Assembly: GCF_900103485.1 (NCBI RefSeq)
Contig: NZ_FNHW01000001.1
Coordinates: forward strand, 965,418 to 1,029,417
Length of the DNA stretch: 64,000 bases
Direction: 5' to 3'
Source of the DNA: Fictibacillus solisalsi
Lineage (GTDB): Bacteria; Bacillota; Bacilli; Bacillales; Fictibacillaceae
The notes under the pieces are model-generated. The model was not told the origin of the DNA. It was given only the letters and a program-made list of their open reading frames with translations, and did no database searches. Position 1 is the first letter of the stretch, and every line of letters begins with the position of its first letter. Of this stretch, positions 1-64,000 are shown piece after piece. The translations under genes and the position numbers were made by a program.

Positions 1-1
1 G

Positions 2-709
2 GGGGCGCTTATGGCATCCGGACTGTTCAACGTCGGCCGGATCAGTGGAATTGACCGCCCGGCACTGTCACCGACTTTACCAACCATGGATGGCAAAGGG
101 TTTTTGCTCCTGGATGTTGGCGCCAATATGGACGCAAAGCCGGAGCATCTGCTTCAATATGCCATTATGGGCAGCACCTATGCTGAGCAGGTCCGTGGAA
201 TTAAACAGCCAAAAGTCGGGCTGTTAAACGTAGGTACAGAGGATGAAAAAGGAAATGCGTTAAGCAAAGCTGCTTTTTCCCTCCTTAAGGACGCGCCCAT
301 TCATTTTATCGGAAATGTGGAAGCGCGGGATTTGCTAAACGGGGCAGCTGATGTGGTGGTGTGTGATGGCTTTTCGGGAAATGTCGTCCTCAAAACGATC
401 GAAGGTACGGCGTTAATGATGTTTTCCATGCTCAAGCAGGAATTGACGGCCACAACGGTCAGCAAACTGGCGGCGGGTCTCTTAAAGCCGAGGCTTAAAG
501 GCCTGAAGAACAAACTTGATTATTCGGAATATGGCGGTGCGGGATTGTTTGGTCTTGGTGCTCCTGTCGTGAAAGCACACGGATCATCCGATGAGAACGC
601 CATTTTTAATGCAGTTCGGCAAACAAGAACCATGGTGGAGAAGAAGGTCGTTTCCATCATCGCCGAAAAAATGAAAGAAGTAGAAAATGAGAAAAAGGGG
701 GAAGAATAA
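2..709 (+). CDS. plsX: Phosphate acyltransferase PlsX (5' end cut off by window)
   Basis: PlsX makes acyl-phosphate from acyl-ACP, the first step of the PlsX/PlsY/PlsC route to phosphatidic acid; it is a peripheral membrane enzyme. The frame is open from base 2, so the gene begins outside the window; about 236 codons of a protein that is usually ~330 residues are visible, i.e. the C-terminal two thirds. Recognisable family stretches are [48 protein letters not shown] and the C-terminal [18 protein letters not shown]. The stop overlaps the fabD start (TAATG), implying translational coupling in a fap-type lipid operon. The ATG at 11 is internal, not the true start. Identification is secure. Confidence 0.95.
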
Positions 710-1647
710 TGGGTAAGATTGCTTTTTTATTCCCTGGCCAAGGATCCCAAAGCGTGGGAATGGCACAGGAACTGGCACAAAATTTCGAGGAAGCCCGAAC
801 TATTTTTGAATCCGCAGACAACAGGCTTGGCTTTTCCCTGTCTTCTGTGATCTTTCAAGGACCGGAAGAGGACTTGAAACGTACGGAAAATACACAGCCT
901 GCATTGCTTACAGCAAGCACGGCTGTGCTTGCAGTATTTAAAAAACACGGCATTCAGGCCGATTACACTGCGGGCCACAGCCTTGGTGAGTATTCTGCAT
1001 TGGTGGCAGCGGGAAGCCTGTCCTTCGAGGATGCGGTGTATGCGGTAAGACAGCGGGGGCTTTTCATGGAAGAAGCCGTACCTGCCGGTGTTGGCGCCAT
1101 GTCTGCTGTACTCGGAATGAAACAGGCCGATTTGGAGGAGATTACGCAAAAAGTGTCTCAAAATGGCCATGCGGTACAAGTGGCGAATTTAAACTGCCCG
1201 GGTCAGATTGTGATTTCGGGAACGGCACAAGGAGTGGCAGATGCCGCAAGTCTTGCCAAAGAAAATGGGGCCAAGGTCATTCCATTGCAGGTAAGCGGTC
1301 CATTCCATTCATCGCTGATGGAACCTGCTGCTCAAAAAATGAAGGAAGTGCTTGATACGGTCGAGATCCGCAATGCGGAAGTTCCTGTCATTGCCAACGT
1401 TTCTGCCAAACCTGTAGAAGAAGCATCGGTCATTAAAGAAAACCTGGTCAAACAAATCTACTCTCCTGTCCGCTGGGAAGAAACAGTGAATGAATTGATG
1501 GCGCTCGGAGTGGATACATTTATTGAAATCGGGCCGGGAAAAGTTCTTTCAGGGCTTGTGAAAAAGGTCAACCGCAGGGCAACAACCATTGCAATCAGTG
1601 ACGAAGCAAGTATGAATGCCGCAATCGAAAAGCTGAAGGGGGAGTAA
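709..1647 (+). CDS. fabD: Malonyl-CoA:ACP transacylase FabD
   Basis: Transfers malonyl groups from CoA to acyl carrier protein, providing the extender unit for type II fatty-acid synthesis in the cytosol. The 312-residue length is typical. The N-terminal FPGQGSQ motif (about residues 8-14) and the nucleophile elbow [10 protein letters not shown] with Ser91 are present, as are [10 protein letters not shown] (histidine of the active site) and the C-terminal [13 protein letters not shown]. The ATG overlaps the plsX stop by one base, with AAAAGGGGGAAG as ribosome binding site, so the start is well fixed. It is followed 4 bp later by fabG, as in other Bacillaceae. Confidence 0.97.
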
Positions 1648-1651
1648 CTCC

Positions 1652-2392
1652 ATGCTAAACGGAAAAACAGCGCTGGTTACCGGAGCATCAAGAGGAATCG
1701 GAAGAGCCATCGCTCTTGAATTGGCAAAAAACGGAGCAAAAGTCGCTGTCAATTATGCCGGCAATGAAGCGAAGGCAAAAGAAGTCGTGGAAGAAATTAT
1801 CAATATGGGTCAGGAAGCCATTGCTGTTCAGGCGAATGTTGCTGACAGTGAATCCGTAACCGGAATGGTCAAACGGGTAATCGAAGAGTTTGGTTCACTT
1901 GACATTCTTGTCAACAATGCAGGGATCACCAAGGATAACCTGCTGATGCGCATGAAGGAAGAAGAATGGGATTCTGTGCTCGATACGAACTTAAAAGGTG
2001 TATTTTTGTGCACAAAAGCGGTCACCCGCCAGATGATGAAGCAGAGAAAAGGAAGAATCATTAACATTTCATCTATTGTTGGTGTCTCAGGAAATCCTGG
2101 ACAGGCCAACTATGTTGCAGCCAAAGCCGGAGTCATCGGACTTACAAAAACGACGGCAAAGGAACTTGCGAGCCGCAATATTACGGTCAATGCTATTGCA
2201 CCTGGTTTCATTGATACGGAAATGACCGAAGTGCTTGAGGAAAATGTTAAAGGTGAAATGCTGAAATCCATTCCGCTAGCGCGTTTTGGCAGTACAAATG
2301 ACATTGCTTCACTTGTGACGTTTTTAGCAGGCGACAGCAGTTCTTATATTACCGGACAGACCATCAACGTTGACGGCGGAATGGTAATGTAA
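1652..2392 (+). CDS. fabG: 3-oxoacyl-[ACP] reductase FabG
   Basis: NADPH-dependent reduction of 3-ketoacyl-ACP to 3-hydroxyacyl-ACP, the first reductive step of each fatty-acid elongation cycle. A classical short-chain dehydrogenase of 246 residues: cofactor motif TGASRGIG at residues 10-17, NNAG at 88-91, and the catalytic Ser141-Tyr154-Lys158 set in the NISSIVG and YVAAK segments. The C-terminus [17 protein letters not shown] is characteristic of FabG rather than other SDR proteins. The preceding AAGGGGGAG is the ribosome binding site. Part of the plsX-fabD-fabG-acpP cluster. Confidence 0.97.
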
Positions 2393-2461
2393 TCGAACCG
2401 TTTATTCTATCTAGTTTTTTTTTCTTAAATGGTATATAGTATTGAAAGGAGGTGAATACAC

Positions 2462-2698
2462 ATGGCAGACGTAATTGAAAGAGTTTCGAAGATTATCGTA
2501 GATCGTCTTGGTGTAGACGCTGCAGAGGTTAAGCCTGAGGCTTCTTTTAAAGAAGATCTTGGTGCGGATTCCTTGGATGTTGTTGAACTAGTAATGGAAC
2601 TAGAGGACGAATTCGATTTGGAAATTTCTGACGAAGATGCTGAAAAAATTACAACGGTTGGAGACGTTGTTAATTACATAAACAGCAACAACAACTAA
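2462..2698 (+). CDS. acpP: Acyl carrier protein
   Basis: Small acidic carrier on whose phosphopantetheine arm fatty-acid chains are built. At 78 residues it has the usual size; the DSLD motif gives Ser37 as the attachment site. A very strong site AAAGGAGGTGAA lies just upstream of the ATG, fitting the very high expression known for ACP. The 69 bp gap from fabG holds a T-run and a TATAGT box (2435-2440) without a convincing -35, so an own promoter is possible but not shown. A hairpin follows at 2710-2739. Confidence 0.97.
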
Positions 2699-2709
2699 TC
2701 ATGTTTTTA

Positions 2710-2739
2710 AAAGTCCCGTAACGAATCGTGCGGGACTTT
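2710..2739 (+). terminator. Hairpin after acpP (possible terminator)
   Basis: AAAGTCCCG (2710-2718) pairs with CGGGACTTT (2731-2739) around a 12-base loop. There is no real T-run downstream, so termination may be partial and rnc may be reached by readthrough. Confidence 0.55.
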
Positions 2740-2795
2740 AACCTATTCGCAGAAGAATGAGCAGGTACCCTCTAAGTGTTATGCAGGAGGCAATG

Positions 2796-3581
2796 ATGAA
2801 AGGTTCAAAGAAACAAACGTCAAACAATAAAAAAGGCTCCCGACAACGGTTCAAACACCCGTCGAGAAAATTAATGGACGAAAAAGTACGAAAACAAAAG
2901 GTAGCTCCTTTGCAGGAACGTATTGATCTTTTTTTTGACAATGAAAAACTGCTGGTACAGGCATTTACACATTCATCATATGTGAATGAGCATCGGGGAC
3001 GTCCGTATGAAGACAACGAACGGCTTGAGTTTCTGGGGGACGCTGTGCTGGAATTAACCATTTCTCAGTTTCTTTACTCCAAATTTTCGACCATGAGTGA
3101 AGGTGAACTGACAAAACTGAGAGCAGCAATCGTTTGCGAGCCTTCTCTTGTTATTTTGGCTAATGAGCTTCATTTTGGGGATTATGTGCTGCTTGGCAAG
3201 GGTGAGGAAAATACCGGCGGGCGTACAAGGCCTGCACTGCTCGCTGATGTCTTTGAAGCCTTTATTGGTGCACTGTATCTGGATAAAGGACTTGAAGCCG
3301 TCAAAGCATTTTTGGAAATTCACGTATTTCCCCGAATCAATGAAGGTGCTTTTTCTCATGTGATGGATTTTAAGAGCCAGCTTCAGGAGTATGTACAGCG
3401 GGAAGGCCTGGGTACGATCGATTATAAGATCATTCAGGAAAAAGGGCCGGCGCATAACCGTGAATTTGTTTCAGAGGTCAAGCTGAACGAAGATCCTTTT
3501 GGTGTTGGCTACGGGCGTTCAAAAAAGGAAGCGGAGCAGCATGCTGCACAGGAAGCGCTGGAGAAAATAATGAAACATTAA
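2796..3581 (+). CDS. rnc: Ribonuclease III
   Basis: Double-strand-specific endoribonuclease that processes rRNA precursors, scRNA and structured mRNAs. The signature [13 protein letters not shown] carries the metal-binding catalytic residues; a second acidic segment [16 protein letters not shown] follows, and a C-terminal double-stranded RNA binding domain ends with [20 protein letters not shown]. The reading frame is open from an ATG at 2757, but AGGAGG at 2785-2790 sits too close to the ATG at 2793 and 5 nt before the ATG at 2796, so 2796 is chosen (261 residues). The N-terminus is a basic, probably disordered tail. It precedes smc and ftsY as in B. subtilis, except that a reverse-strand gene intervenes. 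Confidence 0.95.
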
Positions 3582-3609
3582 AAAAACACCCTGCATGAGG
3601 GTGTTTTTT
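3581..3609. terminator. Bidirectional terminator between rnc and the DUF1128-type gene
   Basis: AAAAAACACCCT and AGGGTGTTTTTT form a stem with A-run on one side and T-run on the other, so it can work in both directions. It separates the converging rnc (+) and the reverse-strand gene at 3624-3851. Confidence 0.85.
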
Positions 3610-3623
3610 CCATTATGTAGTCA

Positions 3624-3851
3624 TTATTTTTTTTTCAGGGATCCAAGCTCGGACACGATGCTTTCCATATCACGAACACTGAAACCGGGCATTTTCATGA
3701 CCATTTCATAAAGGTCTTTAATGTCTTCATATTGGTCAACGGTGTAATCGTCACCCTGTATCAAACCTGAATTTACGAGCTGCAGCTTTCTTTTTACGGC
3801 TTCAATCATGAACTCTATATTTTCCTGGCTGGCAGTGGTTAAATTCATCAT
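3624..3851 (-). CDS. DUF1128 / UPF0435 family small protein (YfkK-like)
   Basis: A 75-residue protein of unknown function. The pattern ENIEFMIEAVKRKLQLVNSG, then EDIKDLYEMVMK and a C-terminal MESIVSELGSLKK, resembles the short cytosolic UPF0435/DUF1128 family known from Firmicutes (B. subtilis YfkK). No membrane segment or signal peptide is seen. The minus-strand start ATGATGAAT is preceded by AAAGGGTG as ribosome binding site. It is the only convincing minus-strand gene in the window and sits between rnc and smc, which are adjacent in B. subtilis. A terminator is shared with rnc, and an extended -10 promoter lies upstream. Family assignment is by recognition, without a search. Confidence 0.7.
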   Translation of the reverse strand: MMNLTTASQENIEFMIEAVKRKLQLVNSGLIQGDDYTVDQYEDIKDLYEMVMKMPGFSVRDMESIVSELGSLKKK

Positions 3852-3879
3852 AGCACCCTTTCTTTCCTCTTTCTTGTTA

Positions 3880-3888
3880 ATTGTAGCA
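3880..3888 (-). promoter_or_regulatory. Extended -10 promoter for the DUF1128-type gene
   Basis: On the minus strand TGCTACAAT is an extended -10 (TGn plus TACAAT), about 30 bp upstream of the gene start; no good -35 is seen, as is common for extended -10 promoters. Confidence 0.4.
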
Positions 3889-3957
3889 TAAAAGAATCTA
3901 TTTGTATGTTGATCTATGGTAAAATAAATTAGTTAAGAATACATAAGGGGGATTAAG

Positions 3958-6900
3958 ATGTTCCTCAAACGATTAGATGTTGTAGGTTTTAAGTCTTTTG
4001 CGGATCGAATCAATATTGAATTTGTGCCGGGAGTAACGGCGGTGGTTGGTCCGAACGGCAGCGGGAAAAGCAATATTTCAGATGCTGTCCGCTGGGTGCT
4101 CGGGGAGCAGTCGGCCAAATCGCTCCGCGGATCGAAAATGGAAGATATCATCTTTGCGGGAAGCGACAACCGAAAGCCGCTCAATGTGGCTGAGGTGACT
4201 CTCACGCTGGACAATGAGGATCAGCACCTCCCGCTTGAATATAATGAAATCAGTGTAACCCGAAGAGTTTACCGTTCCGGTGACAGTGAATACCTGCTGA
4301 ATAAACAGCAATGCCGGCTAAAGGACATTGTGGATTTGTTTATGGATTCGGGACTTGGCCGTGAAGCATATTCCATTATCGGCCAGGGGAAAATTGAAGA
4401 AATTTTAAGCAGCAAAGCCGAGGACCGCCGGAAGATATTTGAAGAAGCGGCCGGTGTTTTGAAATATAAAACGCGTAAGCAAAAGGCAGAAGCTAAATTG
4501 CAGGAAACGCAAGAGAACCTGAATCGCGTGGAAGACATTCTTTATGAATTAGAAGGACAGGTTGAGCCGCTCGAGATTCAGGCATCCATTGCCAAGGATT
4601 TTCTGGAGAAGAAAGAGGAACTTGAGCAAATTGAAGTCGCATTGACGGTCTATGAGATTGAAGAACTTCACGGGAAATGGGAAAAGCAGTCGAAACTTGT
4701 GGAGGAGCTGAAAACAAAGGATTCTGCGCTTGCCGCCAAGGTGAAAAATGAAGAGGCATCGCTTGAACGCATGCGTTCGGATATCCAGGCGCTGGACGAA
4801 TCGATCGACGAGCTGCAGCAGTCTTTGCTGGTTGCGAGTGAGGAACTGGAAAAGCTCGAAGGAAAACGTGAAGTTTTAAAGGAAAGAAAGAAAAACTACC
4901 ATCAGAATAAAGAATCCCTGAAACAGCAGATTCAGAACTTCAAGAAAAAGAAGGAGGAGCTTGAGCATGCTTCAGCTGAAGGAGAACGATTATTCGGTGA
5001 GCAAAAGAAAGAGCTCCGAACACTTAGGAATAAGCTGAAAGAAGAAGAAAGCCGGCTGTCTGTTATGGAGCTGGATCTTGAAGCTGAGATCGAACGGTTG
5101 AAAAGTGAATATTTTGAGGCTCTGAACAACTCAGCATCGATCAAAAATGAGATGCGGTATTTAACAGACCAAAAGAGCCAGCAGCAGTTTAAATCCACGC
5201 GTCTGGACAAAGAGCATGAGGGTTATATAGAACAGCGGGAAAACGTCCACACGGACAAGCTTTCCCTGCTCAAACAGGTCAAAGCGGCCGAGGCGAAAAT
5301 ATCAGGCCACCTGGAGCAGTATGCCAAACTCAAAAAACAACTCGAACAAAAAGAAAAAGAAAATGAGGAAAAACAGAATAAACTGTATCAAGCGTATCAG
5401 TTTATTCAGCAGTTCAAATCGAAAAAAGAATGGCTCGAATCCATGCAAGACGAATACCAGGGCTTTATGCAGGGCGTAAAAGAGGTGCTAAAGGCTAAAA
5501 GCACCCTTGCCGGCATTGAAGGAGCGGTTGCTGAATTGATCAGTGTTCCAGCCGAAGTGGAAACCGCTATTGAAACGGCGCTCGGCGGGACCATGCAGCA
5601 CATCGTCACCCAAAGTGAAAAGGATGCTGTAGCCGCTATTTCATTTCTGAAGAAAAAAAAGTATGGGCGTGCAACCTTCCTGCCAATGTCCGTAATCAAA
5701 GGAAGGTATATTCAGCCTTCGGATCTAAGTCTTGCTGCGTCCCACCCGACTTTTGTTGGTGTGGCGAGCCAATTGGTGGCTGCCGATTCCAGCTATGAGA
5801 AGATTATCGCCAACCTTTTGGGGAATATTTTGATTGCCAAAACGATTGAAGGTGCCAATGAAATCGCCAAACTCATAAGGTACAAGTACCGTATTGTCAC
5901 GCTCGAAGGAGATGTTGTAAGTGCCGGCGGCTCGATGACAGGAGGAAGTGTCAGACAAAAGAACTCCTCACTTCTCGGACGGCAGCGTGAACTGGACCAG
6001 GTGACTGAAAAGCTGGAAAAGATGGAAAACCAGACAGTTTTTGCCGAGGCCCAGGTGAAAGAATCCAAAGCGGCAATCCTCCAATTGCGTGAACAGCTGG
6101 ATGCGTTCAGGCAGGAGGGGGAAAACAGCCGCTTGGAAGAACAATCGCTCAAAAGCAAACTGCGGGAAATTGAGATTGAAGAGAAAAATCTGAATGACAG
6201 GCTATCTCTTTATGACCGCGAAAAAAATAGCTATCATACGGAACAGAATTCCATTGCTGAACGAATTACAGAGCTTGAAGCCTCCCTTGAAGATAACAAG
6301 AAAGAGGCTGAACTGCTCGAGCAGAAAATCGAGGAGCTTACGATCCGCAAAAAAGATCAGCAAACATCCAAGGAAGAGATACAGCAGTCTGCCACCGCAT
6401 TAAAAATCAAAATTGCGGAAAAGGAGCAGCAGACCGCCAATCAGCAGGAAAAGCTGGACAGACTACGGTCGGAATTAAAGGCTGTAACGGACCAACTGGA
6501 AGAAACTGATCAGGACTTCTGGATGCTTGAGGAAGAGATGAACAGCAATTCATCTGGAGAAGAAGTACTGGACGGGCATATTGCTTCCAAAAGGCAGGAT
6601 AAAAATGCGGTGCTCCATCTAATCTCACAGCGCAGGCAGGAGAGGCTTGAACTTTACCAGAAGTCGGAGGACCGTGACAGGGAGCTTAAAGAATCGAAGC
6701 GTATTCTTAAACAGCTCAATGATGCACTCCGCATTGAAGAAGTAAGCATTAACCGGCTGGATGTTGAACTCGATAACCGCCTCACCCATTTACGAGAAGA
6801 ATATGAACTTTCATTTGAAGGCGCCAAGGAAAAGTTTGCACTTTCCATAGCAGCAGACGAGGCGAGGAAAAAAGTAAAATTGATCAAATTGGCCATTGAG

Positions 6901-7524
6901 GAACTGGGTCTGGTCAACCTTGGAGCGATTGAAGAATATGAACGTGTGTCCCAGCGGTTTAATTTCCTTACAGAACAAAAACAGGATTTGGTAGAAGCAA
7001 AGGAAACCCTTCATGGGGTCATTGATGAAATGGACATCGAAATGAAAAAAAGGTTTGAAGAAACGTTTACCGGCATACGCTCTCACTTTGGGCAGATTTT
7101 CAAGGAGCTGTTCGGGGGAGGCAGAGCCGATCTTTCTCTAACCCACCCGGAAAATCTTCTGACAACAGGTGTGGATATTCTAGCCCAGCCTCCCGGAAAA
7201 AAACTGCAGCATCTTGCGTTGTTGTCAGGAGGAGAGCGGGCGCTGACAGCGATTGCCCTTTTGTTTGCCATCCTGAAAGTGCGTCCCGTCCCTTTTTGCA
7301 TTCTTGACGAAGTCGAGGCTGCACTTGACGATGCCAACGTTGGACGGTATGCCAGCTATTTAAGAACATTCAGCAAAGGAACGCAATTCATCGTGGTAAC
7401 CCACAGAAAGGGTACGATGGAAGAAGCGGATGTTCTGTACGGTGTGACCATGCAGGAATCCGGTGTATCCAAGCTGGTTTCAGTGAAACTTGAGGAATCA
7501 AAGGAACTTGTCGGTGCAAACTGA
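3958..7524 (+). CDS. smc: Chromosome condensation/segregation protein SMC
   Basis: SMC ATPase, which with ScpA/ScpB extrudes DNA loops and aligns replicated chromosome arms. The 1188 residues match the family's usual ~1186. N-terminal Walker A GPNGSGKSN is at 31-39; long coiled coils with very high Glu/Lys/Gln content run from ~170 to ~500 and ~680 to ~1000; between them is a hinge with the glycine-rich GDVVSAGGSMTGGS. The C-terminal head has the ABC signature LSGGERALTAIALL and the Walker B stretch CILDEVEAALDD. AAGGGGGATTAAG precedes the ATG. It is followed 30 bp later by ftsY. Confidence 0.98.
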   Translation: MFLKRLDVVGFKSFADRINIEFVPGVTAVVGPNGSGKSNISDAVRWVLGEQSAKSLRGSKMEDIIFAGSDNRKPLNVAEVTLTLDNEDQHLPLEYNEISVTRRVYRSGDSEYLLNKQQCRLKDIVDLFMDSGLGREAYSIIGQGKIEEILSSKAEDRRKIFEEAAGVLKYKTRKQKAEAKLQETQENLNRVEDILYELEGQVEPLEIQASIAKDFLEKKEELEQIEVALTVYEIEELHGKWEKQSKLVEELKTKDSALAAKVKNEEASLERMRSDIQALDESIDELQQSLLVASEELEKLEGKREVLKERKKNYHQNKESLKQQIQNFKKKKEELEHASAEGERLFGEQKKELRTLRNKLKEEESRLSVMELDLEAEIERLKSEYFEALNNSASIKNEMRYLTDQKSQQQFKSTRLDKEHEGYIEQRENVHTDKLSLLKQVKAAEAKISGHLEQYAKLKKQLEQKEKENEEKQNKLYQAYQFIQQFKSKKEWLESMQDEYQGFMQGVKEVLKAKSTLAGIEGAVAELISVPAEVETAIETALGGTMQHIVTQSEKDAVAAISFLKKKKYGRATFLPMSVIKGRYIQPSDLSLAASHPTFVGVASQLVAADSSYEKIIANLLGNILIAKTIEGANEIAKLIRYKYRIVTLEGDVVSAGGSMTGGSVRQKNSSLLGRQRELDQVTEKLEKMENQTVFAEAQVKESKAAILQLREQLDAFRQEGENSRLEEQSLKSKLREIEIEEKNLNDRLSLYDREKNSYHTEQNSIAERITELEASLEDNKKEAELLEQKIEELTIRKKDQQTSKEEIQQSATALKIKIAEKEQQTANQQEKLDRLRSELKAVTDQLEETDQDFWMLEEEMNSNSSGEEVLDGHIASKRQDKNAVLHLISQRRQERLELYQKSEDRDRELKESKRILKQLNDALRIEEVSINRLDVELDNRLTHLREEYELSFEGAKEKFALSIAADEARKKVKLIKLAIEELGLVNLGAIEEYERVSQRFNFLTEQKQDLVEAKETLHGVIDEMDIEMKKRFEETFTGIRSHFGQIFKELFGGGRADLSLTHPENLLTTGVDILAQPPGKKLQHLALLSGGERALTAIALLFAILKVRPVPFCILDEVEAALDDANVGRYASYLRTFSKGTQFIVVTHRKGTMEEADVLYGVTMQESGVSKLVSVKLEESKELVGAN

Positions 7525-7554
7525 CCAATAGAGAACCAACCATAGGAGGAAAGC

Positions 7555-8544
7555 ATGAGCTTCTTAAAACGACTAAAAGAAAAATTCACCACACAATCCG
7601 ATTCGGTATCTGAAAAATTCAAAAGCGGACTGGAAAAAACAAGAACTTCTTTTTCAACCCGGGTCAATGACCTGGTAAAACGCTACAGAAAAGTAGATGA
7701 GGAATTTTTTGAGGAGCTGGAGGAAATCTTGATTTCTGCCGATGTTGGTGTTCATACCGTTATGGAACTCATAGATCAGCTCAAAGATCTTTCCAGGACA
7801 AGAAACATCCAAAATACGGAGGATTTAAAATCGGCGATTTCCGAAACACTCGCCGGTATGCTCCATAAAGGTGATCAGGATGGTAAATTGAATCTGCAAA
7901 CTGAAGGGATGTCTGTCATCCTGTTTGTCGGTGTTAATGGTGTGGGGAAAACGACTACCATCGGCAAGCTCGCCCACCAGTTGAAGCAGGAAGGGAAATC
8001 GGTTCTGCTTGCAGCGGGGGATACATTTAGGGCGGGAGCGATCGAACAGCTAGAGGTCTGGGGGCAGCGTGCTGGTGTAGATGTAATCAAGCACCAGGAA
8101 GGTTCTGATCCGGCCGCGGTGATCTATGACAGCTTAAAGGCAGCAAAATCGAGAAATGCCGATGTACTTCTCTGTGATACGGCGGGAAGGCTGCAAAACA
8201 AAGTAAACCTCATGAACGAACTTGAAAAAGTAAAACGAGTCATCGAGCGTGAAGTGCCGGGAGCACCACATGAAGTCTTGCTTGTTGTGGATGCCACCAC
8301 TGGCCAAAATGCCATGAGCCAGGCGAAAACGTTCAGCCAGTCGACCAATGTAACAGGACTCGTCCTAACCAAGCTGGACGGAACGGCGAAGGGCGGAATT
8401 GTTCTTGGCATCCGGAACGAACTGGATATTCCCGTGAAATTTGTCGGCCTGGGAGAAAAAATTGATGACCTGCAGGCCTTTGATCCTGACCAATTTGTTT
8501 ACGGATTATTTTCCGGCCTGGAGGATGAAGAAAAAGCGGAGTAA
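7555..8544 (+). CDS. ftsY: Signal recognition particle receptor FtsY
   Basis: GTPase receptor that docks the SRP-ribosome complex to the membrane translocon. It has 329 residues and the NG-domain architecture: an N-terminal helical bundle, then G1 GVNGVGKTTT beginning at Gly126, DTAGR, and TKLDGTAKGG near the C-terminus. The acidic A-domain of enterobacterial FtsY is missing, as usual in Bacillus. AGGAGG precedes the ATG. Its stop codon falls inside the hairpin of its own terminator. Functionally paired with ffh located 0.75 kb downstream. Confidence 0.97.
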   Translation: MSFLKRLKEKFTTQSDSVSEKFKSGLEKTRTSFSTRVNDLVKRYRKVDEEFFEELEEILISADVGVHTVMELIDQLKDLSRTRNIQNTEDLKSAISETLAGMLHKGDQDGKLNLQTEGMSVILFVGVNGVGKTTTIGKLAHQLKQEGKSVLLAAGDTFRAGAIEQLEVWGQRAGVDVIKHQEGSDPAAVIYDSLKAAKSRNADVLLCDTAGRLQNKVNLMNELEKVKRVIEREVPGAPHEVLLVVDATTGQNAMSQAKTFSQSTNVTGLVLTKLDGTAKGGIVLGIRNELDIPVKFVGLGEKIDDLQAFDPDQFVYGLFSGLEDEEKAE

Positions 8545-8557
8545 TTCCGCTTTTTTT
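8531..8557 (+). terminator. Intrinsic terminator of smc-ftsY
   Basis: AAAAAGCGGA-GTAA-TTCCGCTTTTTTT is a compact stem with a 7-base T-run. The ftsY stop codon (8542-8544) lies in its loop, so ribosomes terminating there cover the hairpin. Confidence 0.9.
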
Positions 8558-8604
8558 ATTGTGACTGCACAAAATGAACCTAAATAAACCAATTTGTTAA
8601 GAGG

Positions 8605-8866
8605 CAACTTCGGCTTTTCGCAGTGATCCAGCTCCGGTGGCTAAAAGCTCTGTCGTTTCACTCTCTCACTACAACACAAAGAGCGTGTTGTTGTTCAGAG
8701 TTCCAACGTCTTTCGCTTTTGAACGGGCACCTCAGCTTTTCTTTGTGATCCAGCTTCGGCGCCCAGGGACTCGATCATTTCGGTCTTTGTCAGAAAACAA
8801 AAAGCGTTTTATGCCAAGGCCCTCCAATGCTTTTCGTCCCTGAACGGGCACCTCAGCTTTTCTTTG
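8605..8866. repeat. Two tandem ~121 bp structured repeats with compensatory changes, plus an upstream fragment
   Basis: Unit A is 8623-8744 and unit B 8745-8865. Both start with GTGATCCAGCT and end with GAACGGGCACCTCAGCTTTTC; bases 8605-8622 look like the end of a third, partial unit (ACTTCGGCTTTTC). The interiors differ but keep the same nested fold. Unit A stems: AAAAGC/GCTTTT (8643/8715), CGTT/AACG (8654/8705), ACTCT/AGAGT (8660/8697), CAACAC/GTGTTG (8672/8685). Unit B stems at the matching places: AGGGAC/GTCCCT (8765/8836), CATT/AATG (8776/8826), GGTCTT/AAGGCC (8782/8816), AAAAC/GTTTT (8794/8806). The terminal loops are AAAGAGC and AAAAAGC. No convincing gene lies in this 408 bp gap (8545-8952); a 68-codon open frame over the repeat has no ribosome binding site and is set aside. 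The repeat resembles multicopy intergenic palindromes of Bacillaceae, but that was not tested. Confidence 0.8.
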
Positions 8867-8882
8867 CTATCAAGAAAAAAAC

Positions 8883-8911
8883 TTGACATTGGGCATCGAT
8901 CAGTGTACTAT
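8883..8911 (+). promoter_or_regulatory. Sigma-A promoter for ylxM-ffh
   Basis: TTGACA (8883-8888), 17 bp spacer, TACTAT (8906-8911); an overlapping TATAAT at 8909-8914 would give a 20 bp spacer. It lies just after the second repeat unit and ~40 bp before ylxM. Confidence 0.75.
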
Positions 8912-8952
8912 AATTTAACGTAAAGGCTTTTCACTTAACAAGGGGTGTTGAA

Positions 8953-9276
8953 ATGCTGGATAAGACAACGAGAATTAATTATTTGTTTGACTTTTATCAG
9001 TCATTGCTGACCCCAAAGCAAAAGAATTACATGGCTCTTTATTATCTGGATGACTTTTCTCTTGGAGAAATCGCTGAACAATATAATGTAAGCCGCCAGG
9101 CCGTTTATGATAATATTAAACGGACAGAGGCGATGCTTGAAGAGTACGAGGAAAAGCTCGGTTTATTTGCGAAATTTCAGGAACGCGATCAGTTACTTTC
9201 CAGATTAAAAGAACTGCTCGGAAATTCGTCTGATAAAGTTCTTGAGATCATTGATCGCCTTGAAAACATGGAATAG
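8953..9276 (+). CDS. ylxM: SRP-associated helix-turn-helix protein YlxM
   Basis: Small (107-residue) UPF0122 protein encoded next to ffh in Firmicutes; related proteins in streptococci modulate SRP GTPase activity. The N-terminal half resembles sigma-factor region 4: [16 protein letters not shown] followed by the helix-turn-helix [22 protein letters not shown] (about residues 36-57). The C-terminal part is a charged helix. The start ATG follows AAGGGGTGTTGAA. The 14 bp gap to ffh implies co-transcription from the promoter at 8883. Confidence 0.93.
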
Positions 9277-9290
9277 GAGGCGACAATACT

Positions 9291-10634
9291 ATGGCATTTG
9301 AAGGATTGGCCGACCGGCTTCAGAACACCCTGCAGAAAATCAGGGGCAAGGGCAAGGTGACAGAAGCAGATGTAAAAGAAATGATGCGCGAAGTCCGTCT
9401 TGCGCTCCTTGAAGCCGATGTTAACTTCCGGGTTGTCAAAGATTTTATTAAACGGGTTACCGAACGCTCTGTGGGGCAGGAAGTGCTGAAGAGCCTGACT
9501 CCCGGGCAGCAGGTTGTAAAAGTTGTTCATGATGAGCTTACCACCCTGTTGGGCGGCGAGCAAAGCAAGATTGCAGTGAACAACCGGCCGCCAACTGTCA
9601 TTATGATGGTTGGTTTGCAAGGGGCGGGTAAAACGACCACAACCGGAAAGCTTGCGAACCATCTTCGCAAGAAGCATAACCGCAAACCGCTTTTGGTCGC
9701 TGCCGATATTTATCGTCCAGCCGCGATTAAACAGCTGGAAACCGTGGGCGGGCAGCTGAATCTTCCTGTTTTTTCACTGGGGGATCAGGTAAGCCCGGTA
9801 GAGATTGCCAAACAGGCCATCGCCAAGGCGAAGGAAGAGCATCATGATTATGTAATCATTGATACGGCAGGACGACTGCATATCGATGAAGAACTGATGG
9901 ATGAGCTTCAAAAGGTCAAAGAAATCTCAAACCCGAATGAAATTTTCCTAGTGGTGGATGCCATGACAGGGCAAGATGCAGTGAACGTAGCCGAGAGCTT
10001 TAACGAGCAGCTTGGGCTGACGGGCGTTGTACTGACCAAACTCGATGGCGATACCCGGGGCGGTGCCGCACTTTCCATCAAAGCGGTTACTGACCTTCCG
10101 ATTAAATTTGTCGGTATGGGAGAAAAAATGGACGCTCTCGAGCCGTTCCATCCAGACAGAATGTCGTCGAGGATCCTTGGCATGGGTGATGTGCTGACGC
10201 TGATTGAAAAAGCACAAACGAATGTGGATGATGAAAAGGCAAAAGAACTGCAGAAAAAAATGCGGGACATGTCCTTTACTTTTGATGATTTTCTTGATCA
10301 GATGGGGCAGGTCAAAAGTCTGGGTCCGCTTGATGAGCTGCTCAGCATGATGCCGGGCGCCAACAAGATGAAAGGCTTAAAGAATGTTTCGATTGATGAT
10401 AAACAAATCGGCCATGTCGAAGCGATTATTAAATCGATGACCAAGCTTGAAAGAGAGCAGCCGGAAATCATTAACGCTTCAAGGAGAAGAAGGATTGCCA
10501 AGGGCAGCGGCCGGACCGTACAGGAGGTTAACCGGCTGATTAAGCAGTTCGATGAAATGAAAAAGATGATGAAGCAGATGTCCGGCATGATGAAAGGCAA
10601 AAAGAAAGGCGGAATGAAATTTCCGTTTATGTAA
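9291..10634 (+). CDS. ffh: Signal recognition particle protein Ffh
   Basis: SRP54 GTPase, which binds signal peptides and scRNA and delivers nascent membrane proteins to FtsY. The 447 residues contain N domain, G domain with GLQGAGKTTTTGKLA starting at Gly108, DTAGR and TKLDGDTRGGAA, and a methionine-rich M domain ending MKKMMKQMSGMMKGKKKGG. AGGAGG precedes the ATG. Downstream, a new promoter (10654-10682) drives rpsP. Confidence 0.98.
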   Translation: MAFEGLADRLQNTLQKIRGKGKVTEADVKEMMREVRLALLEADVNFRVVKDFIKRVTERSVGQEVLKSLTPGQQVVKVVHDELTTLLGGEQSKIAVNNRPPTVIMMVGLQGAGKTTTTGKLANHLRKKHNRKPLLVAADIYRPAAIKQLETVGGQLNLPVFSLGDQVSPVEIAKQAIAKAKEEHHDYVIIDTAGRLHIDEELMDELQKVKEISNPNEIFLVVDAMTGQDAVNVAESFNEQLGLTGVVLTKLDGDTRGGAALSIKAVTDLPIKFVGMGEKMDALEPFHPDRMSSRILGMGDVLTLIEKAQTNVDDEKAKELQKKMRDMSFTFDDFLDQMGQVKSLGPLDELLSMMPGANKMKGLKNVSIDDKQIGHVEAIIKSMTKLEREQPEIINASRRRRIAKGSGRTVQEVNRLIKQFDEMKKMMKQMSGMMKGKKKGGMKFPFM

Positions 10635-10653
10635 GATTGGATGAATTTTCTGG

Positions 10654-10682
10654 TTTACAAAGCTGGAAGTTTATTATATTAT
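10654..10682 (+). promoter_or_regulatory. Sigma-A promoter for rpsP
   Basis: TTTACA (10654-10659) and TATTAT (10677-10682) are 17 bp apart, about 40 bp before the rpsP start. Confidence 0.6.
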
Positions 10683-10722
10683 ATTGATTTGTGTGAACAA
10701 TTTTCGGAGGTGTATTTTTACA

Positions 10723-10995
10723 ATGGCAGTAAAAATTCGTTTAAAACGCATGGGGCAAAAGAAAGCTCCATTTTATCGTGTAGTAGTAGCAGATTCCCGC
10801 GCACCGCGTGATGGCCGCTTTATTGAAGAGATTGGTACTTACAATCCGGTTGCAAACCCTGCAGAAGTTAAAATCAACGAAGAGCAGGCTCTTAAATGGA
10901 TGCTTGATGGCGCGAAGCCTTCAGACACTGTACGTAACCTTTTCTCTAACGCTGGACTAATGGAAAAGTATCACAACGCTAAATTACAAAAATAA
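10723..10995 (+). CDS. rpsP: 30S ribosomal protein S16
   Basis: Ribosomal protein bS16, a component of the 30S body needed for assembly. The 90-residue protein begins [20 protein letters not shown], the standard start. The frame is open from 10684, but CGGAGGTG at 10706-10712 fits the ATG at 10723 instead. The stop overlaps a possible ATG of the next gene (TAATG). Confidence 0.97.
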
Positions 10996-11006
10996 TGGGT
11001 GATGAT

Positions 11007-11237
11007 ATGATGACAGAGTTGATCGAAACGATTGTTAAGGCTCTTGTTGATCATCCAGAAGAAGTCAGCGTAAAAGAGGTAGAAGACGGGGAAAAGCTCG
11101 TTTATCAATTGACCGTTCACAGCTCGGACATGGGCAAGGTCATTGGTAAACAGGGCAGGGTGGCAAAAGCTATCCGCACCGTTGTCAACGCTGCAGGAAC
11201 GAGTCAGAACAAGCGCATTTCACTTGAAATCGTATAG
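11007..11237 (+). CDS. khpA: KH-domain RNA-binding protein KhpA (YlqC)
   Basis: Small cytosolic RNA-binding protein that partners with KhpB (Jag) in several Firmicutes and affects cell-wall growth and RNA stability. A single KH fold covers most of the protein, with the GxxG loop in GKVIGKQGRVAKAIR. The frame is open from an ATG at 10995 overlapping the rpsP stop; GGGTGAT at 10997-11003 favours ATG 11007 or 11010, so 11007 is used (76 residues). A terminator follows; ylqD, the next gene in B. subtilis, is absent. Confidence 0.9.
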   Translation: MMTELIETIVKALVDHPEEVSVKEVEDGEKLVYQLTVHSSDMGKVIGKQGRVAKAIRTVVNAAGTSQNKRISLEIV

Positions 11238-11265
11238 ATTTGGGAATGCAGTATAACTTCTTAAG

Positions 11266-11300
11266 CTAAAAAGGGATGGGGGCAGCCTCACCCTTTTTTT
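11266..11300 (+). terminator. Intrinsic terminator after khpA
   Basis: CTAAAAAGGGATGGGG pairs imperfectly with CTCACCCTTTTTTT, ending in seven T. The rest of the 143 bp gap up to rimM shows no further gene. Confidence 0.7.
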
Positions 11301-11380
11301 CACTTTCAAAAAAATGATTATAGATTGCGATCATTCAGCCCACACTGTTAAAAAAAGAAGGGCGGCAAGGGTGGATAGAG

Positions 11381-11896
11381 ATGACGAAATGGTTAAATGT
11401 TGGAAAAATCGTCAATACGCATGGTATACGTGGTGAAGTAAGGGTCATTTCCAGGACGGACTTCCCTGAAGAACGGTATAAAATTGGAAACACGCTTTAT
11501 GTGGATAAAGGGGACGGCAACATGGTACCCGTGACCATTGCGGCTCACAGGGTTCATAAACAGTTTGATCTCCTGCAGTTTGAAGGTCACCCGAATATCA
11601 ATGATGTGGAAAAATATAAAGGGCATCTTCTGAAGGTGTCTGCGGATGATTCCGTAGAAATGGAAGAAGGCGAGTTTTTTTATCATGATATCATCGGTTG
11701 TTCCGTCATTACGGATGAAGGAAAAGAACTCGGTAAAGTGAAGGAAATTCTTTCTCCGGGAGCAAATGATGTCTGGGTCGTCAAACAGAAGGATTTTGGT
11801 CCTGATCTCTTAATTCCATATATTCCTCCGGTGGTTAAATCGGTGGACATTGAAAACAAACAGGTTATTATTCATCTGATGGAAGGCCTGATTTAA
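11381..11896 (+). CDS. rimM: 16S rRNA processing protein RimM
   Basis: Assembly factor for the head of the 30S subunit; binds S19. The 171-residue protein has the N-terminal RimM barrel with [19 protein letters not shown] and the C-terminal PRC-barrel with [20 protein letters not shown] and the family ending [18 protein letters not shown]. The site upstream is weak (GGGTGGATAGAG). trmD follows after one base, so the two are co-translated. Confidence 0.96.
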
Positions 11897-11897
11897 A

Positions 11898-12632
11898 ATG
11901 AGGATTGACGTTTTGTCGCTTTTTCCTGAGATGTTTGGCGGCGTGTTTGGTTCGTCCATTTTAAAAAAGACACAGGAAAAAGGGCTTGTGGAATATCATG
12001 TTACGGATTTCAGGGAGTACACTGAAAATAAGCACCGCCGGGTCGATGATTATCCGTATGGCGGCGGAGCAGGCATGGTGCTGACTCCTCAGCCGCTCTT
12101 TGATGCGGTGGAAGATGTGACCCAGAAGAGCGATGCTAAGCCAAGGGTGGTTCTTCTATGTCCTCAAGGAGAACGCTACACGCAAAAAAAAGCCGAAGAA
12201 CTTTCTAAAGAAAAGCACTTGATTTTCGTCTGCGGGCATTATGAAGGTTATGATGAACGCATTCGGGAGAACCTGGTCACCGACGAAATCTCCATCGGCG
12301 ATTTTGTGCTCACCGGTGGCGAACTGGGGGCGATGGTCATCATTGACAGCGTGACCCGGCTTTTGCCCGGCGCGCTCGGTAATGAAGAGTCGTCCGTTCG
12401 GGACTCGTACAGTTCGGGATTGCTTGAACATCCCCATTATACCCGGCCAGCCGACTTTAGGGGCATGAAGGTTCCGGATATCCTTCTTTCAGGCAACCAT
12501 AAGCATATTGAAGAGTGGCGGACAAAGGAATCGCTGCGCCGCACATGGAAACGAAGGCCCGATCTCCTGCACTCTGCAGACTTGACAGAACAGGAAAAAA
12601 AGTGGTTGGAAGAGGTTAAAAAAGAGAAGTGA
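11898..12632 (+). CDS. trmD: tRNA (guanine-N1)-methyltransferase TrmD
   Basis: Adds m1G at position 37 of tRNAs that read CNN codons, preventing +1 frameshifts; uses S-adenosylmethionine. A 244-residue SPOUT-family enzyme with [13 protein letters not shown] at the start, [16 protein letters not shown], and the knot region [11 protein letters not shown] and [17 protein letters not shown]. It stands in the conserved rimM-trmD-rplS order. Confidence 0.98.
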
Positions 12633-12648
12633 ATTTTAGCAGAACCCC

Positions 12649-12678
12649 TTGCTTTTCATTTCTTTCATGTGATAAGAT
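12649..12678 (+). promoter_or_regulatory. Sigma-A promoter for rplS
   Basis: TTGCTT (12649-12654), 18 bp spacer, TAAGAT (12673-12678). It lies right after trmD and would give a transcript start near 12685. Confidence 0.65.
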
Positions 12679-12684
12679 ATATTT

Positions 12685-12763
12685 CGTGGCTTAGGCCAGT
12701 ATTAAGGTGTTCCGCTGCTGATGAAAGCACGGCAAGAACGTCTGTCGGAAGGAGGCAATAACT
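12685..12763 (+). promoter_or_regulatory. rplS 5' leader, probable L19 autoregulatory leader
   Basis: An ~80 nt untranslated leader lies between the promoter and rplS. TTCCG (12710-12714) can pair with CGGAA (12746-12750), which directly abuts the AAGGAGG ribosome binding site, enclosing further small pairings. Structured L19 leaders before rplS are known in low-GC Gram-positives; the assignment to that family here is by position and shape only. Confidence 0.5.
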
Positions 12764-13108
12764 ATGCAACAGATTATTGCAGATCTAGCTAAAGAACAAC
12801 TAAAATCGGATCTTCCTAAGTTCCGTTCTGGTGATACTGTTCGTGTACACGTAAAAGTTGTCGAGGGAACTCGTGAACGTATCCAGCTTTTTGAAGGTGT
12901 TGTGATCAAGAAGCGCGGAACTGGAATCAGCGAAACTTTCACTGTTCGTAAGATTTCTTACGGTGTGGGTGTAGAGCGTGTATTCCCTTTACATTCACCT
13001 AAGATCGCGAACCTTGAAGTCGTTCGACGCGGTAAAGTTCGTCGTGCTAAGCTTTACTACTTGCGTGCACTTCGCGGTAAAGCAGCGCGTATCAAAGAGA
13101 TTCGCTAA
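12764..13108 (+). CDS. rplS: 50S ribosomal protein L19
   Basis: Ribosomal protein bL19, at the 30S-50S interface. It has 114 residues with the family features [41 protein letters not shown] and a basic C-terminus ending [21 protein letters not shown] precedes the ATG. It has its own promoter, leader and terminator, so it can be expressed separately from trmD. Confidence 0.98.
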
Positions 13109-13115
13109 TTGCACT

Positions 13116-13149
13116 AAAAAGGAGCTTGACTCATCTCAAGCTCCTTTTT
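13116..13149 (+). terminator. Intrinsic terminator after rplS
   Basis: AAAAAGGAGCTTGA and TCAAGCTCCTTTTT form a perfect 14 bp stem around a short CTCATC loop, with a T-run. Confidence 0.92.
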
Positions 13150-13191
13150 ATATATCTAAATTAAATAAAAACCTGAATGTGAGGATGAAGT

Positions 13192-13731
13192 ATGGCAAGT
13201 AAGAAAAAAGAATCTTGGGAATGGGTAAAAGCGCTGGTCGTTGCTTTGCTTCTTGCCGGCGTCGTCCGTTATTTTCTGTTTGCTCCCATTGTTGTCGATG
13301 GCGAGTCCATGATGCCTACGTTACATAACCGGGACAGGCTGGTAGTAAACAAGCTTGATAAACCGGAACGCTTTGACATTGTGGTGTTTAAGGCGACAGA
13401 AACGAAAGATTACATTAAGCGTGTGATTGGGTTGCCGGGAGATACAATAGAGTATAAGCATGACACGCTGTATGTCAATGGCAAGCCGATGAACGAAAAG
13501 TACCTTAAACCGTATAAAGAGCAAACAAAAGACGGAGACTTAACTTATGATTTCACTTTGTTTGAAGTTACAGGTAAGCAAACCGTTCCTAAAGGCCAGG
13601 TTTTCGTATTGGGCGACAATCGCCGTCACAGCAGTGACAGCCGGAATATCGGCACTGTGGACATGGATAAGATCATCGGAAAAGCCACTGTGCGATTTTG
13701 GCCGCTCAACGATATCGGCGTTGTAAAGTAG
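13192..13731 (+). CDS. sipS: Type I signal peptidase
   Basis: Membrane-bound serine protease that cuts signal peptides from exported proteins. It has 179 residues and a single N-terminal membrane anchor (about residues 12-30), then the catalytic Ser39 in DGESMMPTL and the general base Lys76 in [11 protein letters not shown], and box [13 protein letters not shown]. This is the Ser/Lys dyad pattern of the Sip family. Several Sip paralogues exist in Bacillus, so the symbol means type rather than strict orthology; in B. subtilis no sip gene is located just before rbgA, although this place is common in other Bacillaceae. GAGGATGAAGT precedes the ATG. Confidence 0.88.
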
Positions 13732-13747
13732 TAAAGTAGGTGTAGCA

Positions 13748-14602
13748 ATGACCATTCAATGGTTTCCGGGCCATATGGCAAAAGCCAGGCGCGAAATAAC
13801 AGAAAAACTAAAACTGATTGATGTTGTTTTTGAATTGGTGGATGCACGGGTGCCTTTGGCATCCCGCAATCCAATGATCGATGAAATTACTGCCGGGAAA
13901 CCCCGTCTTTTGCTGCTCAATAAAGCAGACATGGCGGATCCTGAGGTAACTAGGCTTTGGGTTGAATATTTTCAAGGGAAAGGCCTTCCTGTCCTTGTGC
14001 TCAACTCCAAAACCGGACAGGGCATCAACAAGATTGAAGCCGCGGCAAAAGAGCTGGTAAAAGAAAAGTTTGATAAAATGAAGGCAAAAGGTATTATTAA
14101 GCCGAGAGCTGTGCGGGCATTAATCCTGGGCATCCCGAACGTAGGGAAATCCACCCTGATCAACCGCATGGCAGGAAAGAATATTGCCGTAACAGGAGAT
14201 AAACCCGGTGTGACAAAGAAGCAGCAGTGGATCAAGGTAGGTTCCTCCCTTGAGCTGCTGGATACGCCAGGTATTCTATGGCCAAAATTTGAAGATCAGT
14301 CGATCGGACTTAAATTGGCGGTTACCGGTGCGATAAAAGAAACGCTGCTCGACTTTTCCGAGATTGTCTTATTCGCCTTAAATTATTACAAGGATCACTA
14401 TCCGGAAAGGCTTCAGGAACGATATAACCTTGAAGAGATTCCGGAAGAAGCCATCCAACTCTTTGATGCAATCGGCAAAAAGCGTGGTTGTTTAATGAGC
14501 GGCGGACTCATCGACTATGAAAAAACGGCGGAAATCGTTCTGCGCGATATCCGGGCCGAGAAATTGGGAAGGCTCTCCTACGAGCGCCCTGTTCAAGTAT
14601 AA
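13748..14602 (+). CDS. rbgA: Ribosome biogenesis GTPase RbgA (YlqF)
   Basis: Essential GTPase acting late in 50S assembly, promoting binding of L16 and others. The GTPase motifs are circularly permuted, as typical for YlqF/YawG proteins: LLNKADM (G4) precedes [13 protein letters not shown] (G1), followed by a threonine in [12 protein letters not shown] and [10 protein letters not shown] (G3). The N-terminal [14 protein letters not shown] is the family start. The 284-residue length is normal. It follows the signal peptidase by 16 bp. Confidence 0.97.
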
Positions 14603-14606
14603 AAGT

Positions 14607-14634
14607 AAAGGTGCGCATCCGCGTGCCTTTTTTT
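14607..14634 (+). terminator. Intrinsic terminator after rbgA
   Basis: AAAGGTGCGC and GCGTGCCTTTTTTT form a stem with wobble pairs around an ATCC loop, with a T-run. Confidence 0.8.
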
Positions 14635-14682
14635 GTAATGAAAAACCAGAAGGGTGTTCAATTACATAGAAAGTGAAGGTTA

Positions 14683-15465
14683 ATGATGAAGCTTACAATA
14701 AAAGAGATCGAAAATAAGCTGCTCGAACTGAAGGGGAGCGGCGAACGATTGCGGGGATTTTTGGAGGAACTCAAAAATGACGGCAGGGCAGGCGTGCAGA
14801 AGATCATCAACAGGCATGAAAAAGAGCTGAAGTCTGCGCATTTGCTTAAAGAGAAATATGAGGAGATGCTCATTTTTGAACGCGAATGGGGCAATCAGGG
14901 TAAAACCTTAATTGCCGGTGTGGATGAAGTCGGCAGGGGGCCGCTTGCCGGCCCCGTCGTTGCTGCTGCCGTTATTCTGGCTCCCGGCACATACATACCA
15001 GGAATCAACGACTCCAAAATGCTGAGTGAACAGCGGCGTGAAGAGTTGTACGAGAAGATTTTGAATCAGGCGGCTGCAGTTGGATTGGGGATTGTATCGG
15101 CGCCTGAAATCGATCAGATCAACATTTACCAGGCTTCAAAAAAAGCAATGGTGAAAGCAGTAAGGGCATTAAAGAAAGAGCCGGACCACCTTCTCATTGA
15201 TGCCATGGAACTTCCCCTTCCCATCACTCAATCGAAAATTATCAAGGGTGATGCCAAAAGTGTATCCATCGCTGCAGCATCGATTGTGGCTAAAGTAACA
15301 AGAGACCGGTATATGAAAGAATTGCATGGGAAGTATCCGCAATATCTGTTTCATAAGAATATGGGCTACGGCACGAAGGAACATCTGAAAGCACTTGATG
15401 AGCATGGCCCGGTGGGAGAACATCGGCGCTCATTTTCGCCTGTGCAGCAGGGTACGCTGCTGTAG
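14683..15465 (+). CDS. rnhB: Ribonuclease HII
   Basis: Removes RNA from RNA-DNA hybrids and single ribonucleotides from DNA. The 260-residue protein has an N-terminal helical extension (~70 residues) typical of Bacillus RNase HII, then the catalytic IAGVDEVGRGPLAGPV with the first Asp-Glu pair, LLIDAMELP with a further Asp, and SVSIAAASIVAKVTRD. The ATGATG start follows GTGAAGGTTA. Downstream, ylqG and ylqH of B. subtilis are absent. Confidence 0.96.
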   Translation: MMKLTIKEIENKLLELKGSGERLRGFLEELKNDGRAGVQKIINRHEKELKSAHLLKEKYEEMLIFEREWGNQGKTLIAGVDEVGRGPLAGPVVAAAVILAPGTYIPGINDSKMLSEQRREELYEKILNQAAAVGLGIVSAPEIDQINIYQASKKAMVKAVRALKKEPDHLLIDAMELPLPITQSKIIKGDAKSVSIAAASIVAKVTRDRYMKELHGKYPQYLFHKNMGYGTKEHLKALDEHGPVGEHRRSFSPVQQGTLL

Positions 15466-15525
15466 AGGGACAATTGCCTATTTTTTGGAGGATTGGATAT
15501 CCTACAAGAAAAGGAGGCGATTGTG

Positions 15526-15705
15526 ATGCCAAGAAGAAAATTACTTGTTCCCGGGATAGAATTGATGCTTGATCACTACCGCGAGGAAATCGGAGAAGAA
15601 TTTGGAATCTACCGTCCCGTTTCAGAGCGTGATGCAATAATGAAAGAGTCGGAGAAAAGCAAAACGGATGACAAAGACAAAAAGGAAAAAAGCAGGCGTA
15701 AATAG
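15526..15705 (+). CDS. Short alpha/beta-type SASP-like protein with charged tail
   Basis: A 59-residue protein. Its first half, RRKLLVPGIELMLDHYREEI followed by GEEFGIYRP, strongly recalls the first conserved region of alpha/beta small acid-soluble spore proteins (KLLVPGAEQALDQ...EIASEFGV), including the EFG segment where the germination protease cuts. The second conserved region of that family is not present; instead the protein ends in a Lys/Asp/Glu-rich tail. It may be a shortened or divergent DNA-binding spore protein; whether it still binds DNA is unknown. AAGGAGG at 15511-15517 fixes the ATG at 15526 (8 nt spacing). A terminator overlaps its end. It occupies the place of ylqG-ylqH. Confidence 0.6.
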   Translation: MPRRKLLVPGIELMLDHYREEIGEEFGIYRPVSERDAIMKESEKSKTDDKDKKEKSRRK

Positions 15706-15715
15706 CCTGCTTTTT
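15691..15715 (+). terminator. Intrinsic terminator overlapping the end of the SASP-like gene
   Basis: AGCAGGC (15691-15697) and GCCTGCT (15705-15711) pair, followed by T's; the stop codon at 15703-15705 is in the loop. Confidence 0.85.
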
Positions 15716-15826
15716 GCATGCCCGTAAAATTTTCTTAGATGTCGGAAATAGTACATATTGTGTAGGAAATCGTGCGGTTTTCTGTCGAAAATAGGTGAAT
15801 ACGTTTGCATTTCTTTCGAAGAACAG

Positions 15827-15855
15827 TGGACAGTTCGGCTTCTATTATATAAAAT
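15827..15855 (+). promoter_or_regulatory. Sigma-A promoter for sucCD
   Basis: TGGACA (15827-15832), 17 bp spacer, TAAAAT (15850-15855), embedded in an AT-rich stretch TATTATATAAAAT; ~45 bp before sucC. Confidence 0.5.
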
Positions 15856-15898
15856 GGTAAACGGTAGTTTAGTTTTAAAGATGATAGGAGGATGGAGA

Positions 15899-17059
15899 AT
15901 GAATATCCACGAGTATCAAGGTAAAGAGGTACTAAGAAAGTACGGTGTGGCTGTTCCAAACGGTAAAGTAGCGTATTCCGTAGAAGAAGCAGTAGAAGCT
16001 GCAAAAGAATTAGGAAGCGCTGTAACTGTTGTTAAAGCACAAATCCATGCTGGCGGACGAGGAAAAGCTGGCGGTGTTAAAGTTGCTAAAAACCTTGATG
16101 AAGTTCGTACATATGCGGATGAAATTTTGGGGAAAGTGCTTGTTACACACCAAACAGGTCCTGAAGGCAAAGAAGTTAAGCGCTTGCTTATCGAAGAAGG
16201 CTGCGATATTAAGAAAGAATATTATATTGGCCTTGTTCTTGACCGCGCAACTTCAAGCGTTGTCATGATGGGTTCTGAAGAAGGCGGTACTGAAATTGAA
16301 GAGGTGGCTGAAAAGACACCAGAGAAAATCTTCAAGGAAGTCATTGACCCGGCAATCGGTCTTCAAGCGTTCCAGGCACGCCGCTTGGCATTCAACATCA
16401 ATATTCCAAAAGAGCTTGTAAACAAGGCTGCAAAGTTCATGCTTGGCCTTTATAAGGCTTTTGTTGAAAAAGACTGCTCCATTGCAGAAATCAACCCGCT
16501 TGTTGTAACTGGCGATGGTAATGTAATGGCGCTTGATGCGAAATTAAACTTTGATTCCAATGCGCTTTACCGCCAAAAAGACATTCTGGCGTACCGTGAT
16601 CTGGAAGAAGAAGATCAAAAAGAAATCGAAGCTTCCAAATATGACCTGAGCTACATTTCCCTTGATGGAAATATTGGCTGCATGGTTAACGGTGCAGGAC
16701 TTGCGATGGCAACTATGGACATCATCAAGCACTACAACGGTGATCCTGCCAACTTCCTTGACGTTGGTGGCGGCGCAACCGCTGAAAAAGTAACAGAAGC
16801 GTTCAAGATCATCCTTTCGGACAAAAATGTAAAGGGTATTTTCGTTAACATTTTTGGCGGCATCATGAAGTGTGATGTTATTGCCAACGGTGTTGTGGAA
16901 GCAACCAAGCAAGTAGGTTTGAACCTTCCGCTTGTTGTTCGTCTTGAAGGAACAAACGTAGATCTAGGAAAGAAAATCCTTAACGAATCAGGATTGAATA
17001 TTACTTCTGCAGATTCCATGGCAGACGGTGCGGAAAAAATCGTATCACTAGTAAAATAA
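15899..17059 (+). CDS. sucC: Succinyl-CoA synthetase beta subunit
   Basis: ADP-forming succinate-CoA ligase beta chain of the citric-acid cycle; makes nucleoside triphosphate from succinyl-CoA. From ATG 15899 the protein has 386 residues and begins [17 protein letters not shown]. An ATP-grasp domain covers the N-terminal part, with [16 protein letters not shown]; the C-terminal part has [15 protein letters not shown] and [12 protein letters not shown]. The longer open frame from 15758 is rejected because AGGAGG at 15887-15892 fits ATG 15899. Operon with sucD 34 bp downstream. Confidence 0.97.
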
Positions 17060-17093
17060 TTCCCGGAAATAAAGAAGAAGGGTGGAGAATTAG

Positions 17094-18008
17094 ATGAGTA
17101 TTTTTATCAATAAAGACACAAAGGTCATCGTGCAGGGGATTACAGGATCTGTAGGCCTATTCCATACCCAGCAAATGCTTGAGTATGGAACTAAAATTGT
17201 CGGCGGTGTAACACCAGGAAAAGGCGGTACTGAGGTAGAAGGACTCCCGGTATTTAACACAGTGGAAGAAGCTGTAAAAGCTACTGGAGCAACCGCTTCT
17301 GTAATTTACGTTCCACCGGCATTTGCTGCTGATTCTATTATCGAAGCGGTAGATGCAGAACTTGACCTTGCTATCTGTATCACAGAAGGTATTCCTGTTC
17401 TTGACATGGTAAATGTAAAGCGCTACATGCAAGGCAAGAAAACCCGTCTTGTCGGCCCGAACTGCCCGGGTGTTATCACACCGGAAGAATGCAAAATCGG
17501 TATTATGCCAGGATACATCCATAAAAAAGGACATGTTGGTGTAGTATCCCGTTCCGGAACATTGACGTACGAAGCTGTACATCAGTTAACACAGCGTGGT
17601 ATCGGCCAGTCAACAGCTGTTGGCATCGGCGGAGATCCAGTTAACGGTACTGATTTCATCGATGTTCTTAAGGCATTTAACGAAGATGAAGATACGTATG
17701 CGGTTATCATGATTGGTGAAATTGGCGGAACAGCTGAAGAAGAGGCTGCTGAATGGGTAAAAGCCAACATGACAAAACCGGTTGTTGGATTCATTGGCGG
17801 TCAGACAGCACCTCCAGGAAAGCGCATGGGCCATGCTGGAGCAATTATTTCCGGCGGTAAAGGCACAGCTGCCGAAAAGATCAAAACAATGCAGGAGTGC
17901 GGTATTAAAGTCGCTGAGACACCATCTGTTATGGGTGAGACACTTGTTTCCGTTCTCGAAGAAAAAGGTCTCCTCGAATCCTGCACAACACACAAAGCGA
18001 ATGTTTAA
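17094..18008 (+). CDS. sucD: Succinyl-CoA synthetase alpha subunit
   Basis: CoA-binding subunit carrying the phosphorylated histidine. The 304-residue protein contains [16 protein letters not shown] (CoA-binding fold), [25 protein letters not shown] and the active histidine His247 in [25 protein letters not shown] precedes the ATG. Paired with sucC and closed by a strong terminator. Confidence 0.97.
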
Positions 18009-18010
18009 TC

Positions 18011-18044
18011 AAAAAAGCTCCCTGATCTCAGGGAGCTTTTTTTA
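18011..18044 (+). terminator. Intrinsic terminator after sucD
   Basis: AAAAAAGCTCCCTGA and TCAGGGAGCTTTTTTT form a near-perfect stem with T-run. Confidence 0.93.
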
Positions 18045-18070
18045 AAAAATATAGTTATTGGAGGAGACGT

Positions 18071-18946
18071 ATGGACAGAGAACGGTTAATTCTTCTTCAT
18101 CATTGCCGCGGCGCCGGATGGAAGACCATCCAGTCAATTTTAGCAGTCGATCCCGACTTGAAAAGCATTTTTCAGCTGACAAAGGCTGAACTCCGGGAGC
18201 AGTTCCGGATGAACCAGCGGAACAGCAATGATTTTTTGGAGGATATCCGAAATCTGTCGTATCGATCAATCAAACAAACATACGAGAAGCATAATATAAA
18301 AATACATACATATTTTGATAGTCATTATCCCGGTGCTCTCCGGTATATTTTTGATCCGCCGTGGGTGTTATACAGTGAAGGGAACACGGAAGCCTTATCG
18401 ATGCCTCTTTCCATAAGTATAGTAGGAACGCGGCACCCCACAGGGGGCGGATTAAAAAGTCTTGAAAAGATCTTGAAACCGCTGCTGCACAAAGGGTGGA
18501 TGACCGTCAGCGGGCTGGCCGCCGGGATTGACACACATGCCCATGAATTGACATTAACGCACGCAGGAAGTACCATTGCAGTACTTGGCTCCGGAATCGG
18601 CCAGGTTTACCCGAAGTCCAATATGGATCTCGCCCGCCGGATTACCAAAGGCGGATTGCTGTTGTCAGAATATCCATATCAGACTCCACCGAGAAGGTGG
18701 CAGTTTCCAGAGCGAAACCGGATTATAAGCGGGCTTACAAGGGGAACACTTGTGGTGGAAGCCCGAGAGCGAAGCGGTTCGCTCATCACTGCCGATCAGG
18801 CCATGGAACAGGGCAGAGAGGTATTTGCCGTTCCCGGATCCATTCTTGATGAGTGTGCAGCAGGCACAAACCGCCTGATTCAGCAAGGCGCCAAACTCGT
18901 GATGAAGGCTGAAGACATCCTTCATGAATTAAGTTTGGATTATTAG
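18071..18946 (+). CDS. dprA: DNA processing protein DprA (Smf)
   Basis: Binds incoming single-stranded DNA during natural transformation and loads RecA. The 291-residue protein has an N-terminal SAM-like helical region and the Rossmann-like DprA domain: VGTRHPTGGGLKSLEK, SGLAAGIDTHAHE, IAVLGSGIGQVYPKSN, and PERNRIISGLTRGTLVVEA with RSGSLITADQA. GGAGGAGACGT precedes the ATG. Located between sucD and topA exactly as in B. subtilis. Its presence suggests at least ancestral competence. Confidence 0.95.
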   Translation: MDRERLILLHHCRGAGWKTIQSILAVDPDLKSIFQLTKAELREQFRMNQRNSNDFLEDIRNLSYRSIKQTYEKHNIKIHTYFDSHYPGALRYIFDPPWVLYSEGNTEALSMPLSISIVGTRHPTGGGLKSLEKILKPLLHKGWMTVSGLAAGIDTHAHELTLTHAGSTIAVLGSGIGQVYPKSNMDLARRITKGGLLLSEYPYQTPPRRWQFPERNRIISGLTRGTLVVEARERSGSLITADQAMEQGREVFAVPGSILDECAAGTNRLIQQGAKLVMKAEDILHELSLDY

Positions 18947-19009
18947 GTCAGAATGAAATATTAATCCCTGTTAATTGAATGATTTTCAAGAGCAATAATT
19001 GAAAACCGT

Positions 19010-19038
19010 TTGACAAATGATGAAAGTCTATTTAATAA
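19010..19038 (+). promoter_or_regulatory. Sigma-A promoter for topA
   Basis: TTGACA (19010-19015), 17 bp spacer, TAATAA (19033-19038), about 45 bp before topA, in the 135 bp gap after dprA. Confidence 0.6.
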
Positions 19039-19081
19039 TAGGGAAGATTTGAATATACCCTTAGAGGGGGATGCACTGTAA

Positions 19082-21157
19082 ATGGAAGAGTATTTAGTAA
19101 TCGTTGAATCTCCCGCCAAAGCAAAGACGATAAAAAAATATTTGGGAAGCAAATATATCGTAAAGGCTTCGATGGGACATGTGAGGGATTTGCCCCGCAG
19201 CCAAATGGGAGTAGAGATAAGTGATAATTTTAATCCAAAATATATAACCATCCGGGGCAAAGGACCGGTTTTAAAAGAATTAAAGACAGCGGCCAAAAAG
19301 GTAAAAAAAATATTTCTCGCATCTGACCCCGACAGAGAAGGAGAAGCAATTGCCTGGCATCTGGCCCACAGCCTCGACATTGATCTGAATTCCGAGTGCC
19401 GTGTGGTATTTAATGAAATTACGAAGAATGCAATAAAAGATTCTTTTAAACGGCCAAGAAAGATCAATATGGATCTGGTGGATGCTCAGCAGGCCCGCCG
19501 CGTTTTGGACCGTCTTGTCGGTTACAAGATCAGCCCTTTATTATGGAAGAAAGTAAAAAAAGGGTTAAGCGCCGGCCGTGTCCAAACGGTAGCACTTCGG
19601 CTCATCGTGGAACGCGAAAAAGAAATCAAAGCGTTTGTTCCTGAAGAATACTGGAAAATCAAGGCATCATTTTCTTATGGTAAAGAAGAATTCGAAGCCG
19701 GTTTTTATGGAGTTGACGGCAAAAAAAGGGAACTGGCGAATGAAGAGGAAGTAAAGGAAGTTCTCAGCAAGTTAAAAGGAAATACGTTTTCTATAGCTTC
19801 TGTTCAAAAGAAGGAACGAAAACGGAACCCTGCTCCTCCTTTCATCACGTCATCTCTGCAGCAGGAAGCTGCCCGGAAACTGAACTTCAGGGCGAAGAAA
19901 ACAATGATGCTCGCACAGCAGCTCTATGAGGGAATCGACCTCGGCAAGGAGGGAACTGTAGGTTTGATCACCTACATGAGAACGGATTCCACCCGTATTT
20001 CCGATCTGGCAAAAGAAGAAGCACAATCCTTCATTACTGAAGAATACGGCAAGGAATTTGTTAACCAGGTGAACCGCGGGGAAAAGAAGCCGGGGAAAAA
20101 TGCTCAGGATGCCCATGAAGCCATCAGGCCATCCTCTGCCTCGAAACATCCGAAAGAGCTGAAAGAATACTTGAGCCGTGATCAGCTTCGTTTGTACCGT
20201 TTGATATGGGAGCGTTTTATCGCAAGCCAAATGTCCTCCGCTGTTCTTGATACCATGACTGTGGACCTTGAAAATGAAGGTGTAATCTTTCGTGCGAATG
20301 GATCTAAAGTAAAGTTTCCAGGATTCATGAAAGTGTACATTGAAGGAAATGATGATGGAAAGAAAGATGAAGATCGTCTGCTGCCAGACCTCGAGGAAGG
20401 CAAAACTGCTAAAAAGAAAGAAATAGAGCCTACCCAGCATTTTACGCAGCCGCCGCCAAGATACAGTGAGGCAAGGCTTGTCCGGACGATGGAGGAACTT
20501 GGAATCGGGCGTCCGTCCACCTATGCACCGACACTTGATACCATTCAAAAACGCGGGTATGTCATGCTCGACGACAAGAAGTTCCAGCCGACAGAGCTTG
20601 GTGAAGTAGTCCTAGAGCTGACGCTTGAGTTCTTTTCTGAAGTCTTTAACGTTGAATTTACCGCGCAAATGGAAAACGATCTGGATGAAATCGAAGATGG
20701 GGAAAAGCATTGGAACGAAGTCATCGATGAATTTTATAAAAGCTTTGAAAAACAGCTTGTTGTTGCAGAAGAGGAAATGAAGGAAGTAGAAATAAAAGAT
20801 GAGCCTGCCGGTGAGGACTGTGAATTATGCGGACATGAAATGGTCTATAAAATGGGCCGGTATGGTAAATTTATGGCTTGTTCCAACTTTCCGGAATGCC
20901 GAAACACCAAGCCGATTGTAAAAGATACGGGAGTCGAATGCCCGGAATGCCACCAGGGGACTATCGTGGAGAGAAAAAGCAAGAAACGCCGGATTTTTTA
21001 TGGATGCAGCCGCTATCCGGATTGCGAATTCGTTTCATGGGATAAACCGGTAGGAAGAACGTGCCCGAAATGCGGCAAGATGCTTGTTGAAAAGAAAACG
21101 AAAAAAGGCAAAGTTGTACAGTGTATTTCTTGTGATTACGCTGAGGAGCAAGGTTAA
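19082..21157 (+). CDS. topA: DNA topoisomerase I
   Basis: Type IA topoisomerase that relaxes negative supercoils. 691 residues, as in B. subtilis. The N-terminal TOPRIM domain has [17 protein letters not shown] and the acidic metal site [13 protein letters not shown] (81-93); the active-site tyrosine is Tyr298 in [11 protein letters not shown]. The C-terminus carries three four-cysteine zinc-binding modules (CELC...C...C, CPEC...C...C and CPKC...C...C). AGAGGGGGATGC precedes the ATG. Confidence 0.98.
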
Positions 21158-21175
21158 AGGGGAGTATTAAGCAGG

Positions 21176-22480
21176 ATGAAAGATTATGTGAACGTAATCG
21201 GCGCCGGGCTTGCAGGAAGTGAAGCAGCCTGGCAGATCGCCAAGCGAGGAATAAAGGTTCATCTGTACGAGATGAGACCAAAAAAACAAACACCAGCACA
21301 TCATACGGATAAATTTGCTGAACTGGTGTGCAGCAATTCCCTTCGTTCCAACACATTGACCAATGCGGTAGGTGTGCTGAAGGAAGAGATGAGAAAACTG
21401 GATTCTGTCATCATTGCGTCAGCTGATGACTGTTCGGTTCCAGCGGGCGGTGCTCTTGCCGTTGACCGTCATGAATTCGCGGCTCTTGTTACCGATCGCG
21501 TAAAAAATCATCCAAACGTAACGGTGTTTGAAGAAGAAGTAACAAGCATACCTGAAGGCCCGACCATCATTGCTACAGGGCCGCTGACTTCGAAAGAGCT
21601 TTCAGATTCCCTGAAAGCACTCACCTCGGAAGATTATCTGTATTTTTATGATGCAGCGGCTCCTATCCTTGATGTGGAGAGCATTGACATGGACAAGGTT
21701 TACTTAAAGTCCCGCTATGACAAAGGGGAGGCGGCTTATCTGAACTGTCCGATGACAGAAGAAGAATTTGACCGTTTTTATGAAGCGCTCATTGCTGCTG
21801 AAACGGTGCCTCTCAAGGAATTTGAGAAAGAAATTTTCTTTGAGGGCTGCATGCCGATAGAGGTCATGGGAGCGAGAGGAAAAAAAACCATGTTGTTTGG
21901 CCCGCTTAAACCGGTAGGTCTTGAAGACCCGAAAACCGGGAAACAGCCATATGCAGTTGTCCAGTTAAGACAGGATAACAGTGCGGGTACGTTATATAAT
22001 ATAGTAGGTTTTCAAACGCATCTGAAATGGGGACCGCAAAAAGAAGTGATTCAGCTCATTCCGGGGCTTGAAAAAGCAGAAATCGTCCGGTATGGAGTGA
22101 TGCACAGAAATACGTTCATCAACTCTCCAAATCTCCTGAAAAAGACGTATCAGTTTAAAGACAGAGAAGACTTGTTCTTTGCCGGTCAAATGACGGGTGT
22201 GGAAGGCTATGTGGAAAGTGCGGCCTCCGGTCTGATTGCAGGGATCAATGCTGCCCGTTTGATGGAAGACAAGGAATTACTGGAGTTTCCTCAGGAAACG
22301 GCAATCGGAAGCATGGCACACTACATTACGACCGCCAATTCAAAGAACTTCCAGCCGATGAATGCCAACTTTGGCTTGCTGCCTACCCTTGAAACGCGAA
22401 TTAGGAATAAAAAGGAACGTTATGAAGCTTTAGCTGGCAGAGCGCTGGAAACAATTCAGAATTTTATAACAAAATTGTGA
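21176..22480 (+). CDS. trmFO: Methylenetetrahydrofolate-tRNA-(uracil-5-)-methyltransferase TrmFO
   Basis: Folate- and FAD-dependent enzyme that makes ribothymidine at position 54 of tRNAs. 434 residues, with the N-terminal FAD motif [27 protein letters not shown] with the catalytic-region cysteine, and [19 protein letters not shown] near the C-terminus. GGGGAG precedes the ATG, 18 bp after topA. Conserved topA-trmFO-xerC order. Confidence 0.97.
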
Positions 22481-22486
22481 ACTTGC

Positions 22487-22523
22487 TTGTTATTGCCCCT
22501 GATCTGTGATAAGATTTAGGGGC
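22487..22523 (+). promoter_or_regulatory. Promoter for xerC-hslVU-codY, with a hairpin spanning the -10
   Basis: TTGTTA (22487-22492), 17 bp spacer, TAAGAT (22510-22515). GCCCCT (22495-22500) and AGGGGC (22518-22523) form an inverted repeat around the -10; in RNA from topA-trmFO it could act as a weak terminator (short T tract TTT). Confidence 0.55.
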
Positions 22524-22540
22524 TTTGTGAGGTGTGATAA

Positions 22541-23443
22541 GTGGATTTAAATGACCGCTATTTGAAGATGTTTATCGAGTATTTGCAAATAGAAAAAAAT
22601 AGTTCACATCATACAACGGAAAACTACGAAAAAGCTATTTTGCATTTTAAGTCGTTTATGAAACAGCAAGCAATCGAAGGATTCGCTGCTGTTTCTTATC
22701 TTTTGGTGAGACATTATTTGACGTGGCTTCATGAACAGTCGTACTCCCGAAGGACTGTTGCCAAGAAAATATCGTCTCTCCGAAGCTTTTATCGTTTTCT
22801 AAACCGGGAAAAGATTGTTGAACATAACCCGTTTGCTTTGGCTTCCCTCCCAAAAAAGGGCCAGAGCATTCCGCATTTTATCTACGAGGAAGAGTTGGCT
22901 GAGCTTTTTCATGTGAGTGATCTGTCCACTCCGCTTGGCCAGCGAAACCAGGCGATACTGGAACTTTTGTATGGCACAGGAATCCGGGTCAGTGAATGCT
23001 GCCAAATCCAGCTTGAGGACCTTGATTTTTATATTGAAACGGTTCTTATCAAAGGAAAAGGCAGAAAAGAACGGTACGTACCGCTGGGCAGTTATGCGAT
23101 TGAAGCACTCAGCCGATATATAGAAGAAGGCAGAAAGGAATTGTCAGAGAAAGCGGGCCAACCTGCAAAAACGCTTTTTCTTAACTATAAAGGCGGTCCC
23201 TTAACCCCCCGAGGTGTAAGAACGATTTTAAACCGCCTGATTGAGCAGACCACACTGACCGTACATATCAGCCCCCATGTACTGCGCCATACGTTTGCTA
23301 CCCACCTTCTGAACGAAGGCGCCGATATGAGGGCCGTACAGGAGCTACTTGGGCATTCGCATCTGTCATCCACACAGATTTATACTCATGTCACAAAAGA
23401 TCATTTAAAAAAAATTTATAATAACACGCATCCTCGTGCATAA
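22541..23443 (+). CDS. xerC: Tyrosine recombinase XerC (CodV)
   Basis: Site-specific recombinase that with its XerD-like partner (RipX) resolves chromosome dimers at dif. 300 residues, GTG start after GAGGTG. N-terminal SAM-like core-binding domain (residues 1-90), then the catalytic domain with GTGIRVSECCQ (first Arg), the lysine hairpin VLIKGKGRKERYVPL, HVLRHTFATHLL (His-x-x-Arg), LGHSHLSSTQIYTH (His and nucleophile Tyr). Together with hslV, hslU and codY it forms the cod operon of B. subtilis. Confidence 0.96.
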   Translation: MDLNDRYLKMFIEYLQIEKNSSHHTTENYEKAILHFKSFMKQQAIEGFAAVSYLLVRHYLTWLHEQSYSRRTVAKKISSLRSFYRFLNREKIVEHNPFALASLPKKGQSIPHFIYEEELAELFHVSDLSTPLGQRNQAILELLYGTGIRVSECCQIQLEDLDFYIETVLIKGKGRKERYVPLGSYAIEALSRYIEEGRKELSEKAGQPAKTLFLNYKGGPLTPRGVRTILNRLIEQTTLTVHISPHVLRHTFATHLLNEGADMRAVQELLGHSHLSSTQIYTHVTKDHLKKIYNNTHPRA

Positions 23444-23468
23444 ATGAGAATAAGGAGGGATTTTTCTT

Positions 23469-24011
23469 ATGACACAAACATTTCATGCAACGACGATTTT
23501 TGCCGTCCATCACAATGGGAAATTTGCGATGTCTGGAGACGGGCAGGTCACAATGGGAAATGCAGTTGTAATGAAGCATACTGCTAAAAAGGTCCGCAGG
23601 CTTTTCGGGGGAAAAGTACTTGCCGGATTTGCCGGATCGGTGGCAGATGCCTTTACATTATACGAAAAATTCGAAGCTAAGCTCGAGGAATTCAGCGGAA
23701 ACCTGGCACGGGCCAGTGTTGAGCTTGCCAAAGAATGGCGCACGGATCAGGTATTAAGAAAACTTGAAGCCATGCTGATTGTGATGAACAACGAAAGCCT
23801 CCTGCTCATTTCAGGAACAGGCGAAGTGATTGAGCCGGATGATGGCATTCTGGCTATCGGTTCGGGCGGAAATTATGCGCTTGCTGCAGGAAGAGCGCTA
23901 AAAAGGAATGCTCCCCATCTTTCCGCTGCTGAAATTGCCAGAGCCGCTCTGGAAATTGCCGGAGAGATCTGTGTTTATACCAATAACCAAATTATTCTTG
24001 AAGAGCTGTAG
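23469..24011 (+). CDS. hslV: ATP-dependent protease subunit HslV (ClpQ/CodW)
   Basis: Peptidase subunit of the two-component HslUV protease. 180 residues with a proteasome-beta-like fold: [42 protein letters not shown] and [16 protein letters not shown]. As in B. subtilis, the N-terminus is longer than in E. coli HslV: residues TQTFHA precede the TT pair, so after removal of Met a threonine (Thr2) would be N-terminal instead of the serine of B. subtilis CodW. AAGGAGGG precedes the ATG. hslU follows after 17 bp. Confidence 0.95.
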
Positions 24012-24028
24012 AAGGGGCGTGGGAAGAG

Positions 24029-25423
24029 ATGAATACTCAGTTAACTCCAAGGCAAATCGTCGAAAAGCTGGATCAATACATTGTGGGTCAGAAGGATGCC
24101 AAAAAGGCGGTCGCCGTTGCGCTTAGAAACCGGTACCGCAGAGCGCTGCTTGACGAAAAACTGAGAGATGAAATTTCACCTAAAAATATTCTCATGATCG
24201 GGCCAACCGGTGTTGGGAAAACCGAAATTGCCCGCAGACTCGCAAAGCTTGTGAATGCACCGTTCATCAAGGTGGAGGCCACCAAGTTCACCGAAGTAGG
24301 ATATGTGGGCAGGGATGTAGAATCCATGGTCAGGGATCTGGTTGAAACATCCATCCGCCTCGTTAAAGAACAAAGAATGCATGAAGTGAAAGACAAAGCC
24401 GAGGAAAACGCCAATAAAAGGCTTGTTGAACTGCTCGTTCCCGGCAAGCAAAAAGAAAGCAGCTACAAAAATCCGCTTGAAATGTTTTTTGGTTCAGGTA
24501 ACGGTCAGTCACAAACATCTAATGATAGTGAAGAAGACCAATCCATTACCCAGCAGCGGCGGCAAATGGCCCATAAGCTGGCGATGGGCGAACTCGAAAA
24601 TCATCTGGTAACCGTAGAGGTTGAGGAACAAAATCATTCCATGATGGATATGTTCCAGGGGGCAGGACTTGACCAGCTCGGTTTGAACATGCAGGATATG
24701 CTGGGCGGCCTTGTCCCAAAGAAAAAGAAAAAGCGCAAGCTGCCAGTTTCAGAGGCCAGAAAGGTTCTTACCCAGGATGAAGCGGCAAAATTGATTGATA
24801 TGGATGAAGTAACAAGTGATGCGGTTTACAAAACGGAGCAAACAGGTATTATATTCATAGATGAAATTGATAAAATCGCAGGAAAAAATCAAAATACTGC
24901 CGATGTATCCAGGGAAGGTGTGCAGCGAGACATTCTTCCCATTGTGGAAGGATCAACTGTGATGACCAAATACGGTTCCATTAAAACGGACCATATTCTG
25001 TTTATCTCAGCAGGTGCGTTTCATATGGCAAAACCATCTGATCTGATTCCCGAGCTGCAGGGCCGTTTTCCCATCCGGGTAGAACTCGAGAAACTTTCGG
25101 TGGAAGATTTTACGAGAATCCTTATTGAACCGGATAACGCCCTTTTAAAACAATATAAGGCATTGCTTGCAACAGAAGGTATAAATCTTGAATTTTCTGA
25201 CGAAGCTATTTCTAAGATTGCAAGTATAGCCTTTCAGGTCAACCAGGAAACAGATAACATTGGAGCACGAAGACTTCACACCATCTTAGAGCGCTTGCTT
25301 GAAGACTTGTCCTTTGAGGCACCGGATGTTACGATGAATGCGATAAAAATCACACCAGAGTATGTAGAAGAAAAACTTGCGTCTATCGCAAAGAATAAGG
25401 ATTTAAGCCAGTACATTCTGTAG
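24029..25423 (+). CDS. hslU: HslU (ClpY/CodX) ATPase
   Basis: AAA+ unfoldase of the HslUV protease; feeds substrates into HslV rings. 464 residues: [22 protein letters not shown] at the start, Walker [10 protein letters not shown] from Gly58, the inserted I domain (~residues 110-240, charged and Met/Gln-rich), Walker [12 protein letters not shown], and sensor 2 region [16 protein letters not shown]. The start follows AGAAGGGGCGTGGG. codY follows after 12 bp. Confidence 0.97.
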
Positions 25424-25435
25424 GAGGAAAATGAA

Positions 25436-26215
25436 ATGAATTTATTAGAAAAAACAAGAAAGCTGAACGCGATGCTGCAACAGTCTGGCGGAAAGCCCGT
25501 TAATTTTAAAGAAATGGCGGAAACGCTAAGGGATGTAATTGAAGCAAATATCTTTGTTGTCAGCAGAAGAGGCAAGCTTCTTGGTATTTCCTTGAAACAG
25601 GAAATAGAAAACGAGCGTATGAAAAAAATGCTGGAAGAACGTCAATTTCCTTCCGAGTATACCAAAGGACTATTTAATGTGACTGAAACATCGTCCAATC
25701 TGGATATTGCCAGTGAATATACAGCATTTCCAGTTGAAAACAAAGAATTGTTTTCTTCTGGCCTGACAACTATCGTACCGATCATCGGGGGAGGAGAGCG
25801 TCTTGGGACTTTGATCCTTTCCCGGCTCACGGACTCGTTCAACGATGATGATCTTCTGTTGGCCGAATACGGTGCAACGGTTGTTGGAATGGAAATTCTG
25901 CGTGAAAAAGCGGAAGAGATTGAAGAAGAAGCGAGAAATAAAGCCGTCGTGCAAATGGCGATCAGCTCCCTTTCATACAGTGAGCTTGAAGCAATCGAGC
26001 ATATTTTTGAGGAACTTGAGGGAAATGAAGGACTGCTCGTAGCCAGTAAAATCGCGGACAGAGTAGGGATTACCCGTTCAGTAATCGTCAATGCTCTCCG
26101 TAAGCTTGAGAGTGCCGGTGTCATCGAATCCCGCTCTCTAGGAATGAAGGGTACGTATATTAAAGTGCTTAACGATAAATTCCTTCTTGAACTATCCAAA
26201 TTAAAAACGAGCTAA
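25436..26215 (+). CDS. codY: GTP- and branched-chain-amino-acid-sensing repressor CodY
   Basis: Global regulator that represses starvation genes when GTP and isoleucine/valine are plentiful; in B. subtilis it also represses the fla/che operon directly downstream. 259 residues: an N-terminal GAF ligand domain (about 1-150) and a C-terminal winged helix with [19 protein letters not shown] (about 203-221). AGGAGG precedes the ATG. Ends with a strong terminator that separates it from flgB. Confidence 0.98.
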
Positions 26216-26230
26216 AAAGCTCAAAAGAAT

Positions 26231-26267
26231 AGGTCATTCTGCCTCGTGGGCAGGATGGCCTTTTTTT
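26231..26267 (+). terminator. Intrinsic terminator of the xerC-hslVU-codY operon
   Basis: AGGTCATTCTGCC and GGGCAGGATGGCC pair with one wobble around a TCGT loop, followed by seven T. Confidence 0.93.
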
Positions 26268-26524
26268 CATGGATAATAAAGGATTGTGTCGAAATTTGAA
26301 GAAGAATAACAGGTAAAAAGATATAGTCCATTCACTCTATGAAAGGGTTTTAGTAAAAAAACATCGGGAATAAAGACCTATTAAATATTTAGGTCTTTAT
26401 ATCGAAAAAAGTCGATTTAGGAAAAAATACATAGACACTTTTTGGTTTTATCACTTAAAATATGTAAGAACGGTAAGATTTGGCACTCTTTTAAAATAAT
26501 AGTAGTAAAAAAGAGGGGATTTAA
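26268..26524 (+). promoter_or_regulatory. fla/che operon control region with an 11-bp perfect inverted repeat
   Basis: AT-rich region before flgB. ATAAAGACCTA (26370-26380) and TAGGTCTTTAT (26390-26400) form a perfect 11 bp stem with a 9-base loop and no T-run, so it looks like an operator or RNA element rather than a terminator. A smaller repeat ATCGA/TCGAT (26401-26405/26412-26416) follows directly. Candidate sigma-A promoter: TAGACA (26432-26437), 18 bp, TAAAAT (26456-26461), ~60 bp before flgB. An upstream alternative is TTGAAG (26296) with GATATA (26320). No full SigD site was found: GTCGATTT (26411) resembles the -10 but lacks a TAAA box. No gene is seen in this 309 bp gap. Confidence 0.5.
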
Positions 26525-26908
26525 ATGTTTTCAAGTCCTGTTTTTCAAATGCTGGAAAGAAGCCTCGATGGCACGGCATTAAAGCAAAAAGCGATTTCAG
26601 ATAATATAGCTAATATCAACACACCCAACTACAAAGCGAAAAATGTCGAATTTCATACCAAGCTTCAGGAGAGCCTGCAGGCCTTTCGTACTGAAAGCAG
26701 ACATCTCGACTTCAGTTCGGGAACGAAGTCTGGTTTTTCTGTGAAACGAAGCAACAGTACCCAGATCAATAACAATGGCAATAATGTGGATTTAGACGAA
26801 CAAATGGCCGAACTTGCAAAAAATCAAATCATGAACCAGGCGCTTGTACAGCAACTGAACGGGAAATTCAATTCTATTGAAATGGTGATTAAAGGAGGAA
26901 GAGCGTAA
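26525..26908 (+). CDS. flgB: Flagellar basal-body rod protein FlgB
   Basis: Proximal rod subunit of the flagellar axle. 127 residues, with the rod-protein pattern ALKQKAISDNIANINTPNYKAKNVEF near the N-terminus and a C-terminal helix. It opens the fla/che operon, with AAGAGGGGAT before the ATG. flgC follows after 1 bp. Confidence 0.96.
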   Translation: MFSSPVFQMLERSLDGTALKQKAISDNIANINTPNYKAKNVEFHTKLQESLQAFRTESRHLDFSSGTKSGFSVKRSNSTQINNNGNNVDLDEQMAELAKNQIMNQALVQQLNGKFNSIEMVIKGGRA

Positions 26909-26909
26909 G

Positions 26910-27347
26910 ATGGGGATGTTTACGGCATTAAATAATTCAGCCTCAGCTTTAACGGCACAGCGCCTGAAAATGGATGTGACGTCATCAAATATTGCCAATG
27001 CGGATTCCACACGCGGAACCATGATAAACGGCAAGTGGGAGCCCTACCGAAGAAAAATGGTGGTCACCAGCCCGAACGAAAACTCATTTAAGTCCCTGTT
27101 TCAATCGGCAAAAGGAGTAGGGGGAGTAAAGATTAATGGCATCGTCGAAGATAAAACGCCGTTTAAAACGGTCTACCAGCCGGATCATCCAGATGCCGAT
27201 GCTGATGGATACGTTCGGCTGCCAAACGTGGACCCTTTAAAAGAAATGGTTGATTTGGTCAGCACCACGCGATCTTATGAAGCGAATGTAACCGCTCTTA
27301 ATGCGGCAAAAGGAATCTATTTAAAATCACTAGAAATTGGAAGATAG
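26910..27347 (+). CDS. flgC: Flagellar basal-body rod protein FlgC
   Basis: Rod subunit exported by the flagellar type III system. 145 residues: ALTAQRLKMDVTSSNIANADST at the N-terminus and the typical end MVDLVSTTRSYEANVTALNAAKG. AAAGGAGGAAGAG precedes the ATG. Coupled to flgB and fliE. Confidence 0.96.
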   Translation: MGMFTALNNSASALTAQRLKMDVTSSNIANADSTRGTMINGKWEPYRRKMVVTSPNENSFKSLFQSAKGVGGVKINGIVEDKTPFKTVYQPDHPDADADGYVRLPNVDPLKEMVDLVSTTRSYEANVTALNAAKGIYLKSLEIGR

Positions 27348-27356
27348 GAGATACAT

Positions 27357-27659
27357 ATGAGCTCATTTACTATTTCTTCACCTGTCCATTTGGCAAAAGC
27401 CGCTTATCCGGCACAAAAACAAAGCCCCGCAGCAGCAGAGCAGTCATTTTCAACAATGCTCGGGGAAATGCTTAAGAATGTTAATGATTCACAGCGGGCC
27501 TCAAACCAGGCAACAGAGCAGCTGGTAACAGGAAAAACAACAGACCTGCATCAAGCAATGATTGCTGCAGAGAAAGCCAGTCTAACCTTGCAAACTACAT
27601 TGGAAATCAGAAATAAGGTAGTTGAAGCTTATCAGGAAGTGATGAGAACACAACTATAG
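27357..27659 (+). CDS. fliE: Flagellar hook-basal body protein FliE
   Basis: Joins the MS ring to the rod. 100 residues; the C-terminal ATEQLVTGKTTDLHQAMIAAEKASLTLQ and RNKVVEAYQEVMR are the family signature. AGGAGATAC precedes the ATG. A 111 bp gap to fliF holds a T9 tract and the small repeat GAAGG-GT-CCTTC, but no recognisable promoter or terminator. Confidence 0.95.
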   Translation: MSSFTISSPVHLAKAAYPAQKQSPAAAEQSFSTMLGEMLKNVNDSQRASNQATEQLVTGKTTDLHQAMIAAEKASLTLQTTLEIRNKVVEAYQEVMRTQL

Positions 27660-27770
27660 GATTCATTATAAATATAATTCGAAGAGTTATCCTTGTTTGT
27701 AGGGGTAGGTTGTTCGTTTTTTTTTGAAAAGCATAGAAGGGTCCTTCATAGAAGTTAATCGGGGGAAAGT

Positions 27771-29360
27771 ATGATTGATAAATTGAAACACGCCATGACG
27801 AGCATGTATACAACGTTTAAAGAGAAAACGAAAAAACAAAAAATCATTCTTATAGGTTCGATAGTGTTTGTAATTTTTGTGGCTTCATTTTTAGCCACCT
27901 TTCTGTTAAAGCCACGACTGGTTCCTTTGTATTCGAATCTTTCCCCTGAAGAAGCAGGGCAGATAAAAGAAAGTCTGGATTCAAAAGGAATCACTTCTGA
28001 GCTTACCAACGGGGGCCAGGTCATTTCAGTGCCAGAAGATGTGGTGGATCAGTTGAAAGTGGATCTTGCTGCTGAGGGTATTCCGAAAAGTGGAAGCATC
28101 GATTACTCCTACTTCGGTGAAAATAAAGGCTTTGGCATGACAGACAATGAATTTAATGTGATCGAAAAAGAAGCTACACAAACCGAAATTGAGAAGCTGA
28201 TAAAAAGCATCAACGGTATTCAAGAGGCAAGTGTAATGATTACCACTCCTGACAAAAGCATATGGGTGGCCGATGAAAAAGCCGCCTCTTCTGCATCGGT
28301 CGTTCTTACCCTTAAGCCAGGCTACAAACTTGACCAAAGCCAAGTACAGTCCCTTTATCATTTGGTTTCCAAAAGTATACCTGATCTGCCGGTTGAAAAT
28401 ATTGTGATTTCCGACCAGTACTCAAATACTTTTTCTTTGGACCAGGCGGGAACAAATTCAAACATGTCGGCCTATGAAGAACAGCGTCAAATCAAGCAGG
28501 ATATAGAAAAAGACCTGCAGCAGAGGGTCCAGCAAATGCTGGGCGCAATCGTGGGACCTGACAAAGTGGTTGCTACGGTGACCGCTGATGTTGATTTTAC
28601 AAAAGAAAAATCAGAACAAAAACTTGTCGAGCCGGTAGACAAAGAAAAAATGGAAGGCATCAAAATAAGTGCTGAAAAGGTAAAAGAGACGTATAGCGGA
28701 ACGGGTGCACAAGCCGGTGGTGTGGATAATACTGGGGAAAGTGATATCCCAACGTATCAGAGCGGCGATAGTAATGGCAATGGAGACTATGAAAAAACGG
28801 AAGACCGGATTAATTATGAAGTCAACAGAATCAAAAATGAAATTGTAAAAAGTCCTTATGAAGTAAAAGACCTCGGAATTCAAGTGATGGTTGAACCTCC
28901 AAAACCAGATGATCCATCTTCTCTTCCCCAGGGAACGCTGGATGATATTGAAAAGATGCTTGGAAATATCGTGCGTACTAGCATTTCGAAAGAGACTTCT
29001 CAAGATCTTAACCAGCAGCAGATTGACAACAAAATTTTTGTTTCCGCCAAGCCGTTCAATGGAAAACAGCAAACCACAGCACCGGCGAAGGCAGGCCTTC
29101 CAATGTGGATCTATATAGCCGGCGGATTATTGGTCGCGGTGATTCTTGTTCTGGCCATCCTTCTCATCAGGAGAAAAAATACAGATGAAGAGTTGGATGC
29201 GGGAGATTACCTCACCGATGAAACATTCTATAACGTGCCGGAAGTGAAAATGGCTCTCGATGCTGAAGAGAATACTAGAAAAGAGCAGATCGAAAAAATG
29301 GCAAAAGACAAGCCGGAGGAATTTGCAAAACTGCTCCGTACATGGCTTTCGGAAGAATAG
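27771..29360 (+). CDS. fliF: Flagellar MS-ring protein FliF
   Basis: Forms the membrane ring on which the motor and export gate are built. 529 residues: membrane segment IILIGSIVFVIFVASFLATF (about 24-45), periplasmic-type ring-building motifs (NEFNVIEKEATQTEIEKLI; ASVMITTPDKS), a low-complexity Gly/Asn/Ser segment ~315-345, second membrane segment WIYIAGGLLVAVILVLAILL (~443-464), and a C-terminal cytosolic tail rich in charged residues that binds FliG. GGGGGAAAGT precedes the ATG. Confidence 0.97.
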   Translation: MIDKLKHAMTSMYTTFKEKTKKQKIILIGSIVFVIFVASFLATFLLKPRLVPLYSNLSPEEAGQIKESLDSKGITSELTNGGQVISVPEDVVDQLKVDLAAEGIPKSGSIDYSYFGENKGFGMTDNEFNVIEKEATQTEIEKLIKSINGIQEASVMITTPDKSIWVADEKAASSASVVLTLKPGYKLDQSQVQSLYHLVSKSIPDLPVENIVISDQYSNTFSLDQAGTNSNMSAYEEQRQIKQDIEKDLQQRVQQMLGAIVGPDKVVATVTADVDFTKEKSEQKLVEPVDKEKMEGIKISAEKVKETYSGTGAQAGGVDNTGESDIPTYQSGDSNGNGDYEKTEDRINYEVNRIKNEIVKSPYEVKDLGIQVMVEPPKPDDPSSLPQGTLDDIEKMLGNIVRTSISKETSQDLNQQQIDNKIFVSAKPFNGKQQTTAPAKAGLPMWIYIAGGLLVAVILVLAILLIRRKNTDEELDAGDYLTDETFYNVPEVKMALDAEENTRKEQIEKMAKDKPEEFAKLLRTWLSEE

Positions 29361-29370
29361 GAGGATGGCT

Positions 29371-30384
29371 GTGGCTAAGAGTGTTAAAGAATTAAGTGGA
29401 AAAGAAAAGGCGGCCATGCTGATGATTTCTATGGGCCCTGATGCAGCGGCGCAAATTTACAAACACCTGCATGAAGACGAAATTGAGCGTCTGACTCTTC
29501 AGATCTCTCAGATCAGAAAAGTGGATGCAGAGGTGAAGGAGGTCATTCTGGAACAGTTTCATCACCTGGCTCTTGCTCAGAATTATATTTCACAGGGTGG
29601 CATCGGCTATGCCAAAACAGTATTAGAAAAAGCGGTAGGGAAATCAGAAGCGATGGATATTATTAACAGGCTCACCTCGACTCTTCAAGTCAGGCCGTTT
29701 GACTTTGCACGAAGAGCTGATCCGGGACAAATTTTAAACTTTATTCAAAATGAACATCCGCAAACGATCGCCCTGATCCTTTCTTACCTTGACGCTGGGC
29801 AAGCAGGGCAAATTCTTTCAGAATTGCCTCAGGACATGCAGGGCGATGTTGCAAGAAGGATTGCGGTGATGGACCGTACGTCTCCAGAGATTATCAGCGA
29901 GGTGGAACAAATTCTTGAGCAAAAGCTGTCGGCAACCGTAAGCAATGATTTCACACAGGCTGGCGGGGTGGAATCGGTGGTTGATGTGCTTAACGGCGTG
30001 GACAGGGCAACTGAGAAAACCATTCTCGATGCCCTCGAAATTCAGGATCCAGAGCTCGCTGAGGAAATCAAGAAACGAATGTTTGTGTTTGAGGATGTCG
30101 TCAGTCTCGACAATCGGGCCATTCAGCGAATCATCAGAGAAGTGCCTAATGAAGACATGCTGCTTGCCTTGAAAGCGGCCAGTGAAGAAGTAAAAGAAGT
30201 CTTATTTAACAATATGTCGCAGAGAATGGCTGAAAATTATAAAGAAGAAATGGAATTTATGGGGCCAGTGAGGCTTCGTGATGTGGAAGAGGCTCAGTCG
30301 AGAATTGTCGGTCTGATCCGCAAGCTTGAGGACGCAGGTGAGATTGTGATCGCAAGAGGCGGGGGAGATGATATCGTTGTCTAG
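29371..30384 (+). CDS. fliG: Flagellar motor switch protein FliG
   Basis: Torque-generating rotor protein that contacts MotA and couples FliM to FliF. 337 residues, starting KSVKELSGKEKAAMLMISMG as in B. subtilis; contains the EHPQTIALILSYL segment of the middle domain and LDNRAIQRIIREV of the C-terminal domain with charged torque helix. Frames open from 29260 and an ATG at 29365 exist, but AGGAGG ends at 29364, directly against that ATG, so the GTG at 29371 (6-7 nt spacing) is preferred. Its end overlaps fliH by 17 bp. Confidence 0.95.
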   Translation: MAKSVKELSGKEKAAMLMISMGPDAAAQIYKHLHEDEIERLTLQISQIRKVDAEVKEVILEQFHHLALAQNYISQGGIGYAKTVLEKAVGKSEAMDIINRLTSTLQVRPFDFARRADPGQILNFIQNEHPQTIALILSYLDAGQAGQILSELPQDMQGDVARRIAVMDRTSPEIISEVEQILEQKLSATVSNDFTQAGGVESVVDVLNGVDRATEKTILDALEIQDPELAEEIKKRMFVFEDVVSLDNRAIQRIIREVPNEDMLLALKAASEEVKEVLFNNMSQRMAENYKEEMEFMGPVRLRDVEEAQSRIVGLIRKLEDAGEIVIARGGGDDIVV

Positions 30385-31153
30385 GATCATAAAGTCTTCC
30401 CTTGCTTTACAAAAGGAAATCAACCGTAAAATAGAAATTCAGCATGTAATGCCAAAAACCGGGAAGCGTGAAGAACGTTCTTGCCAGCCTGATGCCCGCA
30501 GCGAAGCGGATGCCCTTTTGAAAGAAACTGAAAGAAAGTATCAGGAAGCCAAGAAAAAAATGGAACAGGAACGGCTACAGCATGAAGGATTTCTTTTAAG
30601 AAGTAAAGAGGAATGGCAGCAGCAGGTAATTGCTGAGAGGGAAAACGCCCGTCAAACAGGGTATCAGGAAGGATTTTCAGCCGGTGAAATGGAAGGCCGG
30701 GAAAGTTATGAAAATTTGTTGACCATGGCAAAAGCAACGGTTGACCGATCCAAAGAGGACTATCTCCGCTATTTGGAAAGTGCGGAGCCGATGATCATTG
30801 AACTGGCCAGCAAAATGGCTAGAAAACTTGTGGGAGATGTGCTGACCGAAAATCCAGAAGCCTGGAAAGACCTTATTAAAAGATTGCTGAATGAAGTAAG
30901 GGAATATCCAGACGTTAAACTGTATGTCCACCCCAATTGGTATGAGGCCACACAAAATGCCAAACAAGAGATTCAGCAGGTTTTGATGCATTCGGCTACC
31001 TTGTTCATTTATCCTGACTTTGAGTTAAACGAAAATAATTGTGTGGTGGAATTTCCGTTCGGCAAAATAGAAGCCGGACTGGACAGCCAATTAAATGAAC
31101 TGAAGAAAAAACTGATCGAAACGCTGGGTGAGTACCATGCTGAACATAAATAA
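30368..31153 (+). CDS. fliH: Flagellar export regulator FliH
   Basis: Stator-like regulator of the FliI ATPase in the export apparatus. 261 residues: a long charged coiled coil (about 40-115, rich in Glu, Lys, Gln), then the conserved C-terminal domain with ELASKMARKLVGDVL and FELNENNCVVEFPFGKIEAGLDSQL. Starts within the end of fliG after GGCGGGGGAG, so translation is coupled. Moderate sequence conservation; position in the operon supports the call. Confidence 0.92.
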   Translation: MISLSRIIKSSLALQKEINRKIEIQHVMPKTGKREERSCQPDARSEADALLKETERKYQEAKKKMEQERLQHEGFLLRSKEEWQQQVIAERENARQTGYQEGFSAGEMEGRESYENLLTMAKATVDRSKEDYLRYLESAEPMIIELASKMARKLVGDVLTENPEAWKDLIKRLLNEVREYPDVKLYVHPNWYEATQNAKQEIQQVLMHSATLFIYPDFELNENNCVVEFPFGKIEAGLDSQLNELKKKLIETLGEYHAEHK

Positions 31154-32450
31154 ACTGAATCAGATCATCGACCGGCTGGATACGTATAAACGATATGGAA
31201 AAGTAACACAGGTGGTTGGGCTCATGATTGAATCAAGAGGACCGCAGGCATCGATCGGAGACATGTGCTATATCCATGCAGGAAACGGTCAAAAGATCAA
31301 AGCCGAAGTGGTGGGATTCAAGGAAGAAAATGTGCTGTTAATGCCTTTCACGGCAATACAATCGATTCGTGCAGGGAGTCTGGTGGAGGCCACTCACCGG
31401 CCAATGCAAATTAAAGCCGGACACGCACTTATAGGCCAAGTACTCGACGGGCTCGGCAACCCGCTCGACGGCAGTCCCGCTCCAAAGGGGCTGAGCCCTT
31501 TTCCGACCGAAAATGAACCGCCCAATCCCATGAGGCGGCCGAGGATCAAGGAAAGCATAGACCTTGGCATCCGCTCAATTGACAGTCTGCTGACTGTAGG
31601 AAAAGGACAGAGAGTAGGTATTTTTGCCGGAAGCGGTGTGGGTAAATCCACCCTGATGGGTATGGTCGCTCGAAACTCAACAGCAGATTTAAACGTTATT
31701 GCCTTGATTGGAGAGCGGGGCCGCGAGGTGATGGACTTTATTGAAAAGGACCTGGGGGAAGAGGGGCTGAGAAAATCGGTTGTTGTGGTTGCCACCTCGG
31801 ACCAGCCGGCGCTGATGCGGATAAAAGGGGCGCTAACGGCCACGGCGATCGCAGAATATTTTAGAAATCAGGGGAAAGACGTCATGCTGATGATGGATTC
31901 TGTTACCCGTTTCGCGATGGCCCAGCGCGAAATAGGGCTGGCTGTAGGAGAACCGCCGACCACAAAAGGCTATACGCCCTCCGTTTTTGCACTATTGCCA
32001 AAATTGCTTGAACGGTCGGGCACCGATGTGCAAGGTTCGATTACGGCCTTTTACACTGTGCTTGTGGACGGAGATGATATGAATGAACCCATATCCGACA
32101 CTGTACGGGGAATTTTGGACGGCCATTTTGTTCTTGACCGGAATCTGGCGAACAAAGGTCAGTTTCCTGCCATCAACGTGCTGAAAAGTATTAGCCGGGT
32201 CATGAATGACATTGTGGATGACAGCCACAAAAAGGCTGCTCAAAAGTTTCGGGATCTGCTCGCTGTTTATACCGATGCGGAAGACCTTATAGCCATCGGT
32301 GCATACAAGAGAGGTTCTTCAAGGAAAATTGACGAGGCGATTGATTTCCATCCTGGCATCCTGTCCTTTTTAAAACAGGATGTAGAAGAGAAAGTTTCTT
32401 TTTATGATTCGATCTACAGATTGATGAGCGAGTTTGGAGGAGAACAGTAA
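31137..32450 (+). CDS. fliI: Flagellum-specific ATPase FliI
   Basis: F1-beta-like hexameric ATPase that energises substrate release for flagellar export. From ATG 31137 the protein has 437 residues; Walker A GSGVGKS at 165-171, VALIGERGREV-like segment VIALIGERGREVMDFI, and Walker B VMLMMDSVTRFAMAQRE. The frame opens with a GTG at 31128, but GGGTGAG at 31126-31132 best serves ATG 31137. It overlaps the end of fliH. Confidence 0.97.
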   Translation: MLNINKLNQIIDRLDTYKRYGKVTQVVGLMIESRGPQASIGDMCYIHAGNGQKIKAEVVGFKEENVLLMPFTAIQSIRAGSLVEATHRPMQIKAGHALIGQVLDGLGNPLDGSPAPKGLSPFPTENEPPNPMRRPRIKESIDLGIRSIDSLLTVGKGQRVGIFAGSGVGKSTLMGMVARNSTADLNVIALIGERGREVMDFIEKDLGEEGLRKSVVVVATSDQPALMRIKGALTATAIAEYFRNQGKDVMLMMDSVTRFAMAQREIGLAVGEPPTTKGYTPSVFALLPKLLERSGTDVQGSITAFYTVLVDGDDMNEPISDTVRGILDGHFVLDRNLANKGQFPAINVLKSISRVMNDIVDDSHKKAAQKFRDLLAVYTDAEDLIAIGAYKRGSSRKIDEAIDFHPGILSFLKQDVEEKVSFYDSIYRLMSEFGGEQ

Positions 32451-32452
32451 CT

Positions 32453-32890
32453 ATGGCATTTCAATTTAATATGGAAAAACTATTATCCATTAAAACAAAG
32501 GAAAAAGAAGTCGTTCAATCCGAGTACGGAGAAAGTGTAAAAAAGTTTGAACAGCTGGCTCAGTCACTTTATGAATTGCTGAAAAAAAAAGAAGAAATCG
32601 AGCAGCATTCCGGCAACCAGTTTAAAACAAAAATGGTTATTAACGAGATTCAGCAAACTCAGCGGTTCCTGCTTTCTCTTACCCAGCAAATCGGCAGTAT
32701 CCAAACACAGGTGCAAAGAGCGAGGGAGAAGATGAATCATGTGCATATTCAACTGCTCGAAAAAACAATGGAAGTCAAAAAATTTGAAAAGATGAAGGAA
32801 CGGCAGTTTTCTGACTATCAGCAATCGCTGACAGCCATTGAAAACAAGCAGAATGATGAATACTCCATTTTGCGCTATATAAACCATTGA
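32453..32890 (+). CDS. fliJ: Flagellar export chaperone FliJ
   Basis: Coiled-coil protein that sits in the FliI ring and escorts cargo. 145 residues, almost entirely Glu/Lys/Gln-rich helix; starts FQFNMEKLLSIKTKEKE, a normal FliJ beginning. AGGAGAACAGTA precedes the ATG. The family is weakly conserved, and the call rests partly on its place between fliI and ylxF. Confidence 0.9.
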   Translation: MAFQFNMEKLLSIKTKEKEVVQSEYGESVKKFEQLAQSLYELLKKKEEIEQHSGNQFKTKMVINEIQQTQRFLLSLTQQIGSIQTQVQRAREKMNHVHIQLLEKTMEVKKFEKMKERQFSDYQQSLTAIENKQNDEYSILRYINH

Positions 32891-32905
32891 AATTAGGTGG
32901 AGAGG

Positions 32906-33502
32906 TTGGAAGGAAAAGAAAAAACGAAAAAGTTTTCCTGGTTTTTGTTTGTAATCATTATGCCTGCGCTTTTTGTTGTCGTCATTATGGGAATGATCCT
33001 TATGTTTCTTGGTGTTGATCTTGCTGGAAAGGCAAGGGAAATTGGCAGCCATCTTCCTGGTCTGTCATCATTGGCTCATCAGGATCAACATGCTGCATCC
33101 TTTAATGAAAATACTGTTCAATCAGAAAAGGCATATTGGGAAAAGAAAGTTAAGGAACGCGATCATATGATCAAGCTTCTTCAAAACGATGTGGATAAAA
33201 AAGAGAAAGAAGTGCAGAGCCTGAAAGCGGATTTGACCGCAGCACAAAACCAGCCGGAGGATAATACAACCGAAACTGAGGGCTCTGTCACCAAAGACGA
33301 TGGACAGCTGAAGCAAAAGAAAATTACCGCCTGGTATAATTCGATGTCTCCGAAAAATGCCGCGGCCATCTTGTCCAAGATGGATATAAAAGATGCGGCT
33401 GACATCATGAAAGCTCTGGATGAAGAAGTGACGAGCAGCATCCTGGCCAAGATGGATCCCGGCAAGGCCGCAGATCTGACGTTAAAAATGCAATCAAACT
33501 AA
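32906..33502 (+). CDS. ylxF: YlxF / MotE-like flagellar protein
   Basis: Protein of ~198 residues with an N-terminal membrane anchor (FLFVIIMPALFVVVIMGMIL), a coiled coil (~70-115) and a C-terminal MgtE-N/MotE-like domain: WYNSMSPKNAAAILSKMD and ILAKMDPGKAADLTLKM. MotE homologues elsewhere chaperone the stator-rotor interface; in Bacillus the role of YlxF is unclear. GGTGG at 32896-32900 supports the TTG at 32906; the in-frame GTG at 32897 would lie within that site. Confidence 0.85.
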   Translation: MEGKEKTKKFSWFLFVIIMPALFVVVIMGMILMFLGVDLAGKAREIGSHLPGLSSLAHQDQHAASFNENTVQSEKAYWEKKVKERDHMIKLLQNDVDKKEKEVQSLKADLTAAQNQPEDNTTETEGSVTKDDGQLKQKKITAWYNSMSPKNAAAILSKMDIKDAADIMKALDEEVTSSILAKMDPGKAADLTLKMQSN

Positions 33503-33517
33503 CGGAGGGGAAGCAGA

Positions 33518-34714
33518 GTGAAAATGGCTGAAATGGCAGGGATGGACCGCTTGCCGGTTGTGGTACAAAGGTGTGCTTTACCGATTAGTGCATCTCCCGG
33601 TTCCTCCCTTTTTTCCGAAGAGCTTGCACGGTCCCAAAAAAATATACAATCACCTAAACAAGCCGAATCGCCTTTCGGGACAATCAGTGAGGAGCTTAAG
33701 AGCCTGATAGAAGGGTGGGTTGGATATCTGAAAGAGGAAGGTCAATCTCAAGAAGATGTACTGGATAATATACCGGAAGTTAAGAGCCTGTTGCAGCATT
33801 TGCCCGCTGAATGGGTCTCCGAGATTACCAATCTTGTACAAAATGTTCAATTGCCTGTTTCTTTGAAAAGGGAACGATCATCTCCATCTGCACAATTGAT
33901 CACGGCGTTCATTCTTCTGGAGGTGGTAGAAGGAAAATATTCAACATCAACTGCAACAAAAGCAACGGATGACGTCATATCCGGCATTCATAAAGGAATC
34001 AAGCAGTTGTTTCCCTTTTTAAAAGAGCAGCATCATTTTTCTGTGAATATGCTGGCCGAACAGCTGGAGCAGAGATTGACTGGACAGGAAGCAAAACCTG
34101 GTGCACCTTTGAACGGAAAACCTTTTCTTGAACCTTTCATAGCAAAAAACCAGAAAAACATAATACCGGCAATGTCTCAAAAGATAAGTGAGACAGATGG
34201 TCAGAAACATACCAACCGGCCGGTATCTTTTATGGGGCAGAGCGGCTTTGTTCCAGTACTGAAGCAATTTGAGCTTCATGTTCAACCGGAAATAAAAGGA
34301 GAAAGTACAAATACATTTGTCCAGGAGATTGAAAAAATCATTCTTGCCGGCAAATTTTCAGCACGTACAAATGGAGTGGCAAAACTAAACATCCGGCTTA
34401 CGCCTGAACATCTTGGAACCTTGAATATTGAACTGATCTCCAAAAATGGTGAACTGTCAGCCAAAATCATGACGAGCTCCCTGGGTGCAAAAGAAATGAT
34501 GGAGTCCCATATTCATCTGCTGAAGAGTAACTTAAGCAGCAGCCAAATACTGCTTGACCGAGTGGTTATCTTGGACCAGTCACCTGAACAGGGGTTCACG
34601 CAGCAGGGCTCAAATTCCGGACAGCAGCAGGACCGTGGCCGCCCGCCTATGCAGGAGAGGCGGACAGAAGAGGAATTTGACGACTTGCTTCAAGACATGG
34701 TGAGGGAGGAATAA
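33518..34714 (+). CDS. fliK: Flagellar hook-length control protein FliK
   Basis: Secreted ruler that stops hook export and switches specificity to filament proteins. 398 residues, GTG start after GGAGGGG. The first ~270 residues are poorly conserved and probably extended; the C-terminal domain has the family signature KLNIRLTPEHLGTLNIELIS and LSAKIMTSSLGAKEMMESH, followed by a Gln/Arg/Glu-rich tail. flgD follows after 2 bp. Confidence 0.93.
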   Translation: MKMAEMAGMDRLPVVVQRCALPISASPGSSLFSEELARSQKNIQSPKQAESPFGTISEELKSLIEGWVGYLKEEGQSQEDVLDNIPEVKSLLQHLPAEWVSEITNLVQNVQLPVSLKRERSSPSAQLITAFILLEVVEGKYSTSTATKATDDVISGIHKGIKQLFPFLKEQHHFSVNMLAEQLEQRLTGQEAKPGAPLNGKPFLEPFIAKNQKNIIPAMSQKISETDGQKHTNRPVSFMGQSGFVPVLKQFELHVQPEIKGESTNTFVQEIEKIILAGKFSARTNGVAKLNIRLTPEHLGTLNIELISKNGELSAKIMTSSLGAKEMMESHIHLLKSNLSSSQILLDRVVILDQSPEQGFTQQGSNSGQQQDRGRPPMQERRTEEEFDDLLQDMVREE

Positions 34715-34716
34715 AG

Positions 34717-35172
34717 ATGTCTTCAACGATAAACAATGATTTGTATTTATCTTCGCTTCAAAAAAGGGACACACAGTCTGGCGGATCATCTGTTTTGGGC
34801 AAAGACGATTTTTTAAAAATATTGATGACCCAACTGCAAAACCAGGACCCGGCAAGCCCCATGGAAGATAAAGAATTTATCTCCCAGATGGCAACCTTCT
34901 CTTCCCTGGAGCAATTGACCAATATGAACAGCAGCATCGATCAATTGATTTCAAAACAATCGGCACAGACGTTCATGCTGCAGAGCGGAATGATCGGCAA
35001 AAGCGTGTCCTATACCGTGGAAACGACAAATGCTGATGGAACACAACAAGAGAGGAAAACAGGCACAGTTAAGGCGGTTTTATTTGAAAATGATACCTCC
35101 AAATTCCAATTAGAGGATGGAACTGTGATTGATCAGTCATCCATTACAAAGCTCGAAAACAGGAACAGTTAA
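34717..35172 (+). CDS. flgD: Flagellar hook cap/assembly protein FlgD
   Basis: Scaffold cap for hook polymerisation. 151 residues; the hallmark LGKDDFLKILMTQLQNQDP is followed by MEDKEFISQMATFSSLEQL, and the C-terminal part is a small beta domain. Shorter than enterobacterial FlgD (~230 residues), normal for Bacillus. GAGGAATAAAG precedes the ATG. Confidence 0.96.
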   Translation: MSSTINNDLYLSSLQKRDTQSGGSSVLGKDDFLKILMTQLQNQDPASPMEDKEFISQMATFSSLEQLTNMNSSIDQLISKQSAQTFMLQSGMIGKSVSYTVETTNADGTQQERKTGTVKAVLFENDTSKFQLEDGTVIDQSSITKLENRNS

Positions 35173-35205
35173 CAAAAACATATTAAAAAATAGGGGGAAT
35201 TCAAA

Positions 35206-35970
35206 ATGCTACGTTCAATGTATTCAGGAATCAGCGGGATGAAGAACTTTCAAACCAAGCTGGATGTGATCGGAAACAATATTGCCAATGTGAACACCTA
35301 TGGCTTTAAAAAAGGGAGAGCAACGTTTAAGGATCTTGTCAGCCAGCAAGTTGCCGGTGCATCCAACGGAACGAATCCAAAACAGGTAGGGCTTGGCTCC
35401 CAGCTGGCAACCATCGATACGATCGATACTCAGGGCAGCACTCAAACCACAGGAAGAGCCCTCGACCTTGCCATTTCGGGTGACGGGTACTTCAAGGTGA
35501 GAACCTCAAATGGAGATTTGCTGACACGTGCAGGGAATTTTTATTTAAACAATAACGGTACGATTGTAAATGGAGACGGATACGAGTTGCTCGATACAGG
35601 AAACAACCCGATTACCATCCCGCAAAACGCAAGCAGCTTCAGCATCGGGCCGGACGGAAAGATTACGGTCGTGGGTGCTGCCAGTCCGGGTGCCTCTATA
35701 GGAATTACGAAGGTAACCAATCCTGGCGGACTTGAAAAGGCAGGAAGCAATCTTTACCGTCCAACCGCAAATTCACAGATTGTCTCCAATACTTCTCCTG
35801 GTACAGGCGGGGCTGGAGATTTGGTATCCGGCGCACTGGAAATGTCCAATGTCGACCTCTCTGAAGAATTCACCGACATGATTGTGGCACAAAGAGGCTT
35901 TCAAGCCAACACGAAAATCATTACAACCTCGGATGAAATATTGCAGGAGCTTGTGAATCTTAAACGATAG
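35206..35970 (+). CDS. flgE: Flagellar hook protein FlgE (FlgG-like in older annotations)
   Basis: Hook subunit. 254 residues, close to B. subtilis FlgE (264), starting MLRSMYSGISGMKNFQTKLD and IGNNIANVNTYGFKKGR, and ending with MIVAQRGFQANTKIITTSDEIL. In sequence it resembles FlgG rods, the reason for the old name; the position after flgD supports hook protein. AGGGGGAATTC precedes the ATG. The frame remains open after its TAG stop into swrD. Confidence 0.93.
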   Translation: MLRSMYSGISGMKNFQTKLDVIGNNIANVNTYGFKKGRATFKDLVSQQVAGASNGTNPKQVGLGSQLATIDTIDTQGSTQTTGRALDLAISGDGYFKVRTSNGDLLTRAGNFYLNNNGTIVNGDGYELLDTGNNPITIPQNASSFSIGPDGKITVVGAASPGASIGITKVTNPGGLEKAGSNLYRPTANSQIVSNTSPGTGGAGDLVSGALEMSNVDLSEEFTDMIVAQRGFQANTKIITTSDEILQELVNLKR

Positions 35971-36018
35971 GCTGGAACGGAGGAAAAAATAAGGGGAGCC
36001 TTATTAATAAACAATAAT

Positions 36019-36234
36019 ATGATTATGTTAACTAAATTGAACGGTGACACCTTTACCTTGAATGCAATTTATATTGAACAGGTTCAATCATTTCCAGATA
36101 CAACCGTTACGCTGACTTCGGGAAGGAAAGTTGTTGTTAAAGAAGCAGAGTGTGAAGTTGTCCAAAAGGCGGCAGCCTTTTATCGGAGGATTTCCCTTTT
36201 CCCTCTAACACAAACAGAAAGTGAGGAGGATTGA
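36019..36234 (+). CDS. swrD: SwrD / FlbD-family flagellar motor torque protein
   Basis: Small cytosolic protein; in B. subtilis SwrD raises flagellar motor power for swarming. 71 residues with LTKLNGDTFTLNAIYIEQVQ and FPDTTVTLTSGRKVVVKE, diagnostic for the FlbD family. The start is unusual: the only Shine-Dalgarno-like AAGGGGAG (35991) is ~20 nt before the ATG at 36019, and a second ATG is at 36025. The region is in frame with flgE. fliL follows directly. Confidence 0.85.
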   Translation: MIMLTKLNGDTFTLNAIYIEQVQSFPDTTVTLTSGRKVVVKEAECEVVQKAAAFYRRISLFPLTQTESEED

Positions 36235-36675
36235 ATGGAAAACGAAGTCAAAAAGTCTGCGAAGAACAGGGCGATCCTCATTGTATTTTCCGTCCTTGTC
36301 GTATGCGGGATTGCCGCCTACTTTGTTATTAAAGAACTGGCTCCTAAAACGGCGGCCGCAGAACCTACAGCGGAAGAGCTGGAAAAAATAACAGTAGAAA
36401 CCGAGGAAATTACAACAAATCTGGCCGATCGATCATTTATTAAGATCAAATTTAAAATCCAGGCTGACGGAGAAGACGGCAAGGCCGAACTCGAAAAGAG
36501 ACTGTTTCAAGTCAACAATATTATTATCTATGAATTGTCCGGCATGAAAACCGGGGATTTGCAAGGCCAAAAAGGAATCCGCCATCTGGAAGACCTTTTA
36601 AAAGGAAGAATTAATAAACTGATGCAGGAAGGAATCATTAAAAAGGTTTATACGACCGAGAAAATTATTCAATAA
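36235..36675 (+). CDS. fliL: Flagellar basal-body-associated protein FliL
   Basis: Single-pass membrane protein forming a ring around the stator. 146 residues: short basic N-terminus, membrane segment AILIVFSVLVVCGIAAYFVI (about 13-32), and an extracellular domain with FIKIKFKIQADGEDGKAELEKR and LLKGRINKLMQEGIIKKVY. GTGAGGATTGA precedes the ATG, which directly follows the swrD stop. Confidence 0.94.
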   Translation: MENEVKKSAKNRAILIVFSVLVVCGIAAYFVIKELAPKTAAAEPTAEELEKITVETEEITTNLADRSFIKIKFKIQADGEDGKAELEKRLFQVNNIIIYELSGMKTGDLQGQKGIRHLEDLLKGRINKLMQEGIIKKVYTTEKIIQ

Positions 36676-36705
36676 GGAATTCATCATATATAAAGGGTGA
36701 GGCGA

Positions 36706-37689
36706 TTGTCGGAAGTACTTTCCCAAAATGAAATAGACGCGCTCCTCTCTGCCATTTCCACGGGGGAAATGGATGCTGAAGAATTGAGAAGAGAAGAAAA
36801 AGAACAAAGAATAAAAACCTATGATTTTAAACGGGCGCTGCGGTTTTCGAAAGATCAGATCAGAAGTCTTACAAGGGTACATGAAAATTTCGCACGCTTG
36901 TTGACTACTTTTTTTGCAGCACAGCTGAGAACCTATGTGGAAATTTCCGTCGTATCCGTTGACCAGCTGCCATATGAGGAATTCATACGCTCCATACCGC
37001 GAATGACCATTTTGAACATTGTAGAAGCCAGGCCGCTCGATGGGAGCCTTCTCGTTGAAGTCAATCCCAATATCGCCTATTCCATGATGGACCGGCTGAT
37101 GGGAGGATGGGGAGCAAGTGTAAACAAGGTGACTCATTTAACCGAAATCGAAACGAGAATACTTTCCCGTTTGTTTAAAAATGCATTAACCACCTATAAG
37201 GAAGCGTGGAGCAATGTGGTTGAACTCGATTTTACGGTAACGGATTTTGAGGTGAATCCCCAATTTCTGCAAATGGTATCGCCGAATGAAACAGTGGTTG
37301 TTATCTCACTCTCCACAACAGTGGGTGAAACGAGCGGCATGATGAACGTTTGTCTTCCGCAGGTCCTGTTGGATCCGATCATTTCCAAGCTTTCGGTGCA
37401 TAATTGGATGCAAAACAGCCAAAAGGAATTGTTGCCCGAAGAAGCAGCGCTCATTGAACAAAAAATCCGGAAAACCCCGCTTCCGGTGTCCGTGCAGCTG
37501 GGTACGGCCATTATGAATGTAGAAGAGTTTCTGCAGTTGAATGCAGGCGATATCATTCAGTTAAACAAAAAGATCAATCAGCCGTTGGCTGTGTATGTGG
37601 AGAACAATAAAAAATTTATGGCCCAGCCTGGAAAAGCAAAAAACAGAATGGCGGTCCAGATTTTAGAACAAATAGAGGGGGACGAGTAA
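36706..37689 (+). CDS. fliM: Flagellar motor switch protein FliM
   Basis: C-ring protein that binds CheY-P and sets rotation direction. 327 residues from TTG 36706: N-terminal CheY-P-binding peptide LSQNEIDALLSAISTGEMD, then the CheC-like middle domain and the C-terminal SpoA domain (LGTAIMNVEEFLQLNAGDII). The middle domain lacks the phosphatase motif, as expected. The frame opens with GTG 36697, but AAAGGGTGAGG at 36692-36702 serves the TTG; B. subtilis FliM starts the same way. fliY follows immediately. Confidence 0.95.
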   Translation: MSEVLSQNEIDALLSAISTGEMDAEELRREEKEQRIKTYDFKRALRFSKDQIRSLTRVHENFARLLTTFFAAQLRTYVEISVVSVDQLPYEEFIRSIPRMTILNIVEARPLDGSLLVEVNPNIAYSMMDRLMGGWGASVNKVTHLTEIETRILSRLFKNALTTYKEAWSNVVELDFTVTDFEVNPQFLQMVSPNETVVVISLSTTVGETSGMMNVCLPQVLLDPIISKLSVHNWMQNSQKELLPEEAALIEQKIRKTPLPVSVQLGTAIMNVEEFLQLNAGDIIQLNKKINQPLAVYVENNKKFMAQPGKAKNRMAVQILEQIEGDE

Positions 37690-38805
37690 ATGAATAGCGG
37701 AAATATGCTCTCTCAGGATGAGATTGATGCGTTGCTGAGCGGAGCCAGCAAGACATCAGATGATGATCCAAGCATCGAAGATTTTCTGAATTCAATGGAA
37801 CAGGACGCACTTGGAGAAGTCGGCAACATTTCATTCGGCAGTGCCTCAACCGCTTTATCAACCTTGCTGAATCAAAAAGTCCAGATTACAACGCCGACGG
37901 TCTCGGTGATCAAAAAAGAAGAGTTGCAGGGAGAGTTTCCCATTCCGCATGTAGCAGTAAAAGTGGAATATGTAGAAGGGATACAAGGCACAAACCTGCT
38001 TGTGATTAAAACGACCGATGCCCAGATTATTGCCGATTTGATGCTCGGCGGGGACGGGAAGAGCCCTTCTGCAGATTTTGGAGAAATGCAGCTCAGTGCC
38101 GTCGGAGAAGCGATGAATCAGATGATGGGCTCTGCCTCAACCTCTCTTTCTTCCATATTTAATAAACGGGTGGATATTTCGCCACCTGTAATTGATGTGC
38201 TGGACTTTAATGACTCTTCAGATATGATTGGCGACCAGGATATCCTTATCAAAGTTTCCTTCCGGCTGAAGGTCGGGGAACTGATTGACTCCAGCATTAT
38301 GCAGCTGATGCAAACGGATTTTTCGCAAAACCTGGTTTCCGAGCTTATGACTCCAGCCGTGGATCAGGCTGCAGTAACTTATGGAGAACATTTACAGAGC
38401 GAAATCACTGCAGTCAAAGAACCATTGGTGTTGGATGACATTCCTTCAAACGTAGCTCGCCCGCAAAGTTTGGAACCTGATACAGCTGTATCTGTTCAGC
38501 CCGCTGTATTTTCAGATTTTGAAGAAAGTTCTGGTGTGTATCAGGAAACGAAGAACCTTGATATGCTTCTGGATATTCCGCTTCAGGTAACGGTTGAACT
38601 TGGACGGACGAAAAAGAGCATTAAAGAGATTTTGGAATTGTCGCCGGGGTCGATTTTGGAACTGGACAAGCTGGCAGGAGAACCGGTGGATATTCTGGTG
38701 AATGAAAGACTGATTGCCAAAGGGGAAGTTGTTGTTATCGATGAAAATTTTGGTGTCAGAGTAACAGAGATTGTAAGCAGAAAAGACAGACTGAAAAATT
38801 TATAA
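37690..38805 (+). CDS. fliY: Flagellar motor switch phosphatase FliY
   Basis: C-ring protein replacing FliN, which dephosphorylates CheY-P. 371 residues: N-terminal CheY-P-binding peptide LSQDEIDALLSGA (7-19); a CheC-like domain with two intact active sites, Asp39-x3-Glu43-x2-Asn46 with Pro69, and Ser136-x3-Glu140-x2-Asn143 with Pro166; an Ala/Val/Ser linker; and a C-terminal SpoA domain (LLDIPLQVTVELGRTKKSIKE). Since no cheC is present in the operon, this may be the main CheY-P phosphatase. Confidence 0.96.
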   Translation: MNSGNMLSQDEIDALLSGASKTSDDDPSIEDFLNSMEQDALGEVGNISFGSASTALSTLLNQKVQITTPTVSVIKKEELQGEFPIPHVAVKVEYVEGIQGTNLLVIKTTDAQIIADLMLGGDGKSPSADFGEMQLSAVGEAMNQMMGSASTSLSSIFNKRVDISPPVIDVLDFNDSSDMIGDQDILIKVSFRLKVGELIDSSIMQLMQTDFSQNLVSELMTPAVDQAAVTYGEHLQSEITAVKEPLVLDDIPSNVARPQSLEPDTAVSVQPAVFSDFEESSGVYQETKNLDMLLDIPLQVTVELGRTKKSIKEILELSPGSILELDKLAGEPVDILVNERLIAKGEVVVIDENFGVRVTEIVSRKDRLKNL

Positions 38806-38823
38806 ATGAAAGAGTGAGAACAA

Positions 38824-39186
38824 ATGGCTAAACGTATTTTAGTAGTAGATGATGCAGCATTTATGAGAATGATGGTAAAAGATATTCTGACCAAAAACGG
38901 ATTTGAGGTCTGCGGAGAAGCGGGAGACGGAGAACAGGCGGTTGAAATGTATAAGGAACTTTCACCGGACCTTGTTACCCTCGACATCACAATGCCGGAG
39001 ATGGACGGAATCACTGCTTTAAAAGAAATTAAAAAGGTGGATTCCGGTGCAAAGGTCATCATGTGTTCTGCAATGGGACAACAAGGAATGGTTATTGATG
39101 CGATCCAGGCTGGAGCTAAGGATTTTATTGTAAAACCATTTCAGGCTGACCGCGTCATTGATGCGATCAATAAAGCGTTGAATTAA
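38824..39186 (+). CDS. cheY: Chemotaxis response regulator CheY
   Basis: Phosphorylated by CheA; CheY-P binds FliM and FliY. 120-residue single receiver domain: acidic pair Asp9-Asp10, phosphorylation site Asp54 in LDITMPEMDG, Ser82 and Lys104 in DFIVKPF. GAAAGAGTGAGAAC precedes the ATG. Located in the flagellar part of the operon, as in B. subtilis. Confidence 0.97.
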   Translation: MAKRILVVDDAAFMRMMVKDILTKNGFEVCGEAGDGEQAVEMYKELSPDLVTLDITMPEMDGITALKEIKKVDSGAKVIMCSAMGQQGMVIDAIQAGAKDFIVKPFQADRVIDAINKALN

Positions 39187-39204
39187 TAACAGGTGGTGCA
39201 GCAA

Positions 39205-39825
39205 TTGAGGAAGTTTACTAGATGCATCGCTGTTCTTATTGTCGCTTTCCTCCTCAATTGTTTTGTACAAACTGAGGCAGCGGCAGCAGAGAACAAGGAG
39301 ACCCATCCGCCTGCAGCATGCAAAACCGTATTTGAGTGTCTGGATACAAAAGCAGGAAAAGAAGACCAGCTGAAACAGCAGCAGGAAACCAAAGCAGAGA
39401 GTTCTGCTTCAGGGGGAAGTGGTGTGGTCACTTTTATTAAAGTGCTGTTCTCATTGGGACTGGTTTTGTTCTTGCTCTTCTTTCTCCTGAAAATGATACA
39501 AAAACGGACAAAAAACTATCAAGAAGGCAAAGCATTGCAATCTCTGGGAGGATTGAATGTGGGGTCGAACCGTTCAGTGCAGATGATCAAAGCCGGTTCA
39601 AGTGTCCTTGTTATCGGGGTGGGGGAAACGGTGACCTTGCTAAAAGAAATTAATGAAGAAGAGGAAGTGAAGCTGCTGCTTTCTTCCTCTCAGCAGGAAA
39701 CGGGCAACCGTTTGAAACAAACATCTGGTTTTTCTGATGTTTTCAAAGCACAGCTTAGGGAACTTTCGGGTGAACGGGGAGATCTGCTGAAGCGTTTGCT
39801 CCGGAAAGGAAAAGCCGATGACTGA
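39205..39825 (+). CDS. fliO: Flagellar biosynthetic protein FliO (FliZ)
   Basis: Membrane protein assisting assembly of the FliP/Q/R export gate. About 206 residues from TTG 39205: signal-peptide-like N-terminus (IAVLIVAFLLNCFVQTEAAAA), an extracytoplasmic segment with two Cys, a membrane segment FIKVLFSLGLVLFLLFFLL, then the FliO domain LGGLNVGSNRSVQMIKAGSS and VIGVGETVTLLKEI. The frame is open from GTG 39193, but AGGTGG at 39191-39196 overlaps that codon, so TTG 39205 (8 nt spacing) is chosen. It overlaps fliP by 8 bp. Confidence 0.88.
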   Translation: MRKFTRCIAVLIVAFLLNCFVQTEAAAAENKETHPPAACKTVFECLDTKAGKEDQLKQQQETKAESSASGGSGVVTFIKVLFSLGLVLFLLFFLLKMIQKRTKNYQEGKALQSLGGLNVGSNRSVQMIKAGSSVLVIGVGETVTLLKEINEEEEVKLLLSSSQQETGNRLKQTSGFSDVFKAQLRELSGERGDLLKRLLRKGKADD

Positions 39826-40480
39826 TTTACTTCCAAATCTCACTAACCAAACAGGCGGAATGGAAACAACGATACAGCTGCTACTCCTTCTTACCGTTCT
39901 CTCACTGGCCCCAAGCATCCTCATATTAATGACCTGTTTTACGAGAATTGTGATTGTTCTGTCGTTTGTACGAACATCACTGGCCACGCAGCAAATGCCG
40001 CCGAACCAGGTGCTGATCGGTCTTGCGCTGTTTCTTACTTTTTTTGTAATGGCTCCTACGTTTCAGGAAATCAATAAGGAGGCAATTAGTCCGCTTATCA
40101 AAGGAAAGATCACCCAGGAAGAGGCTTTTGATAAAGGTGCCCTTCCTTTAAAGGAATTTATGACAAAGCATACACGTGAGAAGGATCTGGAGCTTTTTTT
40201 AAATTATTCCAAAGCCAAACGCCCTGAGAAGATTGAGGATATTTCCTTGACTGCACTGGTGCCAGCTTATGCGATCAGTGAATTGAAATCCGCGTTTCAA
40301 ATGGGATTTATGATCTTTGTTCCATTTCTTGTCATTGATATGGTGGTCGCTTCTGTGCTGATGGCGATGGGGATGATGATGCTGCCGCCCGTCATGATCT
40401 CGCTTCCGTTTAAGATATTGCTCTTTATTCTTGTGGACGGGTGGTATTTGATTGTCAAGTCACTGTTATCAAGCTATTAA
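39818..40480 (+). CDS. fliP: Flagellar export gate protein FliP
   Basis: Core subunit of the flagellar type III export gate. 220 residues with several membrane segments: LLLLTVLSLAPSILILMTCF, ALFLTFFVMAPTF, FMIFVPFLVIDMVVASVLMAMGMMMLPP and a C-terminal segment. The MTCFTRIVIVLSFVRTSL stretch is a FliP signature. No clear cleavable signal peptide, the gene being shorter than in E. coli. Overlaps fliO. Confidence 0.97.
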   Translation: MTDLLPNLTNQTGGMETTIQLLLLLTVLSLAPSILILMTCFTRIVIVLSFVRTSLATQQMPPNQVLIGLALFLTFFVMAPTFQEINKEAISPLIKGKITQEEAFDKGALPLKEFMTKHTREKDLELFLNYSKAKRPEKIEDISLTALVPAYAISELKSAFQMGFMIFVPFLVIDMVVASVLMAMGMMMLPPVMISLPFKILLFILVDGWYLIVKSLLSSY

Positions 40481-40498
40481 ACAAGTAGGTGTTTTTTG

Positions 40499-40771
40499 TT
40501 GAATCCTGAAGTTGTTATATCCATTGCAGAAAAAGGCGTCTATTTGACTCTCCTCCTGTGCGGTCCTCTACTTGCGATCGCCTTGGCTGTGGGCCTGATT
40601 GTCAGTATTTTTCAGGCGACCACACAAATTCAGGAACAGACGCTTGCGTTTATACCAAAGATTGCAGCTGTGTTACTGGCATTAATCTTTTTTGGACCCT
40701 GGATGCTTTCACAGCTCGTGTCATTTACGTATAACATTTTTAACAATTTGAATCATTTTGTAGGACTGTAG
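40499..40771 (+). CDS. fliQ: Flagellar export gate protein FliQ
   Basis: Small gate subunit with two membrane helices. ~90 residues; LLAIALAVGLIVSIFQATTQ and IQEQTLAFIPKIAAVLLALI are nearly invariant in Bacillus FliQ. Two adjacent TTG codons (40496, 40499) can start; GTAGGTG at 40485-40491 favours the second by spacing. fliR follows after 3 bp. Confidence 0.94.
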   Translation: MNPEVVISIAEKGVYLTLLLCGPLLAIALAVGLIVSIFQATTQIQEQTLAFIPKIAAVLLALIFFGPWMLSQLVSFTYNIFNNLNHFVGL

Positions 40772-40774
40772 CTC

Positions 40775-41545
40775 ATGGATGCTATAAATTCTTTTCCGGC
40801 CTTTTTATTGATTTTCATGAGAGTAGGGGCTTTTTTCGCAACCGTTCCGATTTTTTCTTACCGAAACATCCCTAATGTCCACAAGGTCGGGCTGGCTGCT
40901 TTTTTATCATGGATTATGATGTATGCGATGGGAGCTCCAGAGGTGGCAGTAAACGGTGAGTTCATCCTGCTGGTTTTTAAAGAAGCTCTCGTTGGTTTAT
41001 TGCTGGGCTTGATTGCCTCCATCCTGTTCTATTCCATTCAGGTGGCAGGGGGCTTTATCGATCTTCAGATGGGATTTGCGATCGCCGGTGTATTCGATCC
41101 CCAGACGGGTGTGCAGACACCGTTGCTTGGAAAGTTTCTGTATCAGCTCGCACTCTTACTCCTTTTGGCACTGAACGGCCATTATCTTCTGCTTGATGGC
41201 CTGTTTTACAGTTATACCTTTGTGCCGCTTACTGACATTCATTTTGGTTTGGGGAATGGAGAAACGGCAAGGCATGCGGTTTCTGTGGTGACAGCCATGT
41301 TTATTATTGCCTTTCAGATGGCACTTCCCATCGTAGGAACACTTTTTTTGGTGGACCTGGCACTGGGCATTGTTGCCCGGACGGTTCCTCAAATCAATAT
41401 CTTTGCCGTAGGCCTCCCTTTGAAGATCATAGTGGCATTCGGTATTCTGCTGATTATCCTGCCTGTGTTTTTTATAAGCGTCCAGCATTTGAGTGATGAG
41501 ACTGCACATGCCATGAGAAAGCTTCTAATGCTGCTTGGAGAGTGA
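40775..41545 (+). CDS. fliR: Flagellar export gate protein FliR
   Basis: Gate subunit completing the FliPQR helix. 256 residues with about six membrane segments; characteristic FPAFLLIFMRVGAFFATVPIF at the start (split here in memory only for family recognition), GGFIDLQMGFAIAGVFDPQT and VDLALGIVARTVPQINIFAVG. The start overlaps a weak site near the fliQ end. Not fused to FlhB, unlike in clostridia. Confidence 0.95.
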   Translation: MDAINSFPAFLLIFMRVGAFFATVPIFSYRNIPNVHKVGLAAFLSWIMMYAMGAPEVAVNGEFILLVFKEALVGLLLGLIASILFYSIQVAGGFIDLQMGFAIAGVFDPQTGVQTPLLGKFLYQLALLLLLALNGHYLLLDGLFYSYTFVPLTDIHFGLGNGETARHAVSVVTAMFIIAFQMALPIVGTLFLVDLALGIVARTVPQINIFAVGLPLKIIVAFGILLIILPVFFISVQHLSDETAHAMRKLLMLLGE

Positions 41546-41549
41546 TCAT

Positions 41550-42635
41550 ATGCCGCAAAGGCTGGATTTGCAATATTTTTCGGGTGAAAAAACAGAAAAG
41601 GCCACACCAAAGAAACGTGAGGAAAGCAAAAAGAAGGGACAGGTGGCCAAGAGTGCCGATGTAAATACCGCGGTTACCCTGTTTGCTGCATTTTTGATGC
41701 TCTGGTTTACCGGAAGTGCTGCAGCACAAAAATTGTTTCATCTGATGCAATTCACATTTCAGCGCAATCTGACCGTTGACCTGACCGAGCAGAACATTCA
41801 GCTGCTTTTTGTCGAGCTGGTGAAGGAGACCGCATTAATTCTTTTTCCGGTGCTGCTGACTGTGCTTGCAGCGGGTGTCCTTTCCAATTTTATTCAAGTC
41901 GGCTTTTTGTTTTCAAGTGAAGCTGTCCGAATGAAATTTGAACGGATTAATCCGTTACAGGGATTTAAACGGATCTATTCCCTCCGTGCGCTCGTTGAGC
42001 TGGCCAAGTCGGTTTTGAAAATTGCCGTTGTTGGCTGTGTTACCTTCTTTGTCATATGGAGCAAGAAGGACCAGCTCTTAAAAGTATCTCAGGTCAGCGT
42101 TGAGTCTGCTCTTGGCATGTATGGAAAGATGGCGTTTCAGATGGGGTTCTATGCGGCCCTGGTGCTCCTTCTATTCTCCCTGCTGGATTATCTGTATCAG
42201 AAATACGATTTTGAAAAAAGCATCCGAATGTCAAAACAGGATATTAAAGATGAGTACAAAAAATCTGAAGGGGATCCGAAAATCAAAGGAAAAATTAAAG
42301 AAAAGCAGCGACAGATGGCCAATCGGAGAATGATGCAGAGTGTGCCGAGCGCTGACGTGATCATTACGAATCCCACCCACTTTGCCATTGCTTTGCAATA
42401 CGATGATCAAAAAATGGAAGCACCGGTGGTGGTGGCCAAGGGAGCTGACCTAATGGCCCTGAAGATTAAAAAAATTGCCCGTGAAAATAAAGTCCCGATG
42501 GTGGAAAATCGTCCGCTTGCAAGAACTTTGTACAGCAGAGCCGAAATTGGGGATGCCATTCCTGAAGATCTGTTTAAGGCAGTGGCAGAGATTTTGGCCT
42601 ATGTTTACCACTTAAAGAATAAGGTGCAACGGTAA
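41550..42635 (+). CDS. flhB: Flagellar export switch protein FlhB
   Basis: Membrane protein that switches export from hook to filament proteins. 361 residues: N-terminal LQYFSGEKTEKATPKKREES, four membrane segments, linker helix, and the autocleavage motif Asn274-Pro-Thr-His277. The open frame begins at TTG 41535, inside fliR, but GGAGAGTGATC precedes ATG 41550, which gives the expected N-terminus. Confidence 0.96.
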   Translation: MPQRLDLQYFSGEKTEKATPKKREESKKKGQVAKSADVNTAVTLFAAFLMLWFTGSAAAQKLFHLMQFTFQRNLTVDLTEQNIQLLFVELVKETALILFPVLLTVLAAGVLSNFIQVGFLFSSEAVRMKFERINPLQGFKRIYSLRALVELAKSVLKIAVVGCVTFFVIWSKKDQLLKVSQVSVESALGMYGKMAFQMGFYAALVLLLFSLLDYLYQKYDFEKSIRMSKQDIKDEYKKSEGDPKIKGKIKEKQRQMANRRMMQSVPSADVIITNPTHFAIALQYDDQKMEAPVVVAKGADLMALKIKKIARENKVPMVENRPLARTLYSRAEIGDAIPEDLFKAVAEILAYVYHLKNKVQR

Positions 42636-42650
42636 GGAGAGAAAGATTTG

Positions 42651-44684
42651 ATGAAAGCAAGAGACATAAGCGTTCTAGTTGGGGTTATTATGATCATTGC
42701 CATGCTGATCATCCCTTTGCCGCCCTGGCTGCTCGACTTTTTCATCATTATTAATATTACACTGGCACTCGTAATTATTTTAATTTCAATGAATATGCAG
42801 GAACCATTGCAGTTTTCTATTTTTCCGTCTCTCTTACTGCTTGTCACCCTCTTCAGGCTGGGGTTGAATGTATCAACGACCCGATCCATCCTGGGTTCCG
42901 GAAAAGCAGGGAACGTGGTTCATACATTCGGAGAATTTGTAGTTGGCGGTAACATTCTGGTCGGAATCGTCGTCTTTTTTATCCTTGTTGTCATTCAGTT
43001 TATAGTCATCACCAAAGGATCAGAAAGGGTTTCTGAGGTAGCAGCCCGTTTTACACTGGATGCCATGCCTGGAAAACAAATGAGCATCGATGCTGATTTG
43101 AATGCCGGAATGATTTCTGACAGGGAAGCGAAGGAACGCCGTGAAAAAGTGGAAAGAGAATCTGATTTTTACGGAGCGATGGACGGGGCCAGCAAATTTG
43201 TAAAGGGAGATGCCATTGCAGGAATCATCATCGTTCTTATCAACATGCTGTTTGGCATTATTATCGGCATGACACAGATGGGGCTGGGCTTTGCCGAAAG
43301 CGCCCATACATTTACACTGCTTACAGTCGGTGACGGCCTGGTAAGCCAGATCCCCGCTCTAATCATATCGACGGCAACAGGGATTATTGTAACAAGAGCA
43401 GCATCGGAAGGTAATCTGGGCTATGACATCTCACGCCAGATTCTGGCTTATCCGCAAATGCTTATTGTTGCAGGTGGAACCATTATCGTTCTGGGTCTTT
43501 TTACGCCGATTAATGATTTGGTTACCCTGTCTGTTGGCGGACTTATTTCGCTCGGGGGATATCTTCTGTTAAAAGCGGAGAAAGAGAAAAAAGAGCAGGA
43601 CGAAATCATGGAAGAAGATATCCAGACCGAACAGTTGAAAACACCTGAAAGCGTGATGAACCTGCTGCAGGTGGATCCTGTTGAATTCGAGTTTGGCTAC
43701 AGCCTGATCCCACTGGCTGACACCAACCAGGGAGGAGATCTTCTCGACCGGGTAGTGATGATTCGCAGGCAGCTGGCGCTGGAGCTCGGCATTATTTTGC
43801 CGGTGGTCCGCATCCGGGATAATATCCAGCTGCCGCCGAGTGAATACCGCATTAAAATCAAAGGAAACGAAGTCGCGAAAGGAGAGCTGCTGCTCGACCA
43901 TTACCTGGCAATGAGCCCTGGTATTGATGATGAAGCGGTGCGGGGCAAGGAAACGGTGGAGCCGGCATTTGGTCTGCCTGCCCTCTGGATTGCTGAAGAC
44001 ATGAAGGACCGTGCGGAAATGTCAGGTTATACGGTTGTAGATCCTCCATCGGTCGTTTCCACTCATTTGACAGAAGTTTTAAAGAAATATGCACATGAGC
44101 TAATCGGCCGCCAGGAAACGAAACAGCTGGTGGATCATATGAGAGAAACTTATCCGAGCCTTGTCGAAGAGGTAACTCCTGATCCGTTGTCTGTCGGAGA
44201 AATACAGAAAGTGCTGTCCAAATTGTTAAAAGAAAAAATATCCATACGCAACTTGCTGGTGATTTTTGAAACGCTGGCGGATTTTGGAAAGATGTCGCGT
44301 GATGTGGATCTATTGACAGAGTATGTCCGGCAGGCATTATCACGGCAAATTTCAAAGCAATATAGAACAGAAAATGAACCATTGAAAGTAATCACACTTG
44401 GAGCAGGAGTTGAAAAAAGAATTGCGGACCATGTGCAGCAAACGGAGCACGGAAATTATTTATCTCTTGATCCCGCAGATGCTCAGGACATCTACAGTCA
44501 GGTGACGAAAGAAATTGATCTAAGCAGAAATTTTGGACAGATGCCAGTCCTTTTATGCTCACCTGCCGTTCGCATGTATGTGAGGCAGCTGCTTGAGCGC
44601 CACCTGCCTGATCTGGTGATATTGTCTTATAACGAACTGGAGCCTGATCTCGAAGTACAAAGTGTAGGAGTCGTCAATCTATGA
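42651..44684 (+). CDS. flhA: Flagellar export gate protein FlhA
   Basis: Largest export gate protein; its cytosolic ring docks chaperone-substrate complexes and uses the proton-motive force. 677 residues, the same as in B. subtilis: eight membrane segments in the first ~330 residues, the FHIPEP-type loop (RFTLDAMPGKQMSIDADLNAG region, ~140-160), and a cytosolic domain ending PDLVILSYNELEPDLEVQS. AAGGAGAG precedes; the TTG at 42648 is adjacent but ATG 42651 is preferred. Confidence 0.97.
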   Translation: MKARDISVLVGVIMIIAMLIIPLPPWLLDFFIIINITLALVIILISMNMQEPLQFSIFPSLLLLVTLFRLGLNVSTTRSILGSGKAGNVVHTFGEFVVGGNILVGIVVFFILVVIQFIVITKGSERVSEVAARFTLDAMPGKQMSIDADLNAGMISDREAKERREKVERESDFYGAMDGASKFVKGDAIAGIIIVLINMLFGIIIGMTQMGLGFAESAHTFTLLTVGDGLVSQIPALIISTATGIIVTRAASEGNLGYDISRQILAYPQMLIVAGGTIIVLGLFTPINDLVTLSVGGLISLGGYLLLKAEKEKKEQDEIMEEDIQTEQLKTPESVMNLLQVDPVEFEFGYSLIPLADTNQGGDLLDRVVMIRRQLALELGIILPVVRIRDNIQLPPSEYRIKIKGNEVAKGELLLDHYLAMSPGIDDEAVRGKETVEPAFGLPALWIAEDMKDRAEMSGYTVVDPPSVVSTHLTEVLKKYAHELIGRQETKQLVDHMRETYPSLVEEVTPDPLSVGEIQKVLSKLLKEKISIRNLLVIFETLADFGKMSRDVDLLTEYVRQALSRQISKQYRTENEPLKVITLGAGVEKRIADHVQQTEHGNYLSLDPADAQDIYSQVTKEIDLSRNFGQMPVLLCSPAVRMYVRQLLERHLPDLVILSYNELEPDLEVQSVGVVNL

Positions 44685-45694
44685 AGGTGAAGAAGTACAT
44701 AGCACCCACAATGCAAGAAGCAATGGGGAAAATACGGAATGATCTCGGAAGTGAGGCTTTTATCCTCCAATCAAAACAGGTGCGGACCGGCGGTTTTTTG
44801 GGTTTTTTCACCAAACAGAGCGTTGAGGTTATCGCGTTGCTGGATGCTGAAGAGAGATCGGAGTCCACTCACAAAGCAGAAAAAGAGCAGAACTCTTTAC
44901 TTGTAGAAGAAAGCATCGTCAAGGAAGATAATCCGTCGTGGCAATCCTACTTTAACGATCAAGGTGTATCGCACTTAATAATAGAAGAAATTATCGCGGA
45001 TATGCAGGGAACCGCTAAAAACGTTGACGCAACACGCTGGCTGGAACACTGGCTGCTGGATCGAGCGTGCGTTCCCCTGTCTCCAGGTTCATTGTATGAC
45101 ACACAATTTTTAACGTTGGTGGGCCCGACGGGTGTAGGGAAAACGACTACGCTCGCGAAACTGGCGGCAAAGGCGAAGCTTGAAGATGGCAAAAAAGTCG
45201 CTTTCATCACGATGGACACCTACCGGATCGGAGCGGTGGAACAACTGAAAACCTATGCTGAAATTCTGAAAATGCCGCTTAAGGTGGCGTACAATACCGA
45301 AGATTACGAGATGGCCAAGCAAGAACTCTCCTCATATGACTTGGTGTTGACCGACACGGCGGGCAGAAATTTTCTGAATCCGGAATCCATGGATGAACTG
45401 GGCGGCCTGCTGCAAGATCAAATGGATCACACAAAATATTTAGTTCTATCGTTAACTTCAAAATACGAGGATCTCAAAAACGTAATCAAGCACTTTAGCC
45501 AGGCTGGAGTAAACCGGCTGATCCTGACCAAAAAGGATGAGACAGCTTCCTTGGGAGCGTTACTCAATTTATTGCTGTTAGAAAACACCATCCCGCTATA
45601 CATCACAAACGGACAAAATGTCCCTGATGACATTTCAACTGTTACACCGAAAGCGATCATCAGCATGTTCCTGCAGGAGAAAAGAGATGCATGA
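44681..45694 (+). CDS. flhF: Flagellar SRP-type GTPase FlhF
   Basis: SRP-family GTPase setting flagellar position and number. 337 residues, somewhat shorter than B. subtilis FlhF (366): N-terminal basic region KVKKYIAPTMQEAMGKIRND, a divergent linker, and an NG domain with [27 protein letters not shown] and DTAGRN. Overlaps flhA by 4 bp and flhG by 8 bp. Confidence 0.95.
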   Translation: MKVKKYIAPTMQEAMGKIRNDLGSEAFILQSKQVRTGGFLGFFTKQSVEVIALLDAEERSESTHKAEKEQNSLLVEESIVKEDNPSWQSYFNDQGVSHLIIEEIIADMQGTAKNVDATRWLEHWLLDRACVPLSPGSLYDTQFLTLVGPTGVGKTTTLAKLAAKAKLEDGKKVAFITMDTYRIGAVEQLKTYAEILKMPLKVAYNTEDYEMAKQELSSYDLVLTDTAGRNFLNPESMDELGGLLQDQMDHTKYLVLSLTSKYEDLKNVIKHFSQAGVNRLILTKKDETASLGALLNLLLLENTIPLYITNGQNVPDDISTVTPKAIISMFLQEKRDA

Positions 45695-46541
45695 TCAGGC
45701 AGAACAACTTCGTTTACGGGTTCAAGAGACTTTGTTACAAGTGAAAAAAGCGAAAGTCGTTTCGGTGCTGAGCGGGAAGGGCGGGGTTGGGAAAACAAAT
45801 ATAGCGGTGAACTTGTCGCTTGCACTTGCAGGGCTTGGGAAAAAAGTGGTGCTTCTTGATCTGGATATCGGCATGGGCAACGTTCATTTGCTGCTTGGAC
45901 TAACCCCGCGCCATACGATCGCCGATCTGTTTGAACATCACTTTTCCGTCAGGGAGATCATTGAAAAAGGTCCAAATAACCTTGACTATCTTGGTGGAGA
46001 TAACGGTCTTCTCTCTTTGTTTGAACTGGACCGCAACAGTCAAGTTCATTTTGTGGGAGAGCTTGAGAAATTATCGTCGGCCTATGATTATATCGTATTC
46101 GATATTGGTGCCGGTTTGTCAGAGGCGAGCTTGAAGTTTGTATTGGCCGGTCATGAAGCCATCCTGGTTGCTACCCCGGAAATTACATCACTTACTGATG
46201 CGTATTCCATGATTAAGCTGCTTCATGCTGAACGTCCTGAACTCACTGTATGGACCATGATTAATCAATGTGAAAACGAACGGGAAGGCAGGGCAGTACA
46301 TGATCGCCTGAACGAGGTGAGCTCCCGGTTCCTTGGAAAGAAACTGGCCAGCTTGGGGCAAGTGTCTTTCGATCCAGCCGTGCGGCGCGCTGTTATGGAG
46401 CAATTGCCGTTTGTGCTGGAAAGTCCGCGCTGTAAAGCGGCCGGGCAAATTCAAAAGGCAGCTCAGTGTTTATTAGGGAAAAGGGGAGCAGCTGACATAT
46501 CTTTTATTAGTAAACTTTTAAGTTTTTTGAGTAAAAGCTAG
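45687..46541 (+). CDS. flhG: Flagellar number regulator FlhG (YlxH), MinD-like ATPase
   Basis: ParA/MinD-type ATPase acting with FlhF on flagellar pattern and C-ring assembly. 284 residues from ATG 45687: N-terminal DQAEQLRLRV (FlhF-activating region), deviant Walker A SGKGGVGKTNIAVNLSLAL, and VVLLDLDIGMGNVHLLLG. GGAGAAAAGAG precedes the ATG. The open frame upstream (from 45618) lies within flhF and is rejected. In B. subtilis cheB follows; here cheA comes after 22 bp. Confidence 0.94.
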   Translation: MHDQAEQLRLRVQETLLQVKKAKVVSVLSGKGGVGKTNIAVNLSLALAGLGKKVVLLDLDIGMGNVHLLLGLTPRHTIADLFEHHFSVREIIEKGPNNLDYLGGDNGLLSLFELDRNSQVHFVGELEKLSSAYDYIVFDIGAGLSEASLKFVLAGHEAILVATPEITSLTDAYSMIKLLHAERPELTVWTMINQCENEREGRAVHDRLNEVSSRFLGKKLASLGQVSFDPAVRRAVMEQLPFVLESPRCKAAGQIQKAAQCLLGKRGAADISFISKLLSFLSKS

Positions 46542-46563
46542 CGTTTGCACGAGGGGGAAGAAG

Positions 46564-48534
46564 ATGGACACAAGTGAATATTTGGATATTTTTATTGAAG
46601 AAAGCAAAGAACATCTCCAGTCGATAAATCAACATGTGCTTCTTTTGGAGAAACAACCGGAAGAGCTGGCAACCATTCAGGAAATTTTCCGTTCTGCTCA
46701 TACATTAAAAGGAATGTCAGCTTCCATGGGCTACGACGACCTTGCAAATCTGACGCATGCGATGGAAAACGTACTGGATGGAATCAGAAATGGAAAACTT
46801 CACGTGACACAGCAGCTGTTGGATTCGCTGTTTGTTTCACTCGACCATTTGGAAGAAATGGTTATGTCAATTGCAGCTGGGGGCGATGGAAAAAAAGATA
46901 CGAAAGAACTGATACACATTTTGAACGGGATACTAGAGGAGGATGCGCAGGATAAGGCCCAGACAGATATCAGAAATGAAGATTTCAGCAGTTATGATGA
47001 ATTTGAGCGTTCGGCAATCCATCAATTCCTTGAGCAAGGCTTTTTGGGGTACAGGATTGAAGTTACGCTCGATAAAGAGTGCCTGTTAAAGGCGGTGCGG
47101 GCTTATATGGTTTTCAATGCGCTGGAAAACCTCGGCGACATCATAAAGTCAGAGCCTTCAGCCGACCTGATTGAACGGGAACAATTCAACCAAAGCTTTT
47201 TCGTTACGTTCATCACACAACAAGAGGCAGCCACAATTGAGTCGGAATTGTTATCAATCTCAGAAATCAAAAAAGTGACTCTAACACCGCTACAGCCGCT
47301 GAGCAGCAGCGAACAGAAGAAAGCTGTGGAAGTGGATGCTCAAAAAGGCTCCACTGAAGACAGTAAAAAGAATCCCCAGCCAAAATCTGCGAAGACGATC
47401 AGGGTAAGCATTGAGAGGCTGGATCTTCTAATGAGTCTTTTTGAAGAGTTGGTGATTGACAGAGGCCGTCTTGAAAGAATCTCAAGTGAGGTTAAGAATG
47501 CTGCACTTCAGGAAACGGTAGAACGGGTTTCGCGGATTTCATCGGATTTGCAGGAATTAATTCTTACTATGCGGATGGTTCCCGTTGACCAGGTATTCAA
47601 CCGGTTTCCGAGGATGGTGCGCGGATTGGCCAAAGATCTCCATAAAAAAGTGGATCTGCAGGTAGAGGGAGCAGAAACCGAACTGGACCGCATGGTTGCC
47701 GATGAAATAGGGGACCCGCTTGTTCATTTGCTGCGTAATTCATTGGATCATGGCATCGAAGATCCCGAGCATAGAATCCGTTCAGGGAAAAGTGAAAAAG
47801 GCACCATAACCTTGAAGGCTTACCACAGCGGCAACCGTGTATTTATCGAGATTAAGGATGACGGGGCAGGCATTGATGCGGACAAGGTGCTTAACAGGGC
47901 TGTTCAAAAGGGGATCATCAGTGAGAATTCAGCACGTACATTGACTGGCAGGCACGTTTATGAGCTGCTGTTTGCCCCTGGTTTTTCTACAGCTGAAGTG
48001 ATTTCTGACATTTCTGGCCGCGGCGTCGGCCTGGATGCGGTTAAAAATAAAATAGAATCGCTCGGAGGGTCGGTATCTGTCGATTCCAAAGCTGGAGAAG
48101 GTTCAACTTTTACCATCCAGCTTCCATTGAATCTATCCATCATACCGTCTCTGCTGGTCGAAGCGGGAACAGAAACATATGCTGTTCCGCTGCCATCGAT
48201 CATTGAAACAGCATTGGTTGATCCTGAGGATATCATTATGGTCCATAAGCAGCCCATGATGGATTTTCGCGGGAAGGTTATACCGCTTGTTTCTTTGAAT
48301 GATTGGCTCGAAGTGCCGCAGGAGGCCAAATTAGAAGAGACCCAACGAGCGGTTGTTATTGTTAAAAAAGAAAACAAATGGGCAGGTTTGACCGTGGACG
48401 GGCTGATCGGGCAGCAGGAGATTGTACTGAAGCCGCTTGGAAACTATCTCGATGCTCCTTTTGTTTCAGGAGCGGCAATATTGGGAGACGGCCAGGTTGC
48501 TCTCATTATCGATTGTAATTCGCTATTTATATAA
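46564..48534 (+). CDS. cheA: Chemotaxis histidine kinase CheA
   Basis: Receptor-coupled kinase that phosphorylates CheY (and CheB where present). 656 residues: P1 phosphotransfer domain with His46 in RSAHTLKGMSASMG; a P2-like region (~145-245); basic/Ser-rich linker; P3 dimerisation (~275-340); P4 ATPase with HLLRNSLDHGIEDP (N box), DDGAGID (G1) and ISGRGVGLDAVK; and C-terminal CheW-like P5. All key motifs are intact. GAGGGGGAAGAAG precedes the ATG. The upstream neighbour is flhG instead of cheB. Confidence 0.97.
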   Translation: MDTSEYLDIFIEESKEHLQSINQHVLLLEKQPEELATIQEIFRSAHTLKGMSASMGYDDLANLTHAMENVLDGIRNGKLHVTQQLLDSLFVSLDHLEEMVMSIAAGGDGKKDTKELIHILNGILEEDAQDKAQTDIRNEDFSSYDEFERSAIHQFLEQGFLGYRIEVTLDKECLLKAVRAYMVFNALENLGDIIKSEPSADLIEREQFNQSFFVTFITQQEAATIESELLSISEIKKVTLTPLQPLSSSEQKKAVEVDAQKGSTEDSKKNPQPKSAKTIRVSIERLDLLMSLFEELVIDRGRLERISSEVKNAALQETVERVSRISSDLQELILTMRMVPVDQVFNRFPRMVRGLAKDLHKKVDLQVEGAETELDRMVADEIGDPLVHLLRNSLDHGIEDPEHRIRSGKSEKGTITLKAYHSGNRVFIEIKDDGAGIDADKVLNRAVQKGIISENSARTLTGRHVYELLFAPGFSTAEVISDISGRGVGLDAVKNKIESLGGSVSVDSKAGEGSTFTIQLPLNLSIIPSLLVEAGTETYAVPLPSIIETALVDPEDIIMVHKQPMMDFRGKVIPLVSLNDWLEVPQEAKLEETQRAVVIVKKENKWAGLTVDGLIGQQEIVLKPLGNYLDAPFVSGAAILGDGQVALIIDCNSLFI

Positions 48535-48557
48535 CGGTGACAAAGAGGAGAATGAGA

Positions 48558-49025
48558 ATGATTGAGCAGGAATTAAAAATAGTCGTGTTCCGGTTAAAGG
48601 ATGAAGAATATGGCGTGAATGTCCTTAATGTCCTATCCATCGAACGTGTTTCACCAATTACGAGGGTTCCGAAAACACCTGCATTTGTCAAAGGGGTGAT
48701 GAACCTGCGCGGGGCGGTAACACCGGTTATTGATTTGCGGAGCCGGTTTGGCATGAAAGAGAAGACAGCGGATGATGACACTCGGATTATTATCGTGAAT
48801 ACGGAAGGAATGGATGTGGGACTGATTGTGGATGCAGCGAACGACGTGCTGGATCTGTCTCTTTCTGACATTGAGCCTACCCCGGAAGTGGCGGGTGGCA
48901 TAAACGCCCGGTATCTCGATGGAGTGGCAAAAATTGATGGAAGGCTATTCATCCTGCTTCGTTTGGACAAGGTACTCGACAAGAATGAAATAATAGAGCT
49001 TCAAGGAGCGGCTTATGAAGTATAG
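48558..49025 (+). CDS. cheW: Chemotaxis coupling protein CheW
   Basis: Links chemoreceptors to CheA. 155 residues with the CheW pattern FRLKDEEYGVNVLNVLSIE, FVKGVMNLRGAVTPVIDLR and VGLIVDAANDVLDL. The open frame starts at GTG 48537, but AGAGGAG at 48544-48550 points to ATG 48558 (7 nt spacing). cheD follows directly, without cheC. Confidence 0.96.
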   Translation: MIEQELKIVVFRLKDEEYGVNVLNVLSIERVSPITRVPKTPAFVKGVMNLRGAVTPVIDLRSRFGMKEKTADDDTRIIIVNTEGMDVGLIVDAANDVLDLSLSDIEPTPEVAGGINARYLDGVAKIDGRLFILLRLDKVLDKNEIIELQGAAYEV

Positions 49026-49039
49026 AGGTGCGGTTTCAG

Positions 49040-49531
49040 TTGGACGTTAAAACGGTAAAAATCGGCCTGTCCGAGTTGGGATTTGGAGCTGGTTCCACTG
49101 TCCTTCGCACAACCGGCCTCGGCTCCTGTGTCGGTCTTGTGCTGTATGATGCGGATAAGAAGCTGTCTGGAATGGCGCATATCATGCTGCCACATTCTTC
49201 TTTAGCGCGATCAAGGGAAATAAACGAAGCAAAATACGCTGACACCGCCATAAAAAGGCTCGTCTTCGGCCTGGAGGAGATGGGATCAAGGAGAAAAGCA
49301 TTGAGGGCAAAGATAGCAGGAGGGGCCGAGATGTTTCAAATGGTTGACCAGTCGTATGCCATGCGCATCGGCCCGAGAAACGTGGAAGCGATAAAAAGCG
49401 GGCTGAAAGAGTGGGAAATCCCGCTGATCGCGGAACATACCGGCGGCAGCAAAGGGAGAACCATTGAATTTGATACAGACACATGTGAACTTCAAATAAA
49501 AATAGTACATCAGGGAGAGTTAGTGATTTAA
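49040..49531 (+). CDS. cheD: Chemoreceptor glutamine deamidase CheD
   Basis: Deamidates glutamines of chemoreceptors; in B. subtilis CheD also binds CheC and stimulates its phosphatase activity, forming an adaptation loop. 163 residues from TTG 49040, with the catalytic Cys30 in TTGLGSCVGLVLYD and His47 in GMAHIMLPHS; further KIAGGAEMF and EHTGGSKGRTIEFD. GAGGTG at 49025-49030 suits the TTG; a GTG at 49028 overlaps that site. The absence of its usual partner CheC is notable. Confidence 0.92.
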   Translation: MDVKTVKIGLSELGFGAGSTVLRTTGLGSCVGLVLYDADKKLSGMAHIMLPHSSLARSREINEAKYADTAIKRLVFGLEEMGSRRKALRAKIAGGAEMFQMVDQSYAMRIGPRNVEAIKSGLKEWEIPLIAEHTGGSKGRTIEFDTDTCELQIKIVHQGELVI

Positions 49532-49552
49532 TATGATTTCAGGGGGAGTAGC

Positions 49553-50320
49553 ATGACATCATCTACAGCAGCAGCGGATGAACTGGAAATATGGAAAAAG
49601 TGGCATGAATGCCGTGATCGCGATGCAGGTGATACTCTGCTTAAGCAATACATGCCGCTTGTTCAGTATCATGTACAGCGGATTGCGGCAGGTTTGCCGA
49701 AAAACGTTAATCGTGATGAATTAAAAAGCTTGGGAATGCTGGGACTGTTTGATGCGCTTGAAAAATTTCAGCCCGAACGGGACCTTAAATTTGATACGTA
49801 TGCCACATTCCGGATCCGGGGAGCGATTCTCGATGGACTGCGTAAAGTGGACTGGCTGCCACGGTCACTGCGTGAAAAGACAAAAAAGATTGAAAGTACG
49901 ATTGAGAAGCTCGAACAGGAAAAGCTCCGCCGGGTAACAACCTATGAAATAGGAGCCGAACTCGGTATGCCGGAGACGGAAGTGGTTTCCGCCCTGTCCG
50001 AAAGTTTTTTTGCCAATGTTCTTTCGATTGACGAAGACCAAAGAGAAAACGAAAGCAAAGAAAAGCTAGGATATACAATAGAAGATAAAAATGGATTGTC
50101 TCCGGAGGCGGAAGTGGTCAAAGCCGAGCTGCATAAGGAACTTGCACAGGTGATCAGGGAGTTGAATGAAAAAGAACAGCTTGTGATCTCGCTGTTTTAT
50201 TATGAGGAACTGACCTTTACTGAAATCGGTCATGTACTGGAGCTTTCCACTTCAAGAATTTCGCAGATCCATTCCAAAGCGTTATCTCGCCTGAGACTGG
50301 TTCTTGCGCGATACATGTGA
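49553..50320 (+). CDS. sigD: Flagellar/motility sigma factor SigD
   Basis: Sigma-28-type factor directing transcription of flagellin, autolysin and chemoreceptor genes. 255 residues: region 2 with LGMLGLFDALEKFQPERDLKF and FATYATFRIRG-like FDTYATFRIRGAILDGLRK, and region 4 with EKEQLVISLFYYEELTFTEI and STSRISQIHSKALSRLR. AGGGGGAGTAGC precedes the ATG. Lies at the end of the operon, a position known in B. subtilis to influence motile-cell heterogeneity. Confidence 0.97.
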   Translation: MTSSTAAADELEIWKKWHECRDRDAGDTLLKQYMPLVQYHVQRIAAGLPKNVNRDELKSLGMLGLFDALEKFQPERDLKFDTYATFRIRGAILDGLRKVDWLPRSLREKTKKIESTIEKLEQEKLRRVTTYEIGAELGMPETEVVSALSESFFANVLSIDEDQRENESKEKLGYTIEDKNGLSPEAEVVKAELHKELAQVIRELNEKEQLVISLFYYEELTFTEIGHVLELSTSRISQIHSKALSRLRLVLARYM

Positions 50321-50760
50321 CCAGAAGCAGAAGAAAGAGTGGGGATCACTTGCTTTACTTTATAGCGGTTTTAAGTTTATTGCTAAACATCCTTTGCCTG
50401 TATCTTGTTGCTGTTCTGTGGATGAAGCTCAAAGCAGCGGCTCCCGGTGCCTTCGCTGAAGTAGAGCAGGCACGGGAGCTGGAGGAGATGCTTCTCGCGT
50501 TTGCAAGTGAAATGAAGGAACAAAACGAAGAAATCAGAGAAATGCTATACGAAACGAAACGGGACGGACAGGAGCAGGGTGTGAAATCATCTGACAAAAT
50601 AGGGATTGAGCATGATGATAAAGAAGTAGAAGAAAACATTTTGCATCAAAACGTATTAACCTATGCCGAAAAAGGTTATACTGCTGAAGAAATTGCAAAA
50701 AAACTCGACAGGGGCAAGGGTGAAGTCAGCCTGATTTTAAAAATGAACAGCCTTTCATGA
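50317..50760 (+). CDS. swrB: SwrB-like membrane protein (YlxL)
   Basis: In B. subtilis SwrB promotes maturation of the flagellar export gate and SigD activity. 147 residues: N-terminal membrane segment LLYFIAVLSLLLNILCLYLVAVLW (starting ~12), a charged coiled coil (~45-75), and a C-terminal helix-turn-helix-like LTYAEKGYTAEEIAKKLDRGKGEVSLIL (about 113-140). The GTG at 50317 overlaps the sigD stop without a clear ribosome binding site; TTG 50350 after GAGTGGGG is an alternative start. Orthology rests on position and shape more than on sequence identity. Confidence 0.75.
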   Translation: MTRSRRKSGDHLLYFIAVLSLLLNILCLYLVAVLWMKLKAAAPGAFAEVEQARELEEMLLAFASEMKEQNEEIREMLYETKRDGQEQGVKSSDKIGIEHDDKEVEENILHQNVLTYAEKGYTAEEIAKKLDRGKGEVSLILKMNSLS

Positions 50761-50787
50761 CAAATATTCAAAACGGCAACATTTTTC

Positions 50788-50817
50788 TTGCTACATTCTG
50801 ACGAAGTATGGTATAGT
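50788..50817 (+). promoter_or_regulatory. Sigma-A promoter for rpsB
   Basis: TTGCTA (50788-50793), 18 bp spacer, TATAGT (50812-50817), in the 167 bp gap after the swrB-like gene. Confidence 0.65.
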
Positions 50818-50822
50818 TACTT

Positions 50823-50927
50823 TCGGTGTTAATCACACACGCTTGTGGATTTAATCAGTGGTGCTGCATTTGCAGTTTTGGTTAAAGTCGAAGCAGGCGG
50901 AGGAAAACAAAACCAGGAGGTGCCATC
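50823..50927 (+). promoter_or_regulatory. Structured rpsB leader
   Basis: An untranslated leader of ~100 nt. TTAATC (50851-50856) pairs with GGTTAA (50880-50885, one G-T pair), enclosing the perfect inner hairpin CTGCA-TT-TGCAG (50864-50875). Leaders of this kind before rpsB are often binding sites for S2; function here is inferred. CAGGAGGTG (50915-50922) is the ribosome binding site. Confidence 0.5.
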
Positions 50928-51653
50928 ATGGCAGTAATTTCAATGAAACAACTATTGGAAGCCGGCGTTCACTTTGGACATCAAACACGTCGCTGGAATC
51001 CGAAAATGTCCCGTTACATCTTCACTGAGCGTAACGGCATTTACATCATCGATCTTCAAAAGACAGTAAAAAAGGTTGAAGAGTGTTACAACGTAATGAA
51101 AGATATCGCAGGAAACGGCGGTAAAATCCTTTTCGTTGGTACAAAAAAACAAGCTCAGGACTCTGTGAAAGAAGAAGCAGAACGTTCCGGCATGTACTTC
51201 ATCAACCAACGCTGGTTGGGCGGTACGCTAACAAACTTCGGAACCATCCGCAAGCGTATTAACCGTTTGAAAGAGCTTGAAAGAATGCAAGAAGACGGAA
51301 CTTTTGATGTTCTTCCTAAGAAAGAAGTTATCCTTCTTAAAAAGGAAATGGAGCGTCTTGAAAAGTTCTTGGGCGGAATTAAAGAAATGAACGGCCTTCC
51401 AGATGCGCTATTCATCGTAGACCCACGCAAAGAACGCATCGCGGTTGCTGAAGCACGCAAGCTGAACATTCCAATTATCGCTATCGTGGATACTAACTGT
51501 GATCCTGATGAAGTTGACCACGTTATCCCTGGTAACGATGATGCGATCCGTGCGGTTAAACTTCTTACTGGAAAAATGGCTGATGCGATCATCGAAGCCA
51601 ACCAGGGTGGAGAAGAGCAAGAAGCTCAAAACGAAGAAGAAACATCTGCATAA
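50928..51653 (+). CDS. rpsB: 30S ribosomal protein S2
   Basis: Ribosomal protein uS2. 241 residues with [40 protein letters not shown] and [24 protein letters not shown]-type segments, and an acidic Glu-rich tail. AGGAGGTG precedes the ATG. Followed by a terminator-like hairpin and tsf, the usual pairing. Confidence 0.98.
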
Positions 51654-51665
51654 GTAATATAAACT

Positions 51666-51707
51666 AAAAGGGTGATGGAGGGGATATGCCCTTTCACACC
51701 CTTTTTT
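51666..51707 (+). terminator. Terminator or attenuator between rpsB and tsf
   Basis: AAAAGGGTG (51666-51674) pairs with CACCCTTTT (51697-51705), ending in a T-run. tsf has no obvious own promoter, so this probably attenuates rather than abolishes transcription into tsf. Confidence 0.75.
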
Positions 51708-51751
51708 AATGCCAACCTAAGCTTTACATAAACCAAAGGAGGAATTTCATT

Positions 51752-52636
51752 ATGGCAGTAACAGCTCAAATGGTAAAAGAATTGCGCGAAAAAACAGGCG
51801 CAGGTATGATGGACTGTAAAAAAGCATTGACAGAAACCAACGGGGACATGGAAAAAGCGATCGATTTCCTTCGTGAAAAAGGAATTGCAAAAGCAGCTAA
51901 AAAAGCGGACCGCATTGCAGCAGAAGGTCTTACTTCTGTTGTCGTAGAAGGCAACAAAGCTGTCATCCTTGAAGTAAACTCTGAAACTGACTTCGTGGCA
52001 AAGAACGAAAGCTTCACAGCGCTAATTTCTGTAATTGGTAAGCATCTTCTAGAAGCCGATGTTGCTACTGTTGAGGAGGCGCTTGCTTCTACGATTAAAG
52101 GTGAAAACACAACAGTTGCCGAGTACTTGAACAACGCAATTGCCAAGATTGGTGAAAAAATCTCCCTTCGTCGTTTCCAAATCGTTGAAAAAGGCGAAAA
52201 TGCAGCGTTTGGCGCTTACCTTCACATGGGTGGACGCATCGGAGTTCTTTCTGTAGTTGAAGGTACAACTGACGAAGCGGTTGCAAAAGATGTAGCAATG
52301 CACGTTGCTGCTGTAAATCCTCGTTACATCTCTCGTGACGCTGTAAGTGAAGAAGAAGTAGCTCATGAGCGTGAAGTGCTTACTCAACAAGCGCTTAACG
52401 AAGGAAAGCCTGAAAACATCGTTGCTAAAATGGTGGAAGGCCGCCTTGGTAAATTCTTTGAAGAAATCTGCTTAAATGATCAGTCTTTCGTTAAAGATCC
52501 AGACCAAAAAGTTGGTAAATTCGTAGCTTCCAAAGGCGGTAAGGTTATCGCATTCGTACGTTACGAAGTTGGCGAAGGTATGGAAAAGCGCGAAGACAAC
52601 TTTGCAGAAGAAGTAATGTCTCAAGTTAAAAAGTAA
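51752..52636 (+). CDS. tsf: Elongation factor Ts
   Basis: Nucleotide exchange factor for EF-Tu. 294 residues: [21 protein letters not shown] and [14 protein letters not shown] at the N-terminus, [13 protein letters not shown] in the core, and [18 protein letters not shown] further on. AAAGGAGGAATTTC precedes the ATG. Conserved between rpsB and pyrH. Confidence 0.98.
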
Positions 52637-52658
52637 TGGTGTAAAAAGCAAAAAAAAC

Positions 52659-52687
52659 AGGGAGCACAGTGTGTTCCCTTTTTTTAA
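52659..52687 (+). terminator. Intrinsic terminator after tsf
   Basis: AGGGAGCAC and GTGTTCCCT form a 9 bp stem with one wobble and a 3-base loop, followed by seven T. Confidence 0.92.
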
Positions 52688-52738
52688 AAGAGCTAATGAA
52701 TAAAAAAGCAATTACAGGTGATGGATACGGAGGGAATT

Positions 52739-53464
52739 ATGAGCACTTCAAAATATAAACGAGTAGTTCTTAAACTAAGCGGGGAAGCTCTTGCGGCGGG
52801 CAAAGGAAGCGGAATCGATCCGGGTGTCATTCAATCGATTGCCCATCAGGTCAAAGACATTGTCGAACTGGGAGTGGAAGTGGCCGTTGTTGTCGGCGGC
52901 GGAAATCTCTGGAGAGGCAAAACGGGAAGCGAGATGGGTATGGATCGCGCGTCCGCCGATTACATGGGGATGCTGGCGACTGTCATGAATTCCCTGGCTT
53001 TGCAGGACAGCCTGGAAAATATCGGTGTGCAGACAAGGGTACAAACGTCAATCGAAATGCGCCAGGTTGCTGAACCGTACATTCGCAGAAAAGCTATTCG
53101 TCACCTTGAAAAGAAACGTGTTGTTATTTTTGCTGCTGGAACAGGAAATCCCTATTTTTCAACGGATACAACAGCTGCTCTTCGCGCGGCGGAAATTGAA
53201 GCCGAAGTGATCCTGATGGCGAAAAATAACGTGGACGGCGTATACTCAGCTGATCCGACGATCGATCAGAATGCTGTGAAATACAATACCTTATCCTACC
53301 TTGACTTGCTTAAAGAAGGCCTTGCTGTCATGGATACGACGGCATCTTCATTATGTATGGACAATGATATTCCGCTCATCGTGTTTTCCATTATGGAAGA
53401 AGGTAATATTAAGCGTGCAGTTCTTGGTGAGGAAATTGGAACAACGATTAGGGGGAATAATTAA
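52739..53464 (+). CDS. pyrH: UMP kinase
   Basis: Phosphorylates UMP to UDP, in pyrimidine nucleotide supply; bacterial hexameric type. 241 residues: [37 protein letters not shown], and [31 protein letters not shown]. The open frame begins at 52718, but ACGGAGGG (52728-52734) supports ATG 52739. The stop overlaps frr (TAATG). Confidence 0.97.
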
Positions 53465-54021
53465 TGGCAAAGGAAATTTTAACAAACGCAGAAGACCGAA
53501 TGAAAAAAGGCATTTCATCTTTTCAGCGTGAGCTTTCGACCATCCGCGCCGGCCGTGCAAACCCTGCACTTTTAGATCGTGTTCAAGTGGATTATTATGG
53601 GGCACAAACACCAATCAACCAGCTTGCCGGGATTTCAGTGCCTGAAGCACGCCTCCTGGTGATCCAGCCGTATGATAAATCGGCACTGAACGATGTGGAA
53701 AAGGCGATCCAGAAATCCGATCTTGGCTTAACAACTTCCAATGACGGACAAGTAATCCGTATAGCGATTCCTCCTTTAACTGAAGAAAGACGTAAAGAGC
53801 TTGTCAAACTTGTTAAGAAGTATGGAGAGGAAGCCAAGGTTGCTCTTCGCAATGTTCGCCGTGATGCCAATGATGAGCTGAAGAAAGCCGAGAAGGATGG
53901 AGAGATCACTGAAGATGAACTTCGCCGATACAATGAAGATGTTCAGAAGCTTACAGACAAATATATTGGCGAAGTAGATACGATCGCTTCAAGTAAAGAG
54001 AAAGAAATCATGGAAGTATAA
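53464..54021 (+). CDS. frr: Ribosome recycling factor
   Basis: With EF-G splits the post-termination ribosome. 185 residues; family segments [32 protein letters not shown], and [18 protein letters not shown], then a long charged helical part. ATG overlaps the pyrH stop, after TAGGGGG. Confidence 0.98.
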
Positions 54022-54047
54022 TTGATTTCCATGTAAAATAAAATAAG

Positions 54048-54077
54048 AAAAGCCCTCTTTATACAGGGGGTTTTTTT
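54048..54077 (+). terminator. Intrinsic terminator after frr
   Basis: AAAAGCCCTC and AGGGGGTTTTTTT pair imperfectly, ending in seven T; it separates frr from the isoprenoid/lipid genes. Confidence 0.75.
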
Positions 54078-54108
54078 GTTAAGTCTGGACGATAATGGGG
54101 GCTTTGGC

Positions 54109-54867
54109 ATGCTTGACAGAATTTCATTCTGGAAAAAAGAAGAAAAAACAGAGCTGAACATACGACAGGATACGATACCGGCTCATGTGGCCATCATAAT
54201 GGACGGGAACGGACGCTGGGCAAAAAGACGCGGGCTTCCCAGAGTGGCAGGACACCATGAAGGCATGAAAGTAGTAAAAAAGGTTGTCAAATATGCCAAC
54301 AGCCTGGGAATTAAAGTGCTGACACTCTATGCCTTTTCAACGGAAAACTGGAAGCGTCCGCGTGAAGAAGTGGACTTTCTAATGAGACTTCCCGGGGAAT
54401 TTTTGAACAGCTTTCTGCCCGAATTGATTGAACAGAATGTACGTGTGACCATCATGGGCCATAAGGAAGTATTGCCGATACATACCATTCAGGCTGTTGA
54501 CGAGGCAATCGAAAAAACAAAAAACAATACTGGCCTTATTTTGAATTTCGCCCTGAATTACGGCAGCAGAAACGAAATTACAACCGCGTTAACCGAGATT
54601 ATCCAAGATGTTGAAGCCGGAACCATCGGGCGTGATGAGATCAATGAAGATTTGGTTAGCCGGTATTTAATGACATCCAGCCTTCCGGACCCCGATTTGT
54701 TGATCCGGACGAGTGGTGAAGTGCGCCTCAGCAACTTTATGCTGTGGCAGCTTGCCTACAGTGAATTTTGGTTTACCGAGGTGAACTGGCCCGATTTTAA
54801 AGAAGAACATTTAAAAAAAGCCATTTACGACTATCAGAATCGCGGTCGCCGTTATGGCGGTGTATAA
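54109..54867 (+). CDS. uppS: Undecaprenyl diphosphate synthase (isoprenyl transferase)
   Basis: cis-Prenyltransferase making the C55 carrier for cell-wall precursors. 252 residues from ATG 54109: HVAIIMDGNGRWAKRRGLPR with catalytic Asp32, TLYAFSTENWKRP, and the C-terminal PDLLIRTSGEVRLSNFMLWQ, YSEFWFTEVNWPDF. The open frame reaches back to TTG 54076 inside the terminator; TGGGGG at 54096-54101 supports the ATG. Confidence 0.96.
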   Translation: MLDRISFWKKEEKTELNIRQDTIPAHVAIIMDGNGRWAKRRGLPRVAGHHEGMKVVKKVVKYANSLGIKVLTLYAFSTENWKRPREEVDFLMRLPGEFLNSFLPELIEQNVRVTIMGHKEVLPIHTIQAVDEAIEKTKNNTGLILNFALNYGSRNEITTALTEIIQDVEAGTIGRDEINEDLVSRYLMTSSLPDPDLLIRTSGEVRLSNFMLWQLAYSEFWFTEVNWPDFKEEHLKKAIYDYQNRGRRYGGV

Positions 54868-54882
54868 TAAGAAGGAGGATTT

Positions 54883-55677
54883 ATGAAAGAACGCATCATT
54901 ACGGGAGTAATAGCCGCTCTTCTATTTATAGGAGTTACGGTTTACGGCCATTTGCCATTTGCTCTCGTTATCATCGCTTTGGCAGTGATCGGGATCCACG
55001 AATTGCTGAAAATGAAGCATATTTCGCTTTTGTCGGCTGAGGGCATCATCGCTCTATTACTGACATTGGCAACAGTAATCCCGCAGGATTGGAAAGAACA
55101 GTACCTTGGAAGTTTCACGGGCTCACAACCCATTGTACTTGCCATGCTCCTGATCCTGGTGGTTACCGTCATCACAAAAAACCGCTTTACATTTGATGAT
55201 GCCGGATTCGTTATTCTCTCCTCTCTGTATGTAGGTTACGGATTTCACTATATTTATGAAACAAGAATGCTTGAACATGGCCTTCCAATTTTATTCTTTG
55301 TCCTTTTCATGATTTGGGGTGCTGATTCCGGTGCTTATTTCACCGGAAAATCCATCGGAAAAACAAAATTATGGCCGGTGATCAGTCCGAACAAAACCAT
55401 CGAAGGAGCAATCGGAGGCATCGTTACGAGCATTGTAGTTGGCGTGATCTGCTACTTTACAGATTTTGTGCCTTTTACTCTGAACCAGGTGCTGTCCATG
55501 GCTTTGATTGCAGGGATTTTCGGACAGATAGGCGACCTTGCACAATCCGCCTTTAAGCGGCACTACGGGGTGAAGGATTCCGGCAATCTGCTGCCAGGGC
55601 ATGGCGGAATATTGGACCGTACGGACAGCTGGCTCTTCGTGCTTCCGCTCCTCCATATCCTGAACTTGCTGTCGTAG
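54883..55677 (+). CDS. cdsA: Phosphatidate cytidylyltransferase
   Basis: Makes CDP-diacylglycerol from phosphatidate and CTP; integral membrane enzyme. 264 residues with about seven membrane segments and the family signature SAFKRHYGVKDSGNLLPGHG followed by GILDRTDSW near the C-terminus. AGAAGGAGGATTT precedes the ATG, 15 bp after uppS. Confidence 0.97.
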   Translation: MKERIITGVIAALLFIGVTVYGHLPFALVIIALAVIGIHELLKMKHISLLSAEGIIALLLTLATVIPQDWKEQYLGSFTGSQPIVLAMLLILVVTVITKNRFTFDDAGFVILSSLYVGYGFHYIYETRMLEHGLPILFFVLFMIWGADSGAYFTGKSIGKTKLWPVISPNKTIEGAIGGIVTSIVVGVICYFTDFVPFTLNQVLSMALIAGIFGQIGDLAQSAFKRHYGVKDSGNLLPGHGGILDRTDSWLFVLPLLHILNLLS

Positions 55678-55698
55678 CAAAAAAACAAGGAGTGCTCT

Positions 55699-56847
55699 AT
55701 GAAAAATATCAGTTTGTTGGGTGCGACGGGATCCATCGGTATACAAACGCTTGATGTAATCGAACAACACCCTGAGCAATTTCGATTAACGGCCATTTCT
55801 TTTGGAAAGAATGTAGAAAAAGGGATGGAGATAATAGAGAAATTTAAACCGCGGATCATCGCGGTTCAAGATAAAAAAGATGCAGAGGATCTGCGTATGC
55901 GTTTGGGTGGGCAGTCTCTTGTCTATTATGGACAAGAAGGATTGATTGAAGCAGCTGTGGCACGTGAAGCTCATATTCTGGTGAATGCGGTCATGGGGAG
56001 TGTAGGCTTGGTGCCCACCATCCACGCCATTCAGGCCGGCAAGGATATAGCCATCGCCAATAAAGAAACATTGGTCACTGCCGGGCATATCATCATGGAA
56101 CTGGCTGAAAAACATAACGTCAGCCTCTTACCGGTGGACAGCGAGCATTCAGCCATATTCCAATGTCTTAACGGAGAAAATGCCCAGCAGGTTGACCGCT
56201 TGATTCTTACCGCTTCCGGAGGAAGTTTCCGGGATTATACGCGGGAACAGCTGGCAGATGTTACTGTTGACGAGGCATTGAATCATCCGAACTGGTCCAT
56301 GGGAGCCAAAATCACCATCGATTCAGCAACGATGATGAACAAAGGCCTGGAAGTGATAGAAGCGCATTGGCTCTTCAATATGCCCTACTCAAAAATAGAC
56401 GTCATTCTTCATAAAGAAAGCATCATACACTCTATGGTAGAGTATAAAGATGGCAGCACGCTGGCACATCTGGGCAACCCCGATATGCGGGTACCCATTC
56501 AGTACGCGCTGACCTATCCTGAGAGACTTGAACTAGCTCCTTCCAAAAGGTTAAACTTATGGGAGATTGGAAAACTTCATTTTAAAAAGATGGATATGGA
56601 ACGATTCCGCTGCCTGAAATTGGCTTATCTTGCAGGTGAGAAAGGCGGAACAATGACAACCGCATTGAACGCAGCAAACGAAGCTGCAGTGGGATTGTTC
56701 CTTGAACGAAAAATATCGTTCCTGGCGATCGAAGAATACATTGAAAAAGCACTGGAGCACCATGAATTTATTGAACAGCCGACACTGGAAGAGATACAGG
56801 CCATTGATACACACACACGGCAATATGTTCAGTCATTATTAAATTAA
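55699..56847 (+). CDS. dxr: 1-deoxy-D-xylulose 5-phosphate reductoisomerase
   Basis: Second enzyme of the MEP isoprenoid pathway, supplying precursors to UppS. 382 residues: N-terminal NADPH-binding [25 protein letters not shown], the metal/substrate region [13 protein letters not shown], and [23 protein letters not shown]-type segment. AAGGAG precedes the ATG. Confidence 0.97.
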
Positions 56848-56863
56848 AGGTGGGTAAAAGGTT

Positions 56864-58138
56864 ATGAATACAGTCATTTCCATCGTAATTATTTTGGGTG
56901 CCCTTGTTTTCTTTCATGAACTTGGCCATTTGATGCTCGCCAAACGAGCCGGCATTTTGTGCCGGGAATTTGCCATCGGCTTCGGTCCAAAGCTCTTCGC
57001 ATTTAAAAAGAGTGAGACAACATACACCGTTCGGCTACTGCCGCTGGGCGGGTTTGTAAGGATGGCCGGAGAGGATCCGGAAGGGATCGAACTGAAACCA
57101 GGTTACAGGGTAGGACTGATTTTTAACCCGGAAGGCAGCGTCCAAAAGATTATTGTCAATCATAAAGAAAAGTATGACATCCAAAAAGTCATTACTGTGG
57201 AAAACGCTGACCTGGAGCACCGTTTAGTGATTACCGGATATGAAAACGAAGAGGCAGAACGCCAAAGCTACAGCGTAGACCCGCAGGCCATGTATGTTGC
57301 CGATCATCAGGAAATGCAGATTGCGCCGTATAACAGGCAGTTTGGCTCAAAAACCCTCATGCAGCGTACCCTTGCCATTTTTGCAGGCCCGTTCATGAAT
57401 GTGCTGCTGGCTTTCATCATATTAATGAGTTTTTCTTTGTTCCAGGGTATTCCTACAAAGGAAGCACGACTTGGTGATCTGGCACCCGGTGAAGCTGCGG
57501 TGAAATCAGGGCTGCAAAAAGGGGACAGGATTATTTCCGTAAATGGTGATAAAGTCAGCAATTGGGAAGAGCTTGTTTCCTTTATCCAGCAAAACCCTGG
57601 AGAAAAACTTGTGTTTGAAGTTGATCGGAACGGCAAAATTCTTACTAAAGAAGTAACACCGGGTGAACGGGAGATTAACAAAGGCACCAAAGAAGGATTT
57701 ATTGGAGCCTATCCTTCCACAGAGTTTTCTTTGCTGGGCTCCGTGTCCTATGGAGCAAAGCAAACATGGTTCATGACAAAAATGATTTTTGTTGGACTTG
57801 GTGAGCTCATTACCGGGAAACACGGATTCGATCAGCTTTCAGGGCCTGTAGGAATTTACGAATACACAAACAAAGCGACAGAAGGCGGTATTCCAATGCT
57901 GATGCAATGGGCCGCTGTGCTGAGCATTAACCTGGCCATCTTTAACTTGCTGCCGCTTCCGGCACTTGATGGCGGACGGCTGTTGTTTTTACTGATTGAA
58001 GCGTTGCGGGGCAAACCGATTGATCCGCAAAAAGAAGGGCTTGTACATTTTATCGGTTTTGCATTTCTGATGCTCCTGATGCTCGTCGTAACATGGAATG
58101 ACATTCATAAATTCTTTATAGACAAAATTGACCAATAA
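56864..58138 (+). CDS. rasP: Intramembrane zinc metalloprotease RasP (RseP)
   Basis: Site-2 protease that cleaves anti-sigma factors (RsiW) and signal-peptide remnants in the membrane. 424 residues: zinc motif His18-Glu19-Leu-Gly-His22 in the first membrane segment, a PDZ domain (~205-275, with SGLQKGDRIISVNGDKVSNWE), and the C-terminal LLPLPALDGGRLLFLL. Compact insertion after the first membrane segment. AAAGGTGGG precedes the ATG. Confidence 0.96.
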   Translation: MNTVISIVIILGALVFFHELGHLMLAKRAGILCREFAIGFGPKLFAFKKSETTYTVRLLPLGGFVRMAGEDPEGIELKPGYRVGLIFNPEGSVQKIIVNHKEKYDIQKVITVENADLEHRLVITGYENEEAERQSYSVDPQAMYVADHQEMQIAPYNRQFGSKTLMQRTLAIFAGPFMNVLLAFIILMSFSLFQGIPTKEARLGDLAPGEAAVKSGLQKGDRIISVNGDKVSNWEELVSFIQQNPGEKLVFEVDRNGKILTKEVTPGEREINKGTKEGFIGAYPSTEFSLLGSVSYGAKQTWFMTKMIFVGLGELITGKHGFDQLSGPVGIYEYTNKATEGGIPMLMQWAAVLSINLAIFNLLPLPALDGGRLLFLLIEALRGKPIDPQKEGLVHFIGFAFLMLLMLVVTWNDIHKFFIDKIDQ

Positions 58139-58159
58139 GTGATTAACTGAGGTGGAGAA

Positions 58160-59872
58160 ATGAAGCAAAGCAGGTTGTTCGCACCAACATTAAGAGAAAT
58201 TCCGGCTGACGCGGATGTCGTCAGCCACCAGCTTCTGCTCAGAGCAGGATTTATCCGGCAGAATGCAGCTGGTATTTATTCGTTTTTGCCGCTGGGGAAA
58301 AAGGTTCTTCACAAAGTAGAAGCGATTATTCGTGAAGAGATGGAAAACGCAGGATCCAACGAGATGACCATGCCTTCCCTCCAGCTTGCCGAACTGTGGC
58401 AGGAGTCAGGAAGATGGTATTCCTACGGACCGGAACTCATGCGTTTAAAGGACCGCCACGGCCGGGAGTTTGCACTCGGGCCAACTCATGAGGAGGTCAT
58501 TACGAGTCTCGTTCGCGATGAAGTAAAATCATATAAAAAACTGCCTCTTAATCTATTCCAAATTCAAACGAAGTTCAGGGATGAAAAAAGACCTCGCTTT
58601 GGTCTTCTTAGAGGCCGGGAATTTATTATGAAGGATGCGTATTCCTTCCATTCCTCCCATGAGAGCCTTGATGTTACTTATGAAGATATGAAAGCAGCTT
58701 ACAATAATATCTTTTCTCGCTGTGGTCTTAATTTCAGAGCGGTCCTGGCTGATTCCGGGGCAATCGGAGGAAAGGATAACCATGAGTTCATGGTTCTTTC
58801 CGAGATTGGTGAAGATTTAATTGCATATTCTTCAGAATCGGATTTTGCTGCCAACATTGAGATGGCTCCAGTGAACGTAATCTATGAAGCTTCCACTGAA
58901 TCCAAAAAGAAAATGGAGAAAATCCATACGGCAGAAGCAAAAACCGTTGCAGAGATTTCTTCATTCCTTTCCATCGATGCCGCCAAAGTCATCAAGTCAG
59001 TTCTGTTTATTGCTGATGAAGAGCCGGTTTTAGTGCTTGTCCGCGGTGATCATGATGTAAATGAAATTAAAGTGAAGAACGTTCTCGGGGCAGCTTCTGC
59101 TGAACTGGCAACACCTGAAGAAACGGAAAAAGTGCTTTCCTGCAAACCTGGAAACATCGGACCTGTGTCTGTTCCGGAAAACGTGAAGATCATTGCTGAC
59201 CATGCGGTGGAATACATGGTGAACGCTGTGGCTGGAGCAAATGAAGAAAACCATCATTATCAGCATGTGAACCCAGGCACCGATTTTGAGGTCTCGGTTT
59301 TTGCCGATCTCCGCTTTATTCAGGAGGGAGATGCATCTCCTGACGGCAAAGGGGTTATCCGCTTCGCCAAAGGAATTGAAGTCGGGCATGTGTTTAAACT
59401 CGGACAAGTTTACAGCAATCCATTGAATGCATCATTTCTCGATGAGAATGGAAAAAGCCAGACAATGACGATGGGCTGTTACGGAATCGGTGTTTCCCGC
59501 ACGCTTGCTGCAGTTGCAGAAGAAAACAATGATGAAAGAGGCTTGATATGGCCTTTGTCTCTGGCACCTTTTGATGTGCACATTATTGCAGCCAACAGCA
59601 AAGACGAAATACAGGCAGATTTCAGTGAAAAGCTGTATGATAAACTTAAGGGTGCAGGTTATGATTGCTTATACGATGACCGCAAAGAACGCGCCGGTGT
59701 AAAGTTTGCCGATGCAGACCTGTTTGGGATTCCGGTCCGTGTAACGGTTGGGAAAAAAGCAGCTGAAGGCATTGTGGAATTAAAAGTAAGAAAAACTGGT
59801 GAAATGAATGAAATCCATGTTACAGAATTAATTGAGGCGATTAAAAGCCAAAGAGAATTATTAGCGCGCTAG
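58160..59872 (+). CDS. proS: Prolyl-tRNA synthetase (bacterial type, with editing domain)
   Basis: Charges tRNA-Pro. 570 residues: class II motif 2 [26 protein letters not shown]-type segment, GPTHEEVIT, a central editing (INS) domain (~220-400, with [16 protein letters not shown]), and the C-terminal anticodon-binding domain with [19 protein letters not shown]. The N-terminal [20 protein letters not shown] is typical. GAGGTGGAG precedes the ATG. A nested hairpin follows. Confidence 0.97.
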
Positions 59873-59878
59873 CATCCA

Positions 59879-59942
59879 GGGGATGACTTATGAGCCTGAC
59901 CTTCAGGCTCACTAACCCAAGTCATCCCTTTATTTATGGAAG
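59879..59942 (+). terminator. Nested-stem terminator after proS
   Basis: Outer stem GGGATGACTT (59880-59889) with AAGTCATCCC (59929-59938), followed by TTT; inside it GAGCCTGA (59892-59899) pairs with TCAGGCTC (59903-59910). The T-run is short. Confidence 0.7.
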
Positions 59943-59951
59943 GAGGGCATC

Positions 59952-62900
59952 ATGAACAGTGACGACCAGGTAAGAAAAGAGCGGTTTCTCTTATTGCTCG
60001 ACCAGATCGGAATACCCGATGAGCTGCGCCCGCATCTGGGTGATGGCCGCGTTCAGAAACTGGCGATCGATAAAAATAACAGAAGCTGGCATTTTTATTT
60101 TTCCCTGCCGAAACCAATGCCTGCCAATGTGTATACCTTTTTTCAGGCGAGAATTACACAGGCATTTGAACATATAGCAAAAGTCACATTCTCTGTTCAG
60201 TGTGAGAGCAGGGAATGCGAGGAAGAATTACTCGGAGAGTATTGGAGCATATGCTGTGAACAGCTAAAAGGAACGGCGAGCTCACTTGTGTCCGGATTGA
60301 TGGGACAGGTTCCTGTGGTAACCGGAAATAAAATCAAAGTCACCGTTCGGAATGAAGCCGAAGGGCTCTTGATCAAACGTAAATTATCTTCGACAATGAC
60401 GGAGGTCTACCGTTCGTTTGGCATGGATTCGGTCTCACTTGAAATAGAAGTCAAACACAGTGAGGAAGAGTTTCAGAAATTTGTGGAGCAGAAAAAGCAA
60501 GAAGATGCGGATAAAGTGCTCGCTGCATTGATCGAAAAAGAAAAAGCAGACAAGCGGGAAGCAGCTGCTGTGCCTTCTGAAGTTACAATAGGTTACAAGA
60601 TTCCGGATGAACCCGTTGCGATTGAAACCATACAGGACGAGGAACGCAGAGTAACGCTTCAGGGATATGTATTTGATGCGGAAACAAGAGAACTCAGGAG
60701 CGGAAGAACGCTGCTGACCTTTAAAATTACCGATTATACAGATTCCATTATGGTTAAAATCTTCTCGCGCGACAAGGAAGATGTACCGATCCTGAACGCC
60801 GTGAAAAAAGGCATCTGGGTCAAAGTACGGGGTGGTATACAAAACGATACCTTCGTTCGTGACCTTGTCATGATTGCGAATGATATTAATCAAATTACTC
60901 CTGAAACAAGAAAAGACCTTGCCGAAGAAGGAAAGAAAAGGGTGGAACTTCACCTGCATACTCCGATGAGCCAGATGGACGCCGTTTCCTCAGCTTCCAG
61001 CCTGATCAGTCAGGCCAGCAAATGGGGCCATCCTGCTGTAGCCGTGACCGACCATGCGGGCGTCCAGTCTTTCCCGGAAGCCTATTCTGCAGGGAAAAAG
61101 AATGGTATAAAAGTTTTGTATGGCGTGGAGGCCAATCTGGTGGATGACGGAGTTCCCATCGCTTATAACGAACAGCACAGGAAGCTCTCGGATGACACCT
61201 ACATTGTATTTGACGTGGAAACAACGGGGTTGTCCGCGGTGTACAACAAAATCATCGAGCTTGCCGCGGTAAAAGTGCACAACGGTGAAATCATCGACAA
61301 ATTTGAACGGTTTGCCAATCCGCATGAACCTCTTTCGGATACAACGATCAATCTTACCGGCATCACCGATGATATGGTACAAGATGCTCCTGAAATAGAG
61401 GACGTTTTGCGGGATTTTGAAAAATTTATGGGAGACGACATTCTTGTTGCCCATAACGCCAGTTTTGACATGGGATTCTTGAATGAAGGATTCCGCAAAA
61501 TCGGGAGAGGTGCTGCCCAAAACCCGGTGATTGACACGCTTGAGCTTGCCCGTTTTCTCCTTCCGGAACTGAAAAACCACAGATTGAACACGCTCTGTAA
61601 AAAGTTTGATATCGAGCTGACCCAGCACCACCGGGCAATCTATGATGCGGAAGCGACAGGCTACCTGCTTTGGAAACTATTAAAACAAGCGTTCGAGAAG
61701 GAAATAGAATTTCATGACCAGCTAAACGAAAACATGGGCCAGGGTGGATATATGAGAAGCCGTCCTTCCCATTGCATACTGTTTGCCCAAACACAGCAAG
61801 GATTGAAAAATCTGTACAAATTGGTATCAGAATCGCAATTGGACTATTTTTACAGAACACCGAGAATCCCGCGTTCAAGGCTTTCCAAGCACCGTGAAGG
61901 TTTGCTGATCGGGTCCGGATGCGATAAAGGCGAAGTATTTGAGGGAATGATGCAAAAAGCGCCGGCGGAAGTGGAAGAAATCGCGAAATTTTATGATTAT
62001 CTTGAAATCCAGCCGCCATCAAACTACTATCATCTGATTGAAAAAGAACTGATACAGGATGAAATGGCGCTTCGTGAAATCATTGCCAACATCGTAAAGC
62101 TCGGTGAAAAACTGGGCAAGCCGGTTGTAGCAACGGGAAATGTGCATTACCTGGATCCAAACGACGGCATCTATCGCAAGATTTTGATTTCAAGCCAGGG
62201 CGGAGCCAATCCATTGAACCGACAGACGCTTCCGGATGTTTACTTCCGTACCACTGATGAAATGCAGGAATGCTTTTCATTCCTGGGCGAAGAAAAGGCA
62301 AGGGAAGTGGTGGTCGATAATACCCAAAAGGTCGCAGACATGATCGAGGAGATCAAACCGATACCGGATGATCTGTTTACTCCGAAAATTCCGGGAGCGG
62401 AAGATGATATACGTAATATGAGTTATTCCATGGCCCGCAGCATTTATGGGGAAAACCTTCCCGATATCGTTGAAAAGAGGTTGGAAAAAGAACTGAACAG
62501 CATAATCGGACATGGATTTGCTGTTATCTACCTGATTTCGCATAAGCTTGTTAAAAAGTCTCTGGTGGATGGCTACCTGGTAGGTTCACGGGGATCAGTC
62601 GGATCTTCCTTTGTTGCCACCATGACGGAGATTACTGAAGTTAACCCTCTTCCTCCGCATTATGTGTGTCCAGAATGCAAAGAATCTATCTTCTTTGATG
62701 ATGGGTCCGTTGGTTCCGGGTTTGACCTTCCGGATAAAGAGTGCGCGAATTGTCATGTGCTCTATAAAAAGGATGGCCAGGATATTCCGTTTGAAACGTT
62801 CCTTGGCTTTAAAGGAGACAAGGTACCCGATATTGACCTTAACTTCTCGGGTGAATATCAGCCGCGTGCCCATAATTACACAAAAGAACTGTTTGGTGAA

Positions 62901-64000
62901 GATTATGTCTACCGTGCAGGAACAATAGGAACTGTTGCGGAGAAAACGGCGTATGGCTATGTTAAAGGGTATGCCTCAGACCATAACCTGACCTTCCGCT
63001 CTGCCGAGGTTGACCGGCTTGTATCGGGCTGTACCGGTGTGAAACGGACCACAGGACAGCATCCTGGCGGCATCATCGTTGTTCCGGATTACATGGATAT
63101 TTACGATTTCTGTCCTATTCAGTTTCCTGCCGATGATAAAAATTCCGAATGGAAAACGACACATTTTGATTTCCATTCCATCCATGACAACCTTTTGAAA
63201 CTCGATATTCTCGGGCACGATGATCCAACCGTGATCCGTATGCTGCAAGATTTGAGCGGCATTGATCCAAAAACGATTCCGGCTTCAGACCAGGAAGTTA
63301 TGAAAATCTTTTCCGGTCCTGAAGTGCTAGGGGTGACCGAAGACCAGGTCATGTGTAAAACGGGTACACTCGGCATTCCGGAATTTGGAACGAAGTTTGT
63401 CCGGCAGATGCTTGAGGAAACCAAGCCAAGCACCTTCTCCGAGCTTGTGCAGATTTCCGGTCTTTCCCACGGGACAGACGTATGGCTGAACAATGCCAAT
63501 GAGCTGATCGCTGATGGAACATGTGAGCTGAAAGACGTGATTGGCTGCCGTGACGATATCATGGTTTATCTGATTTATAAAGGCCTTGAACCGTCCCTTG
63601 CCTTCAAAATCATGGAAAGCGTGCGTAAGGGTAAAGGACTGATCCCTGAATGGGTGGAAGAAATGAAAAAGAACGACGTGCCGGACTGGTATATCGGGTC
63701 ATGCTTGAAGATCAAGTACATGTTCCCAAAAGCCCATGCTGCTGCCTATGTGTTGATGGCGGTCCGCATCGCCTACTTCAAGGTGCATTATCCAATTCTT
63801 TTTTACGCAGCATACTTTACCGTCCGTGCTGATGATTTTGATATTACAGCAATGGTAAAGGGATCTGCCGCCATTCGTTCCAAGATTGAAGAAATATCAG
63901 GCAAAGGGCTGGATGCCTCCACTAAGGAGAAGAACCTGCAAACGGTACTGGAGCTTGCTCTTGAAATGTGCGAACGCGGTTTTTCATTTGGCAAGGTAGA
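59952..64000 (+). CDS. polC: DNA polymerase III alpha subunit, PolC type (3' end cut off by window)
   Basis: Main replicative polymerase of low-GC Gram-positives, with built-in proofreading. 1349 codons are in the window; the family has ~1440, so the last ~90 residues are outside. Order: N-terminal domain, OB-fold (~230-330), PHP segment starting [18 protein letters not shown], the inserted exonuclease with [16 protein letters not shown] and [13 protein letters not shown], second PHP part, and the polymerase core with a four-cysteine zinc module (CPEC...CANC, ~905-935), catalytic [12 protein letters not shown], and [31 protein letters not shown] precedes the ATG. No internal stop was seen. 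Confidence 0.97.

Follow-up and report, generated by a model that had tools for sequence, protein, structure and literature searches.

The tandem repeat between two genes of Fictibacillus solisalsi, which we take to be ftsY and ylxM, is probably a non-autonomous mobile element. It lies in the window, the whole stretch of 64,000 nucleotides analysed. Copies of the element are about 120-330 bp long and without coding sequence, with a folded strand, one fixed end and one variable end. A palindromic mobile element that needs its fold to be copied was among the readings of the preliminary description, and this reading is well supported by genome-wide copies, by empty sites in relatives and by three identical copies in one genome (G027). 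Structured and high in copy number, the repeat occurs in many genera related to Bacillus. With the empty-site pairs and the covariance model its mechanism becomes testable, including the spread of a folded single strand without a recognised transposase. The features of the array are listed below with their positions in the window; the gene names follow the preliminary description.

7555..8544, plus strand: open reading frame of the upstream gene, presumably ftsY
8531..8557, plus strand: terminator-like hairpin and T-tract of ftsY, read from the sequence by eye, directly adjoining the insertion
8557..8856, no strand: block missing in the close relative G021 (empty site), BLAST boundaries
8604..8622, minus strand: third unit, partial, limited to its first ~18 nt in the sense of the folded strand, read from the sequence
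8622..8744, minus strand: unit 1, full-length copy, the folded strand having its 5' end at 8744
8744..8865, minus strand: unit 2, full-length copy, in tandem
8883..8914, plus strand: putative promoter-like TTGACA and TATAAT with a spacing of 20 nt, downstream of the array, from the sequence
8953..9276, plus strand: open reading frame of the downstream gene, presumably ylxM, with a match in 34 of 34 family genomes

The covariance model R1 was built from 16 copies of the window's own genome (G000). It matched at G000:C4:974039-974161 and 974161-974282, in agreement with the placement of two units of about 121 bp given before. Unit 1 reached 122.5 bits (E 5e-30) and unit 2 119.9 bits (E 2.8e-29), each copy being itself among the 16 used to build the model. 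The partial third unit reported ahead of the array was found as well, and a partial unit closing arrays on the same side recurs in G024. The block missing in G021 consists of about 47 nt of non-unit spacer, the partial unit and both units; its edges are BLAST boundaries, so that the right one lies a few bases inside unit 2. No match over the gathering score was obtained in an Rfam 15 search of the window. Relaxed thresholds likewise gave no family for the element; BSnc120 and L20_leader matched weakly over the terminator hairpin of ftsY, which was judged to be chance. Group II intron RNA domains were not detected by cmscan in window positions 8500-8960 at E<=5. With blastn the array matched neither phage sequences nor any of 72,556 plasmid records, which should include B. 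cereus plasmids bearing bcr repeats.

The paired stem changes named in the preliminary description are visible in the sequence, with one G-T pair within the change GGTCTT/AAGGCC. Its claim that the stems are kept by compensatory change holds beyond the two units: in the 16 own-genome copies 22 of 34 pairs were doubly changed, compared to 12.1 in column shuffles, and none of 500 shuffles reached 22. In the alignment of own-genome copies (A1) 94.3% of the cells pair, and the covariation score was 0.466 vs 0.197 in shuffles. A larger alignment (A2; 70 rows, 66 distinct) showed double changes at 30 of 34 pairs, with 503 such cells vs 145.6 in shuffles; A2 leans toward the R1 fold, since it was fitted to R1. 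In slid controls the paired cells dropped to 31-46% for both alignments.

On either strand both units are more stably folded than their dinucleotide shuffles, most so on the minus strand, with z values of -2.98 (unit 1) and -2.77 (unit 2), compared to -2.25 and -1.89 on the plus strand. The relevant strand seems to be the minus one, which corrects an earlier reading. It was taken as relevant because its internal loops are purine-rich (GA/GA, GGA/GAA) and because departures from Watson-Crick pairing are more often G-T than A-C on this strand. The ratio G-T:A-C was 18:7 in A1 and 64:15 in A2, whose fit to the model tilts it in this direction; the loop-closing G-T pair was excluded from the count. 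The apical loops are GCTTTTT-like heptaloops across the copies. In some hosts, including Mesobacillus, longer copies of about 300-330 nt carry extra arms and have the same ends. Those at loci L356 and L416 possess a tail with TTTATACTTTCTTA, as in G027. The L416 copy (~6940-7268, minus strand, ~330 nt) contains an internally duplicated module (GACAAGCGCTGGAGGGCC...), which may be a sign of modular growth.

Further copies were found with R1 in the window's own genome and across its family. The 4.80-Mb genome G000 gave 31 matches at E<=1 and 27 at E<=0.001. Of the 34 sampled family genomes 33 were matched, with counts from 1 to at least 104 per genome; up to 104 candidates were scored in each, so that the large counts are minima. 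G014 was the only one without an R1 match. Copy numbers were 27 in G000, 39 in G020, 13 in G021, 50 in G023 and 53 in G024, and G027 had the most copies. In an even sample of the phylum the broader model R2 matched at least 3 of 299 genomes under strict filters and with 11 candidates scored in each, namely G000 and two others from its order. Scanning named genomes with a pattern yielded at least 119 stretches. Hosts among the 80 matches listed were Mesobacillus, Neobacillus, Cytobacillus, Metabacillus, Pseudalkalibacillus, Planococcus, Planomicrobium, Lysinibacillus, Sporosarcina, Bacillus sp. and, under a title that may be wrong, a single Chryseobacterium record. Pseudalkalibacillus decolorationis DSM 14890 shares identical stretches with G027; NCBI places Pseudalkalibacillus in Fictibacillaceae, and the window's genome stands in the same family group. 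The copies are dispersed and lie mostly in intergenic DNA, where, by eye, they often adjoin a stop codon, a terminator or a ribosome-binding site.

Empty-site polymorphism among relatives, a consequence of the mobile reading, was present, and seven clean empty sites were read. At the window site in G021 the ftsY hairpin and T-tract continue straight toward the ylxM promoter region. The ftsY-ylxM gap holds four units in G020, two and a partial one in G023 and another repeat in G024; the gaps of G022 and G025 are without units by eye. The G024 repeat, located upstream of ylxM (L083), is a different, longer inverted repeat (GGAAAGCGAGCAGCCTG...), and sequence about 80% identical to it occurs elsewhere in G023 and G024. 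The comparison of 48 G024 sites with G023 revealed four that are cleanly empty in G023 (1658929, 2796683, 3348516 and 4195497). The rest were, five aside, shared, partly deleted or rearranged in G023. Partly deleted or rearranged sites were left out of the clean-empty count, e.g. 82339, 691667, 737406, 926930, 1141945, 2376113, 3279863, 4275211 and 4351559, and so were five further sites (168128, 251077, 307098, 719789 and 2435212). Site 174739 of G023 is empty in G024. When 17 sites of G000 were set against G020 and G021, two were counted as cleanly empty in G021 (the window site and L020), and the remaining ones include shared and partly deleted sites. The L038 site was rejected as an empty site in G021, as an internal deletion with both ends kept. 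Internal deletions of the element were seen at several sites in the G023/G024 and G000/G021 comparisons.

At the seven clean empty sites no target duplication beyond 1 base was found, and 0-9 bp of the target were replaced. The fixed end of the element is nearly invariant and reads TAAGAAAAGC, or a close variant, on the folded minus strand. The other end varies and halts at GGAC, inside a tail of about 45 nt or inside the following unit. In G027 three loci hold copies that are identical over 126 bp and differ in their flanks. At site 4195497 the TAA of the element became the stop codon of the neighbour gene; the element reshapes intergenic DNA, may in this way supply a stop codon and places hairpins beside genes. 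We infer that the empty sites reflect gain and not precise loss. According to the proposed mechanism, the moving enzyme would recognise the folded minus strand, either as single-stranded DNA or as RNA. Copying or joining would begin at the fixed end and end variably at the other, and the enzyme would be supplied in trans. Tandem arrays may grow through insertion next to older copies together with slippage.

Regarding orientation, at 36 of 48 G024 sites the folded strand runs against the fork-codirectional one, a bias for which replication and gene direction are confounded; the terminus was set at 2.2 Mb, as judged from where GC skew changes between sites. Both neighbour genes read opposite to the folded strand at 28 of the 48. 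Among the 12 sites in the other orientation, three adjoin 23S rRNA in similar surroundings and are non-independent. The copies at L197, L198 and L199 (G024 sites 719789, 307098 and 168128) lie just past the putative end of 23S rRNA, in near-identical surroundings. A terminator-like hairpin is located within about 12 nt at five of the seven empty sites (by eye). Over the 48 G024 sites such adjacency was found 14 times, a weak excess over about 8.5 at orientation-matched random points, and targeting of terminators is not claimed as a general rule, this excess being too weak.

Profile searches for four families of mobility enzymes (Y1, reverse transcriptase, IS110 and TnpB) gave no match in G000. 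RAYT, reverse transcriptase, IS110 (PF02371) and TnpB (PF07282) were rejected as movers, since none is present throughout the copy-bearing genomes. The mover could have been lost from G000 after the insertions. For an autonomous version, loci from L320 on were searched for start and end motifs separated by more than 260 bp, and no element with a coding insert was found among 8 of the 10 candidates examined (L327 and L386 left out). The copies at L356, L416, L436 and L451 measure 295-328 nt between the motifs, the figure for L451 including a 56-bp insert.

Retroposition was considered as another explanation and appears unlikely. A plus-sense RNA would end at a U-rich, terminator-like end (GCUUUUCUUA) and be reverse-transcribed at the 3' end of the target, leaving a fixed plus-sense 3' end and a truncated 5' end; the plus-sense RNA would then end at GCTTTTCTTA. 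One fixed and one truncated end are known from SINE/LINE copies and from group IIC intron homing, and the fixed and the variable end described here, the missing target duplication and the hairpins near five of the seven empty sites agree with it. Moreover G027, the genome richest in copies, has nine RVT_1 matches. However, RVT_1 was not matched in G000, G020, G023 and G024, despite their 27, 39, 50 and 53 copies. The G-T bias and the internal loops point to the other strand as the folded one, and the adjacency to terminators over 48 sites is only weakly above random.

A REP-like element, on whose folded strand a Y1 (RAYT) transposase acts, is quite improbable. Y1 chemistry fits a folded strand and an orientation bias, and Y1 (PF01797) was matched in 31 of 34 family genomes. 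A RAYT-like Y1 gene of 191 aa occurs as a single copy in G023 and G024, the pair with most empty sites (L262:6305-6880 and L259:6167-6742). It sits between amidase-like and protease-like genes (by eye), and the element is absent from its flanks. In G029, by contrast, a real copy was detected about 400 bp upstream of a homologue of this gene, on one side only (L269:5191-5307; R1 E 0.0016, R2 E 2.5e-8). This copy was not taken as a RAYT association, because about 0.8 matches are expected by chance for eight such neighbourhoods (arithmetic from copy numbers). The REP-type transposase suggested in the preliminary description is disfavoured, since no Y1 match was obtained in G000, G020 and G021 with their 27, 39 and 13 copies, and 7 of 8 intact RAYT-like gene neighbourhoods were without element match even at E<=5. 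Gene loss after the insertions may account for the former. G014 has a Y1 match but no element, and the element is far bigger than REP. R1 gave no match at L261, where G027 has a broken Y1 remnant, and one 13-nt start motif lies 4.7 kb off.

It is very unlikely that the element is a MITE of an undetected DDE-type insertion sequence. A possible inverted repeat of about 9 nt, imperfect, is seen in full-tail copies and only in these (TAAGAAAAG / GTAAAGAAAG), and the tail end in G027 (TTTATACTTTCTTTAC) roughly inverts the fixed end. Against a MITE stand the seven empty sites without target duplication beyond 1 base, the variable tail end and the copies of GGATC type, which have no tail.

The fate of resident copies was examined with 19 of the 22 alignable copies common to G023 and G024; 2975316 (an outlier with 37 substitutions) and 2411489 and 3328308 (no single-unit alignment row) were left out. 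The element had diverged at 117 of 1963 bases (6.0%) vs 306 of 9603 (3.2%) for the intergenic flanks. Of the single changes at pairs 11 kept and 17 broke the pair, where a keeping fraction of 0.29 is expected without selection (p=0.30); among double changes three kept the pair and one broke it. With the outlier included, 11 pair-keeping single changes, 9 pair-keeping double changes and 23 broken pairs were counted. Stems were changed less than loops (4.3% vs 7.3%, p=0.005). Hence, weak selection in place is conceivable; the power of the 28 single changes is modest. It is mainly during copying that the fold seems to be important, since the common copies are without detectable upkeep of pairs and diverge faster than their flanks. 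Covariation among copies would then arise mostly from selection at copying, and the decay test, with its modest power, would set a mobile fold apart from a resident functional RNA. The functional folded RNA also proposed in the preliminary description is not favoured, as in common copies pairs are broken about as often as they would be if no selection acted. The least probable explanation is a host-functional structured RNA or transcript-stability element repeated by happenstance, for which the conserved fold and heptaloop, the frequent stop codons, terminators and ribosome-binding sites beside copies and the less changed stems speak, but against which stand the empty sites, 0 to at least 104 copies within one family, no excess of pair-keeping changes in common copies and internal deletions at several sites.

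A bolder proposal, rather improbable, is a new mode of non-autonomous mobility in bacteria. Purely structural elements of about 120-330 nt with modular arms would be copied from a fixed end via a folded single strand by a host enzyme outside the known transposases, possibly guided by pairing of the heptaloop with terminator T-tracts. Such copying might proceed through an RNA intermediate; the element would in that case be a bacterial counterpart of SINEs.

Among known systems, the RAYT-associated REP/REPIN are palindromic intergenic repeats with a folded strand. The element resembles them in being palindromic, intergenic and folded, but it is larger (120-330 nt) with several internal loops, and the copy-bearing G000, G020 and G021 are without Y1 match. 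BOX, RUP, Correia and other MITE-like repeats are likewise small and non-coding, with modular or inverted-repeat structure; the element differs by the absence of target duplication, by one variable end and by multi-arm versions of about 300-330 nt.

The bcr repeats of the Bacillus cereus group are described in two papers as intergenic sequences of 100-400 bp with many copies and mobile features, some of them structured (PMC6542083, PMC3446304). Compared by these descriptions, bcr1 and other bcr repeats are similar to the element in size, intergenic placement, copy number, structure and mobility. The mobility of bcr is tied to repetitions of the motif TTTAT (PMC6542083), whereas target duplication is absent here. 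By sequence the comparison is only indirect, through the absence of a match of the window array in the plasmid records. Bhal-1 of Bacillus halodurans, a 74-bp repeat with 36 copies (PMC2267715), is also a structured intergenic repeat in a bacillus and was compared by description alone. Bacillaceae-1 RNA (RF01690), tabulated in PMC2864571, is likewise a short structured sequence of Bacillaceae, but its model had no match in the window. Searches of an open-access library showed no description of the element, and six of its core strings occur in none of the papers there. The element is widespread, seems to have neither name nor Rfam model and appears undescribed.

In the copy at L451:890-1185 (minus strand) the 56-bp insert at 1092-1147 holds most of a Bacillaceae-1 match. 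This was the sole Rfam match inside a copy at the five loci with long copies, at which group II intron RNA domains were not detected at E<=0.5. The L451 insertion is clean when set against L356, which suggests that Bacillaceae-1 is itself mobile. A second repeat, starting with TAAAGAAAACTYGGC, has the start TAA(A)GAAAA in common with the element. It was located at L118:933, L120:953, L125:960 and 1046, L253:11010, L340:3459 and 3545, L394:6544 and L427:6508, and comes after the element at L118, L120 and L125 (G027). At L250 an insert similar to this second repeat lies inside a copy of the element.
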